This document shows, piece after piece, positions 1 to 64,000 of a stretch of DNA of 64,000 bases (the stretch's first letter is position 1; every line of letters starts with the position of its first letter). A program made the translations under genes and the position numbers. The stretch is from Colwellia sp. Its GTDB lineage: Bacteria; Pseudomonadota; Gammaproteobacteria; Enterobacterales; Alteromonadaceae. Under the pieces are notes generated by a model that was not told the DNA's origin, did not search any database, and saw nothing but the letters and a program-made list of their open reading frames with translations. The stretch covers positions 868,001 to 932,000 of the forward strand of contig NZ_JABSPA010000002.1 in NCBI RefSeq assembly GCF_013214175.1. The letters are read 5' to 3'.

Positions 1-1427
1 CTAACAAAGAGCACTTCATGCCACTTACGGCCGAGTCAGGCTTTCATGTTTGGATAGCAAGTATTTCCACGAAAGGTGATTTTAAAAAATTTGTCGATTA
101 CCAAGATTATTTAGCACGTCTAGCTGCCTTACCAAACTATTTTTTACAGCAAACTCACTGGATGAAAGAAGGGCTTAAACAAGGAATTAGCCAACCTAAA
201 ATAGTTCTTGAGGGCTTCGAGCAATCTATCTCGGCCTTTATTAAAGAAGATGTCACTAAGAGTGGCTACTATAAACCGTTTGATAAAATGTCTGCTTTTA
301 TTAGCTTAAGCCAGCAAAAAGAATTACAAAGACAAGCTAAGCATGTGTTAAGCACTAAAGTTATGCCCGCATATAAAGCTTATTATGACTTTATGGTTAA
401 TGAGTACCAACCTAATGCTCGAGATAATATTGCCGCTAGTTCACTGCCTAATGGCGACGCTTATTATCAAAACAGATTAGTACATTATACCACCTTGCCT
501 ATGACCGCAGTGCAAGTGCATCAACAAGGCCTTGTGGAAGTAAAGCGTATTCGTGGAGAAATGGAAGCTATTATTGAGCAAGTTGACTTTGATGGGGATT
601 TTGCTGAGTTTGTACAATTTCTACGTAGCGACCCTCAATTTTATGCAAGCACAGCAACTGAGCTATTAAAAGAGGCATCTTTTATTGCTAAAAAAATGGA
701 TGCTAAATTACCATCGCTCTTTAAAACACTACCAAGAACGCCTTATGGTGTTATGGCAGTGCCGGCTAATATTGCTCCCAAATACACTACTGGCAGATAT
801 GCAGGTTCATCTCGTGATGATCAGCCAGGTAATTACTGGGTAAATACTTATAGACTTGACCGACGACCACTTTATGTTTTAACAGCATTAACACTCCATG
901 AGGCTGTGCCAGGCCATCATTTACAAATATCTTTAGCAAAAGAAATGGTTGATGTGGCAAAGTTTCGCAATCGTACTTACATTTCAGCTTTCGGTGAAGG
1001 TTGGGGCTTGTACTCTGAATACCTTGGCATCGAGGCCGGCATGTATGAAGACCCTTATCATAACTTTGGTCGCTTAACTTATGAGATGTGGCGAGCATGC
1101 CGCTTAGTTGTTGATACGGGTATGCATACTCAAGGTTGGAGTAGAGCACAAGCGATTGATTTTTTGGCGAGTAATACTGCATTGTCACTACACAATGTGA
1201 CTACAGAAATAGATCGCTATATTTCTTGGCCTGGGCAAGCACTGTCATACAAAATGGGCGAATTAACGATTAAGCGCTTACGTAATGAGGCAGAACAAGC
1301 ATTAGGAAAAGACTTTGATTTAAGAGACTTTCATGATCAATTACTCAAGCACGGCTCTATGCCATTATCTATGATGGATAAAGTTGTTATGCAATATATC
1401 CATGAGCAGGCAATAGAAAATAAATAA
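1..1427 (+). CDS. DUF885 family metallopeptidase, 5' end outside the window
   Basis: This is the C-terminal part of a DUF885 protein, a family of putative zinc metallopeptidases usually near 600 residues. The frame is open to the window edge, with codons for N-K-E-H-F before the first ATG at 18, so that ATG is internal. The diagnostic HEAVPGHH motif (HExxH-like, putative zinc ligands and catalytic Glu) lies at about codon 293 counted from 18, and a GEGWGLYSE segment typical of the family follows near codon 327. The C-terminus is complete at a TAA stop. The usual signal peptide would lie outside the window, so location cannot be judged. The substrate is unknown; peptidase activity is inferred from the family. 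Confidence 0.85.
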   Translation, partial: NKEHFMPLTAESGFHVWIASISTKGDFKKFVDYQDYLARLAALPNYFLQQTHWMKEGLKQGISQPKIVLEGFEQSISAFIKEDVTKSGYYKPFDKMSAFISLSQQKELQRQAKHVLSTKVMPAYKAYYDFMVNEYQPNARDNIAASSLPNGDAYYQNRLVHYTTLPMTAVQVHQQGLVEVKRIRGEMEAIIEQVDFDGDFAEFVQFLRSDPQFYASTATELLKEASFIAKKMDAKLPSLFKTLPRTPYGVMAVPANIAPKYTTGRYAGSSRDDQPGNYWVNTYRLDRRPLYVLTALTLHEAVPGHHLQISLAKEMVDVAKFRNRTYISAFGEGWGLYSEYLGIEAGMYEDPYHNFGRLTYEMWRACRLVVDTGMHTQGWSRAQAIDFLASNTALSLHNVTTEIDRYISWPGQALSYKMGELTIKRLRNEAEQALGKDFDLRDFHDQLLKHGSMPLSMMDKVVMQYIHEQAIENK

Positions 1428-1666
1428 TCATGCAATAACTCTTATTTATCTCAGTGAATAGTCTGGTTTATCTTAGGTAGTATTAGGCTATTCGCTTTAT
1501 TTAATGAAGTAAATATTGATAGCACACAACGGCATTACAAGTTACTTGATTGAATAATAGCGATATAATCTTATTAAATAATTTGTACAGAGTGGATGAT
1601 GTGGCTGTTCCAGAAGGGATTTAAAGGAATAAGGGAGAGGGAGCACGCAAAGAAAACGGAAGAAAC

Positions 1667-1708
1667 AGATAGTGGATTATCGAATTAAGATAAGCCCCCA
1701 CTATATCT
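1667..1708 (-). terminator. Hairpin behind the c-di-GMP riboswitch, terminator-like
   Basis: On the minus strand the riboswitch is followed by an imperfect stem (TAGTGG with CCACTA, inner TTATC with GATAA, loop 1682-1688). A pyrimidine-rich tract with two short T runs comes next (1650-1666). The position suits the terminator arm of an expression platform, but the T tail is interrupted, so termination strength is uncertain. Confidence 0.45.
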
Positions 1709-1709
1709 A

Positions 1710-1796
1710 AACTTGGTAGTCCCGCTATCATAGGTTTCCCTTTAGACCGGTAACTTTGCGTCTCTAACTTTCATTAGATTTGCCCTTATCAAGCTG
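1710..1796 (-). promoter_or_regulatory. c-di-GMP-I (GEMM-I) riboswitch aptamer
   Basis: Read on the minus strand, the segment has the GEMM-I landmarks in order: GGGCAAA, a short hairpin with a GAAA tetraloop (TCTAA/TTAGA), the conserved GACGCAAAG, then CCGGTCTAAAGG, GAAA, CCTATGATAGCGG, and the closing GGGACTACC. The same order occurs in the Vibrio Vc2 aptamer. It would bind cyclic di-GMP in a leader transcript. Downstream on this strand (1428-1666) only peptides of 12-14 codons are open, and the DUF885 gene is then met in antisense. The rest of 1428-1906 contains no gene that I can see. Confidence 0.85.
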
Positions 1797-1906
1797 TAAA
1801 GCTCAATTTCATTATAGGTTGAATTTTATAAATGTAAACAGAAAAGGCTACTTTTGCTTCGCTTTATAGGTTAAAAGTAGTAATAAATACTATTGGATAA
1901 CTTTCA

Positions 1907-3850
1907 ATGGTTTGTTTTTCAATCACTAACGGTATGAATATGACTAGTGCGCGGTTATTTTCCTTCATAATATTTACTTTTAAACTGCTAACACTGTCTT
2001 TATTATTTGCAGTCAATACTTATGCTCAATCTTCTTCTGAGCAAATAATATTGACTAATCAAGTGCTGAAGCTATTAAAAGTCAATAGCGAGTCGCTCAA
2101 TGCTGATACGGTGAAACAGCTGTCAGCTAAAATTATTGATAACCGTCAACTTTTCTCCAATGATATTCTAGCCAAAGTTTTTTTACTCTCCGCTAATGTT
2201 GCTAGTAACCAAGCAAATATCAACCAGATTTATGACTTTGCTCAAAGTGGTTTATCGGTAAATAGCAGGGATAAAAAAATAAAACTATCGCTTTTGTTAA
2301 AGTTGGCGGAAGTTTATGTTGCGAGAAAGCAGTATCAACAGTTACTTATTTTGATTCAAACGGCAGTAAACAATAGTGAATACAGCCGTAATATCAAACA
2401 TCAATTACTTTTACTCAGTTATCGTAGTGTCGCTTTTGCCATGCTGGGAAAACATCAACAGGCTTTGTCGGATTTACAACAGGTTGAACGAGGCATTAGT
2501 AAAAGCGAATTGACCGAACATATTGAACTATTAACTATCTTGTCCATGGTCTATCACCATTTAGGTGATTATCAAACATCATTGACTATGCAGTTAAAAA
2601 TTTTGAAATTAAGGTTTGAAATGGGACAAGTGGCAAACCTTGATAAGACCTATTTATATTTGGGTTATGCGTATTTCTATTTGCAGCGTTTTGATGATGC
2701 TTACAATGCTTTTTGGCAGTCTAAAAAGCATGCTGATAATAAGCAAGCACCTATTAGTGCAGCCTACGCAAGTAAAGGGTTAGGCATTACATTACTTACT
2801 CAACAGCAGCTTCCTGCTGCTATTGAATCATTAGAGCAAGCAATCACTATATTTAAGCATAACGACATGCTTGATGAGCAAATTGAAACTATGGTCGCAC
2901 TGGTTAAGGCGAAGTTAGACCAGCAGCAAACTAGTGAGGGTTATACTTTATTAAATCAAGTTTTAGTGCTTTTAGATGGCAAAGATATTTCGTTGCAGTT
3001 TGCTGGTTTTTACCGCATGGTTGCAGAGATGCACCTTGCCCAAGACAATTATCCAAGTGCTTATCTCTGGCGGGAAAAACATAGTAAAGTGTTAATAACT
3101 AAACTGCATGATATGAAAAAATCTTTGACTCTAGGCTATGGATTATCTCATTTGAGCTCTGGTCCGAAAGCTATCGTTGAGCCTATTGAAGAGTCGAGAA
3201 AATTGGCAGTGAAATTAGCACAAAGTAGTGAGTTATCGAGTAGTTTTGTCGAAAAGTACCAAAAGCAACGTAGCATTATTATTAGTTTATCCGCGCTTGT
3301 TTGCTTATTGATTATGACCTTGCTGGGTTTTTTCCTGAGTTTAAGAGCACGGCGAATAAATTTAGCCTATGAAGAAATTGAAAAACCAAGTTATGCCATG
3401 GCTGGTCCTATGCAAACTAAATTTGATTATCAATTGGCTTTTAAAAAAGCACGTAAATTTCAATACCCTTTAAGCATTGCTTATTTAGTGGTAGAAAATT
3501 GGCAAGAGCTGGCTTTTCATTTTAATAATAAAAGAATTAATGAAGTCACTAAAGATATTTCCAGCTTAATCAATGGTCAATTAACAGCGTTTGATTACGC
3601 AGGTTTACTTAACCAGGGCGAGTATTTATTGATATTTGAGCATTTAAGTAGTGAGGAGGCGAAAATGAAAGTCGATAAGCTAGTACAAGCTTTAAATAGT
3701 CGAGCCTTTGCTAATTTAGGTAGCTTTTCAATTGCAATGAAATATTCAATAAGTACACCCGGATATAAAGATATTGATCCTTATCTATTTTTGGCACATA
3801 TAGCTGAATCTGTTAACATTAAGCAAGTTAATCAGTCTAGGGTACCTTAA
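1907..3850 (+). CDS. TPR protein with transmembrane segment and degenerate GGDEF domain
   Basis: The 647-residue product has an N-terminal signal sequence ending near AVNTYAQ, about 400 residues of helical TPR-like repeats that would be periplasmic, one membrane span at about residues 455-477, and a cytoplasmic GGDEF-like domain from about 497. The signature GGDEF loop reads NQGEYLLIF near residue 569, so diguanylate cyclase activity is not expected. This architecture suggests a sensor or scaffold rather than an enzyme. In-frame ATGs at 1934 and 1940 would give a more typical signal peptide length and may be the true start. The stop overlaps the next start in TAATG, implying translational coupling. 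The partner and signal are unknown. Confidence 0.8.
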   Translation: MVCFSITNGMNMTSARLFSFIIFTFKLLTLSLLFAVNTYAQSSSEQIILTNQVLKLLKVNSESLNADTVKQLSAKIIDNRQLFSNDILAKVFLLSANVASNQANINQIYDFAQSGLSVNSRDKKIKLSLLLKLAEVYVARKQYQQLLILIQTAVNNSEYSRNIKHQLLLLSYRSVAFAMLGKHQQALSDLQQVERGISKSELTEHIELLTILSMVYHHLGDYQTSLTMQLKILKLRFEMGQVANLDKTYLYLGYAYFYLQRFDDAYNAFWQSKKHADNKQAPISAAYASKGLGITLLTQQQLPAAIESLEQAITIFKHNDMLDEQIETMVALVKAKLDQQQTSEGYTLLNQVLVLLDGKDISLQFAGFYRMVAEMHLAQDNYPSAYLWREKHSKVLITKLHDMKKSLTLGYGLSHLSSGPKAIVEPIEESRKLAVKLAQSSELSSSFVEKYQKQRSIIISLSALVCLLIMTLLGFFLSLRARRINLAYEEIEKPSYAMAGPMQTKFDYQLAFKKARKFQYPLSIAYLVVENWQELAFHFNNKRINEVTKDISSLINGQLTAFDYAGLLNQGEYLLIFEHLSSEEAKMKVDKLVQALNSRAFANLGSFSIAMKYSISTPGYKDIDPYLFLAHIAESVNIKQVNQSRVP

Positions 3851-4383
3851 TGTTTTTTGTTTTAATTATAACGGCTATCTTTGTCGTGATTAGTATCTAT
3901 TTCTTCCTTCGCGCAGAGAAGCTACAGCGACAGCTAATAAGCCAAAAACGTGACAGTTTTACTACCCGTAAGGAAAATAAAGTATTAGCAGACTCAATGA
4001 CACTTTTTGCCACTCGTGGACAAGAATTTGCTCAAGCTAGATTAGCACGTTTAAAAGTGCAAGCTAAAGCAAGTGAAGATGAACATCTCATCATACACGT
4101 TGAGCTAATTAGCCCATTAATCAATAATTACAGTATTATTTTCAGAGAGTGCCTAAAAGGCAAAGGTCGCCTAAAAGTAGTAAGTAAAAAGTGTTTTGAA
4201 AACCATGATAATGCTGCATATAAGAAATTTGTTGCCTTAATAGTCACGGGTGATAAACAGCTGAAGCGTTATTGGTCTAGTGATAACTTAAATGGCTTTC
4301 TTTTTTTAGTTGATTCATTACTCACTATTGGAGACAGTACCAGTGTCTCGTCAAACATTAAAGAAAGTGTTTGTATCTCTTAA
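3850..4383 (+). CDS. Small membrane-anchored protein of unknown function
   Basis: I do not recognise a family. The 177-residue product begins with one hydrophobic segment (residues 1-20), followed by a basic, probably cytoplasmic coiled region (about 22-75) and a mixed alpha/beta C-terminal part with two cysteines (in ECLK and KKCF). Its ATG overlaps the stop of the TPR-GGDEF-like gene by one base, so the two are very likely translated together and may work together. A type III-like orientation with N-terminus out and body in is plausible. Nothing supports a catalytic role. A degenerate GGDEF-EAL gene follows 90 bp downstream. Confidence 0.7.
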   Translation: MFFVLIITAIFVVISIYFFLRAEKLQRQLISQKRDSFTTRKENKVLADSMTLFATRGQEFAQARLARLKVQAKASEDEHLIIHVELISPLINNYSIIFRECLKGKGRLKVVSKKCFENHDNAAYKKFVALIVTGDKQLKRYWSSDNLNGFLFLVDSLLTIGDSTSVSSNIKESVCIS

Positions 4384-4473
4384 GGTTAGACCTTAAATAA
4401 TTAGAATATCTGTACAAAAGGCTATATTTTCATTAGGCTATATTTTTACCTTTTGTAGAGCTTACCAGGATGG

Positions 4474-6099
4474 GTGTTGTTAAATATGAGTCGTTTTAAC
4501 GCCAAGTACTTTTTTTTATTCACTATTTTTATCGTGATAGTTGCTCTGTCAGTACTATTTGCTCAGCTTTATAGCGAACAGTTACCTATTGGCTTAATTG
4601 CAACGGCCAGTTATGTTATTGCTATCATTATCGCCATTGCTCTGGCTTGGCTGCTTACCCAAAAACTCTTTGGTACAGAAAGTAGCACTGCTGGCAAAGA
4701 AACCATCAGTGTTGAAGAGCTTTTTACTTATACTCATGATCCAGTAACTAACTTACCTACCGCACAACAAGCTTTAAAGGCCTTCGAATCGGCAATCAAG
4801 TCAAGTACTGGGCAACGTTATGCCGCAGTGGTATTCAAACCTATAAATTTTCAACAAGTGAATAGCTTATTGGGCTATCACAATTCAGATATTTTATTAC
4901 TGCAACTTGCTTATTGTTTACAACAAAAAATAGTTAACAATAAGAAATTATTAACTTTTGGCGCTAGTCCAGAACCCGTTCGTATTGCACGTTTGCAAAG
5001 CTTACAGTTTTTGGTTGTTTATGATTTAACTGATAGCCGCTTCGATGATCAAAGTATGTTGAATGAGTTGTGCCAACAACTAGGCAAAGCCGTTCCTGAT
5101 GCTATGAGCTTTAAAAGTTATTCTTTAAACTTTGAACTCGCTTTTGGCATCGCAATATCAGGAGAGCATGGCAATACTGTTGAAGAGGTTATTGCCCATG
5201 CGGGTGATGCCTTACTCAATGGATTAAAATCTCAGCAAGTCATTAGCTATTTTGATAATAGCAGTATCCTATATACACAAAGCCAGTTAGCGCGGATGGA
5301 AGCATTTCGTCAAGACATTCACGATGAAAAGCTACATTGCTATTTAAAGCCGCAAGTAAATATAAAGAATTACAATATTGTCGGCTTTCAATTAAAAGTT
5401 CATTGGTATGAGAAGAGTGCCCGTAAACCACTTGAGTTATCCGAGTTTTCAGAGCTTGCAGAGCAAAGTGGTGAACTATATTGCTTAACAAGATATATGT
5501 TTGAGCAAGCCTTTACCACCCTTGAGACTTTACACCGTATCGGTGTATATCAACGTATTTCCGTGAGTTTAGCCAGTGAAAACTTGTTTGAAGTGGACTT
5601 GGTTGACTTCATTGAGGAAAAGTTACAACAGCATGGTATCGCAGGTAAATATTTAATGATTGAGCTAAATGAACAAGTCATGCTCAATGCAAGTCAACGG
5701 GTAAAAAGCATCATAGATCAACTGAAGTCATTAGATATAAGTATCTCCATTGCGAACTTTTCTGGCAGTTATGAATCACTACGTTATGTGCGTAAAATGG
5801 CCATACATCAATTGAAAGTGAACTGTCAGCAATTATCAAATGATAGTAGTAATCGAGTAGATAAGGCGATCACCAATGCGCTAGTTACCTTAACACGCAG
5901 TATGAAAATCCCACTTATTGGTACTAACATTGACAGGCATGATGCATCACAAGCCTATATTGCCATGGGAGGTGAATTAATTCAGGGGGATATTATTCAC
6001 TCAGGTGTGGTACCTGATGAAATAGAAATTTGGTTAGAAAAGTGGTATTTACAGCACCCAGGCTCAATCCCTCCAGAAGCAAGGCCGTCTATTTATTAA
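4474..6099 (+). CDS. Membrane protein with degenerate GGDEF and EAL domains, CsrD-like in architecture
   Basis: Two N-terminal membrane spans (about 12-30 and 38-63) precede a GGDEF-like domain (about 85-260) and an EAL-like domain (about 275-530). The GGDEF loop is replaced by LQSLQFLVVYD. The EAL triplet reads FQLKV near residue 305, and the DDFGTGYSS metal-binding motif reads ANFSGSYES near residue 427, so neither cyclase nor phosphodiesterase activity is expected. The layout recalls CsrD/MshH, which lost both activities and acts in CsrB RNA turnover, but orthology is not shown. The start is uncertain: GTG at 4474, TTG at 4477 and ATG at 4486 share one poorly spaced AGGA. A shared hairpin terminator follows. 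Confidence 0.75.
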   Translation: MLLNMSRFNAKYFFLFTIFIVIVALSVLFAQLYSEQLPIGLIATASYVIAIIIAIALAWLLTQKLFGTESSTAGKETISVEELFTYTHDPVTNLPTAQQALKAFESAIKSSTGQRYAAVVFKPINFQQVNSLLGYHNSDILLLQLAYCLQQKIVNNKKLLTFGASPEPVRIARLQSLQFLVVYDLTDSRFDDQSMLNELCQQLGKAVPDAMSFKSYSLNFELAFGIAISGEHGNTVEEVIAHAGDALLNGLKSQQVISYFDNSSILYTQSQLARMEAFRQDIHDEKLHCYLKPQVNIKNYNIVGFQLKVHWYEKSARKPLELSEFSELAEQSGELYCLTRYMFEQAFTTLETLHRIGVYQRISVSLASENLFEVDLVDFIEEKLQQHGIAGKYLMIELNEQVMLNASQRVKSIIDQLKSLDISISIANFSGSYESLRYVRKMAIHQLKVNCQQLSNDSSNRVDKAITNALVTLTRSMKIPLIGTNIDRHDASQAYIAMGGELIQGDIIHSGVVPDEIEIWLEKWYLQHPGSIPPEARPSIY

Positions 6100-6130
6100 A
6101 TATTAGCTATTAAGTCTTAGCTGTCTAAAT

Positions 6131-6162
6131 AGTAAGGCTAATGCATTAGCGTTAGCCTTACT
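6131..6162. terminator. Bidirectional hairpin terminator between the GGDEF-EAL-like gene and rraA
   Basis: The perfect 11-bp inverted repeat AGTAAGGCTAA / TTAGCCTTACT has a 10-nt loop and T-rich flanks in both directions. It lies 31 bp past the upstream stop and touches the rraA stop codon, so it can serve both convergent genes. Confidence 0.8.
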
Positions 6163-6648
6163 TTATTCTATATCTAGCGCTTCAGCGGATAGGATAATAC
6201 CAGTGTTGTCAGCATAAAGGTGGTCATCAGGTAGCATGGTTACGCCAGCAAAGTTGATGGCAATATCAGTTTCACCAACACTTTGATCGCTTGCCCCAAC
6301 AGGAATAGCCACGAGTGCTTGAATACCAATATCTATATCTTCTAAAGCATCGACATCGCGAACACTCCCATAGCAAACAATACCTTCCCAGCCATTGCTA
6401 GCAGCACTCTGGGCAATATTAACATCAATAAGCGCACGGCGGGTTGACCCACCACCATCAATAACTAACACTTTCCCTTTGCCATTCAAATTGACTAACT
6501 CTGTTATCAAACCCAAATTTTCAAAGCACTTTACCGTGACTACTTTGCCGGCAAATGAGCTGCAACCACCGTAATTACAAAAAATAGGATCAACAACATC
6601 AATTAAATCGGCATAAAAGTCACATAATTCAGAGGTGTTATATTGCAT
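6163..6648 (-). CDS. rraA: Ribonuclease E activity regulator RraA
   Basis: The 161-residue product has the same length as Escherichia coli RraA and matches it closely, with the N-terminal [17 protein letters not shown] and the GGGSTRRAL and GSVRD segments of the RraA/4-hydroxy-4-methyl-2-oxoglutarate aldolase-like fold. RraA forms a trimeric ring that binds RNase E and inhibits RNA decay. It is encoded convergently to the degenerate GGDEF-EAL gene and shares its terminator. In E. coli rraA sits next to menA; here it lies among c-di-GMP genes, and if the neighbouring protein is truly CsrD-like the two would both concern RNase E-dependent RNA turnover, which is only an inference. Confidence 0.95.
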
Positions 6649-6860
6649 GCTTGTTCTCTTTTTATTTTAAGAAAATATTCAATATCAGTATATATTGTTA
6701 TCTATAAAATAAAACCTATTATATATTTAGCGGGTATTACTTGAATTTAAAAGTAAAAGCCTTTTTAATAGCACTATCTTTACGACTAAAACCTAAGTTC
6801 TCTTTTCGATAAACACAGGCTTTAAGCGGAACTCTTGATAGTTATGATTAAACATTTTTT

Positions 6861-8885
6861 ATGATCGAATATATTACCCCACGGACTTTTTTATTTGCGA
6901 CACAAGCCGTAGTTTTTTCGGTATTGTTATTTGTCTTTATTGTTTACTATCGCACCTTCTTTCGTAAATATGTGCTGTACTGGTTAGTCAGTATCGGCAT
7001 GTTAAGTTTTAGCTACCTTATTAAAGCTTTACTCCCCTATACCAGCGCGAATTTGGCCAATAGCAATTGGTACTATATCGCTGAATTTATTCTACAAACT
7101 TGTCAGTATGCTTTTTTATTGTTTCTTTTACTTGGCGTGTACAATGCTAAAACAAATAAAGTAATCCCCAAGAAAGTATCAATAGGCGGATTGGCTTTAA
7201 CTATAGCCGTCAGTTTAACCACAACAATGCTCTTCGCCTTTGAGCCCAGCCAAGCTTTCAATCATTTTTATTTAACCATTAGCCTACCTAGTTTTATTTT
7301 GGGGTGCAGTTTTCTCGCTTTAGCAACTTACCTTTTATTTGATAAAAAGAATTATTTCTCTAGCCAAGTATTAATGTATTTTTCTGCGGTTATTGGTTTT
7401 CGGTATTTGATTCACTCTTTCATTTCTATTGTGGCTTTAACAGAGCCTTGGTTTCGCCAGCTAGAGTTGTTTTTATTATATTTTGATGTTTCTGCACATA
7501 GTATTCTAGGTTTTACTTTACTCATTTGGATGCAAGGAGCTGAGCGGTTTGCCGCTATAAATGCCATTAACAGAGCGCAATATCTAGGTAAACATGACTC
7601 GTTAACGGGAGCACTTAATCGTGGGCAAGTCATGGCTAAGTTATCGGATAAAATAGATGAATTAAAGCAAGTAAATAAAAACAGCAAAAGTCAGTTAAAA
7701 CTGTCGGTTTTCTTAATCGATATAAAGCAATTTAAGTTTGTTAACGATACCTACGGCTTAAAAATAGGTGATTATATTCTAGGAGAAATTGCCAGCAGAC
7801 TGAACCACAGTGTTTTTATGCCTCAGGCTGTAGGACGCTTAAGTGGTGATTCATTTATGTTTGTAATCGAATTCGAGCAGGCTTCTCATGTCGATAGAGC
7901 GGTAAGTCATATCCACGAACTTATTCAACGTACCTTTCATTATGAGCAGCAAGAGATAACTATTCAAGGAAGTGTCGGCTACTGTTTTTACCCGGATGAT
8001 GCCGAAAAATCTGAGGATCTTTTACAAAAAGCTAATCTTGCTTTACATCATGCTGAAACTAACAATATTGCCTCTGTCGCTTTTGAAGAAGGCATGCAGG
8101 CACAGGGACGACATTTACTGTTAATGGAAAAACAGTTAAGAGCAGCATTAGCAAATGATGAATTCATTTTATATTTCCAGCCACAATTAAACTTACTAAC
8201 CAATAAGCTCGAAGGTGTCGAAGCATTAGTTCGTTGGCAACACCCAGAAAAAGGTTTGCTTGCTCCAAGTGAGTTCTTGGATGAAGTAGAAGCTTTGGGT
8301 ATGCACAGTGTGTTTGATAATTACATTCTAGCCAAGGCTTGCCAAACAAGTGAACGCTGGTTCAAATTATACCAACGCCGTGTTGCCATTGCGGTAAACA
8401 TAACTGCGGTTGAGTTTCAAGATGAGCGCCTAGTTACTAATATTCAAAACTTATTACATAAATATAATTTGCCTCCTAAATATATTGAATTAGAAATCAC
8501 TGAAAATGTGGTTATGACAGACATAACCCGAGCAATGGACAGTATTGTTAAATTACAAAGTATGGGTATTAAAGTTTCAATTGATGACTTTGGTACAGGT
8601 TACTCCTCTTTAGCTTATTTACGCGAGTTACCTATAGATAAAATAAAGATTGATCGTAGCTTTATTCGCGAAGTGGCCAGTAATGACTCCGATCTAACTA
8701 TAGTTAAATCTATGATAGATCTTTCCCATGGCCTAGGTAAACGTGTCTTAGCGGAGGGTGTTGAAACGGTTGAACAACTTAATGCTTTACGCCATTTAGG
8801 TTGTGATGCGGTGCAAGGTTACTTTATTGACAAGCCCTTACCTGAAGAAGAATTAGTACGTTACCTGAAAAGAAAAAAATCCTAA
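6861..8885 (+). CDS. Membrane GGDEF-EAL protein with intact EAL domain, probable c-di-GMP phosphodiesterase
   Basis: The 674-residue product starts with about seven hydrophobic segments (residues 8-225), a MASE-like membrane sensor. A GGDEF domain follows (about 240-400) whose loop reads SGDSF near residue 327, so cyclase activity is doubtful. The EAL domain (about 420-670) keeps EGVEALVRW, the ITEN Glu, DDFGTGYSSL near 574, KIDRSF and AEGVET, which are the metal and catalytic residues of active phosphodiesterases. The inferred role is to hydrolyse c-di-GMP at the inner membrane, possibly with the GGDEF domain as a GTP-sensing regulatory part. It is transcribed alone, divergent from rraA with a 212-bp gap. 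Confidence 0.85.
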   Translation: MIEYITPRTFLFATQAVVFSVLLFVFIVYYRTFFRKYVLYWLVSIGMLSFSYLIKALLPYTSANLANSNWYYIAEFILQTCQYAFLLFLLLGVYNAKTNKVIPKKVSIGGLALTIAVSLTTTMLFAFEPSQAFNHFYLTISLPSFILGCSFLALATYLLFDKKNYFSSQVLMYFSAVIGFRYLIHSFISIVALTEPWFRQLELFLLYFDVSAHSILGFTLLIWMQGAERFAAINAINRAQYLGKHDSLTGALNRGQVMAKLSDKIDELKQVNKNSKSQLKLSVFLIDIKQFKFVNDTYGLKIGDYILGEIASRLNHSVFMPQAVGRLSGDSFMFVIEFEQASHVDRAVSHIHELIQRTFHYEQQEITIQGSVGYCFYPDDAEKSEDLLQKANLALHHAETNNIASVAFEEGMQAQGRHLLLMEKQLRAALANDEFILYFQPQLNLLTNKLEGVEALVRWQHPEKGLLAPSEFLDEVEALGMHSVFDNYILAKACQTSERWFKLYQRRVAIAVNITAVEFQDERLVTNIQNLLHKYNLPPKYIELEITENVVMTDITRAMDSIVKLQSMGIKVSIDDFGTGYSSLAYLRELPIDKIKIDRSFIREVASNDSDLTIVKSMIDLSHGLGKRVLAEGVETVEQLNALRHLGCDAVQGYFIDKPLPEEELVRYLKRKKS

Positions 8886-9250
8886 TATTAGCTCTCTATA
8901 CCCGTGACCATTCAGGATGCATGTTTCAGAATGCTGGAGCAATTTTAATTCAAGGCGCTGCGATGAAATAATGGTTGTTCAGGAGAATATGCTCCTGCTC
9001 AAATACTTCTTCGATGGGGTTAAAATGACTTTATACCGCGTTAAATAATCAAACCATAGAATGACTATGCTTAAATTATTATTCTTGCCTAAAGCTATAC
9101 TTTCTCTAACTAAGCTGATTGGTCTCAATAAATACTTGTTTAATGGTATGTTTAAATCAAGCTCAGGTTAGCCAATTTATTTCGGAAAAAAAATTATTCT
9201 AATAAAATGGAGACAAATCAGCCTAAAACCATAAAACTTTGTAAATAAAT
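8886..9250. other. Intergenic stretch without a recognised gene
   Basis: This is the first part of a 570-bp gap. It holds a short perfect hairpin, CAGGAG with CTCCTG at 8981-8998. The part from about 8895 to 9055 is compositionally unlike the AT-rich remainder and looks like worn repetitive DNA, but no terminal repeats or coding capacity could be defined. No tRNA or protein gene is visible. Confidence 0.4.
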
Positions 9251-9277
9251 TAAATAAAATCTAATACTTACCGATAC
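9251..9277 (+). promoter_or_regulatory. Candidate sigma-28 (FliA) promoter of the chemoreceptor gene
   Basis: TAAA at 9251-9254, 15 bases, then ACCGATAC at 9270-9277. The FliA consensus is TAAA, N15, GCCGATAA; the spacing is exact and six of eight -10 bases agree. It lies about 180 bp before the methyl-accepting chemotaxis gene, a class often controlled by FliA. Confidence 0.55.
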
Positions 9278-9455
9278 ATGTCTATACTGAAATAAAGGAA
9301 CGTCTTAAGTTATATATCCTTTCTCTCGCCTTTGCTTTGTCTTGCTCTAATTGCAGGTGAATAGCTTGGCAGAGAATGAGAAAATGGGCTATGGATAAGT
9401 AAATTTTTGTTCTTTCGTTTTATTCTATATAGGTTCATTTTTAAGGTTAAATTCT

Positions 9456-11315
9456 ATGCTTATTAAACATAAACTAATCGCCAATACCACAATATTAGTA
9501 CTCGCAATGAGCCTAATGTTAGTGTTATTGAATTACGCAAGTTCATCTTTACAACATGATTTAATTATTGCCAAGCATATTGGCGATATTAAAGCATCGG
9601 TTTTAGAGCTTAGACGTGATGAAAAAGATTTCGCTGCCCGTAAAATGTTGAAATATTCTGAACAGTTCAATAATCAAATATCCGAAGTGCAACTGCAAAT
9701 CACCACTCTGACCAAAGATTTCGCTCAAGTTGGTTTATCTATGCCTGAATTAGCCAGTACTGGGAATATTTTAACCGAGTATCAGGGCCAATTTAATAGG
9801 GTTATTGTCTTGCAAAAGAAAATTGGCTTGGATGCCAAATCTGGCTTATATGGAGAACTTCGTGCCGCGGTTCATAATGTTGAAACTCTTATAGGTAAAA
9901 ATAATTATCGTTTGCGTAGTGAAATGTTACAGCTAAGGCGTAATGAAAAAGATTTTATGTTACGACTCGATGATAAATATGTTGATAAGATTCAAGCTAA
10001 TACCAAGAAGTTATTGTTGAGCGTACAAGCCAGTAACTTCTCACCAGCTAAAATGCAGGAAGTTAGTAAGCTAGTTAAAGTATATCAAAGTGCTTTCTTA
10101 AACTTAGTTACAGCTCAAAAAGCACTTGGTTATAATGAAAAAATGGGCGTAATGAATGACATGCGTAATGTCGTACATCAAGTTGACAAGGAACTGGCAC
10201 AACTATTATCGAAGAGTGAAGCGGCGGTAAAAGCTGATATTGGCTTTGTTAATACCTTGGCATATAGCTTATTTACTGTGGTGCTTGTAATCGCATTAGG
10301 CAGCGCTTGGTTAATCGGTAGAAGTATTTTAGACCGTATTAACAACTTACAACAGACCATGAATAAAATTGCTCAAAGTAATGATTTAACCACTGAAGTT
10401 GCAGTCAGTGGCGGTGATGAATTATCGGATATGGCCGAAGTGTTTAACCACATGTTAACCAATTTCCGCTCTCTTATCGTTGAAGTTAATCACTCGGTAA
10501 ACACTCTTAATTCTGCCACGGGTAGCTTAGCGGAGAATATCTACAATGCCAATGAAGGAGTAGATACTCAAATGCAACAAACTGATCTTGTGGCAACGGC
10601 GGTAACCGAAATGGTCGCTACTGTCGATGAAATTGCCACTAATACTCGAGAAGCTGCCCATAAAGCCGAGCTAACAAATACTAATGCAGAGAAAGGAAAA
10701 GCCGGAGTTGAGCAGACCATCCATCAAATAGGTCAGCTTTCTGCGAAGCTGTTAGACTCCGAAAATGTTGTTAAAGAGCTAGAAAAAGAGAGTGTCACCA
10801 TTGCCTCTGTACTAGGTGTTATCCGTGGTATTGCTGAACAAACTAACTTACTTGCCTTAAACGCAGCCATTGAAGCGGCAAGAGCAGGAGAGCAGGGACG
10901 AGGCTTTGCCGTAGTTGCTGATGAAGTAAGAACGCTAGCGAGTAGAACACAAGACTCAACACAAGAAATTGAAACCATTATTGGTTTATTACAAAAACGT
11001 ACCCAAGAGATTGTTTTGTTAATGGCAGAGTGCCGAAATCAAGGTGAGGAGAGTGCCAAGCAAGCGAGTTCTGCAGGCACTATGTTGGATGAAATAACGC
11101 AAGATGTCGCTTTGATCATGGATATGAATAGTGCTATTGCCATTGCAATTCAAGAGCAAAGTACTGTTGCCTCAGAAGTTAACCAACACGTAGTGATGAT
11201 TAGAGATGTAACTGAACAATCTGGTGAGTCAGCTAAACAAAATGAGCGTATGAGTGAAGAACTATCACAGCAGGCGCAAGTATTAAGCAAAGAGGTTAGC
11301 CGATTTACCGTATAG
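9456..11315 (+). CDS. Methyl-accepting chemotaxis protein
   Basis: The 619-residue transmembrane chemoreceptor has a membrane span at about 8-30, a largely helical periplasmic ligand domain (about 31-265, resembling the helical bimodular type with its repeated ELRRDEKDF and QLRRNEKDF segments), a second span near 267-289, HAMP, and a cytoplasmic signalling domain. The hairpin tip is typical of the class ([19 protein letters not shown] near residue 461). There is no C-terminal NWETF-like pentapeptide for CheR/CheB binding. The internally repeated R-R-N/D-EKDF segments suggest two related helical halves. The ligand cannot be told from sequence. It is monocistronic, with a terminator after the stop. 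Confidence 0.93.
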
Positions 11316-11371
11316 ATTTTTCTTAGAGTAAACGGATTAATTGCTTTGCTTGGATTAGTCATGAATCAAAT

Positions 11372-11408
11372 AAAAATGCCCTGACTCTTTTGCAGTCAGG
11401 GCATTTTT
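11372..11408. terminator. Strong bidirectional terminator between the chemoreceptor gene and the DUF971 gene
   Basis: A perfect stem of 15 bp (AAAAATGCCCTGACT with its complement) closes a 7-nt loop and ends in T runs on both strands. It lies between two convergent genes. Confidence 0.9.
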
Positions 11409-11458
11409 TATTGGCTTTTAAATATAAAGCCGATATTAATTAGGCTAAGTTTTCTGTT

Positions 11459-11836
11459 TTATAACTGCTTTATATCAATCATAGCTTCACGAGAGTGACC
11501 ACTGGCTTTTAGCTCAGCTAAATACTGCGGCCATCGCACTTTATACTCAACGGCTAATACTTGCAGATATTCTTCGCTATAAATAGCGCTATGGTCATCA
11601 TCGAAAATTAACCGGTAACCATGTTTTGCCACACTCTCAATATTAACTAACAGCACCGCCTTTTTATGGCTAGTAATAGCAACCTGACCCGATTTTAGCT
11701 TTTTCGCTGAGTTTGCTGGCGAGCTAATACGCAAATATTCAAAGCTTAGCTCTGTATTTTCACTCGCTTTACTGGCAGTAAACTTAATAGTTAGACTGTG
11801 TTGGTTATTATCTATAACAAAATGGGTAATATTCAT
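11459..11836 (-). CDS. DUF971 domain protein downstream of hslU
   Basis: This 125-residue protein has the DUF971 fold (related to the N-terminal domain of gamma-butyrobetaine hydroxylase), recognisable by SFEYLRISSPANS and the EEYLQVLAVEYKV region. Family members often sit directly after hslVU in gammaproteobacteria, as here (93 bp after hslU, same strand), and others occur in Fe-S cluster contexts, but the function is not established. It may be the last gene of the hslVU transcript. The stop lies just before the shared terminator with the chemoreceptor gene. Confidence 0.8.
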   Translation of the reverse strand: MNITHFVIDNNQHSLTIKFTASKASENTELSFEYLRISSPANSAKKLKSGQVAITSHKKAVLLVNIESVAKHGYRLIFDDDHSAIYSEEYLQVLAVEYKVRWPQYLAELKASGHSREAMIDIKQL

Positions 11837-11929
11837 TGCAGTAAACCATCTAACCTCTTATTTTTATAAATTACTTATACAGTTATTTATATCGTTATAT
11901 TCTTTGCCAATTTAAAAACTATCGAGTGA

Positions 11930-13261
11930 TTAAAGAATAAAGCGACTTAAGTCTTCGTCTTTAACAACGTCACTTAATATTTCATTCACATAAGTTTCAT
12001 CTATGCTGATTGTCTCACCACTGCGTTGGTCGGCATTAAACGATAAATCTTCAACCAAACGTTCCATCATAGTATGTAAACGACGCGCACCAATGTTTTC
12101 AGTGGTTTCATTAACTTGCCAAGCTGCATCAGCAATTGCTTTAATACCATCAACAGTAAAGGTTACTTCTAGGCCCTCAGTAGCGAGTAAAGCGCTATAT
12201 TGTTCTGTTAACGAGGCAAAAGGTTCGGTTAAAATACGTACGAAATCGTCAGCCGTTAGCGCTTGTAACTCAACTCGAATAGGCAAACGACCTTGTAATT
12301 CAGGAATAAGATCCGATGGTTTACACATTTGAAAGGCACCCGAGGCGATAAATAAGATATGATCAGTCTTGATCATGCCATGCTTAGTACTTACCGTACA
12401 ACCTTCAACTAAAGGTAATAAGTCGCGCTGCACACCTTCACGAGATACATCGCCGCCGCCAGAATTCTCGGCACGTTTACAAATTTTGTCAATTTCATCG
12501 ATAAAGACAATGCCATTTTGCTCTACCGCATCAATAGCTTTTTGTTTTATGTCATCTTGGTTAACGATTTTAGCAGCTTCTTCTTCTTGTAAAGCTTTGA
12601 AGGCATCTTTAATTTTAAGTTTGCGCTTATTGGTTTTTTCACTAGACATGTTTTGGAACATGCTTTGTAATTGTGACGTCATGTCCTCCATGCCTGGAGG
12701 AGCCATTATTTCAACACCCATTTGCGGCGCGGCTAAATCAAGCTCAATTTCTTTATCATCTAGCTTACCTTCACGTAATTTTTTACGGAAAATTTGACGA
12801 GTATTGGTGTTTTCACTTGTTTCATCATTACCAAAATTGTCACGAGCCGGTGGTAAAAGCACATCTAAAATACGTTCTTCAGCGGCTTCTTCTGCAAGAT
12901 GTTTAACACGATCCATCTCATGCTCTTTAACCATTTTTATTGCCATATCGGCAAGGTCACGAATAATGGTTTCTACTTCTTTACCTACATAGCCTACTTC
13001 GGTGAACTTAGTCGCTTCCACCTTAATAAAGGGGGCGTGGGCAAGTTTTGCCAAGCGGCGAGCAATCTCAGTTTTACCAACACCTGTTGGCCCTATCATT
13101 AGAATGTTTTTAGGGGTAACTTCGTTACGTAAATCTTTATCAAGCTGCATTCTACGCCAGCGGTTTCTTAGTGCGATGGCAACAGCACGTTTAGCATCAC
13201 TTTGACCAACAATATGGCTATCTAATTCATGGACAATTTCGCGTGGGGTCATATTTGACAT
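11930..13261 (-). CDS. hslU: ATP-dependent protease ATPase subunit HslU
   Basis: HslU (ClpY) is the AAA+ unfoldase that feeds proteins to the HslV peptidase in the cytoplasm. The product shows [14 protein letters not shown] at the start, Walker [10 protein letters not shown] near residue 57, Walker B VFIDEID, and the C-terminal DLSRFIL tail that inserts into HslV. The frame is open up to 13300, but the start at 13261 is preferred. It matches the E. coli N-terminus, gives 443 residues, the E. coli length, and has AGAGGAA 6 bp upstream. It lies 77 bp after hslV on the same strand. Confidence 0.97.
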
Positions 13262-13338
13262 TTTTATTCCTCTTTGCCACCTAAGGAGTACTCGACTCAT
13301 ACTCAGGCAGCATTCTAATCAGGTTGCAAGAGCTAGAA

Positions 13339-13857
13339 CTATAGTTCGTCTATGGTGTGTTCTTGATTGGTAAATACACAGATATTGCCAGCAATAGTTA
13401 ATGACTTTTCTACTATTTCTTTGGCACTTAATTCGGTATTTTCTAGCAGGGCTATGGCGGCAGATTGGGCAAAGTTACCACCGCTACCAATAGCGATAAG
13501 ATCATGCTCTGGCTGAATAACATCGCCATTACCGGTAATTATTAACGAAGCGGTTTCATCAGCAACGGCAAGTAGAGCTTCTAGCTTTCTTAACGCTCTA
13601 TCACTGCGCCAGTCTTTAGCAAGCTCGACTGCCGCTTTGGTTAGGTGGCCTTGATGTTGCTCTAATTTAGCTTCAAAACGCTCAAACAGAGTAAATGCAT
13701 CAGCTGTACCGCCGGCAAAACCAGCCAGTACTTTGTTATTATATAAACGGCGAACTTTTAGGGCATTGCCTTTCATTACGGTATTGCCAAGTGATACTTG
13801 ACCATCGCCACCAATAGCCACTTTGCCATTACGTCTTACTGAAATAATAGTAGTCAC
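13339..13857 (-). CDS. hslV: ATP-dependent protease peptidase subunit HslV
   Basis: HslV is the threonine peptidase of the HslVU complex, related to proteasome beta subunits. The 172-residue product begins [20 protein letters not shown]. Removal of the first Met exposes the nucleophilic Thr, and the [13 protein letters not shown] and [17 protein letters not shown] segments are family hallmarks. It leads the hslV-hslU pair, with a sigma-32-like promoter 40-65 bp upstream of its start, in agreement with the heat-shock control known in enterobacteria. Confidence 0.97.
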
Positions 13858-13896
13858 ATTAACCTCATTTTAACTCAATTCATTGATGCTAATGTA

Positions 13897-13922
13897 ATTG
13901 GGGTATTTGTGTTTTTTTCAAG
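13897..13922 (-). promoter_or_regulatory. Sigma-32 (heat shock) type promoter of hslVU
   Basis: On the minus strand CTTGAA (13922-13917), 13 bases, then CCCCAAT (13903-13897). The consensus is CTTGAA, N13-15, CCCCAT. It lies in the short gap between the ftsN-like gene and hslV, about 40 bp before the hslV start. Confidence 0.75.
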
Positions 13923-13940
13923 GAGGAAGTTATATATTAA

Positions 13941-14516
13941 TTATTCCCACAACCATATTTGACAATAATTAATGTTGTTGCGTTTAAGCTTATGTTTATC
14001 TTTTTCAGCAAGGCGTTTACGGGGGTAGGGGCCTAAGAATACTTTATGCCAAAGGCCACTTTTTCCAGTTACACTTTTGACTTGAGCTTCGAGTCCAGCA
14101 AAGGCAATTCTTGCTTTTAATACTTCAGCTTGTTTTTGTGTTCTAAATGAACCACATTGCATTTTATAAGGGCCTTTTTCGACCACCTTATATTCACCGA
14201 CTTCAATTTCTTTGGTGGCTAAATCCTTTACATAAGTCCATTTTTCTTTAGGCGGCTTAGGTAATTCTGTGTTTTTGTTTTTGTGATTTTTATCTTGCAC
14301 TTTTTTAACTGACTCAACCAAAGGCGTTTTAGTGCTAGGGTCTGTTTTTAGCGACCATAAGCCATAGGAAAATACGCCAATTAATATCACTAACAATAGG
14401 CTGATTAGCTTGGCTTTTAGTGGTAAACCTCTGGGATGTTGTACCGGTTTTTTACCGTTACGGGGTTTTCTTTTCTTTTTTGCTGGTGAGCGAGAAACGT
14501 AATCTTGATTAGCCAT
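13941..14516 (-). CDS. ftsN: FtsN-like SPOR-domain cell division protein
   Basis: The product is a single-pass inner-membrane protein with a short basic cytoplasmic N-terminus (MANQDYVSRSPAKKKRK, close to E. coli FtsN MAQRDYVRRS), a membrane span at about residues 35-54, a charged linker and a C-terminal SPOR domain (about 118-191) that binds denuded septal peptidoglycan. FtsN activates septal wall synthesis. The frame is open to 14615, but the conserved N-terminus supports the start at 14516, although no good ribosome site precedes it. At about 191 residues it is shorter than E. coli FtsN (319). Its place between priA and hslV is the usual ftsN locus. Confidence 0.85.
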   Translation of the reverse strand: MANQDYVSRSPAKKKRKPRNGKKPVQHPRGLPLKAKLISLLLVILIGVFSYGLWSLKTDPSTKTPLVESVKKVQDKNHKNKNTELPKPPKEKWTYVKDLATKEIEVGEYKVVEKGPYKMQCGSFRTQKQAEVLKARIAFAGLEAQVKSVTGKSGLWHKVFLGPYPRKRLAEKDKHKLKRNNINYCQIWLWE

Positions 14517-14666
14517 GGAAAGGGAAGGATCGATAACAGGGAAAATTTTAGCTAGTGTAACCGAGCTGATAATAAAAAACACGCTTAATCCGTTTGCTAT
14601 AATACCATCCAGCATAAAAAGCGAACACTCTCTTATACCTACTACTAGTATGCTTTCAGTTTTTTG

Positions 14667-16877
14667 TTACCAGTTAAGATCAATGGGGTCGATATCTAAA
14701 CTCCATCGAACCTTACCTTGCCATTCATTGTTAGGTATCTGCATAAGCAGTTGTAAAATTGCTCGATGTAAATCTTTACGTGATTTAGCTTGAATGATTA
14801 AGTGGTATCTAAACTTGCCTGCTTTTTTCTCCATTGCCGCCGCAACGGGGCCAGCAAACTCACATCCTTCTAACCGCTGCTGCGTTAGCGCCCGTAAGAA
14901 CTTTTCTGGGTACGAAGGGTAATTGGCATCAGCACGTAGCAAAGCTTGAAAAGTAAATGGCGGTAGTCGTGCTTGTTTACGTTCAGTAAGTGCTTGATGG
15001 GCAAAATGATGGTAACCATTATGTACCAAATCTTGTAATAAGGGGTGATCAACATAATTACTTTGCACTAATACTTTTCCAGGTTTACTGGCGCGCCCGG
15101 CACGCCCAGCCACTTGTATCAGTAGTTGCGCCATTTGCTCACTGGCGCGAAAATCAAAGCTAAATAAAGCCCCATCAACATCAAGTACGGCAACCAACGT
15201 GACATCGGGGAAATGATGGCCTTTGGCAAGCATTTGCGTACCGACAAGCAGTTGGTGTTTTTTATCAGTGACTTCCTGCAGCAACTTTGCTAATTCACCT
15301 TTTTTTCGGGTACTATCACGGTCAATACGCACGATAGAAGTGTCAGGAAATAGTTCGGCTAAGCGTGATTCTAATTGCTCGGTACCTTGACCTAATGGTG
15401 CTATACGAACACTGCCGCAACTCGGACACTGAGGAGGTATGCGTTTTTGGCTACCACAATGATGGCAAATAAGTAGTTGTTGTTTTTGGTGCAAGGTGTA
15501 GGGTTTATCGCAACGCTGACACTCAGCTAACCAATGACACTCTTGACAGTTGATCGCTGGCGCATAACCACGTCGGTTCAAAAACAATAGCACCTGCTCA
15601 CCGCGTGCTATTGTTTGCTTTATTTCATGTTTAAGCGTACCAGATAAACCGTATTCAACTTGCTGCTGGTTCATATCTATAAGCGCTATTTTGGCTTTAT
15701 TACTTTTACCGGCTCGATTAAGTAATTGATGGTAGTTATATTTTCCTGACAAGGCGTTTTGCAGTGATTCAAAACTTGGTGTAGCGCTGCCAAGTACAAT
15801 GGGAATATCGAGTTGTCTGGCACGAAGGATGGCCATATCTCTACCATGATAGCGAAAACTGTCTTGTTGCTTTAATGACGAGTCATGTTCTTCATCGATA
15901 ATGATTAAGCCAAGCCGGTGCAAAGGGGTGAAAATTGCCGAGCGCGTGCCAATAACAATGGCGGCACTGCCTTGCTGAGCACTTAACCAAGTGGCTAATC
16001 GTTCTTTATCATTTAGTCCGGAATGGTGCAGAGCAATAGGCACGTTAAAACGTTGTTCAAAGCGGTTTAATGTTTGCGGTGTTAAACCAATTTCAGGCAC
16101 TATCACTAAGACTTGTTTATTATCAGCAAGTACATCTTCCATGGCCTGCAAGTAAACCTCAGTTTTACCGCTACCGGTAACCCCGTCAACCAAGTGACAA
16201 GAAAACTGTGCTAAAGAATTATTAATAGCACTGACTATGATGGCTTGCTCACTGGAAAGCACTAACCTATCAGCTTGATTAAGGGTATCTTCTTGCCAAG
16301 AAAATTGGCTAGCAAGTTGCTCTTGCTCAATAATTAAATCTTTACTCTGTAGAGCATTTAACTGTGCTTTGCTATAGCCTAAGGTGCGAAGTTCTACCCA
16401 GCTAATGCCATGGTGACTTTTGATGAGTTGATATAAAGCGAATTGCTTAGCTGCTTTTTTTTCGAGTTTAACCAGTATTTCTTTAAGATCTTTATCAACT
16501 GTTTTTGCCTGCCAAATCATAGGAGGACTTAAGGTAATGTTTTCTATTTTCCGCAGTAATATGGGTAGGGCTTGTTTAAAAACATCACCAATTGGGTGGT
16601 GATAATAATGGGCACATAACTGTAAAAAGCTAACTAATGGCTTACTTAAATTAAAATTATCATTAAGACGGCCAGTAATGCTTTTCACTTTACTGACATC
16701 GAAATTACACTCCGCTTGTTCATCAATAACAATACCAATAACTTTGCGCGGACCAAAAGGCACCACGACACGTTCACCTACCTCAAGAGCAGGTGAGCTT
16801 AATGTTTCGGGTACTTGATAAGTAAATAACTGCCGCATAGGGACAGGAATAGCAACTTGAATGTAATGTTCAGACAC
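14667..16877 (-). CDS. priA: Primosomal replication restart helicase PriA
   Basis: PriA recognises stalled forks and reloads DnaB. The 736-residue product has the N-terminal 3'-DNA binding domain, Walker A GVTGSGKTEVY, the DEEH box (IIIDEEHDSSLKQQD), the zinc-binding cysteine cluster (CQECHWLAECQRC, CHHCGS, CPSCGS) and the C-terminal helicase motif VAGRAGRASKPG. Length matches the family. It is divergent from rpmE, the conserved priA-rpmE arrangement of gammaproteobacteria, and is followed by the ftsN-like gene on the same strand. Confidence 0.97.
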   Translation of the reverse strand: MSEHYIQVAIPVPMRQLFTYQVPETLSSPALEVGERVVVPFGPRKVIGIVIDEQAECNFDVSKVKSITGRLNDNFNLSKPLVSFLQLCAHYYHHPIGDVFKQALPILLRKIENITLSPPMIWQAKTVDKDLKEILVKLEKKAAKQFALYQLIKSHHGISWVELRTLGYSKAQLNALQSKDLIIEQEQLASQFSWQEDTLNQADRLVLSSEQAIIVSAINNSLAQFSCHLVDGVTGSGKTEVYLQAMEDVLADNKQVLVIVPEIGLTPQTLNRFEQRFNVPIALHHSGLNDKERLATWLSAQQGSAAIVIGTRSAIFTPLHRLGLIIIDEEHDSSLKQQDSFRYHGRDMAILRARQLDIPIVLGSATPSFESLQNALSGKYNYHQLLNRAGKSNKAKIALIDMNQQQVEYGLSGTLKHEIKQTIARGEQVLLFLNRRGYAPAINCQECHWLAECQRCDKPYTLHQKQQLLICHHCGSQKRIPPQCPSCGSVRIAPLGQGTEQLESRLAELFPDTSIVRIDRDSTRKKGELAKLLQEVTDKKHQLLVGTQMLAKGHHFPDVTLVAVLDVDGALFSFDFRASEQMAQLLIQVAGRAGRASKPGKVLVQSNYVDHPLLQDLVHNGYHHFAHQALTERKQARLPPFTFQALLRADANYPSYPEKFLRALTQQRLEGCEFAGPVAAAMEKKAGKFRYHLIIQAKSRKDLHRAILQLLMQIPNNEWQGKVRWSLDIDPIDLNW

Positions 16878-17162
16878 GGTTAATTAACTGGTGTGGTTAG
16901 CAATTGTTGAGTCTATTTTGCCCGCTGTAATGGCAGCTGCCAAGAAACATTATAACTTTGTTAGTAAATAAGCCCCAAAAGTCTTTTTTTAGCCGCCTTA
17001 TGCTCTTTTATGTTGCAGTTGATAAAACTATCCTTTACAATTTGCCCCCATTAATTTTTAACTACGTATGGTGCTTAGCGTTTGGTCTATTATAGCAATA
17101 GGCAATAATAAATGGCTAAGTGGCGATGCGCCCAAATTCTCATAAAAGAGATAGAGGTCCCC

Positions 17163-17375
17163 ATGAAAAACGGTATTCATCCTAAGTACACTGAATTCAC
17201 AGCAAATTGTTCTTGTGGCAATGTTATAGTAACGCGTTCTACTTTAGGTAAAGACATTCACCTAGACGTATGTTCTGCTTGTCACCCATTCTACACTGGT
17301 AAGCAGAAAGAAGCTGAGACCGGTGGTCGTGTTGATAAATTTAACAAACGTTTTGGTGCACTTAGCAAGAAGTAG
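17163..17375 (+). CDS. rpmE: 50S ribosomal protein L31
   Basis: The 70-residue product ([20 protein letters not shown]...) is the zinc-binding form of L31, with the cysteine pairs NCSCG and CSAC. The frame is open from 17112, but the start at 17163 matches the E. coli protein and follows AGAGG at a good distance. Possession of the C-plus form suggests the zinc-free paralogue YkgM, if present, lies elsewhere. A strong terminator follows 25 bp after the stop, then three 80-bp tandem repeats. Confidence 0.97.
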
Positions 17376-17400
17376 ATTCTTCTTTACTGCGATAAACGTA

Positions 17401-17426
17401 AAAAAGCGCCTATTGGCGCTTTTTTT
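17401..17426 (+). terminator. rpmE terminator
   Basis: Stem AAAAAGCGCC / GGCGCTTTTT with a 4-nt loop TATT and a T run, directly after rpmE. Its T tail and the following GTGCCTG are repeated as the start of each downstream 80-bp unit. Confidence 0.92.
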
Positions 17427-17428
17427 GT

Positions 17429-17668
17429 GCCTGTTAAATTGATATCACTCTAACCCCTCAGTTAATAAAGCTGAAAAAGCATAACGCAAATATAGGCCTT
17501 TTTTTTGTGCCTGTTAAATAGAGATTACTCTAACCCCTCAGTTAATAAAGTCGAAAAAGCATAACGTAAATGTCGGACTTTGTTTTGTGTCTGCTAAATA
17601 GAGATTACTCTAACCCCTCAGTTAATAAAGCTGAAAAAGCATAACGCAAATATCGGCTTCTTTTTCTG
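17429..17668. repeat. Three tandem copies of an 80-bp unit
   Basis: Copies run 17429-17508, 17509-17588 and 17589-17668 with an exact 80-bp period and few substitutions. Each contains CTGTTAAAT (CTGCTAAAT in copy 3), ACTCTAACCCCTCAGTTAAT, AAAAAGCATAACG and a T-rich end. Copies 2 and 3 can form a short stem before the T-rich end (AAGTC/GACTT at 17548-17580, AAGC/GCTT at 17628-17659). There is no open frame across them. Confidence 0.95.
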
Positions 17669-17738
17669 CCGGCAAGTCGATGACAGTGTCCCGCTAAGCT
17701 CATACCTTAAATTAATAGTCATAAAAAACAGCCATAAA

Positions 17739-17780
17739 AAAGCCCAACAAACTGTTTATTTACAGAGATTGTCAGGCTTT
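17739..17780 (-). terminator. Terminator-like hairpin of the large metalloprotease gene
   Basis: AAAGCC pairs with GGCTTT, with inner ACAA/TTGT and CTGT/ACAG, and T-rich sequence follows on the minus strand. It begins 29 bp past the stop at 17809. Confidence 0.65.
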
Positions 17781-17808
17781 ATTTAGTTATTCGAGTAGTA
17801 CTAAGTCG

Positions 17809-20367
17809 TTAGACTTTAAGTGCTTTGTTTATTATCAAACTGATATAGGCATCTTGTGTTTTCGCTTCAGCACTCTTACCAAAACTCATTGAAGAGCTAT
17901 CATCTAAAATTGCAGTTAACTGGCCTAGTGCGGCTGCTTTAGCAAGGTTATCGTAAGGTGATGATTTAGCAATACCAGCAATAGCAATTAAACGCTGCAC
18001 ATATTCTACTTGAATGTTACGACTAGTAGAGCTGGCTTTTTTACTATCAACAAAAATTGCCGAAGTTAAGTCTGACATTACTGCGGTTAACGAATAATCA
18101 TTGCCGTACAAACTAGTATCAGAAATACGCTTCAAGACATTTTTATGCAGCAACTGGTTTAATACCGATTTTTGCATATTTAAAATCATGTCATGGGCTT
18201 TAGGATCTTCATTTTTATTGTAATAATTAAAACCACGACGTTGGTGCTGCATATAGCTATATAAAGGCTGCATGTCTGCTAGGGCATCACCAGCAAAAAC
18301 AAAGCTAGTTAGTGCTTGCATAGCTGCTTGTTGTTTCTCTTTTGGTACAGGCGTATAAGGTAGGCTTTGTGTTTGGCTACTATCAACTACGTTACGCTCA
18401 ACATAAACACCACCTATTTGGCGAGAAATCACCTCAGCTTGACGTCGGTATTGACCAAACAGTGAATTGGCTGAAATTAATAACTGCTGATGGGACTGTC
18501 CATCAATGAGTGCTTTATCTTTTAATTCGCTCAATAAACCTTGAATTAAAGTCATTCGCTCGCTTGCGTAAGCGACAGGGTTAGATGATAAATCACCGGT
18601 CATTATACGTGGATCGATATGACGACCAGGAGCACGCATATCATCAGCATCATTACCAAAAGCTAAGCCTTTTTCACTAGAGCGCGCTAATATTTTTGCT
18701 AAACGCTCGGCTTCTTGCTCTGAGTCATCAAGCGCAATTGAATAGCCATATTCGATGGCCCAATCATCATATAGACCAGGCTCTGTTTGAAAGTAATCAC
18801 CTTGGGTAGTGCCTTTAGGAGCAACGTTAATGGGAGAGTAATCCATAACTGAGCCGGTTAACGCGCCTTGCGTAAGTGATTTATCGTGAATTTCTTTTTC
18901 ATCCCACAAAATTGAGGCTTTCATATTGTGGTTTAAACCTAGGGTATGACCTACTTCATGTAGTACCAAATGACGTAAGCCTTCTTTTAGTACGGCTTTA
19001 TTTTCTATGTCATTACCATTGGACATCGCTTGGCTAAGTAACAAGCCTTGTTGCAATTCATGACCAGCACTGCAATTTAATGCACTTGCTGAGCCTGGCC
19101 CTTGATTTACTTGCTCTAAATTATTAAAACCAACACTAGCTGCGCCTTGACTATATAAGCTGTTATATATCCAACGGTTTTTCATAAAGATAAATTCAAG
19201 CATGATATCAGCGCCTAGCAGCTGACCCGTTAATGGGTTGGCTAAAGATGGGCCGTAACCACCAAAGCGCGGTTGTGGTGATGAGGTCCAACGCAGTACA
19301 TTGTAATTTAGATCCCCTGCTTGCCAAGTGGCATCATCTGGCTGTACTTTAACTTGTAGTGCATTTTTAAAGCCTGCTTTTTCAAAAGAGGAATTCCACG
19401 CTAATACCGCCTCGCTAATGGTGTCACGCCATTCGAGTGGCGTAGTATTTTCAATCCACCAAACAATTGGCTCAACCGGCTCTGATACCGCAGCGCTTGG
19501 ATCTTTTTTTACCAGGTTCCAACGATTCATGACATCTTTATAAGGTGCCCAGCTACTTGAGGTCATTTGAGTATATTGACGACCAAAGTAACCAATACGG
19601 GCATCTTGGTAGCGTGGGGTAAATTCTTCTTTAGGCAGCTCTATAAAAGAGTGTTGTAACTTAATTGATACTGAGCGTGGATCAGAAACGGCTTTAGAGC
19701 CATAAACACTTGGGTTAGGATTATTGAAAACATAATCGACAACAATATCAACATTATTATCGTAAGCGCGTTTGCTTAGGATGCGTGATTTTTTACTATT
19801 TAACTTGCCTACCTTAAAGCGTTTTTTAGCTTTTTTATCATCAACACGCGCCCAAGGAGAAACTTTATGCAGTGCTTCACTTAAGAATAGTTTATCGACT
19901 TTTAAAGCAATTTGGCCATTTTCTACTTTTTCAATCTTTAAACTGGCTAATACCGCTTCACTTATATTGGCATCTTTAGCACGGCTAATAGGGTTGTTTT
20001 CATCAAATTGATAGCGAGAGGTTTTGGTGACGATGTCGACACGGTCAAAGTAACGTCTAAATTCAATGATTTTTTCACCCCGGTAACCACCACGGAAATG
20101 TCCAGCATCGGCAAGACCGTCAACGGTTTGGGCAAAATGTAAAAAAGGCGTGTCTAACTGGCTTTCATCCAACAACATTAACGTTTCGCCAGTCTTTTTA
20201 TCTTGATAAAAATCAAACAAACCTATGGTCGCGGTTTTATTTTCAATCATTTGCTCAATGGTTTGGTCTTTCTTCTTCGATTTTGATTTTTTATCATCTG
20301 CGGCAAAAGCAACCTGATTGGCGCTTAACGCAAGTGTAAGTGCTATTGCTAGACTGGTTAATTTCAT
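17809..20367 (-). CDS. Secreted zinc-dependent metalloprotease, DUF5117/DUF4953 family
   Basis: The 852-residue protein has a signal peptide (cut after QVAFA), then the DUF5118/DUF5117-type N-terminal region and a gluzincin/metzincin-like catalytic domain. The zinc site HEVGHTLGLNHN is near residue 470 and a Met-turn-like SVMDYSP near 508, so it follows the extended HExxHxxGxxH pattern. Family members are large exported proteases of marine and gut bacteria with no settled substrate. It is a single gene with its own terminator and is divergent from the ECF sigma operon across a 500-bp gap, so it could be a target of that sigma factor, though nothing in the sequence proves this. Confidence 0.88.
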   Translation of the reverse strand: MKLTSLAIALTLALSANQVAFAADDKKSKSKKKDQTIEQMIENKTATIGLFDFYQDKKTGETLMLLDESQLDTPFLHFAQTVDGLADAGHFRGGYRGEKIIEFRRYFDRVDIVTKTSRYQFDENNPISRAKDANISEAVLASLKIEKVENGQIALKVDKLFLSEALHKVSPWARVDDKKAKKRFKVGKLNSKKSRILSKRAYDNNVDIVVDYVFNNPNPSVYGSKAVSDPRSVSIKLQHSFIELPKEEFTPRYQDARIGYFGRQYTQMTSSSWAPYKDVMNRWNLVKKDPSAAVSEPVEPIVWWIENTTPLEWRDTISEAVLAWNSSFEKAGFKNALQVKVQPDDATWQAGDLNYNVLRWTSSPQPRFGGYGPSLANPLTGQLLGADIMLEFIFMKNRWIYNSLYSQGAASVGFNNLEQVNQGPGSASALNCSAGHELQQGLLLSQAMSNGNDIENKAVLKEGLRHLVLHEVGHTLGLNHNMKASILWDEKEIHDKSLTQGALTGSVMDYSPINVAPKGTTQGDYFQTEPGLYDDWAIEYGYSIALDDSEQEAERLAKILARSSEKGLAFGNDADDMRAPGRHIDPRIMTGDLSSNPVAYASERMTLIQGLLSELKDKALIDGQSHQQLLISANSLFGQYRRQAEVISRQIGGVYVERNVVDSSQTQSLPYTPVPKEKQQAAMQALTSFVFAGDALADMQPLYSYMQHQRRGFNYYNKNEDPKAHDMILNMQKSVLNQLLHKNVLKRISDTSLYGNDYSLTAVMSDLTSAIFVDSKKASSTSRNIQVEYVQRLIAIAGIAKSSPYDNLAKAAALGQLTAILDDSSSMSFGKSAEAKTQDAYISLIINKALKV

Positions 20368-20671
20368 TGGAGTTTCCTTATGGGACGGTTGTTATTGTTA
20401 TAGTTGTTGAAATAGTTAACCTGTACTCTGGATAATGAATGTTTTAACACTATGAAATTTAAATAGTAAATTATACGTTATACACAGTGATGATAGTTTA
20501 ATCGTTATCAAGGCTTTTTTACCTAGCCAATAGCTGGCTATTGGTAGTAGAAATAACGCTGATAGCGGTTAAAATAGCTTTGTTGTGTAATATTGTTTAT
20601 TCAGAGTTCAGGTGACTTATGCTAATTTACACATGATTTTAGCTAAAGTAACTAAGCAGGCTTAGCAAAGG
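20368..20671. other. Divergent intergenic region without a gene
   Basis: This is the first part of the gap between the metalloprotease gene and the ECF sigma operon. It is AT-rich, with one hairpin (CCAATAG/CTATTGG, 20527-20544) inside the sequence around 20521-20545. Promoters for both directions are expected here but no clear pair of hexamers was assigned. No gene is visible. Confidence 0.4.
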
Positions 20672-20686
20672 GTAACAAGATGTTAC
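20672..20686. promoter_or_regulatory. Perfect GTAACA-N3-TGTTAC palindrome before the ECF sigma operon
   Basis: A 6-3-6 perfect inverted repeat lies 187 bp before the sigma factor start, in the divergent region with the metalloprotease. It has the form of an operator half-site pair; no regulator is assigned. Confidence 0.35.
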
Positions 20687-20872
20687 AAGGTGTATTTTAG
20701 CGGGATAATTTTCACTTAATCTTTTTCAGTTTTATAAATTCATTTTTATTAAGCTAATTTATTAAATACCCTTTAAACCTTTTTATGTTGTTCGGTATCT
20801 TAGTTAATAGCGGACACTATTTTAGATATTAACTTTGGATAGTAATTTTGAACCAGTCAGAGGCTTTAGCAC

Positions 20873-21535
20873 TTGGATAGCCAAACAACAGCAGATAAAC
20901 ACCATAAAAAAGTCATCGATGGCCAGGGACTATTTAGTGCGAATAAAGCTCAGCAACCCAGCAACATCGATGGTGAGCAGGCGTGGATCGCCCAAGCTAA
21001 ACAAGGTGGTCAAAGTGCTTTTTACCGGCTCTATGAAAAACACCATAAGTCAATTTATGCCTTGTGCTGGCGTATGCTGGCAGATAAAGACAGCGCTGAA
21101 GATGTATGTCAGGAAGTTTTTGTCGTGCTCTGGCAAAAAATTAATAATTTTCGCGGCGAAAGTAAGTTTAGTACCTGGCTGCACAGTGTTGCCACCAATG
21201 TAGTACTCGGGCATTTACGTAAAAATAAAAACTGGCTACAGCGGGTTTTTAGTATTGAAGAGCAAGGACAAAATGTAGTCGAGGCAAGTGTCAGGCTAAC
21301 GGATGATTCTACCTTAATGATGTTAGATCGACACATTGCTCGCTTACCTGAACGGGCACGCTTAGTTTTTGTTTTGTTTGCTGTTGAAGGTTACCGCCAT
21401 GAGGAAATAGCCAAAATGTTGAAAATGGCGGTTGGTTCAAGTAAGTCGCAATACCATAGGGCGAGAAATTTATTAAAGGAATCATTAACGGCTAATGATT
21501 TTATATCGGTTGAGGAGGAATTAAGTCATGAATAA
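20873..21535 (+). CDS. ECF-type RNA polymerase sigma factor
   Basis: The 220-residue product carries sigma-70 region 2 (AWIAQAKQGGQSAFYRLYEK, then DVCQEVFVVLWQ) and region 4 (LPERARLVFVLFAVEGYRHEEIAKML) and lacks regions 1.1 and 3, as in ECF sigma factors. The start is a TTG at 20873. An in-frame stop lies three bases upstream at 20867-20869, no ATG occurs before region 2, and AGAGG sits 9 bp ahead. It overlaps the next gene by 8 bp, the usual sigma/anti-sigma coupling. The signal and regulon are unknown; the adjacent anti-sigma-like and DUF4097 genes are probable members of the same transcript. Confidence 0.9.
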   Translation: MDSQTTADKHHKKVIDGQGLFSANKAQQPSNIDGEQAWIAQAKQGGQSAFYRLYEKHHKSIYALCWRMLADKDSAEDVCQEVFVVLWQKINNFRGESKFSTWLHSVATNVVLGHLRKNKNWLQRVFSIEEQGQNVVEASVRLTDDSTLMMLDRHIARLPERARLVFVLFAVEGYRHEEIAKMLKMAVGSSKSQYHRARNLLKESLTANDFISVEEELSHE

Positions 21536-22133
21536 GCAAGTACCTCAAAAACACTTAAATCAAGGTCATGAGCATCAAGGCCAGCTACCTTTAGATAAGG
21601 TGATTTCAGATAAAACGCTGAATGAGCAAGTGGCCAATTTAGCGAATGAAATGACACCGGAAAGAGACTTATGGCCGGGTATCGAACGTGCGCTTAACCA
21701 TAAAAGCCAAGCTAGTGCAGGGGATAAGCAAAGTAATGTTTTTGTGCCGAGTGTCTGGGCAGCGTCTATTGCCATGGTGGTGCTGATGTCTTGGTTTACT
21801 TTTTCACCCTCGACAGTTGAACAAAGTGTGCCGGTAATGGTGCAAAACCAGCAGAAAACTAGCCCAACACCGGGGCAGTTGGTCAACTTTATGCAACAAA
21901 ATTTTAAGCTACAAAAACAAACATTGCTGGCAAGTTACGGTCAACCCTCGGTGGATAAATTGCCAGTGGCGATGCAAAAAGAATTAACGCAATTAGCGGA
22001 TGCCAGATCATCAATAAAAAAAGCACTGTTAACGGATGAGAACAACGCTGACTTATTGAATTTATTAGACTTTACTCAGCAACAAGAGCTGAAGTTATTA
22101 CAACAATTATATCGCCAATATCAAGTGATTTAG
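21528..22133 (+). CDS. Probable anti-sigma factor, single-pass membrane protein
   Basis: The 201-residue product overlaps the ECF sigma gene by 8 bp. It has a hydrophilic N-terminal part of about 80 residues with an ERDLWPGIERAL segment, seen in many anti-sigma factors, one membrane span (VWAASIAMVVLMSWFTF, about residues 74-90), and a helical, Gln-rich periplasmic C-terminus. It has no zinc-binding HxxxCxxC signature, so it is not a ZAS-type anti-sigma factor. The call rests on position and topology more than on similarity. It would hold the sigma factor at the membrane until a signal arrives. Confidence 0.75.
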   Translation: MNKQVPQKHLNQGHEHQGQLPLDKVISDKTLNEQVANLANEMTPERDLWPGIERALNHKSQASAGDKQSNVFVPSVWAASIAMVVLMSWFTFSPSTVEQSVPVMVQNQQKTSPTPGQLVNFMQQNFKLQKQTLLASYGQPSVDKLPVAMQKELTQLADARSSIKKALLTDENNADLLNLLDFTQQQELKLLQQLYRQYQVI

Positions 22134-22233
22134 CGAGTTACTATTTCGTTATATAAAATGTTAACAATGAACAAGTTAACAAAGAATAGCGCTAGCTAAA
22201 GACAGTGAAAAATATATAAAAGAAGAGGTTTTC

Positions 22234-23199
22234 ATGAACAAACTAACAAGAAAAATACAACTATATACCAATATCATCACAGTGACGATTTGTCTAATGT
22301 TAAGTGGTCAAACACTTGCCGCCATTGAGATTGCACAAAGCTTACCGAGCGACAATGTTACCAATGTTTCTATCAGTAACCATAGTGGCTTTATTAATGT
22401 GGTTGGTTGGGATAAAGATAAAATATCCGTTACTGGCACTCTAGATGATGATGCCGAAAAACTTATTTTTGAGCAGAAAGGTGCGCAAGTACTCATCAAG
22501 GTTGAATACCCAAGAATGGACAATTGGCGCGCGGATGGTTCAAAAATAACCGTGTTTATGCCCAAAAACATCAGGATGAAGTCTGCAAGTATTTCTAGCG
22601 ATATTCATATATCAAACTTACATGGTGGCGTAGAAGTTAAAACGGTAAGTGGCGATATCTTGGCGAAAAACATCAGCCAAAATGTTGAACTCAGTAGTAT
22701 TAGTGGCAATATCAATAGTCATAATTTATCCGGTAAAGTCTCGTTAGCTGCGGTCAGTGGCGATATTAACGATAGTAACTCTACCGGACGGTTAGAAATA
22801 AGATCGGTGAGTGGTGAAGTTGATATTAACAGCCAAGCTAAAGAAGTATTTTTTAACAATGTTTCCGGTAATAGTGAACTTAATTTAGCTGAAGTTATTG
22901 AGCTACGTATCCGAACCGTCAGTGGTGATTTACAGGCAAAGCTAACCTTAGCTGAAAAAGCCTTACTAAAAGCTTCCACGGTAAGTGGTGACTTAGCTTT
23001 CACCTTCCAAAAAGGCGTAGATGCCGATTTTAGTCTTAAATCGAGTGTTGGCGGTGACATAGACAACAATATTACCCAGGATAAAACTGAGCACGCTGAG
23101 TATGGACCTGGCGCTAAGTTAAATTTTCAAACGGTGAATGGCAGCGCCTTAGTCAGAGTGTCAACCGTTAACGGTAATGTAGTGGTAAGTAGCAAATAA
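22234..23199 (+). CDS. Exported DUF4097 beta-repeat protein
   Basis: The 321-residue product has a signal peptide (cut near QTLA-A) and repeated beta strands of the form VSGDI or SSISGNI, about eight times through residues 120-310, which is the DUF4097/DUF4098 beta-helix-like fold. Such proteins often lie beside ECF sigma/anti-sigma pairs or LiaS/LiaG-type envelope stress genes, and their role is unknown. The gene follows the anti-sigma-like gene by 100 bp on the same strand and is probably part of the operon. It would be periplasmic. Confidence 0.8.
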   Translation: MNKLTRKIQLYTNIITVTICLMLSGQTLAAIEIAQSLPSDNVTNVSISNHSGFINVVGWDKDKISVTGTLDDDAEKLIFEQKGAQVLIKVEYPRMDNWRADGSKITVFMPKNIRMKSASISSDIHISNLHGGVEVKTVSGDILAKNISQNVELSSISGNINSHNLSGKVSLAAVSGDINDSNSTGRLEIRSVSGEVDINSQAKEVFFNNVSGNSELNLAEVIELRIRTVSGDLQAKLTLAEKALLKASTVSGDLAFTFQKGVDADFSLKSSVGGDIDNNITQDKTEHAEYGPGAKLNFQTVNGSALVRVSTVNGNVVVSSK

Positions 23200-23379
23200 T
23201 CTATTTTCTCATTAAGCGTTTTTTAGCAAAAATTGTATATTCCCATAAGGCAAATTCTGCTACATTAGCACTCCTTTTTTAGATACTCGTAGTTGCTGTT
23301 TGAACTTAGGTTTAACTTAGTTAAAACCGACATTAAGACAAGCGCGAGTATAGTGATGTAGCAGAGTAGGGTTAAGGTA

Positions 23380-24798
23380 ATGGCCGACAAAAAGCCACGT
23401 AAATTTGCGAAAGAACGGCAATTTATTAGAGATAAACAAATTGATGAGTTAAAAGTACCACCGCACTCGTTAGAGGCTGAACAGTCGGTACTTGGTGGTT
23501 TGTTACTTGATAATGAAACTTGGGATCGCGTGGCAGAAAAAGCGGTTGCCGATGATTTTTATAGTCGCTCTCATCGCCTTATCTTTGAAACAATCGGAGC
23601 CTTAATTGAACTCGGCGAACCGGTTGATTTAATTACTCTCTCTGAAGCCTTAGAAAATGATCAAAAACTAGAGGATGCCGGCGGTTTTGTTTATCTCGCA
23701 GAGATGATGAAGAACACCCCGAGTGCCGCTAACATCACAGCTTATGCGGATATTGTCCGTGAACGAGCAGTTACTCGTGAAATGATCAGTGTTGCCAATG
23801 AGATCGCTGAAGCGGGTTATGATACCCAAGGACGTAGCAGCGCAGAATTACTGGATTTCGCTGAAACCAAAGTTTTCGCTATCGCTGAAAAGCGTGCTAG
23901 TAAATCTCAAGGCCCTGAAAGCTTAAATTCAGTGTTAGAAAAAACTGTTGATCGCATTGAAAAGCTTTGTTCAACACCTTCGGGTGGTGTTACCGGCGTT
24001 CCCAGCGGTTATGCTGATTTAGATAAAATGACGGCAGGGCTGCAAAAGTCTGACCTTATTATTATTGCCGCACGTCCTTCCATGGGGAAAACCACTTTTG
24101 CCATGAACTTGGCCGAGCATGCGGCGATGACACAGGAACATCCAGCACTTATTTTTAGTCTAGAGATGCCCGCGGACCAAATCATGATGCGTATGCTGGC
24201 CTCGTTAGGACGAATCGATCAAACTAAAATCCGTACCGGTCAACTAGAAGATGAAGATTGGGCACGATTATCATCAACCATGGGCTTGTTGATGGAAAAA
24301 GGTAAAATGTTCATTGATGATGCTTCAGGTTTAACCCCAACAGAGTTACGAGCTAGAGCAAGGCGAATTCACCGTGATCACGGTGGTATTTCTATGATCA
24401 TGATTGATTATTTGCAGCTAATGCGCGCACCGCAATTTTCTGATAATCGTACCTTGGAAATTGCTGAAATCTCTCGTTCATTGAAAGCATTAGCGAAAGA
24501 GTTAAAAGTGCCTGTAGTTGCGCTTTCTCAGTTAAACCGTGGCTTGGAGCAACGCTCTGATAAACGCCCAATTAACTCTGATTTACGTGAGTCGGGTTCA
24601 ATTGAGCAAGATGCGGATTTAATCATGTTTATTTACCGTGATGAGGTTTATAACGATGATAGTGAATTTAAAGGCATGGCAGAAATTATTATTGGTAAGC
24701 AACGTAACGGGCCGATTGGTCGTGTGCCGCTGACCTTCCAAGGTAAGTACTCGCGCTTCGACAACTACGCCGGACCGCATGTACTAGAAGAAGATTAA
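23380..24798 (+). CDS. dnaB: Replicative DNA helicase DnaB
   Basis: The 472-residue product has the DnaB N-terminal domain (VPPHSLEAEQSVLGGLLLDN) and the RecA-like C-terminal ATPase with Walker A ARPSMGKTTFAMN and the DYLQLM motif, followed by the arginine-finger region EISRSLKALAKELKVPV. It is the hexameric fork helicase loaded by DnaC/DciA or PriA. It has a standard length and no intein. AAGG precedes the ATG. It is 181 bp after the DUF4097 gene on the same strand and probably has its own promoter in that gap. Confidence 0.97.
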   Translation: MADKKPRKFAKERQFIRDKQIDELKVPPHSLEAEQSVLGGLLLDNETWDRVAEKAVADDFYSRSHRLIFETIGALIELGEPVDLITLSEALENDQKLEDAGGFVYLAEMMKNTPSAANITAYADIVRERAVTREMISVANEIAEAGYDTQGRSSAELLDFAETKVFAIAEKRASKSQGPESLNSVLEKTVDRIEKLCSTPSGGVTGVPSGYADLDKMTAGLQKSDLIIIAARPSMGKTTFAMNLAEHAAMTQEHPALIFSLEMPADQIMMRMLASLGRIDQTKIRTGQLEDEDWARLSSTMGLLMEKGKMFIDDASGLTPTELRARARRIHRDHGGISMIMIDYLQLMRAPQFSDNRTLEIAEISRSLKALAKELKVPVVALSQLNRGLEQRSDKRPINSDLRESGSIEQDADLIMFIYRDEVYNDDSEFKGMAEIIIGKQRNGPIGRVPLTFQGKYSRFDNYAGPHVLEED

Positions 24799-24968
24799 TT
24801 ATTGAATAGCATTCACCTTGTCGTTGTATGGTCCCATTTATGCGTCAGAAGTACTCATTGACTAACGTCAATTCCGTGCTTCTTCCTTTAACTTGAACAG
24901 TACAACTTAAAGCTGAAAACTATAAATGATAGTTAGATAGTTAGATTTTTAAATACTAACCAAACAGT

Positions 24969-25076
24969 CGTCATCCCCGAATTGTTTTGTCGGGGATCCA
25001 GCTTTTAATTCCTTATCTTTCTAATCAATAGGTCCATAAAGAATAGCTTCCCGATGAGTAACTTCGGGAATGACGG
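24969..25076. repeat. REP-like inverted pair
   Basis: Two short hairpins face each other: CCCCGA/TCGGGG (24975-24995) and TTCCCGA/TCGGGAA (25048-25070). Outward they are flanked by GTCATCCC on the left and GGGAATGAC on the right. This is the layout of repetitive extragenic palindromes in inverted pairs. It fills most of the gap between dnaB and yjbQ. Confidence 0.6.
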
Positions 25077-25085
25077 TAATGAAAT

Positions 25086-25505
25086 TTACTCGCCATTAAT
25101 TGTTACTACAATCGTGCGGCTACCTGCATGGTTCCTATGTTCACCAAGGTAAATCCCTTGCCAAATCCCTATATTTAATTGTCCATTCGTAATGGGTAAA
25201 CTCAAACTATTGCCTAATAGACTTGCCTTAATGTGCGCGGGCATATCATCGTCACCTTCATAGGTGTGCTGGTAATATGACGCTCGCTCTGGGACAAAGT
25301 AATTAAAGTGCTCTTCCATATCTGCGCGCACCGTCGGGTCGGCATTTTCATTGAGGGTAATGGAAGCTGAGCTGTGTTTGATAAAAATATGCAGAATGCC
25401 ACAGCTAATGTTATTCAGTTCCGATAGCTGGCTAAGAATTTCATCGGTGATTAAATGAAAGCCTCGCTTTCTCGAGCGCAATGTTATTTCAGTTTGATGC
25501 CACAT
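25086..25505 (-). CDS. yjbQ: YjbQ family protein (UPF0047)
   Basis: The 139-residue protein belongs to the YjbQ/UPF0047 family: [19 protein letters not shown] and the C-terminal [18 protein letters not shown] with conserved histidines. Family members can show weak thiamin phosphate synthase activity, but the physiological role is not established. It stands alone after the REP-like pair. Confidence 0.92.
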
Positions 25506-25670
25506 GGCTTATCTCAATACTCTAGTGTTATGACTTTTAATACTAACCAGTATACAAGTTGGCAAATTCTTTGATAGCTTCAGGCAGTAGCTTTCTATTA
25601 TCTCTAACTGTTTAGTATTTTTATTATAACGAGCATAAAGCTTAAGTGCAGCTAACTTGTCGTAGGCAGT

Positions 25671-25717
25671 CTTAGCCTAAGCTTTAGTCAAAGGATTCAC
25701 TAAAGCGTAAGGCTAAG
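25671..25717. repeat. Long near-perfect inverted repeat
   Basis: Arms 25671-25688 (CTTAGCCTAAGCTTTAGT) and 25699-25717 pair over about 18 bp with one bulge around a 10-nt loop. It lies between the VOC gene terminator and yjbQ. It could be a terminator backup or a small repeated element; T-tracts are lacking on both sides. The rest of 25506-25860 shows no gene. Confidence 0.6.
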
Positions 25718-25745
25718 GTTAAAATCTAAGACTACAGGCCAAAGA

Positions 25746-25778
25746 AAAAGCACCATAGTGATAAGCTGTGGTGCTTTT
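25746..25778 (-). terminator. Terminator of the VOC family gene
   Basis: AAAAGCACCA pairs with TGGTGCTTTT around a 13-nt loop, giving a T run on the minus strand, 83 bp past the stop at 25861. Confidence 0.75.
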
Positions 25779-25860
25779 AGTGTTCGTTTTAGGTTTAGAT
25801 TTAGTTTCAGCTTTGTAATAGCTCTAGCGGTAAATCCCTGCTGTATTTTACCGACTAAAA

Positions 25861-26391
25861 TTAATCTTGCTCGTGTAACCAAGCCGCGTGACGAGGTGCA
25901 CGTTTAGTCACCGACCATTCTTCAATCATGTCATAAGCTACACGATTGAGTTCTTTAAATTGTTCAGCAGTACCCGTATCAGCAGCAAGTTCTAAACGGT
26001 GGCCGTTTGGATCGAAGAAGTAAATAGACTTAAAGACACCATGATTTACCGGCCCTAAAACGTCTACGCCTTTACTTTCTAATTCTTCTTTCGCGGATAC
26101 TAATTCATCATAACTAGCAACTCTAAGGGCAATATGTTGCACCCAAGTTGGGGTATTTTGATCTCTGTCCATGGCTGGGGAATTAGGTAATTCAAAAAAT
26201 GCTAAGACATTTTCATTACCCGCATCAAGAAAAATGTGCATGTAAGGATCTGGTGCCTTGGTCGAAGGTACCTCATTTTCAGCAATCGCGAGTACTAAGC
26301 CCATGTTTAGCTTGTCTTTGTACCAGTCAGTTGTTGCTTTAGCATCTTTACAGCGATAGGCAACGTGATGAATTTTTTCAACATTAATCAT
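25861..26391 (-). CDS. VOC superfamily protein (glyoxalase/extradiol dioxygenase-like)
   Basis: The 176-residue protein has the paired beta-alpha-beta-beta-beta modules of the vicinal oxygen chelate fold. IHHVAYRCKD carries the first metal histidine, WVQHIALRV the second, and HRLELAAD the C-terminal Glu, consistent with a divalent metal site. It resembles predicted ring-cleavage dioxygenases or lactoylglutathione-lyase-like proteins, but the substrate cannot be told. It stands alone between two hairpins. Confidence 0.8.
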   Translation of the reverse strand: MINVEKIHHVAYRCKDAKATTDWYKDKLNMGLVLAIAENEVPSTKAPDPYMHIFLDAGNENVLAFFELPNSPAMDRDQNTPTWVQHIALRVASYDELVSAKEELESKGVDVLGPVNHGVFKSIYFFDPNGHRLELAADTGTAEQFKELNRVAYDMIEEWSVTKRAPRHAAWLHEQD

Positions 26392-26441
26392 AAAGAGACT
26401 TTTTATTAAAATAGGTTATGGAGTAATTTTAATCATAAAGC

Positions 26442-26473
26442 ACTAAATAAGGCTAATTTTAGCCTTATTTAGT
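26442..26473. terminator. Hairpin between purU and the VOC gene
   Basis: The perfect 13-bp inverted repeat ACTAAATAAGGCT / AGCCTTATTTAGT has a 6-nt loop. It lies downstream of purU (minus strand) and upstream of the VOC gene. The T tail is weak. Confidence 0.55.
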
Positions 26474-26601
26474 CAATTGTTATACGTCAGGGGGAGTTGA
26501 CGGCTGTAAAAAATTACTTACAGCCGAATAAGCTGATAGGTTTTCTTGAAGCTAAAGCTAAGCGAGTACTAGGTTAAGAATAAGCATAAACTAGGTAATA
26601 A

Positions 26602-27462
26602 CTAAGTAAGAATTACGGTTTTGTCACCGTTTATGCAAACTCGTTGTTCTGCATGTATCCTTACTGCGTGGCTCAATGCGGTCGCTTCTAAGTCATGACC
26701 CATATGTACCATTTGCTCTATGGTAAAAGTGTGATTAATAGACTTTACTTCCTGAGCAATAATAGGACCTTCATCAAGGTTTGCGGTTACATAATGGGCG
26801 GTAGCGCCAATAACTTTAACGCCTCGTGCATGAGCTTGATGATAAGGGCGAGCACCTTTAAAACTAGGTAAAAAGGAATGATGGATATTAATGGCTTTAC
26901 CTTGTAATTGCTGACATAAACCATCGGACAATATCTGCATATAACGGGCTAATACTAACAAATCAACCTTAAGCTCGATCATTAACTCACTAATTTGTGC
27001 TTCTTGTGCAAGTTTAGTCTCAGCATTTACCGGTAAGTAATAAAAGGGAATATTATGCCATTCAGTTAACGATTTGCAATCTTGATGATTGGAGATTACA
27101 CCAACGATATTAATAGGTAATACCCCAGATTTCCACTTAGTTAACAATGACACTAAACAGTGGTCATCTTTAGACACTGCAATCAAAATATTGGGCACAT
27201 CATCACGTTTACGTAATTGATATTGCATGGCGAGTGGTTTTGCTAATTCATCCAAGGCGGCAACAAATTCACTACTAGAAACGGTTAAATTACGATCATC
27301 AAAAGCAATACGTGAAAAGAAGGTTTCACTGTAAGGGTCACTGTATTGCGAAGTTTCGGTAATGAAAGCACCGTGTGAAAACAGGCTTTGCGATACTTTG
27401 GCTAAAACGCCTGAATTGTCAGGGCATTGCCAAGTTAAAATATAATGCGTGGCTAAAGACAT
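26602..27462 (-). CDS. purU: Formyltetrahydrofolate deformylase
   Basis: PurU hydrolyses 10-formyl-tetrahydrofolate to formate and tetrahydrofolate, supplying formate for PurT and balancing one-carbon pools. The 286-residue product has an N-terminal ACT domain (ILTWQCPDNSGVLAKVSQSL) and a C-terminal formyltransferase-like domain, with the catalytic Asn-His pair in INIHHSFLPSFKGARPYHQA and the Asp in ATAHYVTANLDEGPII. Length matches the family. It is monocistronic. Confidence 0.95.
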   Translation of the reverse strand: MSLATHYILTWQCPDNSGVLAKVSQSLFSHGAFITETSQYSDPYSETFFSRIAFDDRNLTVSSSEFVAALDELAKPLAMQYQLRKRDDVPNILIAVSKDDHCLVSLLTKWKSGVLPINIVGVISNHQDCKSLTEWHNIPFYYLPVNAETKLAQEAQISELMIELKVDLLVLARYMQILSDGLCQQLQGKAINIHHSFLPSFKGARPYHQAHARGVKVIGATAHYVTANLDEGPIIAQEVKSINHTFTIEQMVHMGHDLEATALSHAVRIHAEQRVCINGDKTVILT

Positions 27463-27590
27463 AATTACCTAAGTTCTGATGAGTATTAGCCCATCATTAG
27501 ATATTTCTCGGTGTATTGCCAGTGCTTTAATAGCTTGTTTGGCAATATGTTAGAGGGTAAATAGTCAGAAAAGTGTATCAATTGATAGGG

Positions 27591-27842
27591 CTAGTTCAAA
27601 TCATCTGATTCAAATGAATTCTGAATTTTAATCTTATTTTTAATATAAAGCTGCTCAACTTTTTCTCTAGCCCAGGGCGTTTTACGCAGAAATTTTAATG
27701 TTGATTGAATACTTGGGGTGTCAGTGAAACATTTTATTTTAATGGTTTTACCTAAGGTTTCAAAACCAAAGTAAGCTTCTAATTCAGTAACTATAGTTTT
27801 TAAACTTATGCCATGTAGCGGGTTGTAGGGCTGGTTATCCAT
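27591..27842 (-). CDS. VF530 family protein
   Basis: This 83-residue protein starts MDNQPYNPLHGISLKTIV. It matches the VF530 family of small proteins (structure solved for the Vibrio fischeri member; DNA binding proposed from fold, function unknown). The frame is open to 27893, but the upper part runs through a terminator hairpin, and the MDNQPYNPLHG start is the family's usual N-terminus, so 27842 is preferred. Confidence 0.8.
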   Translation of the reverse strand: MDNQPYNPLHGISLKTIVTELEAYFGFETLGKTIKIKCFTDTPSIQSTLKFLRKTPWAREKVEQLYIKNKIKIQNSFESDDLN

Positions 27843-27866
27843 TATTAATTCCAATCGGAGTATACA

Positions 27867-27905
27867 AAAAACACAATAACGATAGTATATCATTATTGTG
27901 TTTTT
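27867..27905 (-). terminator. Strong terminator of the peroxiredoxin-glutaredoxin gene
   Basis: AAAAACACAATAA pairs perfectly with TTATTGTGTTTTT (13 bp). It lies 55 bp after the peroxiredoxin stop and only 24 bp before the VF530 start, so it also sits in the VF530 leader. Confidence 0.88.
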
Positions 27906-27959
27906 ATTGGAGTATTGCTTAGCTTTAGGGCTTCAAATTTTAAAGCAAGTAAAGGGCGA

Positions 27960-28688
27960 CTAGCTAAAGTATTTAGTTAACTCGTCATTGCCGCCAATGT
28001 GTTTGCCGTCGATAAATATTTGTGGAGTGGTATCGGCTTTAGTAATAGCGCGCATTGCCGTAATACTAGTATCTTCACCTAAGATCATCTCTTCGTATTG
28101 TAAACCTTGTTCAGCCAATAAAGCTTTGGTTTTTGCACAATGTGAACAGCCGTGTTTAGTGAAAATAGCGACTTCAGTTTTTTGTACCGCTGCTGGATTA
28201 ATAAAGTTAAGCATGGTATCAGCATCGGATACTTCAAACGGGTCGCCTGGTAAATCAGGTTCAATGAACATTTTTTCAATAATGCCATTTTTAACTAACA
28301 TGGCATAACGCCAGCTACGCTTGCCAAAACCAATATCAGACTTATCAACTAACAAGCCCATACCTTGTGTGAAGTCACCATTACCATCAGGAATGAAGCT
28401 AATTTTGTCAGCATCTTGGTCTTTTGCCCAAGCGTTCATAACAAAGGTATCGTTAACCGAGATACAAACAATTTCATCAACACCATTGGCAAAAAACTTA
28501 GGCGCTAATTCGTTATAACGTGGTAAGTGAGAAGATGAACAAGTAGGGGTGAATGCTCCTGGTAATGAAAAAACTATCACTGTTTTATTAGCGAAAATAT
28601 CATCGCTAGTACGTGCGCTCCATGTGTCATCAGCTATGATTGGAAAAGTGACTGCAGGGACTTTTTGACCGGTAATATCAGTAAACAT
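27960..28688 (-). CDS. Hybrid peroxiredoxin-glutaredoxin (PGdx type)
   Basis: The 242-residue fusion has an N-terminal Prx5-type peroxiredoxin (about 1-160) with the peroxidatic cysteine in PGAFTPTCSSSHLP near residue 49, and a C-terminal glutaredoxin (about 170-242) with the active site HGCSHCAKT and the TTPQIFIDG cis-Pro region. It reduces peroxides using glutathione without a separate glutaredoxin, as shown for the Haemophilus and Chromatium enzymes. A nearly consensus OxyR box abutting a -35 element lies 105-140 bp upstream. A strong terminator follows. Confidence 0.95.
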   Translation of the reverse strand: MFTDITGQKVPAVTFPIIADDTWSARTSDDIFANKTVIVFSLPGAFTPTCSSSHLPRYNELAPKFFANGVDEIVCISVNDTFVMNAWAKDQDADKISFIPDGNGDFTQGMGLLVDKSDIGFGKRSWRYAMLVKNGIIEKMFIEPDLPGDPFEVSDADTMLNFINPAAVQKTEVAIFTKHGCSHCAKTKALLAEQGLQYEEMILGEDTSITAMRAITKADTTPQIFIDGKHIGGNDELTKYFS

Positions 28689-28763
28689 AATGAAATCCTT
28701 TAGGGGTAAATTTTATTCGTTTTTTTTGAATTACTCGTTCAAGTAACTCGTTAAGATGCAGCT

Positions 28764-28792
28764 ATTATGCTAGCTAAACTTGATTCAGTAAA
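28764..28792 (-). promoter_or_regulatory. Candidate sigma-70 promoter of the peroxiredoxin-glutaredoxin gene
   Basis: On the minus strand TTTACT (28792-28787), 17 bases, then CATAAT (28769-28764). The -35 hexamer directly touches the OxyR-type box, the arrangement seen at OxyR-activated promoters. Confidence 0.6.
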
Positions 28793-28829
28793 ACTTATTA
28801 AATCTATCATTACAATAGGTAAAATCTAT
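28793..28829 (-). promoter_or_regulatory. OxyR-type operator
   Basis: On the plus strand the four elements are ACTT, CTAT, ATAG, CTAT, each separated by exactly 7 bases (37 bp in all). The OxyR consensus is ATAG-CTAT-ATAG-CTAT with the same spacing and with inner T and A positions that are all present here. By count 17 of 20 defined bases match; only the outermost element is poor. Confidence 0.72.
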
Positions 28830-28944
28830 TTATAAAATAAACTAATAATAAAATTATTAATAATGGCGAATACAAGCAAGAGAAAAGAATTCCATCTATC
28901 CTTGCTCAGAGTCACTAACGCATGATAAATTAGTCACTCCTAAG

Positions 28945-28956
28945 TTGTATATACAA
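28945..28956. promoter_or_regulatory. HutC-type operator before hutG
   Basis: TTGTATATACAA is a perfect 12-bp palindrome containing TGTA-N2-TACA, the core described for HutC, the GntR-type repressor of histidine utilisation genes. It lies 31 bp before the hutG start. Confidence 0.65.
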
Positions 28957-28987
28957 TTTGAACGATAGCCAATTTTGAGGGGATAAC

Positions 28988-29776
28988 ATGAATAAGAGTT
29001 ATGACTTGGTCACTGGGAAAATAGGCATGTTAATTAGCATGCCGCATAACGGGCAATTAATCCCTGACAGTATAGCTGCCACCATGACAAATACCGGTCA
29101 TCAGGTTCCAGATACTGATTGGTATATGGATAAACTCTACGACTTTGCCCAAGGTCTTGGTATTTCGATTATAAAACCTAAATACAGTCGCTATGTTATC
29201 GATTTAAATCGCAATATCGATGGCATAAATTTATACCCAGGTGCAAATAGCACTGAGTTATGCCCAACTACAGCTTTTGACTTGTCACCATTATATATCT
29301 CGGGACAAGAGCCTGATGAAGCTGAAATTAAGCGCAGAATTGAACTTTATTGGCAACCTTATCACCAGGCATTAAACGATACCTTAGCCCAAATGAAAGC
29401 ACAGTTCGGTAAAGTTATTTTATTGGATGCTCATTCTATTTTGTCACATGTGCCACGTTTCTTTGATGGGCAATTACCGGACTTTAATTTTGGTAGTGCT
29501 AATGGTGAAAGTTGTAGTAGTGAGTTGATTAATAAAATAGCCATGCTTGATTTATCTCCTTATTCTAGTGTGGTTAATGGCCGCTTTAAAGGTGGTTATA
29601 TCACCCGAGGTTATGGCAATCCTAAAGAAAATATTCATGCCGTGCAGTTAGAGTTATCACAGCATACCTATATGGATGAACCTAGTGATCGTTACAATGA
29701 ACAAAAAGCTGCGCAGGTAAAAGAAAAGTTACAGGTATTTGTAAAATGCTTAGCTGACTTCAGTCAAGAGAAGTAA
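28988..29776 (+). CDS. hutG: N-formylglutamate deformylase
   Basis: HutG hydrolyses N-formyl-L-glutamate to formate and glutamate, the last step of the five-step histidine degradation route. The 262-residue product has the family's metal motifs, with SMPHNGQLIPD near the N-terminus and LLDAHSILSHVPRFFDG in the middle. GAGGGG precedes the start at good spacing. It is followed at 133 bp by hutF, so this genome uses the HutF-HutG branch in which formiminoglutamate is first deiminated. A HutC-like palindrome lies just upstream. Confidence 0.93.
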   Translation: MNKSYDLVTGKIGMLISMPHNGQLIPDSIAATMTNTGHQVPDTDWYMDKLYDFAQGLGISIIKPKYSRYVIDLNRNIDGINLYPGANSTELCPTTAFDLSPLYISGQEPDEAEIKRRIELYWQPYHQALNDTLAQMKAQFGKVILLDAHSILSHVPRFFDGQLPDFNFGSANGESCSSELINKIAMLDLSPYSSVVNGRFKGGYITRGYGNPKENIHAVQLELSQHTYMDEPSDRYNEQKAAQVKEKLQVFVKCLADFSQEK

Positions 29777-29909
29777 ATCAAGCAAAGTAGGCCAAGAAAA
29801 GTAAGCTAAGTTGAAGTTAGTGCTAGCTAGTTTAGTCATAGGCTTAGTAAGCAGCATAAGTAATCCAGTTTAGTAAATAAGCACAATTAGAGAAGTTTGG
29901 CAGGGTAAT

Positions 29910-31334
29910 ATGAAACTATACGCAGAAAATATTTTATTAAAAGATGGTTGGGCTGCTAAGCAAACCATTACTATTGAGCAAGGTGTTATTACAGCCATTG
30001 AAGCTGGCATGATTGCTGGCGCTGAAATAGCAAAAGGTGCTGTCATTCCAGGTATGGTTAATTGTCATTCACACGCTTTTCAACGAGCTTTTGCTGGTTT
30101 TAGTGAGCAAGGCAGTGAAGGGCAAGATAGCTTTTGGACATGGCGAAAAATCATGTATCAATTTCTAGCCCTGCTAACCGATGTTGATGCTAAAAATATT
30201 GCTAAACAACTCTATATTGAAATGCTTAAAATGGGTTATACCCGAGTTGCCGAGTTTCATTATTTACATCATGATATTGATGGCAGTACTTATGACGCTA
30301 ATGCTACTGAAGGCAGCACATCAAAAACCATCCCATCAAAAGGGAGCTCAGCTAATCTTGCCACTATGGCACAAGCAATTTTTACTGCAGCAAAAGAATC
30401 CGGTATCGGCTTAACCTTATTACCTGTGTTATATCAACATGGTGGTTTTGGCGAACAAGCACCGAATGATGGACAAAAACGCTTTATCAATTCAACCAAG
30501 CAGTTTAACCAGTTAGTAAGTGACTGCTTTGCCTTAAGTGAACAATACTCAAATACCAATGTTGGTATTGCGCCGCATTCTTTACGTGCTGTTGATAAGG
30601 CTTCACTAATCAGTGCGGTGACACATGTGCGTGGCTTAGATAAGCAAGCACCAATTCATATTCATATTAGTGAGCAACAAAAAGAAGTTGATGATTGCTT
30701 GCAACATTACGGTAAAAGACCAGTGCAATGGCTACTTGATAATATCGAACTGGATAAGTTTTGGTGTTTAATTCATGCCACTCATATCGATGAGGCCGAA
30801 AGAAAAGGCATTATCGCTAAACAAGCCATAGCAGGAATTTGTCCTACTACTGAAGCCAATTTAGGAGACGGAATTTTCCCAACCACCGAGTTTTTAGCTG
30901 AACAAGGTACTATAGCCATCGGCTCTGATAGTCATATTTCAGTGAATCCTATTGAGGAATTACGCTGGCTTGAATATGCACAACGTCTGATAAAGCAACA
31001 ACGCGCTATTTTAGCTTCAGATGAACAAGCGTCAGTGGGGCAAAATTTATGGCAACAGGCGGCTCAAGGAGGCGCGCAAAGTACTAATAGTAATACCGGT
31101 TGCTTAGCTATTGGTAAACAGGCGGATTTATTAGTATTGGATAGTGATAAAACTAAGTTATACGCTAATGCTAATCAGCACTTACTGGATAGTATGATTT
31201 TTGCCAGTCAGCAAAACCCAGTGGCCGATGTGATGGTTAATGGTGTGTGGCAGATAAGAGCTCAACAACATGTTGAGCAAGAGCAAGCCAGTGATAACTT
31301 TGCCAAATTATTAGTCAGGTTATCTGCTAGCTAA
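29910..31334 (+). CDS. hutF: Formimidoylglutamate deiminase
   Basis: HutF converts N-formimino-L-glutamate to N-formylglutamate and ammonia, feeding HutG. It is an amidohydrolase-fold enzyme of 474 residues. MVNCHSHAFQRAF carries the first metal histidines, FHYLHHD follows, then a central HIHISEQQKEVDDC, HATHID, and GSDSHISVNPIEEL with the metal Asp. Between FHYLHHDIDG and the next conserved helix, at about residues 126-150, is a Ser/Thr-rich stretch longer than in the HutF proteins I know. It probably shares a transcript with hutG. Confidence 0.93.
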   Translation: MKLYAENILLKDGWAAKQTITIEQGVITAIEAGMIAGAEIAKGAVIPGMVNCHSHAFQRAFAGFSEQGSEGQDSFWTWRKIMYQFLALLTDVDAKNIAKQLYIEMLKMGYTRVAEFHYLHHDIDGSTYDANATEGSTSKTIPSKGSSANLATMAQAIFTAAKESGIGLTLLPVLYQHGGFGEQAPNDGQKRFINSTKQFNQLVSDCFALSEQYSNTNVGIAPHSLRAVDKASLISAVTHVRGLDKQAPIHIHISEQQKEVDDCLQHYGKRPVQWLLDNIELDKFWCLIHATHIDEAERKGIIAKQAIAGICPTTEANLGDGIFPTTEFLAEQGTIAIGSDSHISVNPIEELRWLEYAQRLIKQQRAILASDEQASVGQNLWQQAAQGGAQSTNSNTGCLAIGKQADLLVLDSDKTKLYANANQHLLDSMIFASQQNPVADVMVNGVWQIRAQQHVEQEQASDNFAKLLVRLSAS

Positions 31335-31367
31335 TATGGGTTAAGGCTAGGTGCTTTAATCCAAGGG

Positions 31368-31724
31368 TTAAAGCATGCTAGCGTAACGGGTAATGACCCG
31401 ACAGACTTTCTCTTGATTTTTGATATGAAAGACAATATCTCGCTGTTCAGTTTTACAAATAGTAAAATAATACTCTTTAACTACTACTCTTGATGAGGTA
31501 ATAACTTTTAAGCGCTCAACTTCTCTTTCTGAAAAACTCCCTAAGTCACCTTCTAAATCTTGATAAATCTTATCGGCTTTTAACCGTACTTTAGTGTCAC
31601 TAAACTCAGTAAAACCTTCAAGTAAAGCTTGTTTTTGCTCGTTATAAAATTGAGTCACTTCTTCATTCGGATAGAAATGTAAATAGAGTGCGGCAGCAAC
31701 GATTAAGATCAATAAATGCTTCAT
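31368..31724 (-). CDS. Small exported or membrane-anchored protein, unknown
   Basis: I do not recognise a family. The 118-residue product begins with a hydrophobic segment (residues 3-17, MKHLLILIVAAALYL), then a charged helical region rich in Glu and Lys, and a C-terminal beta-rich part with two cysteines (ICKTEQ and KVCRVI) that could form a disulphide in the periplasm. It is convergent with hutF, 34 bp from its stop, and divergent from ccoG. Confidence 0.6.
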   Translation of the reverse strand: MKHLLILIVAAALYLHFYPNEEVTQFYNEQKQALLEGFTEFSDTKVRLKADKIYQDLEGDLGSFSEREVERLKVITSSRVVVKEYYFTICKTEQRDIVFHIKNQEKVCRVITRYASML

Positions 31725-31887
31725 AATATGTCATATAATAAATTAGAAGAGCTGATTTTATATTAAATGACTCGCTAAGGTAATAAATTATTAGCTATTA
31801 TGCGCATTTGTTAATAAAATTAACGTTCGTATTAAGGCTAGCAAGTAGCCCGCTAGTAGTATTTTACTCGCTTACCAAGGATTCATC

Positions 31888-33351
31888 GTGAGAGCAAACG
31901 ACCCATCATCCTCTGCGCCTAAAACAAAAAAGGCGGCGGTTGAACAGTACATCCCCATTAAAAATGTCAAAATTCATGGCAATAAAAACACCGGTAAAGA
32001 ACGTTACAAACCCGGTGATCAAATATATGTCCGTAAAGTCTCTGGTTTTTTTCAAAAACTCAGGCAGCGGATGAACCTTGTTTATTTTGCCTTCTTTCTC
32101 ATACTGCCTTGGCTACAGTTTAATGGTCATCAAGCGGTATTGTTTGATATCAGTGAACAACGCTTTACCCTGTGGAACCTTACTTTATGGCCACAAGATT
32201 TAACTTTGCTGGCGTGGTTTAGCATACTGGGTGCTTTTTTACTGTTCTTTGTCACCACCTTTGTTGGTCGAGTCTGGTGTGGCTATATGTGTCCACAAAC
32301 CGTATGGACTTTTATCTTTATTTGGTTTGAAGAGAAAATTGAAGGCACAGCAAATCAAAGAAGAAAGTTAGACAAACAAGCATTAAATCGCAATAAAGTT
32401 ATACGTAAAACATTAAAACATTGTGCTTGGTTATTATTTTCGCTTTATACCGCGATGACTTTTGCTGGCTACTTTTCGCCAATGCAGGACTTGTTTATTG
32501 ATGTCTTTACCTTAGATACTAGCGTGATGATGGCCGGGATTTTAGCTTTTTTCACCTTTGCCACCTATGGCAACGCCGGTTGGATGCGTGAAACTGTGTG
32601 TTTACATATGTGCCCTTACGCACGTTTTCAATCAGCCATGTTTGATAAAGATACCGTAACTGTTGCTTATGATAGTAAGCGCGGCGAGAGCAGAGGTGCT
32701 CGCGGTCGTAAACAAGACCATAAAGCCATGGGGCTAGGAGATTGTATTGATTGTAATTTATGTGTGGAGGTTTGCCCTACCGGCATAGATATTCGCAATG
32801 GCTTGCAATATGAATGTATTAACTGTGGCGCTTGTGTTGATGCGTGTGATGGCGTTATGGATAAGATGGGCTATGAGTCAGGCCTTATTCGTTATACCAC
32901 AGAGCATGAATTACAAGGTAATAAAGTCCATCTACTACGTTCTAAACTCGTTGGTTATGCGGTGTTACTCATTATTATGAGTACTCTGTTAGTACTTGAA
33001 ATCGTTAATCGCGTGCCTTTATCTTTAGATATTATTCGCGACCGAACAGAGCTGGCGAAAGAGAACTTTAATGGCGACATTGAAAATGTCTTTACCTTAA
33101 AAATCCTCAATATGTCGCAAACAGATAATACCTATAAGCTATCTATGCAGGGTATTAATAATACCCAATGGCATGGAAAACAAGAAGTGACCGTTAAAGC
33201 GGCTACTGTTTATACATTGCCGATAAGTATCTCTGTAGACCCTTATGAATTGGAAAGTTTTATGACTAATATTACCTTTACCGTTGAACAAATATCACCG
33301 GAAAGTGAGGCGAAGATCGAGCAAGAAAGCCGATTCTTTAATAAACACTAA
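31888..33351 (+). CDS. ccoG: Cytochrome c oxidase accessory protein CcoG (FixG/RdxA family)
   Basis: CcoG is an inner-membrane iron-sulphur protein that helps copper delivery to cbb3-type cytochrome oxidase by reducing Cu(II). The 487-residue product has about five membrane spans, a CGYMCPQTVW motif, two 4Fe-4S clusters (CIDCNLCVEVCP and CINCGACVDACD), and the C-terminal immunoglobulin-like FixG domain. The start is GTG at 31888 after AAGGA. No ccoNOPQ or ccoI gene is in the window. Its stop overlaps the srkA start in TAATG, suggesting coupled translation. Confidence 0.95.
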   Translation: MRANDPSSSAPKTKKAAVEQYIPIKNVKIHGNKNTGKERYKPGDQIYVRKVSGFFQKLRQRMNLVYFAFFLILPWLQFNGHQAVLFDISEQRFTLWNLTLWPQDLTLLAWFSILGAFLLFFVTTFVGRVWCGYMCPQTVWTFIFIWFEEKIEGTANQRRKLDKQALNRNKVIRKTLKHCAWLLFSLYTAMTFAGYFSPMQDLFIDVFTLDTSVMMAGILAFFTFATYGNAGWMRETVCLHMCPYARFQSAMFDKDTVTVAYDSKRGESRGARGRKQDHKAMGLGDCIDCNLCVEVCPTGIDIRNGLQYECINCGACVDACDGVMDKMGYESGLIRYTTEHELQGNKVHLLRSKLVGYAVLLIIMSTLLVLEIVNRVPLSLDIIRDRTELAKENFNGDIENVFTLKILNMSQTDNTYKLSMQGINNTQWHGKQEVTVKAATVYTLPISISVDPYELESFMTNITFTVEQISPESEAKIEQESRFFNKH

Positions 33352-34337
33352 TGGCTTCATTTGATTTTAGTGCATTGTCACCAGACTTAATTATTGATGG
33401 TTTAGAGAGTGCCGGGTTTAGCGTTGATAGCGGTTTATTAGCGCTTAACAGCTATGAAAATAGAGTCTATCAATTTCATGATGATAACTTAGTTAAATAT
33501 GTGACTAAGTTCTACCGACCACAGCGTTGGCAGCTTAAGCAGATTCACGAAGAGCATGATTTTTCCTTTGAGCTTGAAGAGCAAGAACTACCGATAGTTG
33601 CGCCACTAAAAGTTAATGGCAGAAGTTTATTTGAATTTAAAGGCTATCATTTTGCCGTATTTCCTTGTCGAGGTGGACGTATTTTTGAGGTCGATAACCT
33701 CAACCAACTAGAGTGGATGGGCCGGTTTATTGCCCGTATTCATGCGGTCTCTTCACAAAATGACTTTCAACATAGGCCAAATTTCAATACCGATGAATTA
33801 CTGTTCCAAGCACGTGATAGTATTATTGCTTCAAACTATGTTCCTAAAAGTTTAACAACGCCCTTTTTTACCATTTTAGATCAGGTTATTGACGTTGCGG
33901 CCAAGCAGTATTTACCGGCACAACATACCAAGCAAATTCGCTTACATGGTGATTGTCATGCAGGTAATATTTTATGGCGTGATGAAGGGCCTCACTTTGT
34001 TGACTTAGATGACTGTCGAACCGGGCCTGCTATTCAAGACCTTTGGATGATGCTATCAGGAGACAGGCAACAGCAGTTGTTACAGCTTGATACATTATTA
34101 ATGGGCTATGAAGAGTTCTTTTCCTTTGAAAATGATCAGCTTATGTTGATAGAATCATTAAGAACTATGCGACTGGTTAATTATATGGCATGGTTATGCA
34201 AACGTTGGCAAGATCCTGCTTTCCCACCAAATTTTCCTTGGTTTAATACCGAGAAATATTGGGAGCAGCAAATACTGATGCTGAAAGAGCAAATGTCTGC
34301 CTTGCAACAAGCACCGTTAAGTTTGAATAACTTTTAG
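33351..34337 (+). CDS. srkA: Stress response kinase A (YihE family)
   Basis: SrkA is a cytoplasmic Ser/Thr-type kinase of the aminoglycoside phosphotransferase fold that protects against stress-induced death, in E. coli by countering MazEF. The 328-residue product has the catalytic loop LHGDCHAGNILW and the metal-binding FVDLDDC. Length equals the E. coli protein. It overlaps ccoG by one base and precedes dsbA by 82 bp; the srkA-dsbA order is the same as in enterobacteria, where the two are co-transcribed. Confidence 0.94.
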   Translation: MASFDFSALSPDLIIDGLESAGFSVDSGLLALNSYENRVYQFHDDNLVKYVTKFYRPQRWQLKQIHEEHDFSFELEEQELPIVAPLKVNGRSLFEFKGYHFAVFPCRGGRIFEVDNLNQLEWMGRFIARIHAVSSQNDFQHRPNFNTDELLFQARDSIIASNYVPKSLTTPFFTILDQVIDVAAKQYLPAQHTKQIRLHGDCHAGNILWRDEGPHFVDLDDCRTGPAIQDLWMMLSGDRQQQLLQLDTLLMGYEEFFSFENDQLMLIESLRTMRLVNYMAWLCKRWQDPAFPPNFPWFNTEKYWEQQILMLKEQMSALQQAPLSLNNF

Positions 34338-34419
34338 CCCTAGTAATGCATATAAGTAATTAATTGAAGTTATTTATAGTTGTTACTGTTATTGGGCCAT
34401 TTTACTTTAGGAAAAAATA

Positions 34420-35064
34420 ATGAATAAAATACTAAAATCTCTTTTGTTGATGCCGCTGTTGGTTTTATCTGTAGGTGCCACTGCTGCGCAATATACAGAA
34501 GGTGAGCAATACACTAAAGTGAGTGAAACGGTTACTAAGAAAAAAGAAGTGCGTGAATACTTCTCTATTTACTGTCCGCATTGTATGACTTTTGAATCTT
34601 TTGCCCATGACTTAAAAAAATCACTACCTGCAGATGCAAAGTTTGTGCGTAACCATGTTGATTTTCTTCGTGCCGCTAGCCCGAAAGTTCAAGCGATGAT
34701 CACTAAATCAATCGTTGTTGCTGAGCAAATGGATAATACGGATAAGCTTGTTGGTGCTATCTTTAATTATGTACAAGTACAACGCGCAGTTATAACTTCA
34801 GAAAAAGACTTACGTAATATCTTTGTCTTAAATGGTGCTGATGGTGAGAAGTTTGATAAGTTAATGAAAAGCTTTAGCGTGAATTCACAAGCAAAATCAT
34901 TAAAGAAAAGCCAAGACACCATGAGTGCTAAACGTGCTTTAACTAGCGTTCCAGCTATTTTTGTTAATGGAAAATACCGAGTCAACGCAGCAAAATTAGA
35001 TAAAAACAATTTGGAACAAGATTATAAAAATCTAGTGAAATACTTACTTGAATTAGACTCATAA
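34420..35064 (+). CDS. dsbA: Thiol:disulphide interchange protein DsbA
   Basis: DsbA is the periplasmic oxidase that introduces disulphides into exported proteins and is reoxidised by DsbB. The 214-residue product has a signal peptide (cut after GATAA), the active site YCPHC near residue 51 (CPHC as in E. coli), and the cis-proline loop TSVPAIFVNG. The C-terminus is complete. A clear terminator follows. It is probably transcribed with ccoG and srkA. Confidence 0.95.
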   Translation: MNKILKSLLLMPLLVLSVGATAAQYTEGEQYTKVSETVTKKKEVREYFSIYCPHCMTFESFAHDLKKSLPADAKFVRNHVDFLRAASPKVQAMITKSIVVAEQMDNTDKLVGAIFNYVQVQRAVITSEKDLRNIFVLNGADGEKFDKLMKSFSVNSQAKSLKKSQDTMSAKRALTSVPAIFVNGKYRVNAAKLDKNNLEQDYKNLVKYLLELDS

Positions 35065-35146
35065 GAGCTATTACGACTATTGTTAATAGTGCTGAGTTAA
35101 TCGTACTGAATTGATAACATTGTTTTTAATAAATGTTAGTAAATAC

Positions 35147-35182
35147 AAAAAGGCAGACTGTATCTTTACAGTCTGCCTTTTT
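35147..35182 (+). terminator. dsbA terminator
   Basis: A 16-bp stem (AAAAAGGCAGACTGTA with its complement) with a 4-nt loop TCTT and a long T run, 83 bp after dsbA. It can also act on the minus strand. Confidence 0.92.
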
Positions 35183-35261
35183 TTTGTTTAGCAGATGTTA
35201 GTTAATGCTATAAAATAACATTGCATTAACTAAGATCTAATTAACTAACGTAACTCGCTTG

Positions 35262-36332
35262 TTAATTAGATAGCTCAATAATCTTAACCTTGATGATTAT
35301 GGCATTACCTTGTCGATAAACCTTAAAAGTTAACTCAGTATTTGGCGGTGTTTCAGCAATGATATCTAGGGCCGTTGTAACACTATCTATTGGCTGGTTA
35401 TCTATTTGATAAACTACATCACCCACCAGTATACCTGCGCTTTGTGCTGGGCTATTATCCATCACATCATCAACAACAAAGCCTTTTAACTCTGGGTGGT
35501 AATTTTGCGTGGAAATTCCTAACCAGCCGCGTACTACTTTGCCATTTTCAATGATCTGACGCATTACTTTATAGGCGAGTTGATAAGGGACAGCGAAGAA
35601 AATTCCCTGAATAGATAATTGCGGATTGGACTGGGTGAACTTCCTTGAATTAATTCCCACTAAAATGCCGTTACTATTAATAAGTGCGCCGCCTGAGTTA
35701 CCTTCATTTATAGCAGCATCCATCTGCAAAAACTCTAAATAGCTGGTGTTACTTAAACCACTACGGCCGGTAGCGCTAATAATGCCTTGGGTTACGGTTT
35801 GACCTAAATTAAGTGGGTTACCAATGGCAAGGACAATATCACCGACTAATGAGGTTTGTTGTTCTTTTTGTGGAATAACTGGCAGGTTGCTAGCGTTCAC
35901 TTTTAATACCGCTAAATCAGTATAATGGTCAAAGCCTATTAGCTCAGCTGGGTATAATTGACCACTTTGTAGTAATACCTGAATCAGGTCTGCTTGGCGT
36001 ATCACGTGTAAGTTGGTTAATATATAACCGTGATTATCCATAATGACCCCTGAGCCTAAGCGGGTACTTTTACGGGGTTTGCGGCCGTATTGTGGATTCA
36101 CTTCAATTTGTTCTGAGTAAATATTTACCACCGCAGGGCTGGAAATACTAACCGCTTTAGCAAATGACATAGGTGCTTGTTGCGCTTGACTGCCTTTGAA
36201 AAGGCTGGTTACCAAACTCGTACCATTTAAACCAGGAACTAATCCCGGCATCAGCAGTAATAGCAGCACAGCTAAGAATACACCGTAACTGATTGCTGTA
36301 AGTGTATATTTGATTGAAGAGAAGAGTTTCAA
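35262..36332 (-). CDS. degS: Envelope stress sensor protease DegS
   Basis: DegS is an inner-membrane serine protease that starts RseA cleavage when outer-membrane protein C-termini bind its PDZ domain. The 356-residue product has an N-terminal membrane anchor (about 9-32), a trypsin-like domain with His in ILTNLHVI, Asp in DLAVL and Ser in NEGNSGGALI, and a single PDZ domain (about 255-350). A single PDZ and a membrane anchor distinguish it from DegQ upstream. The degQ-degS pair is split by a MITE-like element. Confidence 0.93.
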   Translation of the reverse strand: MKLFSSIKYTLTAISYGVFLAVLLLLLMPGLVPGLNGTSLVTSLFKGSQAQQAPMSFAKAVSISSPAVVNIYSEQIEVNPQYGRKPRKSTRLGSGVIMDNHGYILTNLHVIRQADLIQVLLQSGQLYPAELIGFDHYTDLAVLKVNASNLPVIPQKEQQTSLVGDIVLAIGNPLNLGQTVTQGIISATGRSGLSNTSYLEFLQMDAAINEGNSGGALINSNGILVGINSRKFTQSNPQLSIQGIFFAVPYQLAYKVMRQIIENGKVVRGWLGISTQNYHPELKGFVVDDVMDNSPAQSAGILVGDVVYQIDNQPIDSVTTALDIIAETPPNTELTFKVYRQGNAIIIKVKIIELSN

Positions 36333-36392
36333 AGGCTATCTTATTTTATGTTGCACCAAGTTTTTCAGTGTAACATAAAAAAATCTGATGAT

Positions 36393-36658
36393 AGGGGCTG
36401 TTGATTTTTCGAGATTGCTTTTGCAGCGAATTGTTGGGTATTTATACAAGGTAGAGCCTTTGTCATGTGGTTATTCCACATAAAAAGGCGATAACGCAGT
36501 AAAAATACCCAACAAACGCTGTCCGAAGGATTCGGCTAAAAGCGTTTTATTCTTTGTTGAGTAGTATTTGCTTAGAATGACTAGGCTACACACTACTCGC
36601 CGCGACTAAAACGCTTTTATCTCGAACAAAATTTAACCCTGAAAGATCAACAGCCCCT
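36393..36658. mobile_element. MITE-like element with 18-bp terminal inverted repeats between degQ and degS
   Basis: The ends are AGGGGCTGTTGATTTTTC (36393-36410) and its complement with one mismatch (36641-36658). Inside are nested inverted repeats: TTGTTGGGTATTT/AAATACCCAACAA (36431-36515) enclosing ATGTGG/CCACAT, a CCGAA/TTCGG hairpin near 36523-36535, and AAAAGCGTTTTA/TAAAACGCTTTT (36538-36618) enclosing GAGTAGT/ACTACTC. There is no coding capacity and no obvious target-site duplication. The element is 266 bp and would fold into a multi-armed structure. Confidence 0.78.
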
Positions 36659-36746
36659 CTTGACTGCCACTATTGAATCGTTAGCGTCAATATCATCAGC
36701 TTAGCTGTAGATTTTTCTATTTAATCTAACTATTCCAAATAGCCGA

Positions 36747-38138
36747 TTAGCGGATCATTATGTACTGAGCATGATTATCACGAACAATGTTTAGCGCCAA
36801 GACACCGGTTTTATCTTTTAGGTAATCGCGTAATTGGGCAATATCCTTGATGCGACTACGGTTAACACCAGTGATAATGTCACCCGCCTTTAACCCCGCC
36901 ATTTCAGCTGGAGAGCCTTGAGCAACTTGCTCTATGATTATCGCCTGATTTTTAGTGTCATTTTCTAGTAGAGTTCCCTCTAACATACGGTGAATACTTG
37001 CGGCACTAATATCAGCGCTCTGATCTTGCTTTAATTTAACGGTAAAAGTTTTTTTATCACCGTCTCTTATTACTGTTAAGTTAACTTTTTTATTGGCGCC
37101 AATTGAGCCTATTTTAGCGCGCAGTTCAAGGAAGCTTTTGATCGCTTTACCATTCATCGCAACAATAACGTCACCGGCTTTAATACCCGCTTCATCGGCG
37201 GCAGAATCTGGCATTACTTGTTCAATAAAACCACCTTGGCTGATGTTTAGTTCCATGGCTTTAGCTATTTCGCTGTTCACACTGCGCCCAGATACACCAA
37301 GAATACCGCGGTGAACTTCACCAAACTCTATAATTTGTGTCACCAAGTTGTGCATCATATTACTTGGGATAGCAAAACCAATACCGACATTACCGCCACT
37401 AGGTCCAATTATGGCAGTATTAATACCAATTAACTCACCGCGTAAGTTAACTAAAGCACCACCAGAGTTACCACTATTTATCGCTGCATCGGTTTGAATA
37501 AAATCTTCATAATGTTCAATATTTAAATTACTACGGCCAAGAGCACTAACAATACCCGAGGTTACTGTTTGACCTAAGCCAAATGGACTACCAATAGCGA
37601 CAGCGAAATCACCAACACGCAGTTCATCAGAATCTGCCAGCTTAATCTCTCTTAAATTTTCTGCTTCGATTTGTAATAAGGCGATATCAGTTTTTGCATC
37701 ACTGCCTAGCTTTTTCGCTTCTATTTGACGGCCATCTTTTAAGGTGATCATGATCTTGTCAGCGTTTTCTACCACATGGTTGTTGGTAACAATATAGCCT
37801 TTATCACTATCGATAATGACACCTGAGCCTAAACCGCGAAATGGCTGTTGTTGAAGTTGATTTTCACCCTTGTTACCAAAGAAAAATTTGAAAGCATCAG
37901 GGACATTTTTCTGTGCTACTTTATGAGTACCTATCACAGATATACTGACAACAGCTGGGGTTGCATGTTCAAGCATAGGTGCCAAACTTGGCATCATTTG
38001 ACCATCAACTTGCGCTGGCCAATTAGCTAAAGCTGGCGCACTAGAGAGTGCTAGAGTAGAAGAGAATAATGCCGCGCTGATGATAATAGATAATTTAGAA
38101 TATTTAGCGCGTTGAGATAATTTAGATGATTTTTTCAT
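36747..38138 (-). CDS. degQ: Periplasmic serine protease DegQ/DegP (Do family)
   Basis: The 463-residue product has a long signal peptide (cut near PALA-N), a protease domain with His in VTNNHVVENA, Asp in DIALL and Ser in NSGNSGGALV, and two PDZ domains (about 265-355 and 375-460). It degrades or refolds misfolded envelope proteins. The lack of a long Q-linker loop and the position next to degS favour DegQ over DegP. It lies 122 bp after zapG on the same strand. Confidence 0.93.
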   Translation of the reverse strand: MKKSSKLSQRAKYSKLSIIISAALFSSTLALSSAPALANWPAQVDGQMMPSLAPMLEHATPAVVSISVIGTHKVAQKNVPDAFKFFFGNKGENQLQQQPFRGLGSGVIIDSDKGYIVTNNHVVENADKIMITLKDGRQIEAKKLGSDAKTDIALLQIEAENLREIKLADSDELRVGDFAVAIGSPFGLGQTVTSGIVSALGRSNLNIEHYEDFIQTDAAINSGNSGGALVNLRGELIGINTAIIGPSGGNVGIGFAIPSNMMHNLVTQIIEFGEVHRGILGVSGRSVNSEIAKAMELNISQGGFIEQVMPDSAADEAGIKAGDVIVAMNGKAIKSFLELRAKIGSIGANKKVNLTVIRDGDKKTFTVKLKQDQSADISAASIHRMLEGTLLENDTKNQAIIIEQVAQGSPAEMAGLKAGDIITGVNRSRIKDIAQLRDYLKDKTGVLALNIVRDNHAQYIMIR

Positions 38139-38219
38139 ATTTAAGAGTTCTCCGAAAATAACGGTTAAAAAAAGTTAACATGCATACAAGTTAACTTCTT
38201 TATCAATACCCCAAAATAG

Positions 38220-38245
38220 ACTGAACTAAAAGCCTTTAGTTCAGT
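38220..38245 (-). terminator. Hairpin just after zapG
   Basis: The perfect 11-bp inverted repeat ACTGAACTAAA / TTTAGTTCAGT has a 4-nt loop, 16 bp past the zapG stop. A second weaker stem (AAGTTAAC/GTTAACTT, 38172-38197) followed by a T run on the minus strand lies between it and degQ. Confidence 0.6.
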
Positions 38246-38260
38246 AAATCATGTATAAAA

Positions 38261-38716
38261 TTACTCTGCAGTTGTAACTTTTTGTTTCTGTTCGTCAAAT
38301 AATCCGCTCGGGGTATCAGAGTAATCCAGCGGCGCTTCAGTGATTACTTCAGTTACGGCACTGCTGCGTTTTTGATGACGTAAAGTTGCTGTTTGCGCAA
38401 GTTGTTGCTGAGTCTCTGCTGAGAAAAATGGCATACTGTCAACTTCAACCGTGGTAGCTTTTTGCAGTAATTGGGTACTTTCTTGCATTTGTTTCATCGC
38501 CGTTTGGCAAGTGCTATTCATTTGCTCAAGTAACTTGGCTGAGCTAGATAAATGCTCGGCAACATCAAGTTTGTATTGATCTAAAGCTGCTTCACTTTTA
38601 TTCACTTGTTCTGCTAATTTACGTTGCTCTTGGCTGCTACTTGAAAGAAGGCGATTTGCGAAAAAACCACCAATGCCGCCGATGATAAAAATGACTAGAG
38701 CTATTACTACATCCAT
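38261..38716 (-). CDS. zapG: Z-ring/envelope protein ZapG (YhcB, DUF1043)
   Basis: The 151-residue protein has one N-terminal membrane span (residues 3-22, containing IIGGIGGFFANRL) followed by a long coiled coil (about 30-95) and a disordered C-terminus, the YhcB/DUF1043 pattern. In E. coli it links cell division and envelope growth. Its neighbours zapE (divergent) and degQ-degS (downstream) form the conserved gammaproteobacterial yhcM-yhcB-degQ-degS locus. Confidence 0.9.
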   Translation of the reverse strand: MDVVIALVIFIIGGIGGFFANRLLSSSSQEQRKLAEQVNKSEAALDQYKLDVAEHLSSSAKLLEQMNSTCQTAMKQMQESTQLLQKATTVEVDSMPFFSAETQQQLAQTATLRHQKRSSAVTEVITEAPLDYSDTPSGLFDEQKQKVTTAE

Positions 38717-38898
38717 AGGGTTTACCTTACATTGTAAATAGAAATTGATTCGTTGGGTATAAATATGATACCGAGATAGATTATACTATCATCAAAACAA
38801 TTTGCTGAGTTAATGCTTAGTTAAATATCTTAGCAAATAGTTGTTTTTTAAGTACCTCAACACGCATTAAGAATTGATTTTAATAACATAGGCTCTCA

Positions 38899-40014
38899 AT
38901 GATAAAGCTCTCTCCTATAGATAAGTATAAACAAGATTTAACCAGAGATGATTTTCTTTTTGATGCGGCACAGGAAAATGCTGTTATCCATCTGCAACGT
39001 TTATATGACGATTTACAAAGTAAGCCCTTAGCGGTATCAGGTTTTAAAAAAGTCCTTAATCGCTGGAAAAAAATATATAAAAAACAGGAACAAAAACCGA
39101 TTAAAGGTTTGTACTTTTGGGGTGGTGTTGGTCGAGGAAAAACCTATTTGGTTGATACTTTTTTTGACAGCTTACCGTTTGAAAACAAAACTCGTGTGCA
39201 CTTTCATCGCTTTATGCACAGGGTTCACCAAGAGCTTAAAGGCTTGTCAGGACAATCGGACCCGCTGAAAATCATTGCTAAAAAGTTTGCTGATGAAACA
39301 CAGATCATCTGCTTTGATGAGTTCTTTGTTTCAGATATTACCGATGCCATGATTTTAGGCACATTATTCGAAGAGTTATTTGCTCATAATGTTATTTTAG
39401 TGGCGACATCAAATATTATCCCCGATGAACTGTATCGTAACGGCCTGCAACGTGAGCGTTTTTTACCGGCAATCAAGCTGATAAACGAACATACCCTCAT
39501 CGTTAATGTCGATAGCGGTGTAGATTATCGTTTAAGAACCTTAGAGCAGGCAGAAATATTTCATTATCCACTTGATGCCCAAGCTGAAGAAAACTTACAG
39601 CATTACTTTAAGCAACTTTCAAGCGATGGAGGCAAAGCAGGGCAAGTTATTGAGATTCATAATCGGCCATTAGAAACCGTTTTGGTGAGTGATGGCGTGG
39701 TCTATTTTGACTTCTCGGTACTGTGTGAAAGTGCCCGTAGTCAAGGGGATTATATGGAAATCAGTCAACTGTATCACACAGTATTAATGGCGAACGTTAA
39801 AAAAATGGGTCCTGATAGTGACGATACCACGCGCCGCTTTATTGCCTTGGTTGATGAGTTTTATGAGCGTAATGTAAAGTTAATTATGTCGGCGGAGCTT
39901 GCCTTAGAAGACTTGTATAGTGGTGGTCGTCTTGCCTTTGAATTTAAACGTTGTTTAAGTCGTTTACAAGAAATGCAATCACACGATTACCTGGCGAGTG
40001 AGCACATTCCCTAA
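38899..40014 (+). CDS. zapE: Cell division ATPase ZapE (AFG1 family)
   Basis: ZapE is an AFG1/LACE1-type P-loop ATPase that destabilises the Z ring late in division. The 371-residue product has Walker A GGVGRGKTYLVD, Walker B IICFDEFFVSD and the family arginine region SNIIPDELYRNGLQRERF. Length matches E. coli YhcM. It is divergent from zapG with a 182-bp gap and ends at a strong terminator. Confidence 0.95.
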   Translation: MIKLSPIDKYKQDLTRDDFLFDAAQENAVIHLQRLYDDLQSKPLAVSGFKKVLNRWKKIYKKQEQKPIKGLYFWGGVGRGKTYLVDTFFDSLPFENKTRVHFHRFMHRVHQELKGLSGQSDPLKIIAKKFADETQIICFDEFFVSDITDAMILGTLFEELFAHNVILVATSNIIPDELYRNGLQRERFLPAIKLINEHTLIVNVDSGVDYRLRTLEQAEIFHYPLDAQAEENLQHYFKQLSSDGGKAGQVIEIHNRPLETVLVSDGVVYFDFSVLCESARSQGDYMEISQLYHTVLMANVKKMGPDSDDTTRRFIALVDEFYERNVKLIMSAELALEDLYSGGRLAFEFKRCLSRLQEMQSHDYLASEHIP

Positions 40015-40070
40015 ACATGAGAGTAAACATTAGCTCAGCACAGTATTCGCTATGTTTTAACTGAATATGA

Positions 40071-40109
40071 AAAAAGCCCGGTTCACTTGCATAGTGAACC
40101 GGGCTTTTT
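40071..40109. terminator. Strong bidirectional terminator between zapE and cnoX
   Basis: The perfect 17-bp stem AAAAAGCCCGGTTCACT with its complement has a 5-nt loop and T runs on both strands, between convergent genes. Confidence 0.95.
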
Positions 40110-40156
40110 GATATCTGTTACTTAATTACTTGTTCAAACTTGTTAGCCGTAGCTTA

Positions 40157-40999
40157 TTAATACATTAGTGTGTAAAGCTTTCGACGAAACTTTGCTGCCA
40201 GTGGTTCGCCATCAGGTAACGATTTTAAGACACCTAAAAACAACTCCTTACTTTTATCTTTAGTGCTTTCATCACCCGCTTGTACTAGACGAAATAATAT
40301 TGTTAGGGCATCTTCATGACGATTCACTTGGCTGTACTGAGTAGCAAGTTGTTGGCTGAGATTGATGTCATCAGGCGTTGCTTTTAACTGTGTTTCTAAG
40401 GCTTGAATTTCAGGAGAATTCTCTGCTTGCTCTGCTAATTCTACTTTGGCCAGTAATACTTGATATTCACTACCTTGATCAACCATCATTATGGTTCCTA
40501 TCAGTGCCTTGGCTTCAGCTGTTTTTCCTGTCTGTAAGTAAACCTCAATCAATACTAACTTAATATCGGCACGACTATTATCAATTTGATAGGCTTGGTC
40601 GATGGCTGTTTTCGCTTCGACTAACTGGCCATTAGCCAAGGCAATTTTAGCTTGTCCTAATAAGACATCCTCTGGCTTAGGTAGATGCTTCTCTAAAAAT
40701 GTAGCTATGCTAACATCGTCTTGTGGTCCTGAAATACCGTCAAGGGGTTGGCCATCTTTTAGTAAAATAGCCGTGGGTAAGCCTTGAATGCCAAACTGCT
40801 GAGCGATTTGCTCTTGGCTTTGACAATCGACAGTCGCCAAAGTTATATGGTCAGTTAATCCAGATAGCTTGGCAGCTAATTTATCGCGTAATTCAATACT
40901 TTCAGGTACTTGCTGAGCCCAAAAGGTTACCAGCACTAATTTTCTTTTTGACTCTTCAACAACCATTTGTTGAAAGTTATCTAGGGTAATGGCAATCAT
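40157..40999 (-). CDS. cnoX: Thioredoxin-TPR protein CnoX (YbbN) lacking active-site cysteines
   Basis: The 280-residue product has an N-terminal thioredoxin fold (about 1-108, with the cis-Pro loop GLPTAILL) and C-terminal TPR-like repeats (about 115-275), the YbbN/CnoX layout. E. coli CnoX is a chaperedoxin that holds oxidised proteins and passes them to GroEL. At the thioredoxin active site this protein reads TFWAQQVPESIEL, with no cysteine in the CxxC position; E. coli YbbN keeps one (SQHC). The holdase role may remain while the redox role is doubtful. Confidence 0.9.
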   Translation of the reverse strand: MIAITLDNFQQMVVEESKRKLVLVTFWAQQVPESIELRDKLAAKLSGLTDHITLATVDCQSQEQIAQQFGIQGLPTAILLKDGQPLDGISGPQDDVSIATFLEKHLPKPEDVLLGQAKIALANGQLVEAKTAIDQAYQIDNSRADIKLVLIEVYLQTGKTAEAKALIGTIMMVDQGSEYQVLLAKVELAEQAENSPEIQALETQLKATPDDINLSQQLATQYSQVNRHEDALTILFRLVQAGDESTKDKSKELFLGVLKSLPDGEPLAAKFRRKLYTLMY

Positions 41000-41155
41000 A
41001 TTTATTTCTCGAATGTGTTGGTATTAATTATTAAAATCTTAACTATAAAACGGGTAACTATTGAAAGTCTTAATAGGTCATTGGTGCTGCTTATTCTTTT
41101 TCTTCTTAATTATTGATTCTCTTAATTCTCTTGCTGAGCCTAGCCAAAGGCAAAT

Positions 41156-41977
41156 CTAAGCTAAGATAAACCAGAGTAAGCCTACACCTAAGAATAATCG
41201 ATAGATAACAAAGGGCATCATGCCTAACTTCTCTAATAAAATAAGAAAGTAATGGATACAGGCATAAGCACTAACAAAAGCGATTAAGCTGCCTAAGCCC
41301 ATGGCAAACCAATCAACTACTTCACTTGATAAAACTAGCTTTAACGTTAAATAGCTTCCTGCCATAGCTATGGCAGGAATAGAAAGTAAAAACGAAAAAC
41401 GTGCAGCATTATCGCGGCTCAAGCCCAACATTAAACCTATGGTCATGGTAATACCTGAACGAGAGGTGCCAGGGATTAAGGCAATCGCTTGCGCTAAGCC
41501 TATTAACATTGCGCCTTTGATACCGAGTATTTCCATGGGTTTATGCTGTTTACGTTTTCCTGCTTTAATATCAGCAAAACCTAACAGAGCACCAAACAAT
41601 AATGTTGTCGCAGCAATAACTAGAGCGGAGCGTAAGTGCTCTTCAATAAAATCTTTACCTAAAAGGCCAAACAAACCGGCAGGGATGGTGGCCAATAATA
41701 TCCACCAAGCCAGCTTGCCATCAAAACTTTGCTTACCTTTTTCCGGGCCTATGCCAACGGTTCCACACCAGGCTACAGCCATAGAGCCAACTGATTTGCG
41801 AAAATACAGCATCACTGCTAATAAAGTACCAACATGCACGGCAACGTCAAAGGCTAGCCCCTGATCTTGCCAGCCTAATATTTTTGACGGCAAAATGAGG
41901 TGGGCGGAACTGGAAATAGGTAAAAATTCGGTTAAGCCCTGTAATAAGGCAAGGATGATTATTTCTAAAGTACTCAT
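41156..41977 (-). CDS. uppP: Undecaprenyl-diphosphate phosphatase
   Basis: UppP (BacA) recycles undecaprenyl pyrophosphate for peptidoglycan and other envelope polymers at the inner membrane. The 273-residue product has about eight membrane spans, the (E/Q)xxxE motif region [19 protein letters not shown], and the PGTSRSG catalytic loop. Length matches the family. It is preceded on the same strand by folB-folK but is separated by 51 bp. Confidence 0.95.
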
Positions 41978-42028
41978 GTGTCGTTCGTTGTCCTTTAACT
42001 TTGAATCTTAATGTTGGTGCGGGTCACT

Positions 42029-42526
42029 TTACCAGCAGTTAGCGACAATGCTAAGCTGTTGGCTATTTTTATTGTAATCATGCCACAACTCTTGATAACA
42101 TTTTTTTAATATCGGGTGTTGTAATTCAGGTGAAATTTGACTCAGCGGCCATAAGACAAAAGCATTTTTAGTTATTTCATCTCGAGGAAGTTGTGCTGGC
42201 TGCTCAATAATTAAATCATCATATAATAACAAGTCCAGGTCTAGAGTACGTGGGCTAAACTTCTTGGCGTTATGGTCGCGACCGTGATAGAACTCAATGT
42301 CACGTAACATACTAGCCACCTGTTCAACATTCTGTCGGCAGTTGATACCTATCACCATGTTGTAAAAAGCGGGCCCATTAAAGCCTATTGCTTCACATTC
42401 AAATAATGAAGATAAGCTTAACTGCTCAAAGGGCAGTTCAAATGCTTTAGCTAACGAAAGTAAGCCTTGTTTAACATAATGCTCACGTTCAACATTACTA
42501 CCTAGTGAGATATAAATTTGTGCCAT
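42029..42526 (-). CDS. folK: HPPK (FolK) paralogue next to folB
   Basis: The 165-residue product has the HPPK fold: ISLGSNVEREHYV at the start, and SPRTLDLDLLLYDDL with the two metal-binding aspartates, ending in FVLWPLSQISP. It would transfer pyrophosphate to 6-hydroxymethyl-dihydropterin in folate synthesis. Its stop-start overlap with folB (1 bp) suggests an operon of consecutive folate enzymes. A second HPPK gene lies at 61172-61660 beside pcnB; this copy is the more divergent from the classical E. coli FolK. Confidence 0.85.
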   Translation of the reverse strand: MAQIYISLGSNVEREHYVKQGLLSLAKAFELPFEQLSLSSLFECEAIGFNGPAFYNMVIGINCRQNVEQVASMLRDIEFYHGRDHNAKKFSPRTLDLDLLLYDDLIIEQPAQLPRDEITKNAFVLWPLSQISPELQHPILKKCYQELWHDYNKNSQQLSIVANCW

Positions 42527-42897
42527 TAAACTTGGGTCTCTGTGGTTTGCTTACCACGTTCAATTTCTACACCAACAGTTTGTGCATTATGTACCGCCCC
42601 TGGTTTACCAACGAAGAGCTTTAACCAAGGGATATGGTATTGAGTCATTAAATAGCTGGCTAAGCGTTCAGCAAGGGTCTCAATTAAGTCAACAGGGTTG
42701 TCGTTAGCAAAGCGCTCTATAGCCACTGAAATCTCGGCATAATCTAAGGTTTTAGCCAGTTCATCATTTTTTGCCGCATTAGCCGTATTCCAGCCCATGG
42801 CAAGGTCAATGACCAAGGTTTGTTTTATTTCTTTTTCCCACTGAAAAAAACCTATCGTGGTTTGAATACTTAAACCTTTAATAAACACCTTATCCAT
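42526..42897 (-). CDS. folB: Dihydroneopterin aldolase
   Basis: FolB converts 7,8-dihydroneopterin to 6-hydroxymethyl-dihydropterin and glycolaldehyde. The 123-residue product has the DHNA fold with IKGLSIQTTIGFFQWEKE, the LDYAEIS segment, the LIETLAERLA stretch carrying the substrate Glu, and the catalytic Lys in KLFVGKPGAV. It is upstream of and overlaps folK by one base. It is divergent from plsY, the conserved folB-plsY pair of gammaproteobacteria. Confidence 0.95.
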   Translation of the reverse strand: MDKVFIKGLSIQTTIGFFQWEKEIKQTLVIDLAMGWNTANAAKNDELAKTLDYAEISVAIERFANDNPVDLIETLAERLASYLMTQYHIPWLKLFVGKPGAVHNAQTVGVEIERGKQTTETQV

Positions 42898-43069
42898 GAC
42901 TTACCTATTATGCTGTGAGAAGAAATATTGCAGTAACTATTTGCAGTATTTATGCAATTGTTACAAAATAAAGAGCGATTTTACCTGCGAAGTGCTAGAA
43001 AAACTAGCAGAGATGGAGATAGAATAATAATTCTATTCTTTTATGCCAATAATGGATTTAGTCATTTAA

Positions 43070-43660
43070 ATGTTATTACTCATACTAACCATGATCATTG
43101 CTGCTTATTTAATAGGTTCTATTTCTAGTGCAATATTGGTGTGTAAATTTTTAGGTTTGCCGGATCCAAGAACAACGGGCTCAAAAAACCCGGGTGCGAC
43201 TAATGTCTTGCGTATGAGCAATAAGCTAGCTGCAGCAACGGTATTATTTTTAGATATTCTTAAAGGCACTATCCCGGTGTGGGGAGCATATTTTTTAAAA
43301 ATAGAAGCTATTTATTTAGGTGTAATTAGCGTCGCTGCCTGTTTAGGGCATATGTACCCAATATTTTTCAATTTTAAAGGCGGCAAAGCTGTCGCAACTG
43401 CGTTAGGGACTTTGCTACCGATTGGTTTTACTTTGGGAGGCTTACTCATTCTTACTTGGGTATTAGTGGCGAAGGTTAGTAAATATTCTAGTTTAGCGGC
43501 TATTGTTACCGTATCTCTGGCACCACTTTATGTCTACTTGTTAAAACCGCTATATGTTTATCCAACTTTAATGCTTAGTGCTCTGATTATCTTTCGACAT
43601 AGAGAAAATATTAAACGCTTGTTTAAAGGCACAGAAAGTAAGATTACTCATAAAATTTAA
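43070..43660 (+). CDS. plsY: Acyl-phosphate glycerol-3-phosphate acyltransferase PlsY
   Basis: PlsY acylates glycerol-3-phosphate with acyl-phosphate, the first membrane step of phospholipid synthesis. The 196-residue product has five membrane spans and the three family motifs: [23 protein letters not shown] and [12 protein letters not shown]. Length matches E. coli YgiH. It is divergent from folB. tsaD follows on the opposite strand, the conserved tsaD-plsY-folB neighbourhood. Confidence 0.95.
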
Positions 43661-43681
43661 TAAACTGTATAAGCAATTATG

Positions 43682-43717
43682 ACGCCCCGAATATCTATGA
43701 TAGAAAACTCAGGGCGT
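43682..43717. terminator. Weak hairpin between plsY and tsaD
   Basis: ACGCCC pairs with GGGCGT over a 24-nt loop between the two convergent genes. The stem is short; it is a plausible but not strong terminator. Confidence 0.4.
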
Positions 43718-43741
43718 GTTACTTATCTGCTAACTAAGCGA

Positions 43742-44803
43742 CTACTTAACTGGCGGAAGTGAATCCAAAGGCCATCTAGGGTTGGCTTTAAAGGTTAAGT
43801 CGGCATCGGTACCGGCTTTTAATCGTTGCAAGCCCGCATAAGCAATCATGGCACCATTATCGGTACAATATTCAGGGCGAGGATAGAAGACACTGCCACC
43901 AAGCTTTTTAGTTGTCAGGGCAAGTTTCTCACGTAAAGCAGTATTAGCACTGACACCACCAGCAATCACTAGACGGCTTAATTTCTCTTGTTGTAGTGCA
44001 CGCTTACATTTTATCGCTAAGGTCTCTACCACTGCATGCTGAAATGCATGGGCAATATCAGCATGAGTTTGCTTTAATTGGCTTTCAGACAAAGCCGGCT
44101 CAACATTAATACATTCTTTACGAACTAAAGTGCCCGCAGCTGTTTTCAAGCCACTAAAACTAAAATCCAAACCGGGCCTGTCTGTCATAGGGCGAGGTAA
44201 TTTAAAGCGACCTGCTTGTCCACTTTCAGCCATCTTAGATAGCGCCGGGCCACCAGGGTAATCTAAACCGAGCAACTTAGCGGTTTTATCAAAAGCTTCA
44301 CCGGCGGCATCATCAACCGACTCACCGAGTAGTTTATATTCACCAATAGCATCGACACGCACTAGCATGGTATGTCCACCAGATACTAATAATGCGACAA
44401 AAGGAAACTCAGGAACATCATCCTCAAGCATAGGTGCTAATAGGTGACCTTCCATATGATGCACCGGTACCGCAGGTAAGTCCCAGCCATAAGCTAAACT
44501 TCTACCAATTGAACAACCTACGAGTAATGCACCCACTAAACCTGGGCCTGCAGTATAAGCCACACCGTCAAGATCTTGAGGTGTCAGGTTAGCATCGGCT
44601 AAAACTTGTTTTATTAAAGGAATAGTCTTACGAACGTGGTCTCGTGAGGCCAACTCTGGCACCACACCGCCATAATCGGCATGCACAGCAATTTGACTAT
44701 ATAAGCGATGAGCGAGTATACCTTGTGGACGATCGCCTTGACCATCATCATAAATGGCAATGCCAGTTTCATCACAAGAAGTTTCAATACCCAAAATACG
44801 CAT
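43742..44803 (-). CDS. tsaD: tRNA N6-adenosine threonylcarbamoyltransferase TsaD
   Basis: TsaD forms the t6A modification at position 37 of ANN-decoding tRNAs with TsaB, TsaC and TsaE. The 353-residue product has [17 protein letters not shown], the metal-binding [10 protein letters not shown], the SGGHT loop and a C-terminal ASKA-type fold with [13 protein letters not shown]. It is slightly longer than the E. coli protein. It is divergent from rpsU, the usual tsaD-rpsU arrangement next to the macromolecular synthesis operon. Confidence 0.96.
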
Positions 44804-44948
44804 AGTTATAGTCTCAAAAAATAGTAAAATGTTAGCTTGTTATTATTACGCCAGAGCACAGTAATAATAAGGAGGGCGATTTTAACGTGTTTGTAAGTTA
44901 GGCACCAGTGCAATTAGCCAAAAGTTATCAATAGCGCCTAAATTAATC

Positions 44949-44978
44949 TTTACATTCCTATCTGCTTAGAAGTAGAAT
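44949..44978 (+). promoter_or_regulatory. Candidate sigma-70 promoter of the rpsU operon
   Basis: TTTACA at 44949-44954, 18 bases, then TAGAAT at 44973-44978, about 115 bp before rpsU in the divergent gap with tsaD. Confidence 0.5.
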
Positions 44979-45092
44979 ACGTCACCAATTTTTAATAGAG
45001 TGGGTGTGGATGAGGCAAACATTGCAAATATTTGTATTGTTCAGTCGAAATCAATCACCAATTTATATAGCTACCCTAAGGTAATAAAGTAC

Positions 45093-45308
45093 ATGCCAGT
45101 AATTAAAGTAAGAGAAAACGAACCATTTGACGTTGCATTACGTCGTTTTAAACGTTCATGTGAAAAAGCAGGAATCCTTTCAGAAGTTCGTCGTCGCGAA
45201 TCTTATGAAAAGCCGACTTGGGAACGTAAACGTAAGAAAGCAGCTGCTGTTAAACGTGCTGCGAAAAAAGTTTCTCGCGAGAACGCTCGTCGCGTTCGCA
45301 TGTACTAA
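45093..45308 (+). CDS. rpsU: 30S ribosomal protein S21
   Basis: The 71-residue basic product ([20 protein letters not shown]) matches S21 in length and sequence. The frame is open upstream to 45000, but the conserved N-terminus and an AAGG 10 bp ahead fix the start at 45093. It is the first gene of the macromolecular synthesis operon rpsU-yqeY-dnaG-rpoD that couples translation, replication and transcription. Confidence 0.97.
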
Positions 45309-45345
45309 GAACTATCTTAGTATAACTATTCTAAGAGATTGATAG

Positions 45346-45795
45346 ATGTCACTTCTAATACAACTCAAAGATGAAATGAAAACTGCTATGCGAGCCAAAG
45401 ACAAGTTACGTCTTGGTGTTATTCGCATGGCGCTTTCTGCAATAAAACTAGCAGAAATTGATCACAAAACCGAAGCAACAGATGACAATATTATTGCCTT
45501 GCTAACCAAAATGGTTAAACAGCGTAAAGAGTCAATTAAAATGTTCAGTGCCGGTGGTCGTGATGAATTGGCAGAGAAAGAAGCAGCGGAAATCGTTGTT
45601 ATCGATTTTTTCATGCCGCAGCCGCTTAGTGCAGAAGAAATTAATGAATTAATAAGCAAAGCAATTACTGAGTCTGGTGCAGCTTCTATGGCTGATATGG
45701 GCAAGGTAATGGCGGTGTTAAAACCTTTAATGCAAGGTAAAGCAGACATGGGCGCGGTAAGCGGTCAAGTTAGAGCTGCACTTAATGCATCATAG
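45346..45795 (+). CDS. yqeY: GatB/YqeY domain protein
   Basis: The 149-residue protein of the YqeY family is related to the C-terminal tRNA-binding tail of amidotransferase subunit GatB (LKDEMKTAMRAKDKLRLGVIRM at the start, MGKVMAVLKPLMQGKADM near the end). It is found between rpsU and dnaG in many gammaproteobacteria but not in E. coli; function is unproven. It follows rpsU by 37 bp and ends at a terminator that separates it from dnaG. Confidence 0.93.
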   Translation: MSLLIQLKDEMKTAMRAKDKLRLGVIRMALSAIKLAEIDHKTEATDDNIIALLTKMVKQRKESIKMFSAGGRDELAEKEAAEIVVIDFFMPQPLSAEEINELISKAITESGAASMADMGKVMAVLKPLMQGKADMGAVSGQVRAALNAS

Positions 45796-45821
45796 CTAAC
45801 ACCCTTTTTAATACATTAAAT

Positions 45822-45856
45822 AAAACCGTAATGGCCTTGGCTGTTACGGTTTTTTT
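45822..45856 (+). terminator. Terminator between yqeY and dnaG
   Basis: AAAACCGTAA pairs with TTACGGTTTT around a 12-nt loop and is followed by a T run. In E. coli a terminator between rpsU and dnaG keeps primase low; this hairpin has the matching position. Confidence 0.85.
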
Positions 45857-45985
45857 ATGACTTTTTTATGACTTCCTCATACAGAGTTTTTTTACTAAAA
45901 ATTAAAAAATCCAGCTACTTATTCACGGGTATTGTGTAGAATACTTAAGTGGTACTTTTCCCTTTACTGAAGATTTTCTAATATT

Positions 45986-47743
45986 ATGGCTGGACGCATT
46001 TCCCGACAATTTATTGATGATTTATTAAGCCGAGCAGATATTGTTGAGCTGGTAGATAGTCGAGTGCCGTTAAAAAAGGCCGGTAAAAATCATCAAGCGT
46101 GCTGCCCATTTCATAATGAAAAATCACCTTCTTTTACCGTTAGCCAAGATAAGCAGTTTTATCATTGCTTTGGTTGTGGTGAACACGGTAATGCCATCTC
46201 TTTTTTAATGGAGTTTGATCGACTTGATTTTGTCGATGCAGTAGAAGAGCTTGCTTCCCATTGTGGTATGGAAGTTATCCGAGAGGAAAATACAGCTAGC
46301 CCAGCAGAGCAACGCCGACAGCAACAAGTTTATCAGCAAAAACAAGATGACTATGAGTTAATGGCGAAAATTAGTAGTTTCTTTCAGCAGCAATTAAAAG
46401 TGGCTAGCGACAAAGAAACGGCTATTGATTACTTAAAAGGTCGTGGTTTAAGTGGCGAAGTCGTTAAACGCTTTGGCATTGGCTACATCAGTGATGCTTG
46501 GGACGGTATGATGAATTCATTCTCACGCAATGGCCAAGCTAATCAGCAATTGATTGATTTAGGTATGGCGATTGCGGGAGATAAAAAGCGACCTTATGAT
46601 CGCTTTCGTGGTCGTATTATGTTTCCTATTAGCGATAAGCGCGGCCGAGTTATAGGATTTGGCGGCCGAGTATTAGGTGATGCAAAACCCAAATACTTAA
46701 ACTCACCTGAAACGCGTATTTATCATAAAGGTCAAGAGCTTTATGGCTTACATGAAGCCAAACAAGCCAATAAACAACTTAAGCGACTGGTTGTGGTTGA
46801 AGGCTATATGGATGTAGTCGCTTTAGCTCAACATGGCGTCGACTATGCCGTTGCTTCATTAGGTACCGCGACGACATTTGAGCAGTTACAAACATTATTT
46901 CGCACTGTTCCTAATGTGGTTTGTTGCTACGATGGTGATAGAGCAGGGCGCGATGCTGCATGGCGGGCTATGGAAAATGCTTTGCCACTTATTCGCGATG
47001 GTTTTTCGTTAAAATTTGTTTTTCTACCCGATGGTGAGGACCCTGATTCATTGATTAGGGCACAAGGGCAGCAAGCTTTTGAAGATATCCTTGATAGCGC
47101 AATGCCGTTATCAAAATTCTTATTTGAACAATTAATGCAGCAAGTTGATATGAGCTCTCTTGAAGGGCGTGCAGCTTTAGTTGAATCATTTCAACCCTTT
47201 TTAGCTAAGCTGCCAGAAAGCATTTTAAAAGATGCCATGCTTAATGAAATAGCGAACAACTTTGGTACCGGTAGTGAGCAATTTCTAGCAAAGTTCACTA
47301 AAAATATAAAAGGTGAAGTGGCAAGGCCGGCGCTTAAAGCCAGAACAAAAGTCACCCCCGTGAGGTTAGCACTTGCTTTATTGTTAGAGCATCCCCATAT
47401 AGCAAGTAGCTTAGGTGAAATAAGTGTATTGCAGCCTTTAACTGCTCCAGGAATACCTTTGTTAATGCAAGTGTTAGGCGTATGTCAGCAAAACCCTGAT
47501 ATTAAGTCAGCACAATTACTTGAATATTTTCGAGGAACTGAGCAAGGCAAACAATTAGCTAAGTTGATGTGTTGGCAACATCACGTTGAAGCTGATGCAG
47601 CGACAGATGTTTTTCTTGATAATATTGAGGCGCTATTGAATAACTTTGTTGAGCAGCGGAGAGAAGTATTATTACAAAAAGCCCGTGCTGGACAAATAAC
47701 TGCTGAGGAAAAACAAGAGTTACAAGCAATACTTAACTCTTAG
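45986..47743 (+). CDS. dnaG: DNA primase
   Basis: DnaG makes RNA primers at the fork. The 585-residue product has the N-terminal zinc-binding domain (CCPFHNEKSPSF with CFGCGEHG), the TOPRIM core (VVEGYMDVVAL, then YDGDRAGRDAAWRA) and a C-terminal DnaB-interaction domain. Length matches the family. It lies after a terminator, so read-through from rpsU and a local promoter probably set its level. Confidence 0.97.
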   Translation: MAGRISRQFIDDLLSRADIVELVDSRVPLKKAGKNHQACCPFHNEKSPSFTVSQDKQFYHCFGCGEHGNAISFLMEFDRLDFVDAVEELASHCGMEVIREENTASPAEQRRQQQVYQQKQDDYELMAKISSFFQQQLKVASDKETAIDYLKGRGLSGEVVKRFGIGYISDAWDGMMNSFSRNGQANQQLIDLGMAIAGDKKRPYDRFRGRIMFPISDKRGRVIGFGGRVLGDAKPKYLNSPETRIYHKGQELYGLHEAKQANKQLKRLVVVEGYMDVVALAQHGVDYAVASLGTATTFEQLQTLFRTVPNVVCCYDGDRAGRDAAWRAMENALPLIRDGFSLKFVFLPDGEDPDSLIRAQGQQAFEDILDSAMPLSKFLFEQLMQQVDMSSLEGRAALVESFQPFLAKLPESILKDAMLNEIANNFGTGSEQFLAKFTKNIKGEVARPALKARTKVTPVRLALALLLEHPHIASSLGEISVLQPLTAPGIPLLMQVLGVCQQNPDIKSAQLLEYFRGTEQGKQLAKLMCWQHHVEADAATDVFLDNIEALLNNFVEQRREVLLQKARAGQITAEEKQELQAILNS

Positions 47744-47853
47744 TTTTGACTATACTTAGCAAGCAATAATGAGATTAGAGCCACAATATTGGCTTGAAAT
47801 TTCACCAAGCGATTAAGACAGGATATTCGCTGGTAACTGTCTGAAAAATTCGT

Positions 47854-47859
47854 TATAAT
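47854..47859 (+). promoter_or_regulatory. Candidate -10 element of an rpoD promoter
   Basis: A perfect TATAAT lies 95 bp before the rpoD start in the dnaG-rpoD gap. No good -35 hexamer stands at 16-18 bp, so strength is uncertain. It would let rpoD be expressed apart from dnaG. Confidence 0.45.
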
Positions 47860-47953
47860 TTCCGGCTTTATTGCGCCTTTTATTAGCATTTGCTAATGTT
47901 TTATGCGCATATTTTACATCCCATATTTATATAATACAGGTGGACACTCGTCA

Positions 47954-49792
47954 ATGGAACAAGCCCCTAAATCTAGACTTAAAGAGCTGATAACCAAAGG
48001 TAAAGAACAAGGTTATTTAACGTTTGCGCAAGTTAATGATCATCTTCCACAAGACATTATCGATTCTGATCAAGTTGAAGATATCGTTAGTATGATTAAT
48101 GATATGGGCATTCAAGTGTTTGAAAATGCACCAGATCAAGATACCTTGATGATGAGTGAAGGCAACACTGATGAAGATGCAGCCGAAGCTGCAGCTCAAG
48201 CACTGGCTACCGTTGAAAGTGAAATTGGTCGTACAACAGACCCTGTCCGTATGTATATGCGTGAAATGGGTACCGTTGAACTTCTTACCCGTAAAGGCGA
48301 AATTGTTATCGCTAAGCGTATAGAAGAAGGCATCAGAGAAGTTCAGCGTAGTGTTTCAGAATATCCACCAGCGATAAACTTCTTATTAGACATGTGGGAT
48401 AACTTTGAAGCGGAAGAACTTCGCTTAACTGATATCATCACTGGCTTTTTAGACCCTGATGCGGAAGAAGAAGTTGCTCCCGCAGCTACACACGTAGGTA
48501 GTGAACTGTCAAAAGCAGATCTTGCTGATGAAGATAAGTCAAAGCAAGAAGAAGAGGACGAGGAAGAAGAAGATACTGGTCCTTGCCCTGAATTAGCACG
48601 TGAGAAGTTTACTGCTTTACGCGAAGCGTATGAGAAAGCAAATAAAATAATAGAGACGAAGGGTCGTGGTCATAACGATGCTCAAGAAGCTATCGATGCC
48701 GTAGCTGAAGTCTTTAAAGAATTCCGTTTGATCCCTAAGTTATTTGATAAGTTAGTTAAAAACATGCGCAGCATGATGGACAGATTACGTGTTCAAGAAC
48801 GTTTGATCATGAAACACTGTGTTGTTGGTGCGAGTATGCCTAAAACAACCTTTATCAAATTATTCCCAGGTAATGAAACCTCAAAAGAATGGTTTGAAGC
48901 AGAAAAAGCAGCGGGTAAGCCATACTCAACTAAGCTTCTTGATGTTGAACTTGATGTTGAACGTTGTATCTACAAGTTAAACTTAATTGAAGAAGAAACG
49001 CACCTAAATATTCACGGCATTAAAGACATTAACCGTCGTATGTCAATTGGTGAAGCAAAAGCACGTCGTGCCAAGAAAGAAATGGTAGAGGCAAACTTAC
49101 GTTTAGTTATCTCAATTGCTAAAAAATACACCAACCGTGGTTTACAATTCCTTGATTTAATCCAGGAAGGTAACATCGGCTTGATGAAAGCGGTTGATAA
49201 GTTTGAATACCGTCGTGGTTATAAGTTCTCAACTTATGCAACGTGGTGGATTCGCCAAGCAATTACCCGTTCTATTGCTGACCAAGCGCGTACCATTCGT
49301 ATTCCAGTGCATATGATTGAAACCATTAACAAGCTAAACCGTGTTTCTCGTCAAATGCTACAAGAAATGGGACGTGAACCTACGCCAGAAGAACTTGCTG
49401 AACGCATGGTAATGCCTGAAGACAAAATTCGTAAAGTATTGAAAATAGCTAAAGAGCCTATTTCAATGGAAACTCCTATTGGTGATGATGAAGATTCACA
49501 CTTAGGTGACTTTATTGAAGATGGTAGTGGTGAACTTCCGGTTGACTCAGCTACCTCAGAAAATCTTAAAGGTGCTACACACGAAGTACTTGCTGGCTTA
49601 ACGGCCCGTGAAGCTAAAGTACTTAGAATGCGCTTTGGTATCGATATGAACACTGACCATACTTTGGAAGAAGTAGGTAAGCAATTTGATGTAACACGTG
49701 AACGTATTCGTCAAATTGAAGCTAAAGCTTTACGCAAGTTACGTCACCCTTCTCGTTCAGAGCAGCTGAAAAGCTTCTTAGATGGTGAGTAA
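47954..49792 (+). CDS. rpoD: RNA polymerase primary sigma factor RpoD
   Basis: The product is the housekeeping sigma-70 of 612 residues. It shows region 1.1 ([20 protein letters not shown]), the acidic non-conserved region ([11 protein letters not shown]), region 2 ([20 protein letters not shown]), region 3 and the helix-turn-helix of region 4 ([20 protein letters not shown]). The frame is open from 47903; the start at 47954 matches the E. coli N-terminus and has AGGTGG upstream. It ends the macromolecular synthesis operon with a clear terminator. Confidence 0.98.
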
Positions 49793-49828
49793 ATCGTAAA
49801 TAGCTAAAATTCTATTTTAAATAGACAT

Positions 49829-49866
49829 AAAAAAGAGTAAGTTAGTAATCCTAGCTTACTCTTTTT
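49829..49866 (+). terminator. rpoD terminator
   Basis: AAAAAGAGTAAG pairs with CTTACTCTTTTT around a 13-nt loop, 37 bp after rpoD and just before the next gene. Confidence 0.88.
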
Positions 49867-49889
49867 ACTTTCTAAGATAAGGAACTTCT

Positions 49890-50507
49890 ATGCGCGTTAT
49901 TGTTGTACTCGCTTGCGCACTTGCCTTCACCGCTTTGCCTTCAATGGCAAAACAAGCACTAAACGTTGAGATAACCCCGTTGATTGGTTACCGCTTTGGT
50001 GGTGATTTTGATACCAGTAAAGATAAGGTGCATAATCGCATCGAGTTAAATGAAGCAACCAGTTATGGTTTGTTAACAGCTTGGTCTTTTGATCGAAAAC
50101 GTCAAGGTGAGCTATTAATAAGCCATTACAGTACTAACTTTTCCCATTCGGATGACTTTTCAGCTAGCAACAGCGGCCTTGGTATTACCTATGCCCACAT
50201 AGGTGGTAATGTTCCTATTTCTGAAGGACCTATTCCTTTTTATGTTACCGGTGGTTTTGGTTTTACTCATCTAGACCCTAAAGATGCGCAACTCAGTAGT
50301 GAAACACGCTTTTCGATGAATGTTGGTTTAGCCAGTAAAATTGAATTAAGTGAGCGTCTTAGTTTAAGGTTAGATAGTCGTGTATACGGAACATTCTTTA
50401 ATTCTGATAGTGCGGTATTTTGTGATGAAGCAAATTGTGCAATATACATTTCTAGCGATATTTGGTTTCAAACTGAAGTGAGTGTCGGCTTAACCTATCG
50501 TTTTTAG
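49890..50507 (+). CDS. Outer-membrane beta-barrel protein, OmpW/Opa-like
   Basis: The 205-residue product has a signal peptide (cut after PSMA), alternating hydrophobic/polar strands through its length, and a terminal aromatic residue (GLTYRF), the usual outer-membrane assembly signal. It probably forms an eight-stranded barrel. Two cysteines close together (CDEANC near residue 179) may form a loop disulphide. The exact family is not recognised. It has its own leader directly after the rpoD terminator. Confidence 0.72.
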   Translation: MRVIVVLACALAFTALPSMAKQALNVEITPLIGYRFGGDFDTSKDKVHNRIELNEATSYGLLTAWSFDRKRQGELLISHYSTNFSHSDDFSASNSGLGITYAHIGGNVPISEGPIPFYVTGGFGFTHLDPKDAQLSSETRFSMNVGLASKIELSERLSLRLDSRVYGTFFNSDSAVFCDEANCAIYISSDIWFQTEVSVGLTYRF

Positions 50508-50578
50508 GGCTAAATTATGCATATTTGCCTAAGAAATAAGCGGTCAGTAAAAAAAGGTGACTTTTTAAAATTCTGTAG

Positions 50579-50607
50579 GTGACAACAAAATAAAAAATGC
50601 TTATACT
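50579..50607 (+). promoter_or_regulatory. Candidate sigma-70 promoter of the CAU tRNA gene
   Basis: GTGACA (50579-50584), 17 bases, then TATACT (50602-50607), followed by a GC-rich discriminator-like stretch typical of stable RNA promoters, about 78 bp before the mature tRNA. Confidence 0.65.
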
Positions 50608-50684
50608 GCACGCGCTTTACTGGTTTACTCATTTGATTAAACTGATAAACGCATTAGAAAACATCAGGCCAAATATGTGAAAAT

Positions 50685-50761
50685 GGGCCTTTAGCTCAGT
50701 TGGTTAGAGCATCCGACTCATAATCGGCAGGTCCCCAGTTCAAGTCTGGGAAGGCCCACCA
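50685..50761 (+). tRNA. ileX: tRNA with CAU anticodon, probably tRNA-Ile2 (lysidine type)
   Basis: The cloverleaf is complete: acceptor GGGCCTT/AAGGCCC, D arm GCTC/GAGC, anticodon loop CTCATAA (CAT at 50719-50721), T arm CCCAG/CTGGG, and an encoded CCA. CAT can be methionine or the AUA-reading isoleucine tRNA. Acceptor positions 4 and 5 are C paired with G, as TilS requires, and the gene lies downstream of rpoD where E. coli has ileX. Both points favour tRNA-Ile2 over elongator methionine. Confidence 0.88.
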
Positions 50762-51042
50762 TTTTCATAATATATTCTTGTAAATAATTACCACCATATT
50801 TCTTCTGGCCGTCTTTAGGCTAATCTCCAATAACTATGCTCGCCATGATTAATTTATGCGACAGCCTATCAGCAAACTAAAATTCTACCGACAATCATTT
50901 AAGGCAAACCACATTCCACTCTCTATCTAGTCAGTGTATCTTCAACGCCTTTGGTTCTATTTACTTTGACTATCGTCAGCTCTCTAATATTAAAATTGAA
51001 CGATTGGCTATAATAATTAGCCAACTTTAATTTGCAACATTT
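50762..51042. other. Intergenic stretch without a recognised gene
   Basis: This runs from the tRNA to the alkaline phosphatase operator. It has no open frame or RNA gene that I can support. One perfect inverted repeat, TTGGCTA/TAGCCAA at 51004-51024, sits 18 bp before the Pho box and may be part of the regulatory region. Confidence 0.4.
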
Positions 51043-51060
51043 CTGCCATATTATTGTCAT
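51043..51060 (+). promoter_or_regulatory. Pho box (PhoB site) of the alkaline phosphatase gene
   Basis: CTGCCAT, ATTA, TTGTCAT: two heptamers 11 bp apart, each one base off the consensus CTGTCAT with an AT-only spacer. It is 47 bp before the alkaline phosphatase start, which also argues against the upstream TTG at 51054 as start. Confidence 0.72.
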
Positions 51061-51107
51061 CTTCACGCTCTAAGCTACTGCTTAATTTTTATCGTTTACA
51101 AGAGATT

Positions 51108-52799
51108 ATGATGAGCAAAAAAACAATTTTAGCACTTGCTGTTGCAGCAACTCTTTTGGGTGGCTGTAGTGAAGATACTGTTGAAGTAATCAAAGAAGTC
51201 GAAGTAATCAAAGAGGTCGAAGTCATTAAAGAAGTGCCACCTGTGGTGGTTACTCAGGTTAAAAACGTGATATTAATGATTGGTGATGGCATGGGCGCAC
51301 AGCAAGTTGGTTTGCTCGAAGAATATGCGCGCCGCGCCCCAAATTCAATATATAACAGTATGGGTAATCAAACTGCTTTGTCAAAATTTGCTAATGCTGG
51401 TTTGATGGGGTTATCGCTCAACGCACCCCATGGTGATAGCGGCAGCCTAGTTGTAGATTCTGCCTGTTCAGCTACTCAACTCGCCACCGGTGTGGCTGCC
51501 GGTTCAGAAATGATTGGGCTTGATATCAACGGTAATATCGTCGAAACCATCCTCGAAATGGCTAAAGCCAAAGGTAAGGCAACCGGATTAGTTTCTGATA
51601 CCCGTATTACCCATGCGACTCCCGCAGCATTCGCAGCCCACCAGCCGCATCGATCATTAGAAACTTCGATTGCCGAGCAATTGATTGAGTCAGGTAATGT
51701 CGATGTTTTACTCTCTGGCGGCGCGCGAGTATTTTTACCTTCAGATATTAAAACAGACCTCGCCGACCAAGCATTAATGAAAGACCTAGGAATGCCGACT
51801 ACCAGTTTCGGTAAATCGAAACGTAAGGATGATCGCAACCTAATCCTAGAAGCCAAAGCCGATCATGGTTACGATTTAGCTTTCACCAAGCAACAACTCG
51901 CCGCCCTCGATGGCAATAAAATATTAGGATTGTTTGCTAACTCAGGCATGGCCGATGGTATTGCATATACCGCCTGTAGCAAAGACAATAGCTGTGTCGA
52001 ACCGTCACTACGTGACATGACGATGAAAGCACTTGATGTGTTGAGCCAAGATCCCGATGGTTTCTTTCTCATGATTGAAGGCGGTCAAATTGACTGGGCA
52101 GGACATTCTAATGACGCCGGCACCATGCTGCATGAGTTAATCAAATTCGATCAAGCGGTGCAAGCCGTTTACGACTGGGTTAAAGACCGTGAAGATACTT
52201 TGGTTATTGTTACCGCCGATCATGAAACCGGCAGCTTTGGCTTAAGTTACTCGCGCAAAAATTTACCGGAAGGAAAATTCCTTGATGGTGATGGTATGCA
52301 AGGTCGAGAATATAAACCTAACTTTAACTTTGGCCCACTGGCAACACTCGATAAATTGTATGCTCAAAGCGGCACTTTTTATAACATGATGAATACTGTT
52401 GATTCAAACTGGGACTTTAACGGCACCACCGGTCAAGAATGGGCAGATGTCATCAATCAATATAGCGCGATTAAGGTCACCACAGAGCAAGCTGAGCAAA
52501 TACCTCAGCGTGAAGTTAATGAATATCAGGTGCCAGGTCACAAATACCTAGATGCCAGCGAATTCCCTAAAATCGTCGATTTTAAAGAATTCTACGTTTA
52601 TGGTGATGAGCTTCATGGCAATTTAATTGGCCGCACCCTAGCCGCTGATCAAAATGTAGTTTGGGGGACTGGCACTCATACTGCTGCTCCTGTTCCTGTT
52701 TATGCTTTTGGACCAATGGGGGTGATTAAGCAATTCTCGACCATGCAACATCACGTCGACCTAGCTAAAAAAATGATGGCAGCGCTAATCGAGCCGTAA
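51108..52799 (+). CDS. Alkaline phosphatase, lipoprotein
   Basis: The 563-residue product has a lipoprotein signal ending in LGGC, three repeats of VEVIKE (18-bp units, 51180-51233) as a surface linker, then the alkaline phosphatase fold. It shows NVILMIGDGMG (metal Asp), VVDSACSATQLATG with the phosphorylated Ser, GGQIDWAGHSND, VTADHETGS and a C-terminal GTHTAAPVPV. It would release phosphate from organic esters at the cell envelope. ATG at 51108 or 51111 follows AAGAGA. The codons use more C and G in third positions than neighbouring genes, so recent acquisition is possible. A Pho box precedes it and a terminator follows. Confidence 0.92.
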   Translation: MMSKKTILALAVAATLLGGCSEDTVEVIKEVEVIKEVEVIKEVPPVVVTQVKNVILMIGDGMGAQQVGLLEEYARRAPNSIYNSMGNQTALSKFANAGLMGLSLNAPHGDSGSLVVDSACSATQLATGVAAGSEMIGLDINGNIVETILEMAKAKGKATGLVSDTRITHATPAAFAAHQPHRSLETSIAEQLIESGNVDVLLSGGARVFLPSDIKTDLADQALMKDLGMPTTSFGKSKRKDDRNLILEAKADHGYDLAFTKQQLAALDGNKILGLFANSGMADGIAYTACSKDNSCVEPSLRDMTMKALDVLSQDPDGFFLMIEGGQIDWAGHSNDAGTMLHELIKFDQAVQAVYDWVKDREDTLVIVTADHETGSFGLSYSRKNLPEGKFLDGDGMQGREYKPNFNFGPLATLDKLYAQSGTFYNMMNTVDSNWDFNGTTGQEWADVINQYSAIKVTTEQAEQIPQREVNEYQVPGHKYLDASEFPKIVDFKEFYVYGDELHGNLIGRTLAADQNVVWGTGTHTAAPVPVYAFGPMGVIKQFSTMQHHVDLAKKMMAALIEP

Positions 52800-52855
52800 T
52801 TTATAGCTCGGTTAAAAAATTAACAAGGACACTCACTGTTAATTACTAAATCAGA

Positions 52856-52898
52856 ACCTCTCAACTAAGGTGAAATAATCTTAGTTGAGAGGTTTTTT
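52856..52898 (+). terminator. Alkaline phosphatase terminator
   Basis: AACCTCTCAACTAAG pairs perfectly over 15 bp with CTTAGTTGAGAGGTT (52880-52894) and is followed by a T run. It abuts the transposase remnant. Confidence 0.9.
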
Positions 52899-52901
52899 AT
52901 T

Positions 52902-53051
52902 ATGACAGTGGTAAGAAAACGAAAAATCGGCTTGCTAGATACTCAGTATTATCATTGTATTTCCAGTTGTGTATGCAGTGCCTTTTTATGTGGTGAAGAT
53001 AATCATACAGGGAAAAACTTTGAACATAGCCGGGCATGTGTTGAATATTAA
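52902..53051 (+). pseudogene. Remnant of a REP-associated (Y1-type) tyrosine transposase
   Basis: A 49-codon frame starts MTVVRKRKIGLLDTQYYHCI and continues with SAFLCGEDNHTGKNFEH. It matches the N-terminus of the RAYT family of IS200-like transposases (typically RKRQISLTDTxYYHCVSRCVRRAFLCG). The family is normally 200-330 residues, and the HUH and catalytic Tyr region is absent. The motif HCVSRCVRR has changed to HCISSCVCS, so it is decayed. It ends at a TAA. The remaining sequence up to 53208 shows no gene. Confidence 0.75.
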
Positions 53052-53208
53052 TTACTGAAATTAAGTGCTCTTTCCCATTTTAATTGCTTCTTCTAGCAAG
53101 TGACAAAAATTACCTTAGCCTCTATTAGCAATAATAAAGGCTAAAGATAATTTAGCTTAAGCCGGGCACCTTAAATTATATCCTTGCTCGGCGGTCTTAT
53201 TAACAGCC

Positions 53209-54888
53209 TTATTGTTTCCATTCATTGCTGGTGTCAGGTTTACTGCCTTTGGTCCACCATTTAGCGGTATAAACGATATTGTTATAGCTTGCTTGGTCAC
53301 CACCATAATATACGGTAGTTACATCCCATTGCGCTATGCCTGTTGGTGGTTCTGTCGGCGGAACTGGTTCAGTTGGCGGCTCAATAGGTGGCACTGGCTC
53401 AGTCGGTGGAATAGTTGGCGGAACAGGTTCTGTCGGCGGAACTGTTGGTGGAGTAGCTGAAACTATCGACCATGGTCCGCCATCTGAAGGTTTGTCTCCT
53501 TGGGTCCACCACTTAGCTTTATATTGCTGCTCTAAATAAGTAACTAGCGTATTTGCCACATATACTTTGTTAGCAGTCCATTCAGTGTCATTTGTTGGTG
53601 GCTCAACGGGATCAGTTATTTGATCAACTATACGCACAGTTGGCCAGTTAACATGTGACTGATAGAAATTCGTCACACACTTTTCATAATCACCTGTAAC
53701 AAGTGCTGAATATGCCGTTTGATAACCCACTAATTTACATTCAAATGAGAAACCACCCGGTCGATCAGCGTAATATTGCCAGTCACCTTCCCAATTGGTG
53801 TAAAGTACATCTTCGGCATTGCTTAAATTCAGGCTACCGAAAGGGGTTTGTTGCCAACAAGTATTCTCTTCATCCGCTTGTTTAATTATTTGATAGTGAT
53901 CAGATAATCCCTGCCAATAACTAATACGGTTAACGGGTTGTCCCTTGTCTTTATTCTGCGCGCCACATTCTATGCCACCATTAATAATATTAATCGTAGT
54001 ACCAAAGCCATAACCAATACCGGCTGCTAATTCGGTTGCTGATGGTTGCCAAGTTCGGTCAATAACGTGCAGCATTGCTGGCTTTGGTGCTTGTGGTGTT
54101 AAGAAAAACCATACAGCGGATGCTAAGTTTAACCAAGAGTCAGCAACCTGTGCTGGGTCGTTAAGTAAAACGGTGGCGTCGCCATCAAACATGACTTCTG
54201 AAAAGGCGCCATAGTTGAAGTGATAAGATAACTGCTTTGCACCCCGGCCAAAATAGCCTTGATCTACAGCACATGGCCAACGTCTGTTTTGCCAATCGTC
54301 TTGTCCACAACCTGTGGTATAACCTTTTTCGCCTTCAGACCAACCCATTTCACGTACATGCACTAGCGCTTGTCGCCACTCTGCTAATTGTGCGGGATTA
54401 TCAGAGGTATTATCTGGTGATATATGGCCGCCAGTTTCTTGAGCAAAGTGAGCAAAAGCGGTAACAATCGATTTTTGACAGATAGCATCGGCATCGCGGT
54501 TATCGCTATAGTCGCCACAAAAAGCAGGGAATTTTCCTATAGCCTTGAGAAATCGAGTATAAGTGTATTCTGGTGCAGCCATAGCGGTTAAAAAATTCCA
54601 TTCATGCTGACCAAATACTCTTTCTGCTCGCCTTACATTTTCAGGGTTGGCCGATGAGTTAGGTGTAATAGCATTAACAATAGTATTACTTTGAGTTCTT
54701 AACGCTTTAGACCATGTTTCATACATTGGGTTTTGTGTTTTTGCTTGTTCACTTGCTAATATATCTGTCTTAGCAAGTATGTAGCCGTTTGGGTTGTCGG
54801 GATCTGCCTGCGGCTGGGTAGCATTTATCGATAGTGAGGTGCATAGCGCAGCGATTATGGCTGGTTTTATCAAGTTTTTAGTATTCAT
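53209..54888 (-). CDS. Secreted GH19 chitinase with two chitin-binding domains
   Basis: The 559-residue product has a signal peptide (cut near SINA-T) and a GH19 catalytic domain (about 90-425) with AHFAQETGGH holding the catalytic Glu and GYFGRGAKQLSYHFNYGAFS. A first CBM5/12 module follows (about 437-478, KAKWWTQGDKPSD), then a Pro/Thr/Glu-rich linker of PPTEPVPPTxP repeats and a second CBM5/12 module (about 518-559, TAKWWTKGSKPD). It would hydrolyse chitin outside the cell. It is a single gene; no GEMM-type leader is visible before it. Confidence 0.94.
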   Translation of the reverse strand: MNTKNLIKPAIIAALCTSLSINATQPQADPDNPNGYILAKTDILASEQAKTQNPMYETWSKALRTQSNTIVNAITPNSSANPENVRRAERVFGQHEWNFLTAMAAPEYTYTRFLKAIGKFPAFCGDYSDNRDADAICQKSIVTAFAHFAQETGGHISPDNTSDNPAQLAEWRQALVHVREMGWSEGEKGYTTGCGQDDWQNRRWPCAVDQGYFGRGAKQLSYHFNYGAFSEVMFDGDATVLLNDPAQVADSWLNLASAVWFFLTPQAPKPAMLHVIDRTWQPSATELAAGIGYGFGTTINIINGGIECGAQNKDKGQPVNRISYWQGLSDHYQIIKQADEENTCWQQTPFGSLNLSNAEDVLYTNWEGDWQYYADRPGGFSFECKLVGYQTAYSALVTGDYEKCVTNFYQSHVNWPTVRIVDQITDPVEPPTNDTEWTANKVYVANTLVTYLEQQYKAKWWTQGDKPSDGGPWSIVSATPPTVPPTEPVPPTIPPTEPVPPIEPPTEPVPPTEPPTGIAQWDVTTVYYGGDQASYNNIVYTAKWWTKGSKPDTSNEWKQ

Positions 54889-55281
54889 CAGTTAGCCTAT
54901 TATTATTGTGATATTGTTTTTTAACTGTTAGTTAACGTTTTTGTAATAAATCAGCTTGATATTTATACTAAATGACAGCGTTGTCAAGTGAGTTTGAGGA
55001 TATTAAGTAGAGGTCAGACCTATCTTGTATTAATTTGTCTAGTTGCAATTAATTAAAAAATTAATGCTGTTTTTTGCGATTATCTAGCCAGCCATACTGG
55101 TTTCTGAAGCTAAATAATTGTGAGATATCAGCTTTTACTTTTCAAATACGCTTTTTCATAGCGCTAGTTAATATGGTGTTTATTCAACTACTGAGCATAT
55201 AGATAAATATAGCTAAAATCCCTCTAACATCTTGCCAATATATGTGAGAATAGGTCAACTTTCTTCATTGGATCATCAAGC
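54889..55281. other. Divergent intergenic region between chitinase and upp
   Basis: An AT-rich gap of 393 bp separates divergent genes. Promoters for both are expected. I found no operator, riboswitch or small gene that I can support. Confidence 0.4.
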
Positions 55282-55908
55282 ATGTCAGTATTTGAAATCA
55301 AACACCCACTAGTACAACACAAAATTAGCCTAATGCGCGCCAAGGACATGAGCACACGGGACTTTCGTCAATTGTCTGCTGAAGTAGGTAGCTTATTAAC
55401 TTATGAAGCGACTAAAGATCTTGAGCTTGAAGACTTTCAAATGGAAGGCTGGGATGGTGAGTTAACAGGTCAACGTCTCGTTGGTAAAAAAGCCACGGTA
55501 GTCCCTATTTTACGCGCCGGTATTGGCATGTTAGATGGCGTATTAGAGCTAATGCCAAGTGCAAAAATTAGTGTTGTCGGTCTTTACCGCGATGAAGAAA
55601 CGTTAGAGCCAGTGACTTATTTCGAAAAATTAACCGGTGATATCGATCAACGTATGGCCTTGATCATCGATCCTATGCTGGCTACTGGCGGTTCTATGAA
55701 TGCGACCATCGACATATTAAAGAAAGCCGGCTGTACTGACATTCGTGCGCTGATATTAGTTGCTGCGCCAGAAGGTATTGCCAAAGTACAAAGTGCTCAC
55801 CCAGATGTAGATATTTATACCGCCTCAATTGATGACCACTTAAACGAGAATGGTTATATCATTCCTGGACTTGGTGATGCCGGCGATAAAATATTTGGTA
55901 CTAAATAA
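55282..55908 (+). CDS. upp: Uracil phosphoribosyltransferase
   Basis: Upp makes UMP from uracil and PRPP in pyrimidine salvage. The 208-residue product matches E. coli length and has the PRPP-binding loop [14 protein letters not shown] and the uracil-binding C-terminal region [18 protein letters not shown]. It is followed after 85 bp by the uracil transporter gene uraA on the same strand, the conserved upp-uraA operon. Confidence 0.97.
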
Positions 55909-55993
55909 AGCTAATAAATTCAATATAAGTAAGTAGCAGCTATTAAAACTATTTCTTATTTATATTGAACAAAATCACTACAGAGTAAGTATT

Positions 55994-57268
55994 ATGTCGG
56001 AATCTTCTTTAAATCAAAGTAGCTTTAATCAACCTGCTTGGCGAAACGCCCTTGCTGGTTTACAAATGCTGTTTGTCGCCTTCGGTGCATTGGTATTGAT
56101 GCCATTAATCACCGGACTAGATCCAAGCGTAGCCTTATTTACGGCAGGTATAGGCACGCTTTTATTCCAATTCATTACCAAACAGCAAGTGCCTATATTT
56201 TTGGCTTCTTCCTTTGTGTTTATCGCGCCAATTGCCTATTCAGTGCAAACTTGGGGTGTTGCCGCAGCTATGGGTTCTCTATTCGTTACCGGTTTAGTCT
56301 ATGTACTTATCGCCGGTATCGTTGCCGTTCGTGGTGCTGGATTTTTACATAAGCTAATGCCTCCTGTAGTAACCGGGCCAATCATTATGGTTATCGGACT
56401 GAGTCTTGCGCCAATTGCGGTGAATATGGCTATGGGTAAAACGGGTGACGGTGCTGCGGAACTTTTCCCATATGTGGACTCTTTAATCGTTTCAATGTCA
56501 GCTTTACTTACCACGGTATTAGTTGCGACCTTAGGTAAGGGAATTTTTCGCTTAATTCCAATTATGGCCGGTGTAATTGTCGGTTATATGATGGCATCAG
56601 TTATGGGCATGGTGAGTACTGAAGCTGTTGCTAATAGTGAGTGGTTTGCCATTCCTAACTTTATAACACCTGAGTTTAATCTAGCGGCGATTCTATTTAT
56701 GTTACCGATAGCTATTGCACCTGCAATTGAACATGTCGGTGATATTTTAGCTATTGGTAGTGTTACCGGTAAAGATTACACCAAAAATCCGGGCTTACAC
56801 CGAACACTATTAGGTGATGGTCTAGCCACTTCTTTATCTTCGCTGTTTGGTGGACCACCCAATACTACCTATTCAGAAGTTACTGGGGCAGTAATGCTCA
56901 CTAAGATGTTCAATCCTCGCATTATGCTTTGGGCCGCCGCTTTCGCTATTGGCTTAGCATTCGTTGCTAAGTTTGGCATTGCCTTGCAAACTATTCCTTC
57001 GCCAGTTATGGGCGGTATACTGATTTTGCTTTTTGGTTCAATAGCCGGCGTTGGTATGAACATAATTGTCAAAGCTCAAGTAGACCTTGCTGATCAGCGT
57101 AACTTAGTAATCGTTTCAACTACGCTAGTCTTTGGTATCGGTGGTATGACTATTGGAAATGCTGATTTTAGCCTAACAGGTATTAGCTTATGTGGTTTAG
57201 TGGCAATCGCATTAAATGCCTTTCTGCCACAAACTAAGCTTGAAGAAAAGCAAAGCGAAGAGGGTTAG
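55994..57268 (+). CDS. uraA: Uracil permease (NCS2/UraA family)
   Basis: The 424-residue inner-membrane uracil:proton symporter has about 12-14 membrane spans. It carries the NCS2 signature region IAPAIEHVGDILAIGS, with the conserved Glu of the substrate site, followed by GLATSLSSLFGGPPNTTYSEV, a family hallmark. Working with Upp, it brings in uracil that is trapped as UMP. No clear terminator follows. Confidence 0.96.
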   Translation: MSESSLNQSSFNQPAWRNALAGLQMLFVAFGALVLMPLITGLDPSVALFTAGIGTLLFQFITKQQVPIFLASSFVFIAPIAYSVQTWGVAAAMGSLFVTGLVYVLIAGIVAVRGAGFLHKLMPPVVTGPIIMVIGLSLAPIAVNMAMGKTGDGAAELFPYVDSLIVSMSALLTTVLVATLGKGIFRLIPIMAGVIVGYMMASVMGMVSTEAVANSEWFAIPNFITPEFNLAAILFMLPIAIAPAIEHVGDILAIGSVTGKDYTKNPGLHRTLLGDGLATSLSSLFGGPPNTTYSEVTGAVMLTKMFNPRIMLWAAAFAIGLAFVAKFGIALQTIPSPVMGGILILLFGSIAGVGMNIIVKAQVDLADQRNLVIVSTTLVFGIGGMTIGNADFSLTGISLCGLVAIALNAFLPQTKLEEKQSEEG

Positions 57269-57418
57269 CTAAGCATAGCTGGCTTATAATCCTCAAAGTG
57301 GCTTTGTTATATTTCACATAGTGAAATTGGATTTCATTGGATTAATTTATTGAGCGGCTGATTATTGGTGTACCATTGTGCAATATAAAGTTGTAAGTCT
57401 GAAATAGAGAGCATTGTT

Positions 57419-57859
57419 ATGAAATTAGAAGTTTATCTTTCCGGTGAAATTCATACTGATTGGCGCGATAAAATTATTCAAGGTTGCCAAGAGAGTGATT
57501 TAGATATCAGCTTTACTTCTGCCGTCACCCATCATGAAACTAGTGACGGTGCTGGTGATCACCTTGGTGCTGAAGAGCAACAGTTTTGGCGCGATCATAA
57601 ATCAGCTAAAGTGAATGCTATGAAAACCAAAACTTTGATTGAGCGATGTGATATTGCGGTTATTCGTTTTGGTGATAAGTACAAGCAATGGAATGCTGCT
57701 TTTGATGCTGGTTATTGTGCTGCACTGAATAAGCCTTATATTACTTTACATAGTGAAGATATTATTCACCCGCTAAAAGAAGTTGATGCCACGGCTCAAG
57801 CTTGGGCGACTAATGTTGAACAAGTGATAGAAACGTTAAAATACATTAGTAGCAAGTAG
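57419..57859 (+). CDS. YtoQ family protein
   Basis: The 146-residue protein of the YtoQ family has a nucleoside 2-deoxyribosyltransferase-like fold (MKLEVYLSGEIHTDWRDKII at the start, FGDKYKQWNAAFDAGYCAAL in the middle). Function is not established. The 3' end runs into three copies of the 7-mer AGTAGCA (57848-57868) that span the stop codon. A hairpin terminator follows. It lies after upp-uraA on the same strand. Confidence 0.9.
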   Translation: MKLEVYLSGEIHTDWRDKIIQGCQESDLDISFTSAVTHHETSDGAGDHLGAEEQQFWRDHKSAKVNAMKTKTLIERCDIAVIRFGDKYKQWNAAFDAGYCAALNKPYITLHSEDIIHPLKEVDATAQAWATNVEQVIETLKYISSK

Positions 57860-57873
57860 CAAGTAGCAAAAGT

Positions 57874-57900
57874 ATTAGCCACTATTTCTTAGTGGCTAAT
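57874..57900 (+). terminator. Terminator after the YtoQ gene
   Basis: Perfect 11-bp stem ATTAGCCACTA / TAGTGGCTAAT with a 5-nt loop, then AAATTTAT. It lies 14 bp past the stop. Confidence 0.7.
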
Positions 57901-57991
57901 AAATTTATAGACCTGTAATCCAGCCAAATTCCATAGTTTTCCTGCTAAGCATTGCCGCTTTTATAGTAGCGAACAAGACCAAATAATATTG

Positions 57992-58942
57992 ATGAAATTC
58001 TCTTTTAAGCATTTTTATAAAAGTTTTTTGCGTAGCTATGGCCAAGTTATGTTGCAAGGCAACGCTATCACTGGCTTGTTATTCCTGCTCGGTATTGCTT
58101 TAAACTCTCCTACTATGTTGCTGGGCAGCATATTGGCAATAATATCAGCTTTCGCTGTAGCTAGATTATGTCGATATTATGATGTCAACGCTGTGCGACA
58201 AGGCCTCTATGGTTTTAATGCGGCACTTGTGGGTGTAGCAGTCTTGTATTTTCTACCGCTTAGTTTTATCTCTCTATTTGTTGTTATTGTTGGCGGCGCT
58301 TTTTCAACGGCGGTAATGCATTTTATGATTTCTAAAATGGCAAGGATTCCAGCTTTTACCACGCCCTTTATTCTAACTACTTGGTTGATATTGCAATTTA
58401 TTAATTATGCTGAATTGACCACTGTAGTTAGCGGTGTAGTTGGCAATGTAGTTGACGGTGTAGTTAGCAGTGCTCCTGATATGGACTATGACGCTGGCAT
58501 GAATTTCGCGATAGTTGTTGGCTATTTTAAAGCGAGTATGCGCGGTGTCGGCCAAGTAATGTTGCAAGAATACTGGCTCTCCGGTGTGTTTTTTCTCTGT
58601 GCATTATTTGTTAATTGTCGAAAGTCGGCCGTTTGGGCGTTTATCGGTTCGGCAGCAGGTATGTTGATTGCTATTGGCTTTAGCTTTCCTCAAGAGAAAG
58701 TTATGATGGGACTGTATGGTTTTAATAGTTGTCTGGTCGCTATCGCACTGGTGGGTCGCTATCCAAATAAGCAGTGGTTGATCTTGGTTGCTATTGTATT
58801 TGCTGTTTTACTTACTCGGGCATTCGAGTTGGCAAACATACCAGCACTAACCGCGCCTTTTGTTATAACCACTTTACTGGTCATAGCCTTAGTAAAAATA
58901 CAAACTAGTTATGTTAATAAAAGCAATGCCAAACCAGCTTAA
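57992..58942 (+). CDS. Urea transporter (UT family)
   Basis: The 316-residue product is an inner-membrane channel-like transporter of the UT family, with ten or so hydrophobic segments and an internal duplication: GLLFLLGIALNSPTMLLGS and GVFFLCALFVNCRKSAVWAF, with GLYGFNAALVGVA repeated as GLYGFNSCLVAIA. The signature LxxPxxT region appears as ALTAPFVITT. ATG at 57992 is preferred to the TTG one codon earlier. No urease or amidase gene lies nearby, so the fate of the imported urea is not shown by context. Confidence 0.9.
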   Translation: MKFSFKHFYKSFLRSYGQVMLQGNAITGLLFLLGIALNSPTMLLGSILAIISAFAVARLCRYYDVNAVRQGLYGFNAALVGVAVLYFLPLSFISLFVVIVGGAFSTAVMHFMISKMARIPAFTTPFILTTWLILQFINYAELTTVVSGVVGNVVDGVVSSAPDMDYDAGMNFAIVVGYFKASMRGVGQVMLQEYWLSGVFFLCALFVNCRKSAVWAFIGSAAGMLIAIGFSFPQEKVMMGLYGFNSCLVAIALVGRYPNKQWLILVAIVFAVLLTRAFELANIPALTAPFVITTLLVIALVKIQTSYVNKSNAKPA

Positions 58943-58947
58943 GCTAA

Positions 58948-59163
58948 GTCTTTGCCATACTGCGAAACATTACTCCTGAGGTTGTTTCTCCACCAGAGCC
59001 GGTAACAGAGTCGGTTAAAGAGCCAGTTTCAACCCCCGAAGCTACTATTGCAACTGTGCCTGTAGAAGAGGAGATTAACACCGTAGATGAGCAGCAAACG
59101 AGTGCTGGCTCGATGCTGTGGTTATTGTTATTTGGTTTAGTCTTGCGGGGAAAGAAGTATTAA
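58948..59163 (+). pseudogene. 3' remnant of a gene for a GlyGly-CTERM-like sorted protein
   Basis: The 72-codon frame is open from a stop at 58945-58947 and has no ATG or GTG start with a ribosome site. It encodes a Pro/Glu/Val-rich stretch (PEVVSPPEPVTESVKEPV) followed by a C-terminal SAGSMLWLLLFGLVLRGKKY, that is small residues, a membrane span and a basic tail, as in GlyGly-CTERM sorting signals cleaved by rhombosortase. The rest of the protein is absent. It is best read as the tail left after a deletion next to the urea transporter. Confidence 0.6.
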
Positions 59164-59201
59164 AACCGTACTGCGGGAAGGGTAGCCGCGCGATTACTTT
59201 G

Positions 59202-59237
59202 GTAAGTAAAGTCAGTAAAGTCAGTAAAGTCAGTAAA
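59202..59237. repeat. Short tandem repeat of GTCAGTAAA
   Basis: Three perfect 9-bp copies at 59211-59237 are preceded by one near copy (GTAAGTAAA). It is noncoding, between the CTERM remnant and panC. The flanks up to 59304 are rich in TAGCTAAG-like words and contain no gene. Confidence 0.85.
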
Positions 59238-59304
59238 GTTAGCAATATAGCCTAGCTAAGCTAGCTAGAATCAGCTTAACTAAATAAAATTAAGCTGAGC
59301 TAAT

Positions 59305-60171
59305 TTAAGCTAAGTTCAGTTGCAAGTTATCAATCAAACGCGCTTTACCGCAATGTGCTGCCGCTAAAATCACTAACTCAGTGTCATCTTCACTGGCTGG
59401 TTGTAATGTTTTTGCGTGGCAAATATGCAAGTAGTCAGTATGTAAACCGGCGTGATTTATTGCCTTGGCAGCTTGTTTTGCTAAGCCGATAAAATCGATA
59501 CTTTCTTGTTGAGCAAAGCCTGAACTAATTTGTTCGGCTAACCATGTTAAATTTTTATGTAGGGCCGGCGCAATCGCTATTTCTTCTGGCGTTAAATAAC
59601 CATTACGAGAACTTAACGCTAAGCCATTTTCTTCTCTGCTAGTTACTACAGGTACTATGGTGATTGGCATCGATAAGTCTTCAACCATGGTTTGAATCAC
59701 TTGAACTTGCTGGTAATCTTTTAAACCAAAACAAGCGACATCAGGTTGAACTAGGTTGAATAGTTTACATACTACTGTGGCAACACCGCGAAAATGGCCA
59801 GGACGACTTTCGCCACAATATCCTTCCGAAACGTTTGGCACTTCAACAAAGCTTTGTTTAGACAGTCCTTTGGGGTAAATGATGTCAGATGTTGGTGTAA
59901 ATAATAAATCGGTACCTGCGTCAGTTAATTTTTGTTGATCGTCATCCATAGTACGTGGGTAACTAGCAATATCTTCATTGGCGCCAAACTGCATTGGGTT
60001 GACAAAAATACTGGCGACAATTTTATCAGCATGTTTATGGGCTTCAGCCACTAACGAAATATGACCCGCATGCAAGTTACCCATAGTAGGGACAAAAGCT
60101 ATGGTTAAACCTTGTTGACGCCATGCTTTTACTTGCGCACGTAATTCACTTATTTGACTGACTGTTTTCAT
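59305..60171 (-). CDS. panC: Pantothenate synthetase
   Basis: PanC joins pantoate and beta-alanine with ATP to make pantothenate. The 288-residue product has the HIGH-like [13 protein letters not shown], the FVNPMQFG region and the KMSKS-equivalent [13 protein letters not shown]. It is downstream of panB on the same strand (68 bp). No panD is nearby, so aspartate decarboxylation must be encoded elsewhere. Confidence 0.96.
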
Positions 60172-60239
60172 AAATTTATCTTGTCGTTACTTTATTAATA
60201 GTTATTTATTATTAGTAGTTTATTGCTAGAACTTAATTG

Positions 60240-61034
60240 TTACTTAAAAATATGCTCATCACCAGGGAAGTTACCTTGACTCACTTCACTGATATAAAGC
60301 TCTACTGCTTGTTTAATGTCACCGGTGTCTTTTAAGAAGTTACGCGAAAACTTCGGCATATAATTACAGGCAATGCCTAAGGCATCGTGCATTACTAAAA
60401 TTTGGCCATCCGTATCTTTACCTGCGCCTATACCAATCGTTGGGATAGTCAGCGCTTTAGTGATGGCTTCACCTAAGCTTGCTGGAATACATTCAAGCAC
60501 TAACAATTGCGCGCCAGCAGCTTCTAATGCTTTGGCATCGGCAATCATTTGCTCTGCTTTATCATTTTCACGGCCTTGCACCTTAAAGCCGCCAAAAATA
60601 TTAACGGATTGTGGTGTTAAACCTAAATGAGCGCAAACCGGAATACCGCGTTCAACTAAAGCTGAAATAGTGTCATTAAGCCAAGCACCACCTTCCATCT
60701 TAACCATGCTAGCACCGGCTTGCATTAATACTGCAGCATTGGTCAGTGCTTGCTCTTGGGTGGCATAACTCATAAAAGGCATATCGGCAATAACAAGGGT
60801 CTCTTCAACCCCACGTTTAACACAACGGGTATGATAGGCCATGTCTTCAATAGAGACAGGTAGTGTGCTGTCTTCCCCTTGTAAAACCATGCCTAGAGAG
60901 TCACCAATTAAAATGGCGTGTATACCTGCTTGATCAAATAGTTTGGCAAAACTGGCATCATAGGCGGTGATTGTTGATATCTTTTCGCCTTGTTGTTTCA
61001 TTTTTAGCAAGCTTGCGGTGGATATTTTAGCCAT
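60240..61034 (-). CDS. panB: 3-methyl-2-oxobutanoate hydroxymethyltransferase
   Basis: PanB makes ketopantoate from alpha-ketoisovalerate and methylene-tetrahydrofolate. The 264-residue product matches E. coli length and has the metal-binding region [20 protein letters not shown], the [10 protein letters not shown] segment, and [18 protein letters not shown]. It precedes panC. The folate-dependent step fits the neighbouring folK. Confidence 0.96.
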
Positions 61035-61171
61035 GATATTTCCGAATTTGTTAATTAGCTTATTAAGCTGTTTGCTATAAGCGGTTAGTTCTAATTATTA
61101 TAGTGCTAAGGATTGTATTGCTAATATCTAAGATTCCACTATTTATTATTTAAATAGTTATTATTGCAATA

Positions 61172-61660
61172 TTATAATTTTACTATGCCATTGCTATTGA
61201 TCTCATTGGCAAGAGCGTTGACTGAGGTGTCGTCTGGTAAATACAAATTACTCGCAATCTCTGCCAGTGGTAACAAGACAAATTCACGCAGCTTCATACC
61301 ATAGTGAGGTACAGTTAAGCGGGCATTGTCGATAGACTCATTACCATATAATAAAATATCACAATCGAGAATTCGTGCGCCCCAGCGATTATCTTTTCGC
61401 ACTCTACCTGCGGTATTTTCTATTGCTTGTAAGGCGTCTAACAATGCCAGCGCTGATAAGCTAGTTTCTATGGAAATTACCGCGTTGATATAGTCATCTT
61501 GATCTTGAGGACCCATAGGTTTACTCAAATACAGAGAAGATAATGCACAGACCTTAGTTTTGTCAATATTGGCTATTTCTTTAGCGGCATTTGTTACCTG
61601 TAGCCTTGGCTTTGATAAATTGCTACCTAGTCCGATATAAACAATAGTGGTGGTTGGCAT
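61172..61660 (-). CDS. folK: HPPK (FolK), copy beside pcnB
   Basis: The 162-residue enzyme starts VYIGLGSNLSKPRLQV and has KDNRWGARILDCDILLYGNE with the two metal aspartates, then VPHYGMKLREFVLLPLAEIA. This is the copy in the classical pcnB-folK-panB-panC order and is the closer match to E. coli FolK. It follows pcnB by 13 bp on the same strand. With the copy at 42029-42526, this genome carries two HPPK genes. Confidence 0.93.
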   Translation of the reverse strand: MPTTTIVYIGLGSNLSKPRLQVTNAAKEIANIDKTKVCALSSLYLSKPMGPQDQDDYINAVISIETSLSALALLDALQAIENTAGRVRKDNRWGARILDCDILLYGNESIDNARLTVPHYGMKLREFVLLPLAEIASNLYLPDDTSVNALANEINSNGIVKL

Positions 61661-61673
61661 CAGCTTGTTATCA

Positions 61674-63146
61674 CTATTCAGTAGGTTTGCTGTTGGGCTT
61701 ACGGCGTCTTCTTGGCGCTTTACGTTTAGGGCCTAGAGGTGACTTAACGCCTTTAATCATTTGAAGACGGGCGTCATTTGTCACTTCTTGAAAGTCTGTC
61801 CACCACTGTGCTAACTCAACAAGCTCAGTTGTGCCTTCAATTTGTGCACGTAATAACAAGAAGTCGTAACCGGCTCTAAATTTAAGGTGTTCGAATGTCT
61901 TAAAAGCTCGCTTACCTTCGCGTCGAGCTAATTTTTCTTGCAGGATCCAAATATCCTTAATAACGGCTTGAAAACGTTTAGGAATGGCAATACTGCGTTG
62001 CTGCTCTGGCATTATTTCATTCAAGGCGGCAAAGAATACATCTTGCGGAGTAAGTTGTGTGGTTACTTTAATTCGCTGAATATGCTTTTGTAATGGGTAC
62101 CAAAGCAAGGCAGCAAATAAAAATGCTGGCGTTACCCTTTGATCGTTATTGATGCGTTTGTCAGTATTTTCCATGGCCAATCTAATGAAAGGCAGCAAAA
62201 AACCTTGTTCTTCTGGTGCTTGGTTAAGTGCTTGCTCAACGGCTGGGAAGAAATAACCAAACAAGTTATAACTACGCAATTGTTCAAAGTTAGCCACCGC
62301 TTTACCGGCAATAAACATTTTCAAGAATTCTTCAAACAAACGAGCGGCAGGAATATTGGCCATTAACGAAGAAAGCTCTTTAATCGGAGCTTTAGTTTCA
62401 TCACATATTTGCATATCGAGCTTAGTGGCAAAGCGAATCGCCCGTAACATACGTACCGGATCTTCACGGTAACGAGTTTCAGGATCGCCAATTAAGCGGA
62501 TAACTTTATCTTTTACATCTTGCACGCCATTGGCAAAATCATACACTTTAAAGTCTTTGGTAGAGTAATAGAGCGCATTGATAGTGAAATCTCTACGCTC
62601 AGCATCTTCTTCAATGCTACCGTAGATGTTGTCACGCAATAACATGCCATCTTCACTTTGCTTAGAGGTTTTCTTGCAACTTTTATCTTCTTCAGAAGCA
62701 TTATCATGGTGGCCCCTAAAAGTGGCAACCTCAATAATTTCGCGACCAAAAACAATATGAGCTAAACGAAAACGTCGGCCAATTAAGCGACAATTTCTAA
62801 ATAATTCTTTAATTTCATCAGGTGTCGCGTTAGTAGCAATATCAAAATCTTTCGGCTCTAAGCCTAATAAAATATCACGAACACCACCACCAACAAGATA
62901 AGCATCAAAGCCACTTTTATTTAAGCGGTATAAAACTTTCAGTGCACTTGGGCTTAATAATTGACGGGAAACAGGGTGCTGATCTCGGGAGAAAACTAAG
63001 GGATTATCAAAAGATGCAGTAGCAATATTAGTTTTGTTACTGGCGCTTTTTTTTGCGTTCTTTTTAGGGGTCGTTTTTGCGATAGTTTTACTCGTTTTTC
63101 TAGAGAAAACTCTTTTGCATAAATTTATAACGCTTTTGATAGTCAC
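61674..63146 (-). CDS. pcnB: Poly(A) polymerase I
   Basis: PcnB adds poly(A) tails that speed RNA decay. The 490-residue product has a basic N-terminal extension, the nucleotidyltransferase signature GGGVRDILLGLEPKDFDIAT, the RRDFTINAL segment that separates it from CCA-adding enzymes, and a C-terminus ending in a run of Arg and Lys (KRKAPRRRRKP) as in E. coli PcnB. It is the first gene of pcnB-folK and likely panB-panC. Confidence 0.95.
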   Translation of the reverse strand: MTIKSVINLCKRVFSRKTSKTIAKTTPKKNAKKSASNKTNIATASFDNPLVFSRDQHPVSRQLLSPSALKVLYRLNKSGFDAYLVGGGVRDILLGLEPKDFDIATNATPDEIKELFRNCRLIGRRFRLAHIVFGREIIEVATFRGHHDNASEEDKSCKKTSKQSEDGMLLRDNIYGSIEEDAERRDFTINALYYSTKDFKVYDFANGVQDVKDKVIRLIGDPETRYREDPVRMLRAIRFATKLDMQICDETKAPIKELSSLMANIPAARLFEEFLKMFIAGKAVANFEQLRSYNLFGYFFPAVEQALNQAPEEQGFLLPFIRLAMENTDKRINNDQRVTPAFLFAALLWYPLQKHIQRIKVTTQLTPQDVFFAALNEIMPEQQRSIAIPKRFQAVIKDIWILQEKLARREGKRAFKTFEHLKFRAGYDFLLLRAQIEGTTELVELAQWWTDFQEVTNDARLQMIKGVKSPLGPKRKAPRRRRKPNSKPTE

Positions 63147-63305
63147 AGGCCTTTAAGACAGACATAAAATAGTGGCGCAATGATATAACAGTGCAGGGCA
63201 AAAGAGAATAACAGAGAGGGTAAATAGCATGAAAAAGCAGCTAAAGTGTGGCAGAGAGAGAAACGCGACTATGACAGCACGCTTTTCTTTCTCTAATCTA
63301 ATCTA

Positions 63306-63353
63306 AAGTTGGATAATGACTGAGGTATTAAGCGCTCAGTCATTATCCAACTT
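63306..63353. terminator. Perfect 19-bp inverted repeat after the short-chain dehydrogenase gene
   Basis: Arms 63306-63324 and 63335-63353 are perfectly complementary with a 10-nt loop, 8 bp past the stop at 63361. There is no long T run, so it may act as a processing or stability hairpin rather than a simple terminator. Confidence 0.6.
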
Positions 63354-63360
63354 GGTATTG

Positions 63361-64000
63361 CTACCAAGGTAATGTTTCACCATTAGAGTGCTTAAATACG
63401 CCTGAATCGGCCATGGTTAAGTTGTCCATTAGAGCGATTAATCGCTGTGCTGCGACATCGGCGCTGATATCACCATTGTTTAACACGCCATCGCTATTGA
63501 CCATCTCAGTTTGCACGTAACCTGGGTGATAAATACCAACAGCGATATTTTCTGCACTAAGGTCTCTTGCTAATGAAACCGCGGCAATATTTAGTGCTGC
63601 TTTTGACATGCGATAACCGTATCTGCCACCAGAAGTATTGTCGGTGATGGAGCCCATTCTTGAGGTGATTAAGCCTATTTTGCTACCCGCAGATAAATTA
63701 CCGAGTAAAGCGTGGCTCAAGCATAGTGGTGCTAGGGCATTAACATTAAATTGCTCGATAATAGTCTCTTGATTTAGGTCGCTTAGTTGCTCATCACGTA
63801 AAATACCGGCATTGTTGATCAATAAATCAATGTTAATACTACTAAGAGCTGAGACAGCAGTATCGATACCTGCTTGTGTGGCAATATCAACCTGCGCTAC
63901 CACATTGACGCCAAGGGCATCTAATTGTGCAGAGCTGTGACGACACAGTGCATAAACGCTATCGCCACGTTGTTGACAAATTTTAGCCATGGCATAACCG
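63361..64000 (-). CDS. Short-chain dehydrogenase/reductase, 5' end outside the window
   Basis: The partial SDR has LLINNAGIL (family NNAG motif), the catalytic Tyr-Lys pair in YGYRMSKAALN and a Ser in the ITSRMG strand, then HPGYVQTEMV after the catalytic site. The frame is open beyond the first ATG at 63990 (codons for G-Y-A precede it), and the missing Rossmann glycine motif must lie outside the window, so that ATG is not the start. It belongs to the classical SDRs close to the C-factor/CsgA-like group. The substrate is unknown. Confidence 0.9.
   Translation of the reverse strand, partial: GYAMAKICQQRGDSVYALCRHSSAQLDALGVNVVAQVDIATQAGIDTAVSALSSINIDLLINNAGILRDEQLSDLNQETIIEQFNVNALAPLCLSHALLGNLSAGSKIGLITSRMGSITDNTSGGRYGYRMSKAALNIAAVSLARDLSAENIAVGIYHPGYVQTEMVNSDGVLNNGDISADVAAQRLIALMDNLTMADSGVFKHSNGETLPW

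Follow-up and report, generated by a model that had tools for sequence, protein, structure and literature searches.

The minus strand of the window, by which we mean the whole analysed stretch of 64,000 nucleotides of Colwellia sp. DNA, carries a conserved unit that we consider, with moderate confidence, to be an independently transcribed non-coding RNA of about 165-185 nt that responds to c-di-GMP, has the RNA itself as its output and probably acts in trans. Sequence comparison supports a design with its own promoter, a 5' hairpin, a c-di-GMP-I (GEMM-I) aptamer, a hairpin with a GGGG loop and an anti-aptamer, which is strongly conserved, also in related marine bacteria, and independent of any neighbour. 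Riboswitches are usually read as leaders of the next gene. The RNA described here is a single-copy element in at least 18 genera and has outlived each neighbour, which makes it directly testable whether an aptamer can do the sensing for a regulatory or buffering RNA that stands alone.

A c-di-GMP-I aptamer without a gene behind it

The GEMM-I aptamer that the original prediction placed on the minus strand was borne out by the Rfam covariance model. RF01051 (c-di-GMP-I) matched positions 1794-1712 of the minus strand at 78.0 bits (E 1.3e-13; gathering score 35) over all 87 model positions (1-87), a full-length match that includes the GAAA tetraloop and the core ACGCAAAG (1761-1754). By model score the aptamer is an ordinary member of RF01051; what differs from the known riboswitch is the conserved non-coding 3' module that follows it, with no gene behind. 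The expected lack of a protein gene after the aptamer was likewise confirmed, as the longest minus-strand frames from the aptamer to 1427, where the convergent DUF885 gene stops, are of 36 aa (1731-1621) and 34 aa (1646-1542).

Matches to c-di-GMP-I were found in 38 of the 39 genomes of the genus (90 in total; G034 is without any). Of the 52 GEMM-I copies elsewhere in the genus 13 were read, and all of these precede a same-strand frame of at least 60 aa that lies 56-306 nt past the aptamer, whereas the window aptamer is not placed ahead of a same-strand gene. The genome of the window has one further c-di-GMP-I element (C13:644710-644812), which is followed by a 119-aa frame 59 nt past the aptamer.

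The 36-aa and 34-aa frames would be the candidates if the aptamer were the leader of a tiny peptide, an earlier suggestion that we now regard as scarcely credible. Linker lengths differ by amounts that shift the frame, and 48 of 86 sequences have a stop within the first 15 codons of the GTG frame, to which the 36-aa frame belongs. The peptide was rejected because the 36-aa frame is not conserved. The 34-aa frame lies in sequence that is not alignable between species.

Anatomy of the conserved unit

Read along the minus strand, the unit consists of the promoter, the 5' hairpin, the aptamer, the GGGG-loop hairpin, a CUUUGC(G) segment and a pyrimidine-rich tail. We compared its parts by mean pairwise identity in an alignment of 36 genus copies, namely those flanked by one or both of the genes that neighbour the RNA in the window. 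The putative sigma-70-type promoter (1811..1838) contains TTTACA (1838-1833) and TATAAT (1816-1811) separated by a 16-nt spacer and agrees with the consensus at 11 of 12 positions. A scan of 1300-2000 returned 1 promoter-like site against a mean of 3.1 in shuffles, and since the number of sites is not above that in shuffles, the consensus match alone proves nothing; the evidence for the promoter is its conservation. The -35 block is 96.7% and the -10 block 100% identical, and the spacer between them 48.4%. Of the 53 named loci that show this region, 50 have an exact TTTACA-N15-19-TATAAT no more than 170 nt ahead of the GGGG block.

The 5' hairpin (P0, UUGAGCU...AGCUUGA; 1789..1806) would lie at or next to the start of the RNA and is 74.6% identical, and the aptamer (1712..1794) reaches 91.9%. 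The second hairpin, AGAUA-U-AGU-GGGG-GCU-UAUCU (1688..1708, with the GGGG loop at 1699-1696), is 91.7% identical, and its UAGUGGGGGCU is the same in all 36 aligned copies, which had been collected without using UAGUGGGGGCU. Both hairpins were further examined in an alignment of 41 sequences. In the 5' hairpin (helix 1), 88.0% of the cells are paired and both sides have changed at 3 of 7 pairs, and in the GGGG-loop hairpin (helix 2) the values are 97.3% and 3 of 8 pairs. For the two together, 93.0% of 611 cells are paired, falling to 26-45% when the partners were slid out of register. Changes on both sides were found at 6 of 15 pairs, a number equalled in 14 of 500 shuffles, and the covariation score was reached by 0 of 500; further pair types were not above the shuffles (225/500).

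A variable linker (1653..1687, 66.9% identity) follows, and the distance from GGGGGCU to CUUUGC varies from 31 to 49 nt among 86 distinct sequences. It leads to the anti-core CUUUGCGUG (1644..1652), which is complementary to the aptamer core and is 96.5% identical, with CUUUGCG in 35 of the 36 genus copies and UUUUGCG in the remaining one (L008). The next 20 nt form the pyrimidine-rich tail (1624..1643), with 50.2% identity. Across the 86 distinct sequences, the 20 nt past CTTTGC are 79% pyrimidine and 6% A, and C exceeds G in 82. Identity beyond the tail is 31.9%, and the RNA probably ends at about the tail or just beyond it. The interval 1428..1797 given in the original prediction holds conserved RNA down to near 1625, and its remainder down to 1428 is not conserved.

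Neighbouring genes of the RNA

In the window, the RNA lies between the 3' part of the convergent DUF885 gene (3..1427, plus strand; PF05960, E 7.4e-158) and a divergent TPR gene (1907..3850, plus strand; Pfam TPR_12), both of which are usual and not constant neighbours. The common order along the RNA strand is the divergent TPR gene, the RNA, the convergent DUF885 gene and a same-strand GGDEF gene, and the gene after the GGDEF gene in this arrangement is presumably DUF523. To the other side of the RNA, the window encodes two GGDEF-EAL proteins, at 4474-6096 and 6861-8882. Both match GGDEF and EAL in Pfam, in keeping with one part of the earlier description of a run of degenerate c-di-GMP proteins; the adjacent TPR protein (1907-3847) has no Pfam GGDEF match and 3850-4380 no Pfam match, which leaves that description partly supported. 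In the protein at 6861-8882, SGDSF replaces GGDEF and the EAL motif looks intact.

We evaluated the 48 loci in which the sequence extends 2400 nt or more downstream and 900 nt or more upstream. Neighbours were called by tblastn at E 1e-8 with identity above 25% for TPR, 55% for DUF885 and 40% for the GGDEF gene, limits at which distant homologues may be missed. Seven combinations were observed, and no neighbour is common to all loci: TPR with DUF885 and GGDEF (18), TPR with GGDEF (10), TPR with DUF885 (9), DUF885 only (8), and one locus each with DUF885 and GGDEF, with TPR only and with none. Of the 48, 12 lack DUF885 next to the RNA, 46 have DUF885 or the GGDEF gene downstream, and two have neither. 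Where DUF885 is present, its match ends 71-547 nt past the start of the GGGG block, and in the 13 loci with the GGDEF gene and no DUF885, the GGDEF match begins 182-413 nt past that point; L156 is not part of these distances because its CTTTTGCG did not fit the motif used.

Of the 39 genus genomes, 17 carry the GGDEF gene near the RNA. G001, G002, G004, G017 and G027 have no DUF885 next to the RNA, and in two further genomes the gene seems to be broken, split into two pieces in different frames in G007 and reduced to a 187-residue remnant in G009; neither DUF885 nor the GGDEF gene was found in G004 and G027. The divergent side changes as well. In seven loci of a deeper genus (L139, L141, L144, L145, L147, L149 and L150), another gene, which we take to be an acyl-CoA thioesterase (TesB), replaces the TPR gene and the design of the RNA is unchanged. 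By parsimony, a tree of 45 TPR proteins requires the DUF885 label to change 6 times or more, with well supported branches forcing only 2 of these changes, and because the deep part of this tree is poorly resolved, we claim no number of independent DUF885 losses.

Conservation of the RNA itself

The conserved unit was found in 38 of 39 genus genomes, comprising the 36 aligned copies, one copy in G022 (159.6 bits with model R1) and one in G017 (209.6 bits; L003 and L095 are one place). In G017 none of the three neighbours is beside the RNA, and its score is the highest among the 16 sources tested. The loci of G004 (L019) and G027 (L026), both lacking DUF885 and the GGDEF gene, share an RNA that is 92.9% identical between flanks of 120 nt that are 37.9% and 29.1% identical. 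Because the RNA is kept and the flanks have diverged in these two loci that lack both downstream genes, selection appears to act on the RNA itself. The G022 copy (L049, 1483-1671) does not fit this pattern. It looks partly decayed, with an altered GGCAAA that escaped the motif search and left it outside the 36-row alignment, a changed -35 block and an RF01051 score of 55.8 bits, in a genome that has both downstream genes, DUF885 and the GGDEF gene.

These comparisons also bear on whether the element is the relic of a riboswitch whose gene was lost, a possibility raised in the original prediction, which proposed that other Colwellia loci be compared for such a gene. The comparison did bring up a candidate, since relatives carry the same-strand GGDEF gene beyond or directly after the RNA and a search of the window's genome at E 1e-30 did not find it. 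The partly decayed copy of G022 would agree with a relic as well, though the GGDEF gene is present in that genome. However, the convergent DUF885 gene intervenes between the RNA and the GGDEF gene in 19 of the 29 evaluable loci that carry the latter. Identity among the 36 copies is 92-100% for the -35 and -10 blocks, aptamer, GGGG hairpin and anti-core and 32% past the tail, and the promoter, aptamer and 3' module are equally well kept where the downstream genes are absent, including species without the GGDEF gene. We rejected the relic because the conservation is too high, and consider it very improbable. The alternative raised alongside it, an orphan riboswitch leading a non-coding RNA, is supported.

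Predicted alternative folds and a possible termination switch

The CUUUGCG of the 3' segment is complementary to the aptamer core, and computed folds make it likely that the RNA has two mutually exclusive folds, because the 3' module out-pairs the shuffled mean in every sequence. With shuffling confined to the linker, anti-core and tail, each of the 43 non-redundant sequences gained more pairing with the aptamer than the average of its 30 shuffles, and for 37 the margin exceeded 2 sd (z below -2). In these computed folds, the 3' module competes with the aptamer as an expression platform does. Core and anti-core are paired in the minimum-energy fold of 41 of the 43. Since the 43 sequences were chosen by motifs including CUUUGC (3 of 46 were dropped, their aptamer start not being recognisable), the pairing of the CUUUGC segment is partly due to this selection.

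A duplex test of the whole 3' module gave a weaker result than the shuffle-fold test (mean z -1.05; 8 of 43 below -2). When partners were permuted among 41 sequences, 1880 of 5000 permutations were as good for core and anti-core, which does not separate own from foreign partners and is uninformative because the two segments are nearly invariant. The 5' and 3' ends pair better with their own partner (6/5000 permutations), relatedness not being controlled in this comparison. RNAalifold on the 36-sequence alignment returned a mixed structure that combines parts of both states, and the two states were therefore tested apart.

A pair of exclusive folds ahead of a tail rich in C and poor in G would also be expected of a cis-acting device of antisense type, in which aptamer and anti-aptamer form a termination switch, perhaps Rho-dependent, that gates read-through against the 3' end of DUF885 or, at loci that lack DUF885, into the GGDEF gene. 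We take this as the main rival of a free-standing RNA and judge it unlikely. An inherited cis role is conceivable, given that all but two of the 48 evaluable loci have DUF885 or the GGDEF gene downstream, at the distances given above. The element also resembles antisense riboswitches such as B12 AspocR in being convergent with the 3' end of a gene, here DUF885 (PMC9943018 and PMC8079631), and the aptamer end at 1712 and the DUF885 stop at 1427 are within the 500 nt used to define such cases. A 2023 survey reports the strongest antisense tendency for c-di-GMP riboswitches and gives as an example a Colwellia gene of unknown function (PMC9943018); this example, A3Q33_07785 of Colwellia sp. PAMC 21821, may be the present locus.

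Unlike a gene served by an antisense riboswitch, however, DUF885 is not a constant partner. Its absence in 12 of the 48 loci, together with the persistence of an intact RNA where DUF885 is broken (G007 and G009) or where neither gene was found (G004 and G027), also weakens the original suggestion of an antisense RNA over DUF885. No intrinsic terminator was found in window positions 1300-2000, and the sequence between the tail and DUF885 is not conserved. A Rho site would be possible by the composition of the tail only.

Possible function and comparison with known RNAs

On the evidence of its sequence, the RNA has its own promoter, is non-coding and is independent of its neighbours, as a trans-acting sRNA would be. 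Without ligand, the CUUUGC(G) segment, linker and tail would fold back on the aptamer to form a long closed rod. With c-di-GMP, the aptamer would form first and hold, and the 3' segment and the pyrimidine-rich tail would be left free. The output would then be the RNA itself and not the switching of a gene placed behind it, and the freed 3' segment, or an altered stability of the RNA, may act in trans on other RNAs or on protein. In its most specific form, which we put forward tentatively, the proposal is that c-di-GMP directly gates a trans-acting small RNA, its binding freeing the 3' anti-aptamer and tail for distant targets with no attached gene. When 13 genomes were searched with the invariant 11-mer of the GGGG hairpin, the window's genome showed no perfect complement besides the one at the RNA itself, and hence no obvious target. 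Additional complements of the 11-mer were seen as single sites in G033 and G037 and as two sites in G229.

One c-di-GMP precedent, the merRNA of Bdellovibrio bacteriovorus, was found among the matches listed in the open-access literature. It is described as a non-coding c-di-GMP riboswitch RNA with no conserved ORF, and a store of c-di-GMP has been proposed as its role (PMC3627812). It is 445 nt long and its abundance was measured, and the authors of that work saw no sign that merRNA is conserved beyond the Bdellovibrio lineage (PMC3627812). The Colwellia RNA, known here from its sequence and compared with merRNA by description, is shorter (about 165-185 nt), family-wide and equipped with an anti-aptamer.

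By analogy with merRNA, the Colwellia RNA could be an abundant reservoir or sink whose aptamers buffer free c-di-GMP. It too is a GEMM-I RNA without a conserved ORF, and the lack of a gene behind it, the conserved near-consensus promoter and the conserved 5' hairpin would all suit such a role. A pure sink, however, leaves the conserved anti-core and GGGG hairpin unexplained, and we rank the reservoir as the second rival and consider it rather improbable, below the termination switch. A riboswitch on a non-coding RNA has a further parallel. In Rli55 of Listeria, a riboswitch governs a non-coding RNA instead of a protein gene, senses vitamin B12, shortens the RNA on ligand binding and is joined to a binding site for EutV (PMC8079631). 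The Colwellia RNA is likened to Rli55 by the design of a riboswitch on a non-coding RNA alone. The Csr sRNAs of Pseudoalteromonas (PMC11882849) are unrelated to the Colwellia RNA. Among the matches listed in the open-access literature, we found no description of this RNA, its ligand binding or its expression.

Distribution beyond the genus

A search with an exact pattern of the 3' module alone, TAGTGGGGGCT-N27-55-CTTTGCGTG, returned 55 stretches from a collection of 84,980 species' genomes. The aptamer signature lies directly upstream of the 3' module in 53 of them; the other two (L072 and L086) are cut by the end of the locus, and L086 still shows the core. The stretches come from Colwellia, Cognaticolwellia, Litorilituus, Thalassotalea, unclassified Alteromonadaceae and Gammaproteobacteria, and one genome labelled Endozoicomonas, and the cultured species with the RNA include Colwellia polaris, C. 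chukchiensis, C. echini, Litorilituus lipolyticus and Thalassotalea marina.

From 41 sequences, with the two cut stretches left out, we then built a covariance model for the whole unit. It scored 114-207 bits in 63 of 196 genomes of the family, some of whose matches resemble sequences used to build the model, once per genome and in 18 of 52 genera among the matches listed. In the family sample, the next score below 114 bits is 89 bits. Twenty loci, mostly deeper or lower-scoring, were fetched for inspection. The locus at 88.8 bits (L151 of G060) retains TAGTGGGGGCT and CTTTGC, and the 3' module is absent from the loci at 80.1 bits (L152) and at 90.0 bits (L153, from another family). In a sample of the order of 394 genomes, including the family, none outside the family scored above 90.0 bits. 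The anti-core varies in the deeper loci, with CTTTTGCG in L156 and CTTTGC without the following G in L140, L142, L143, L146 and L148.

In the window, GGCAAA is preceded by a G, which we take to be G20 of the GEMM-I aptamer. This base is A, not G, in L058, L062, L094, L140, L142, L143, L146 and L148, and also in the seven loci named above in which another divergent gene replaces the TPR gene. If that base is position 20, as we presume from the numbering, the ligand preference could differ in the relatives bearing A. PMC6274999 cites a crystal structure in which a class I aptamer with the G20A change is combined with 3',3'-cGAMP.

Second c-di-GMP-I elements of several genus genomes were also observed in L007, L040, L044 and L047, ahead of related proteins that start with MHSQLSL or similar and are at least 411-474 aa long, their frames being truncated where the locus ends. 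In L047, a short insert with the ends GGCTCTGTTGTAG...CTACAACAGAGCC, like a miniature mobile element, lies about 80-260 nt past the aptamer, between the c-di-GMP-I riboswitch and the next gene.
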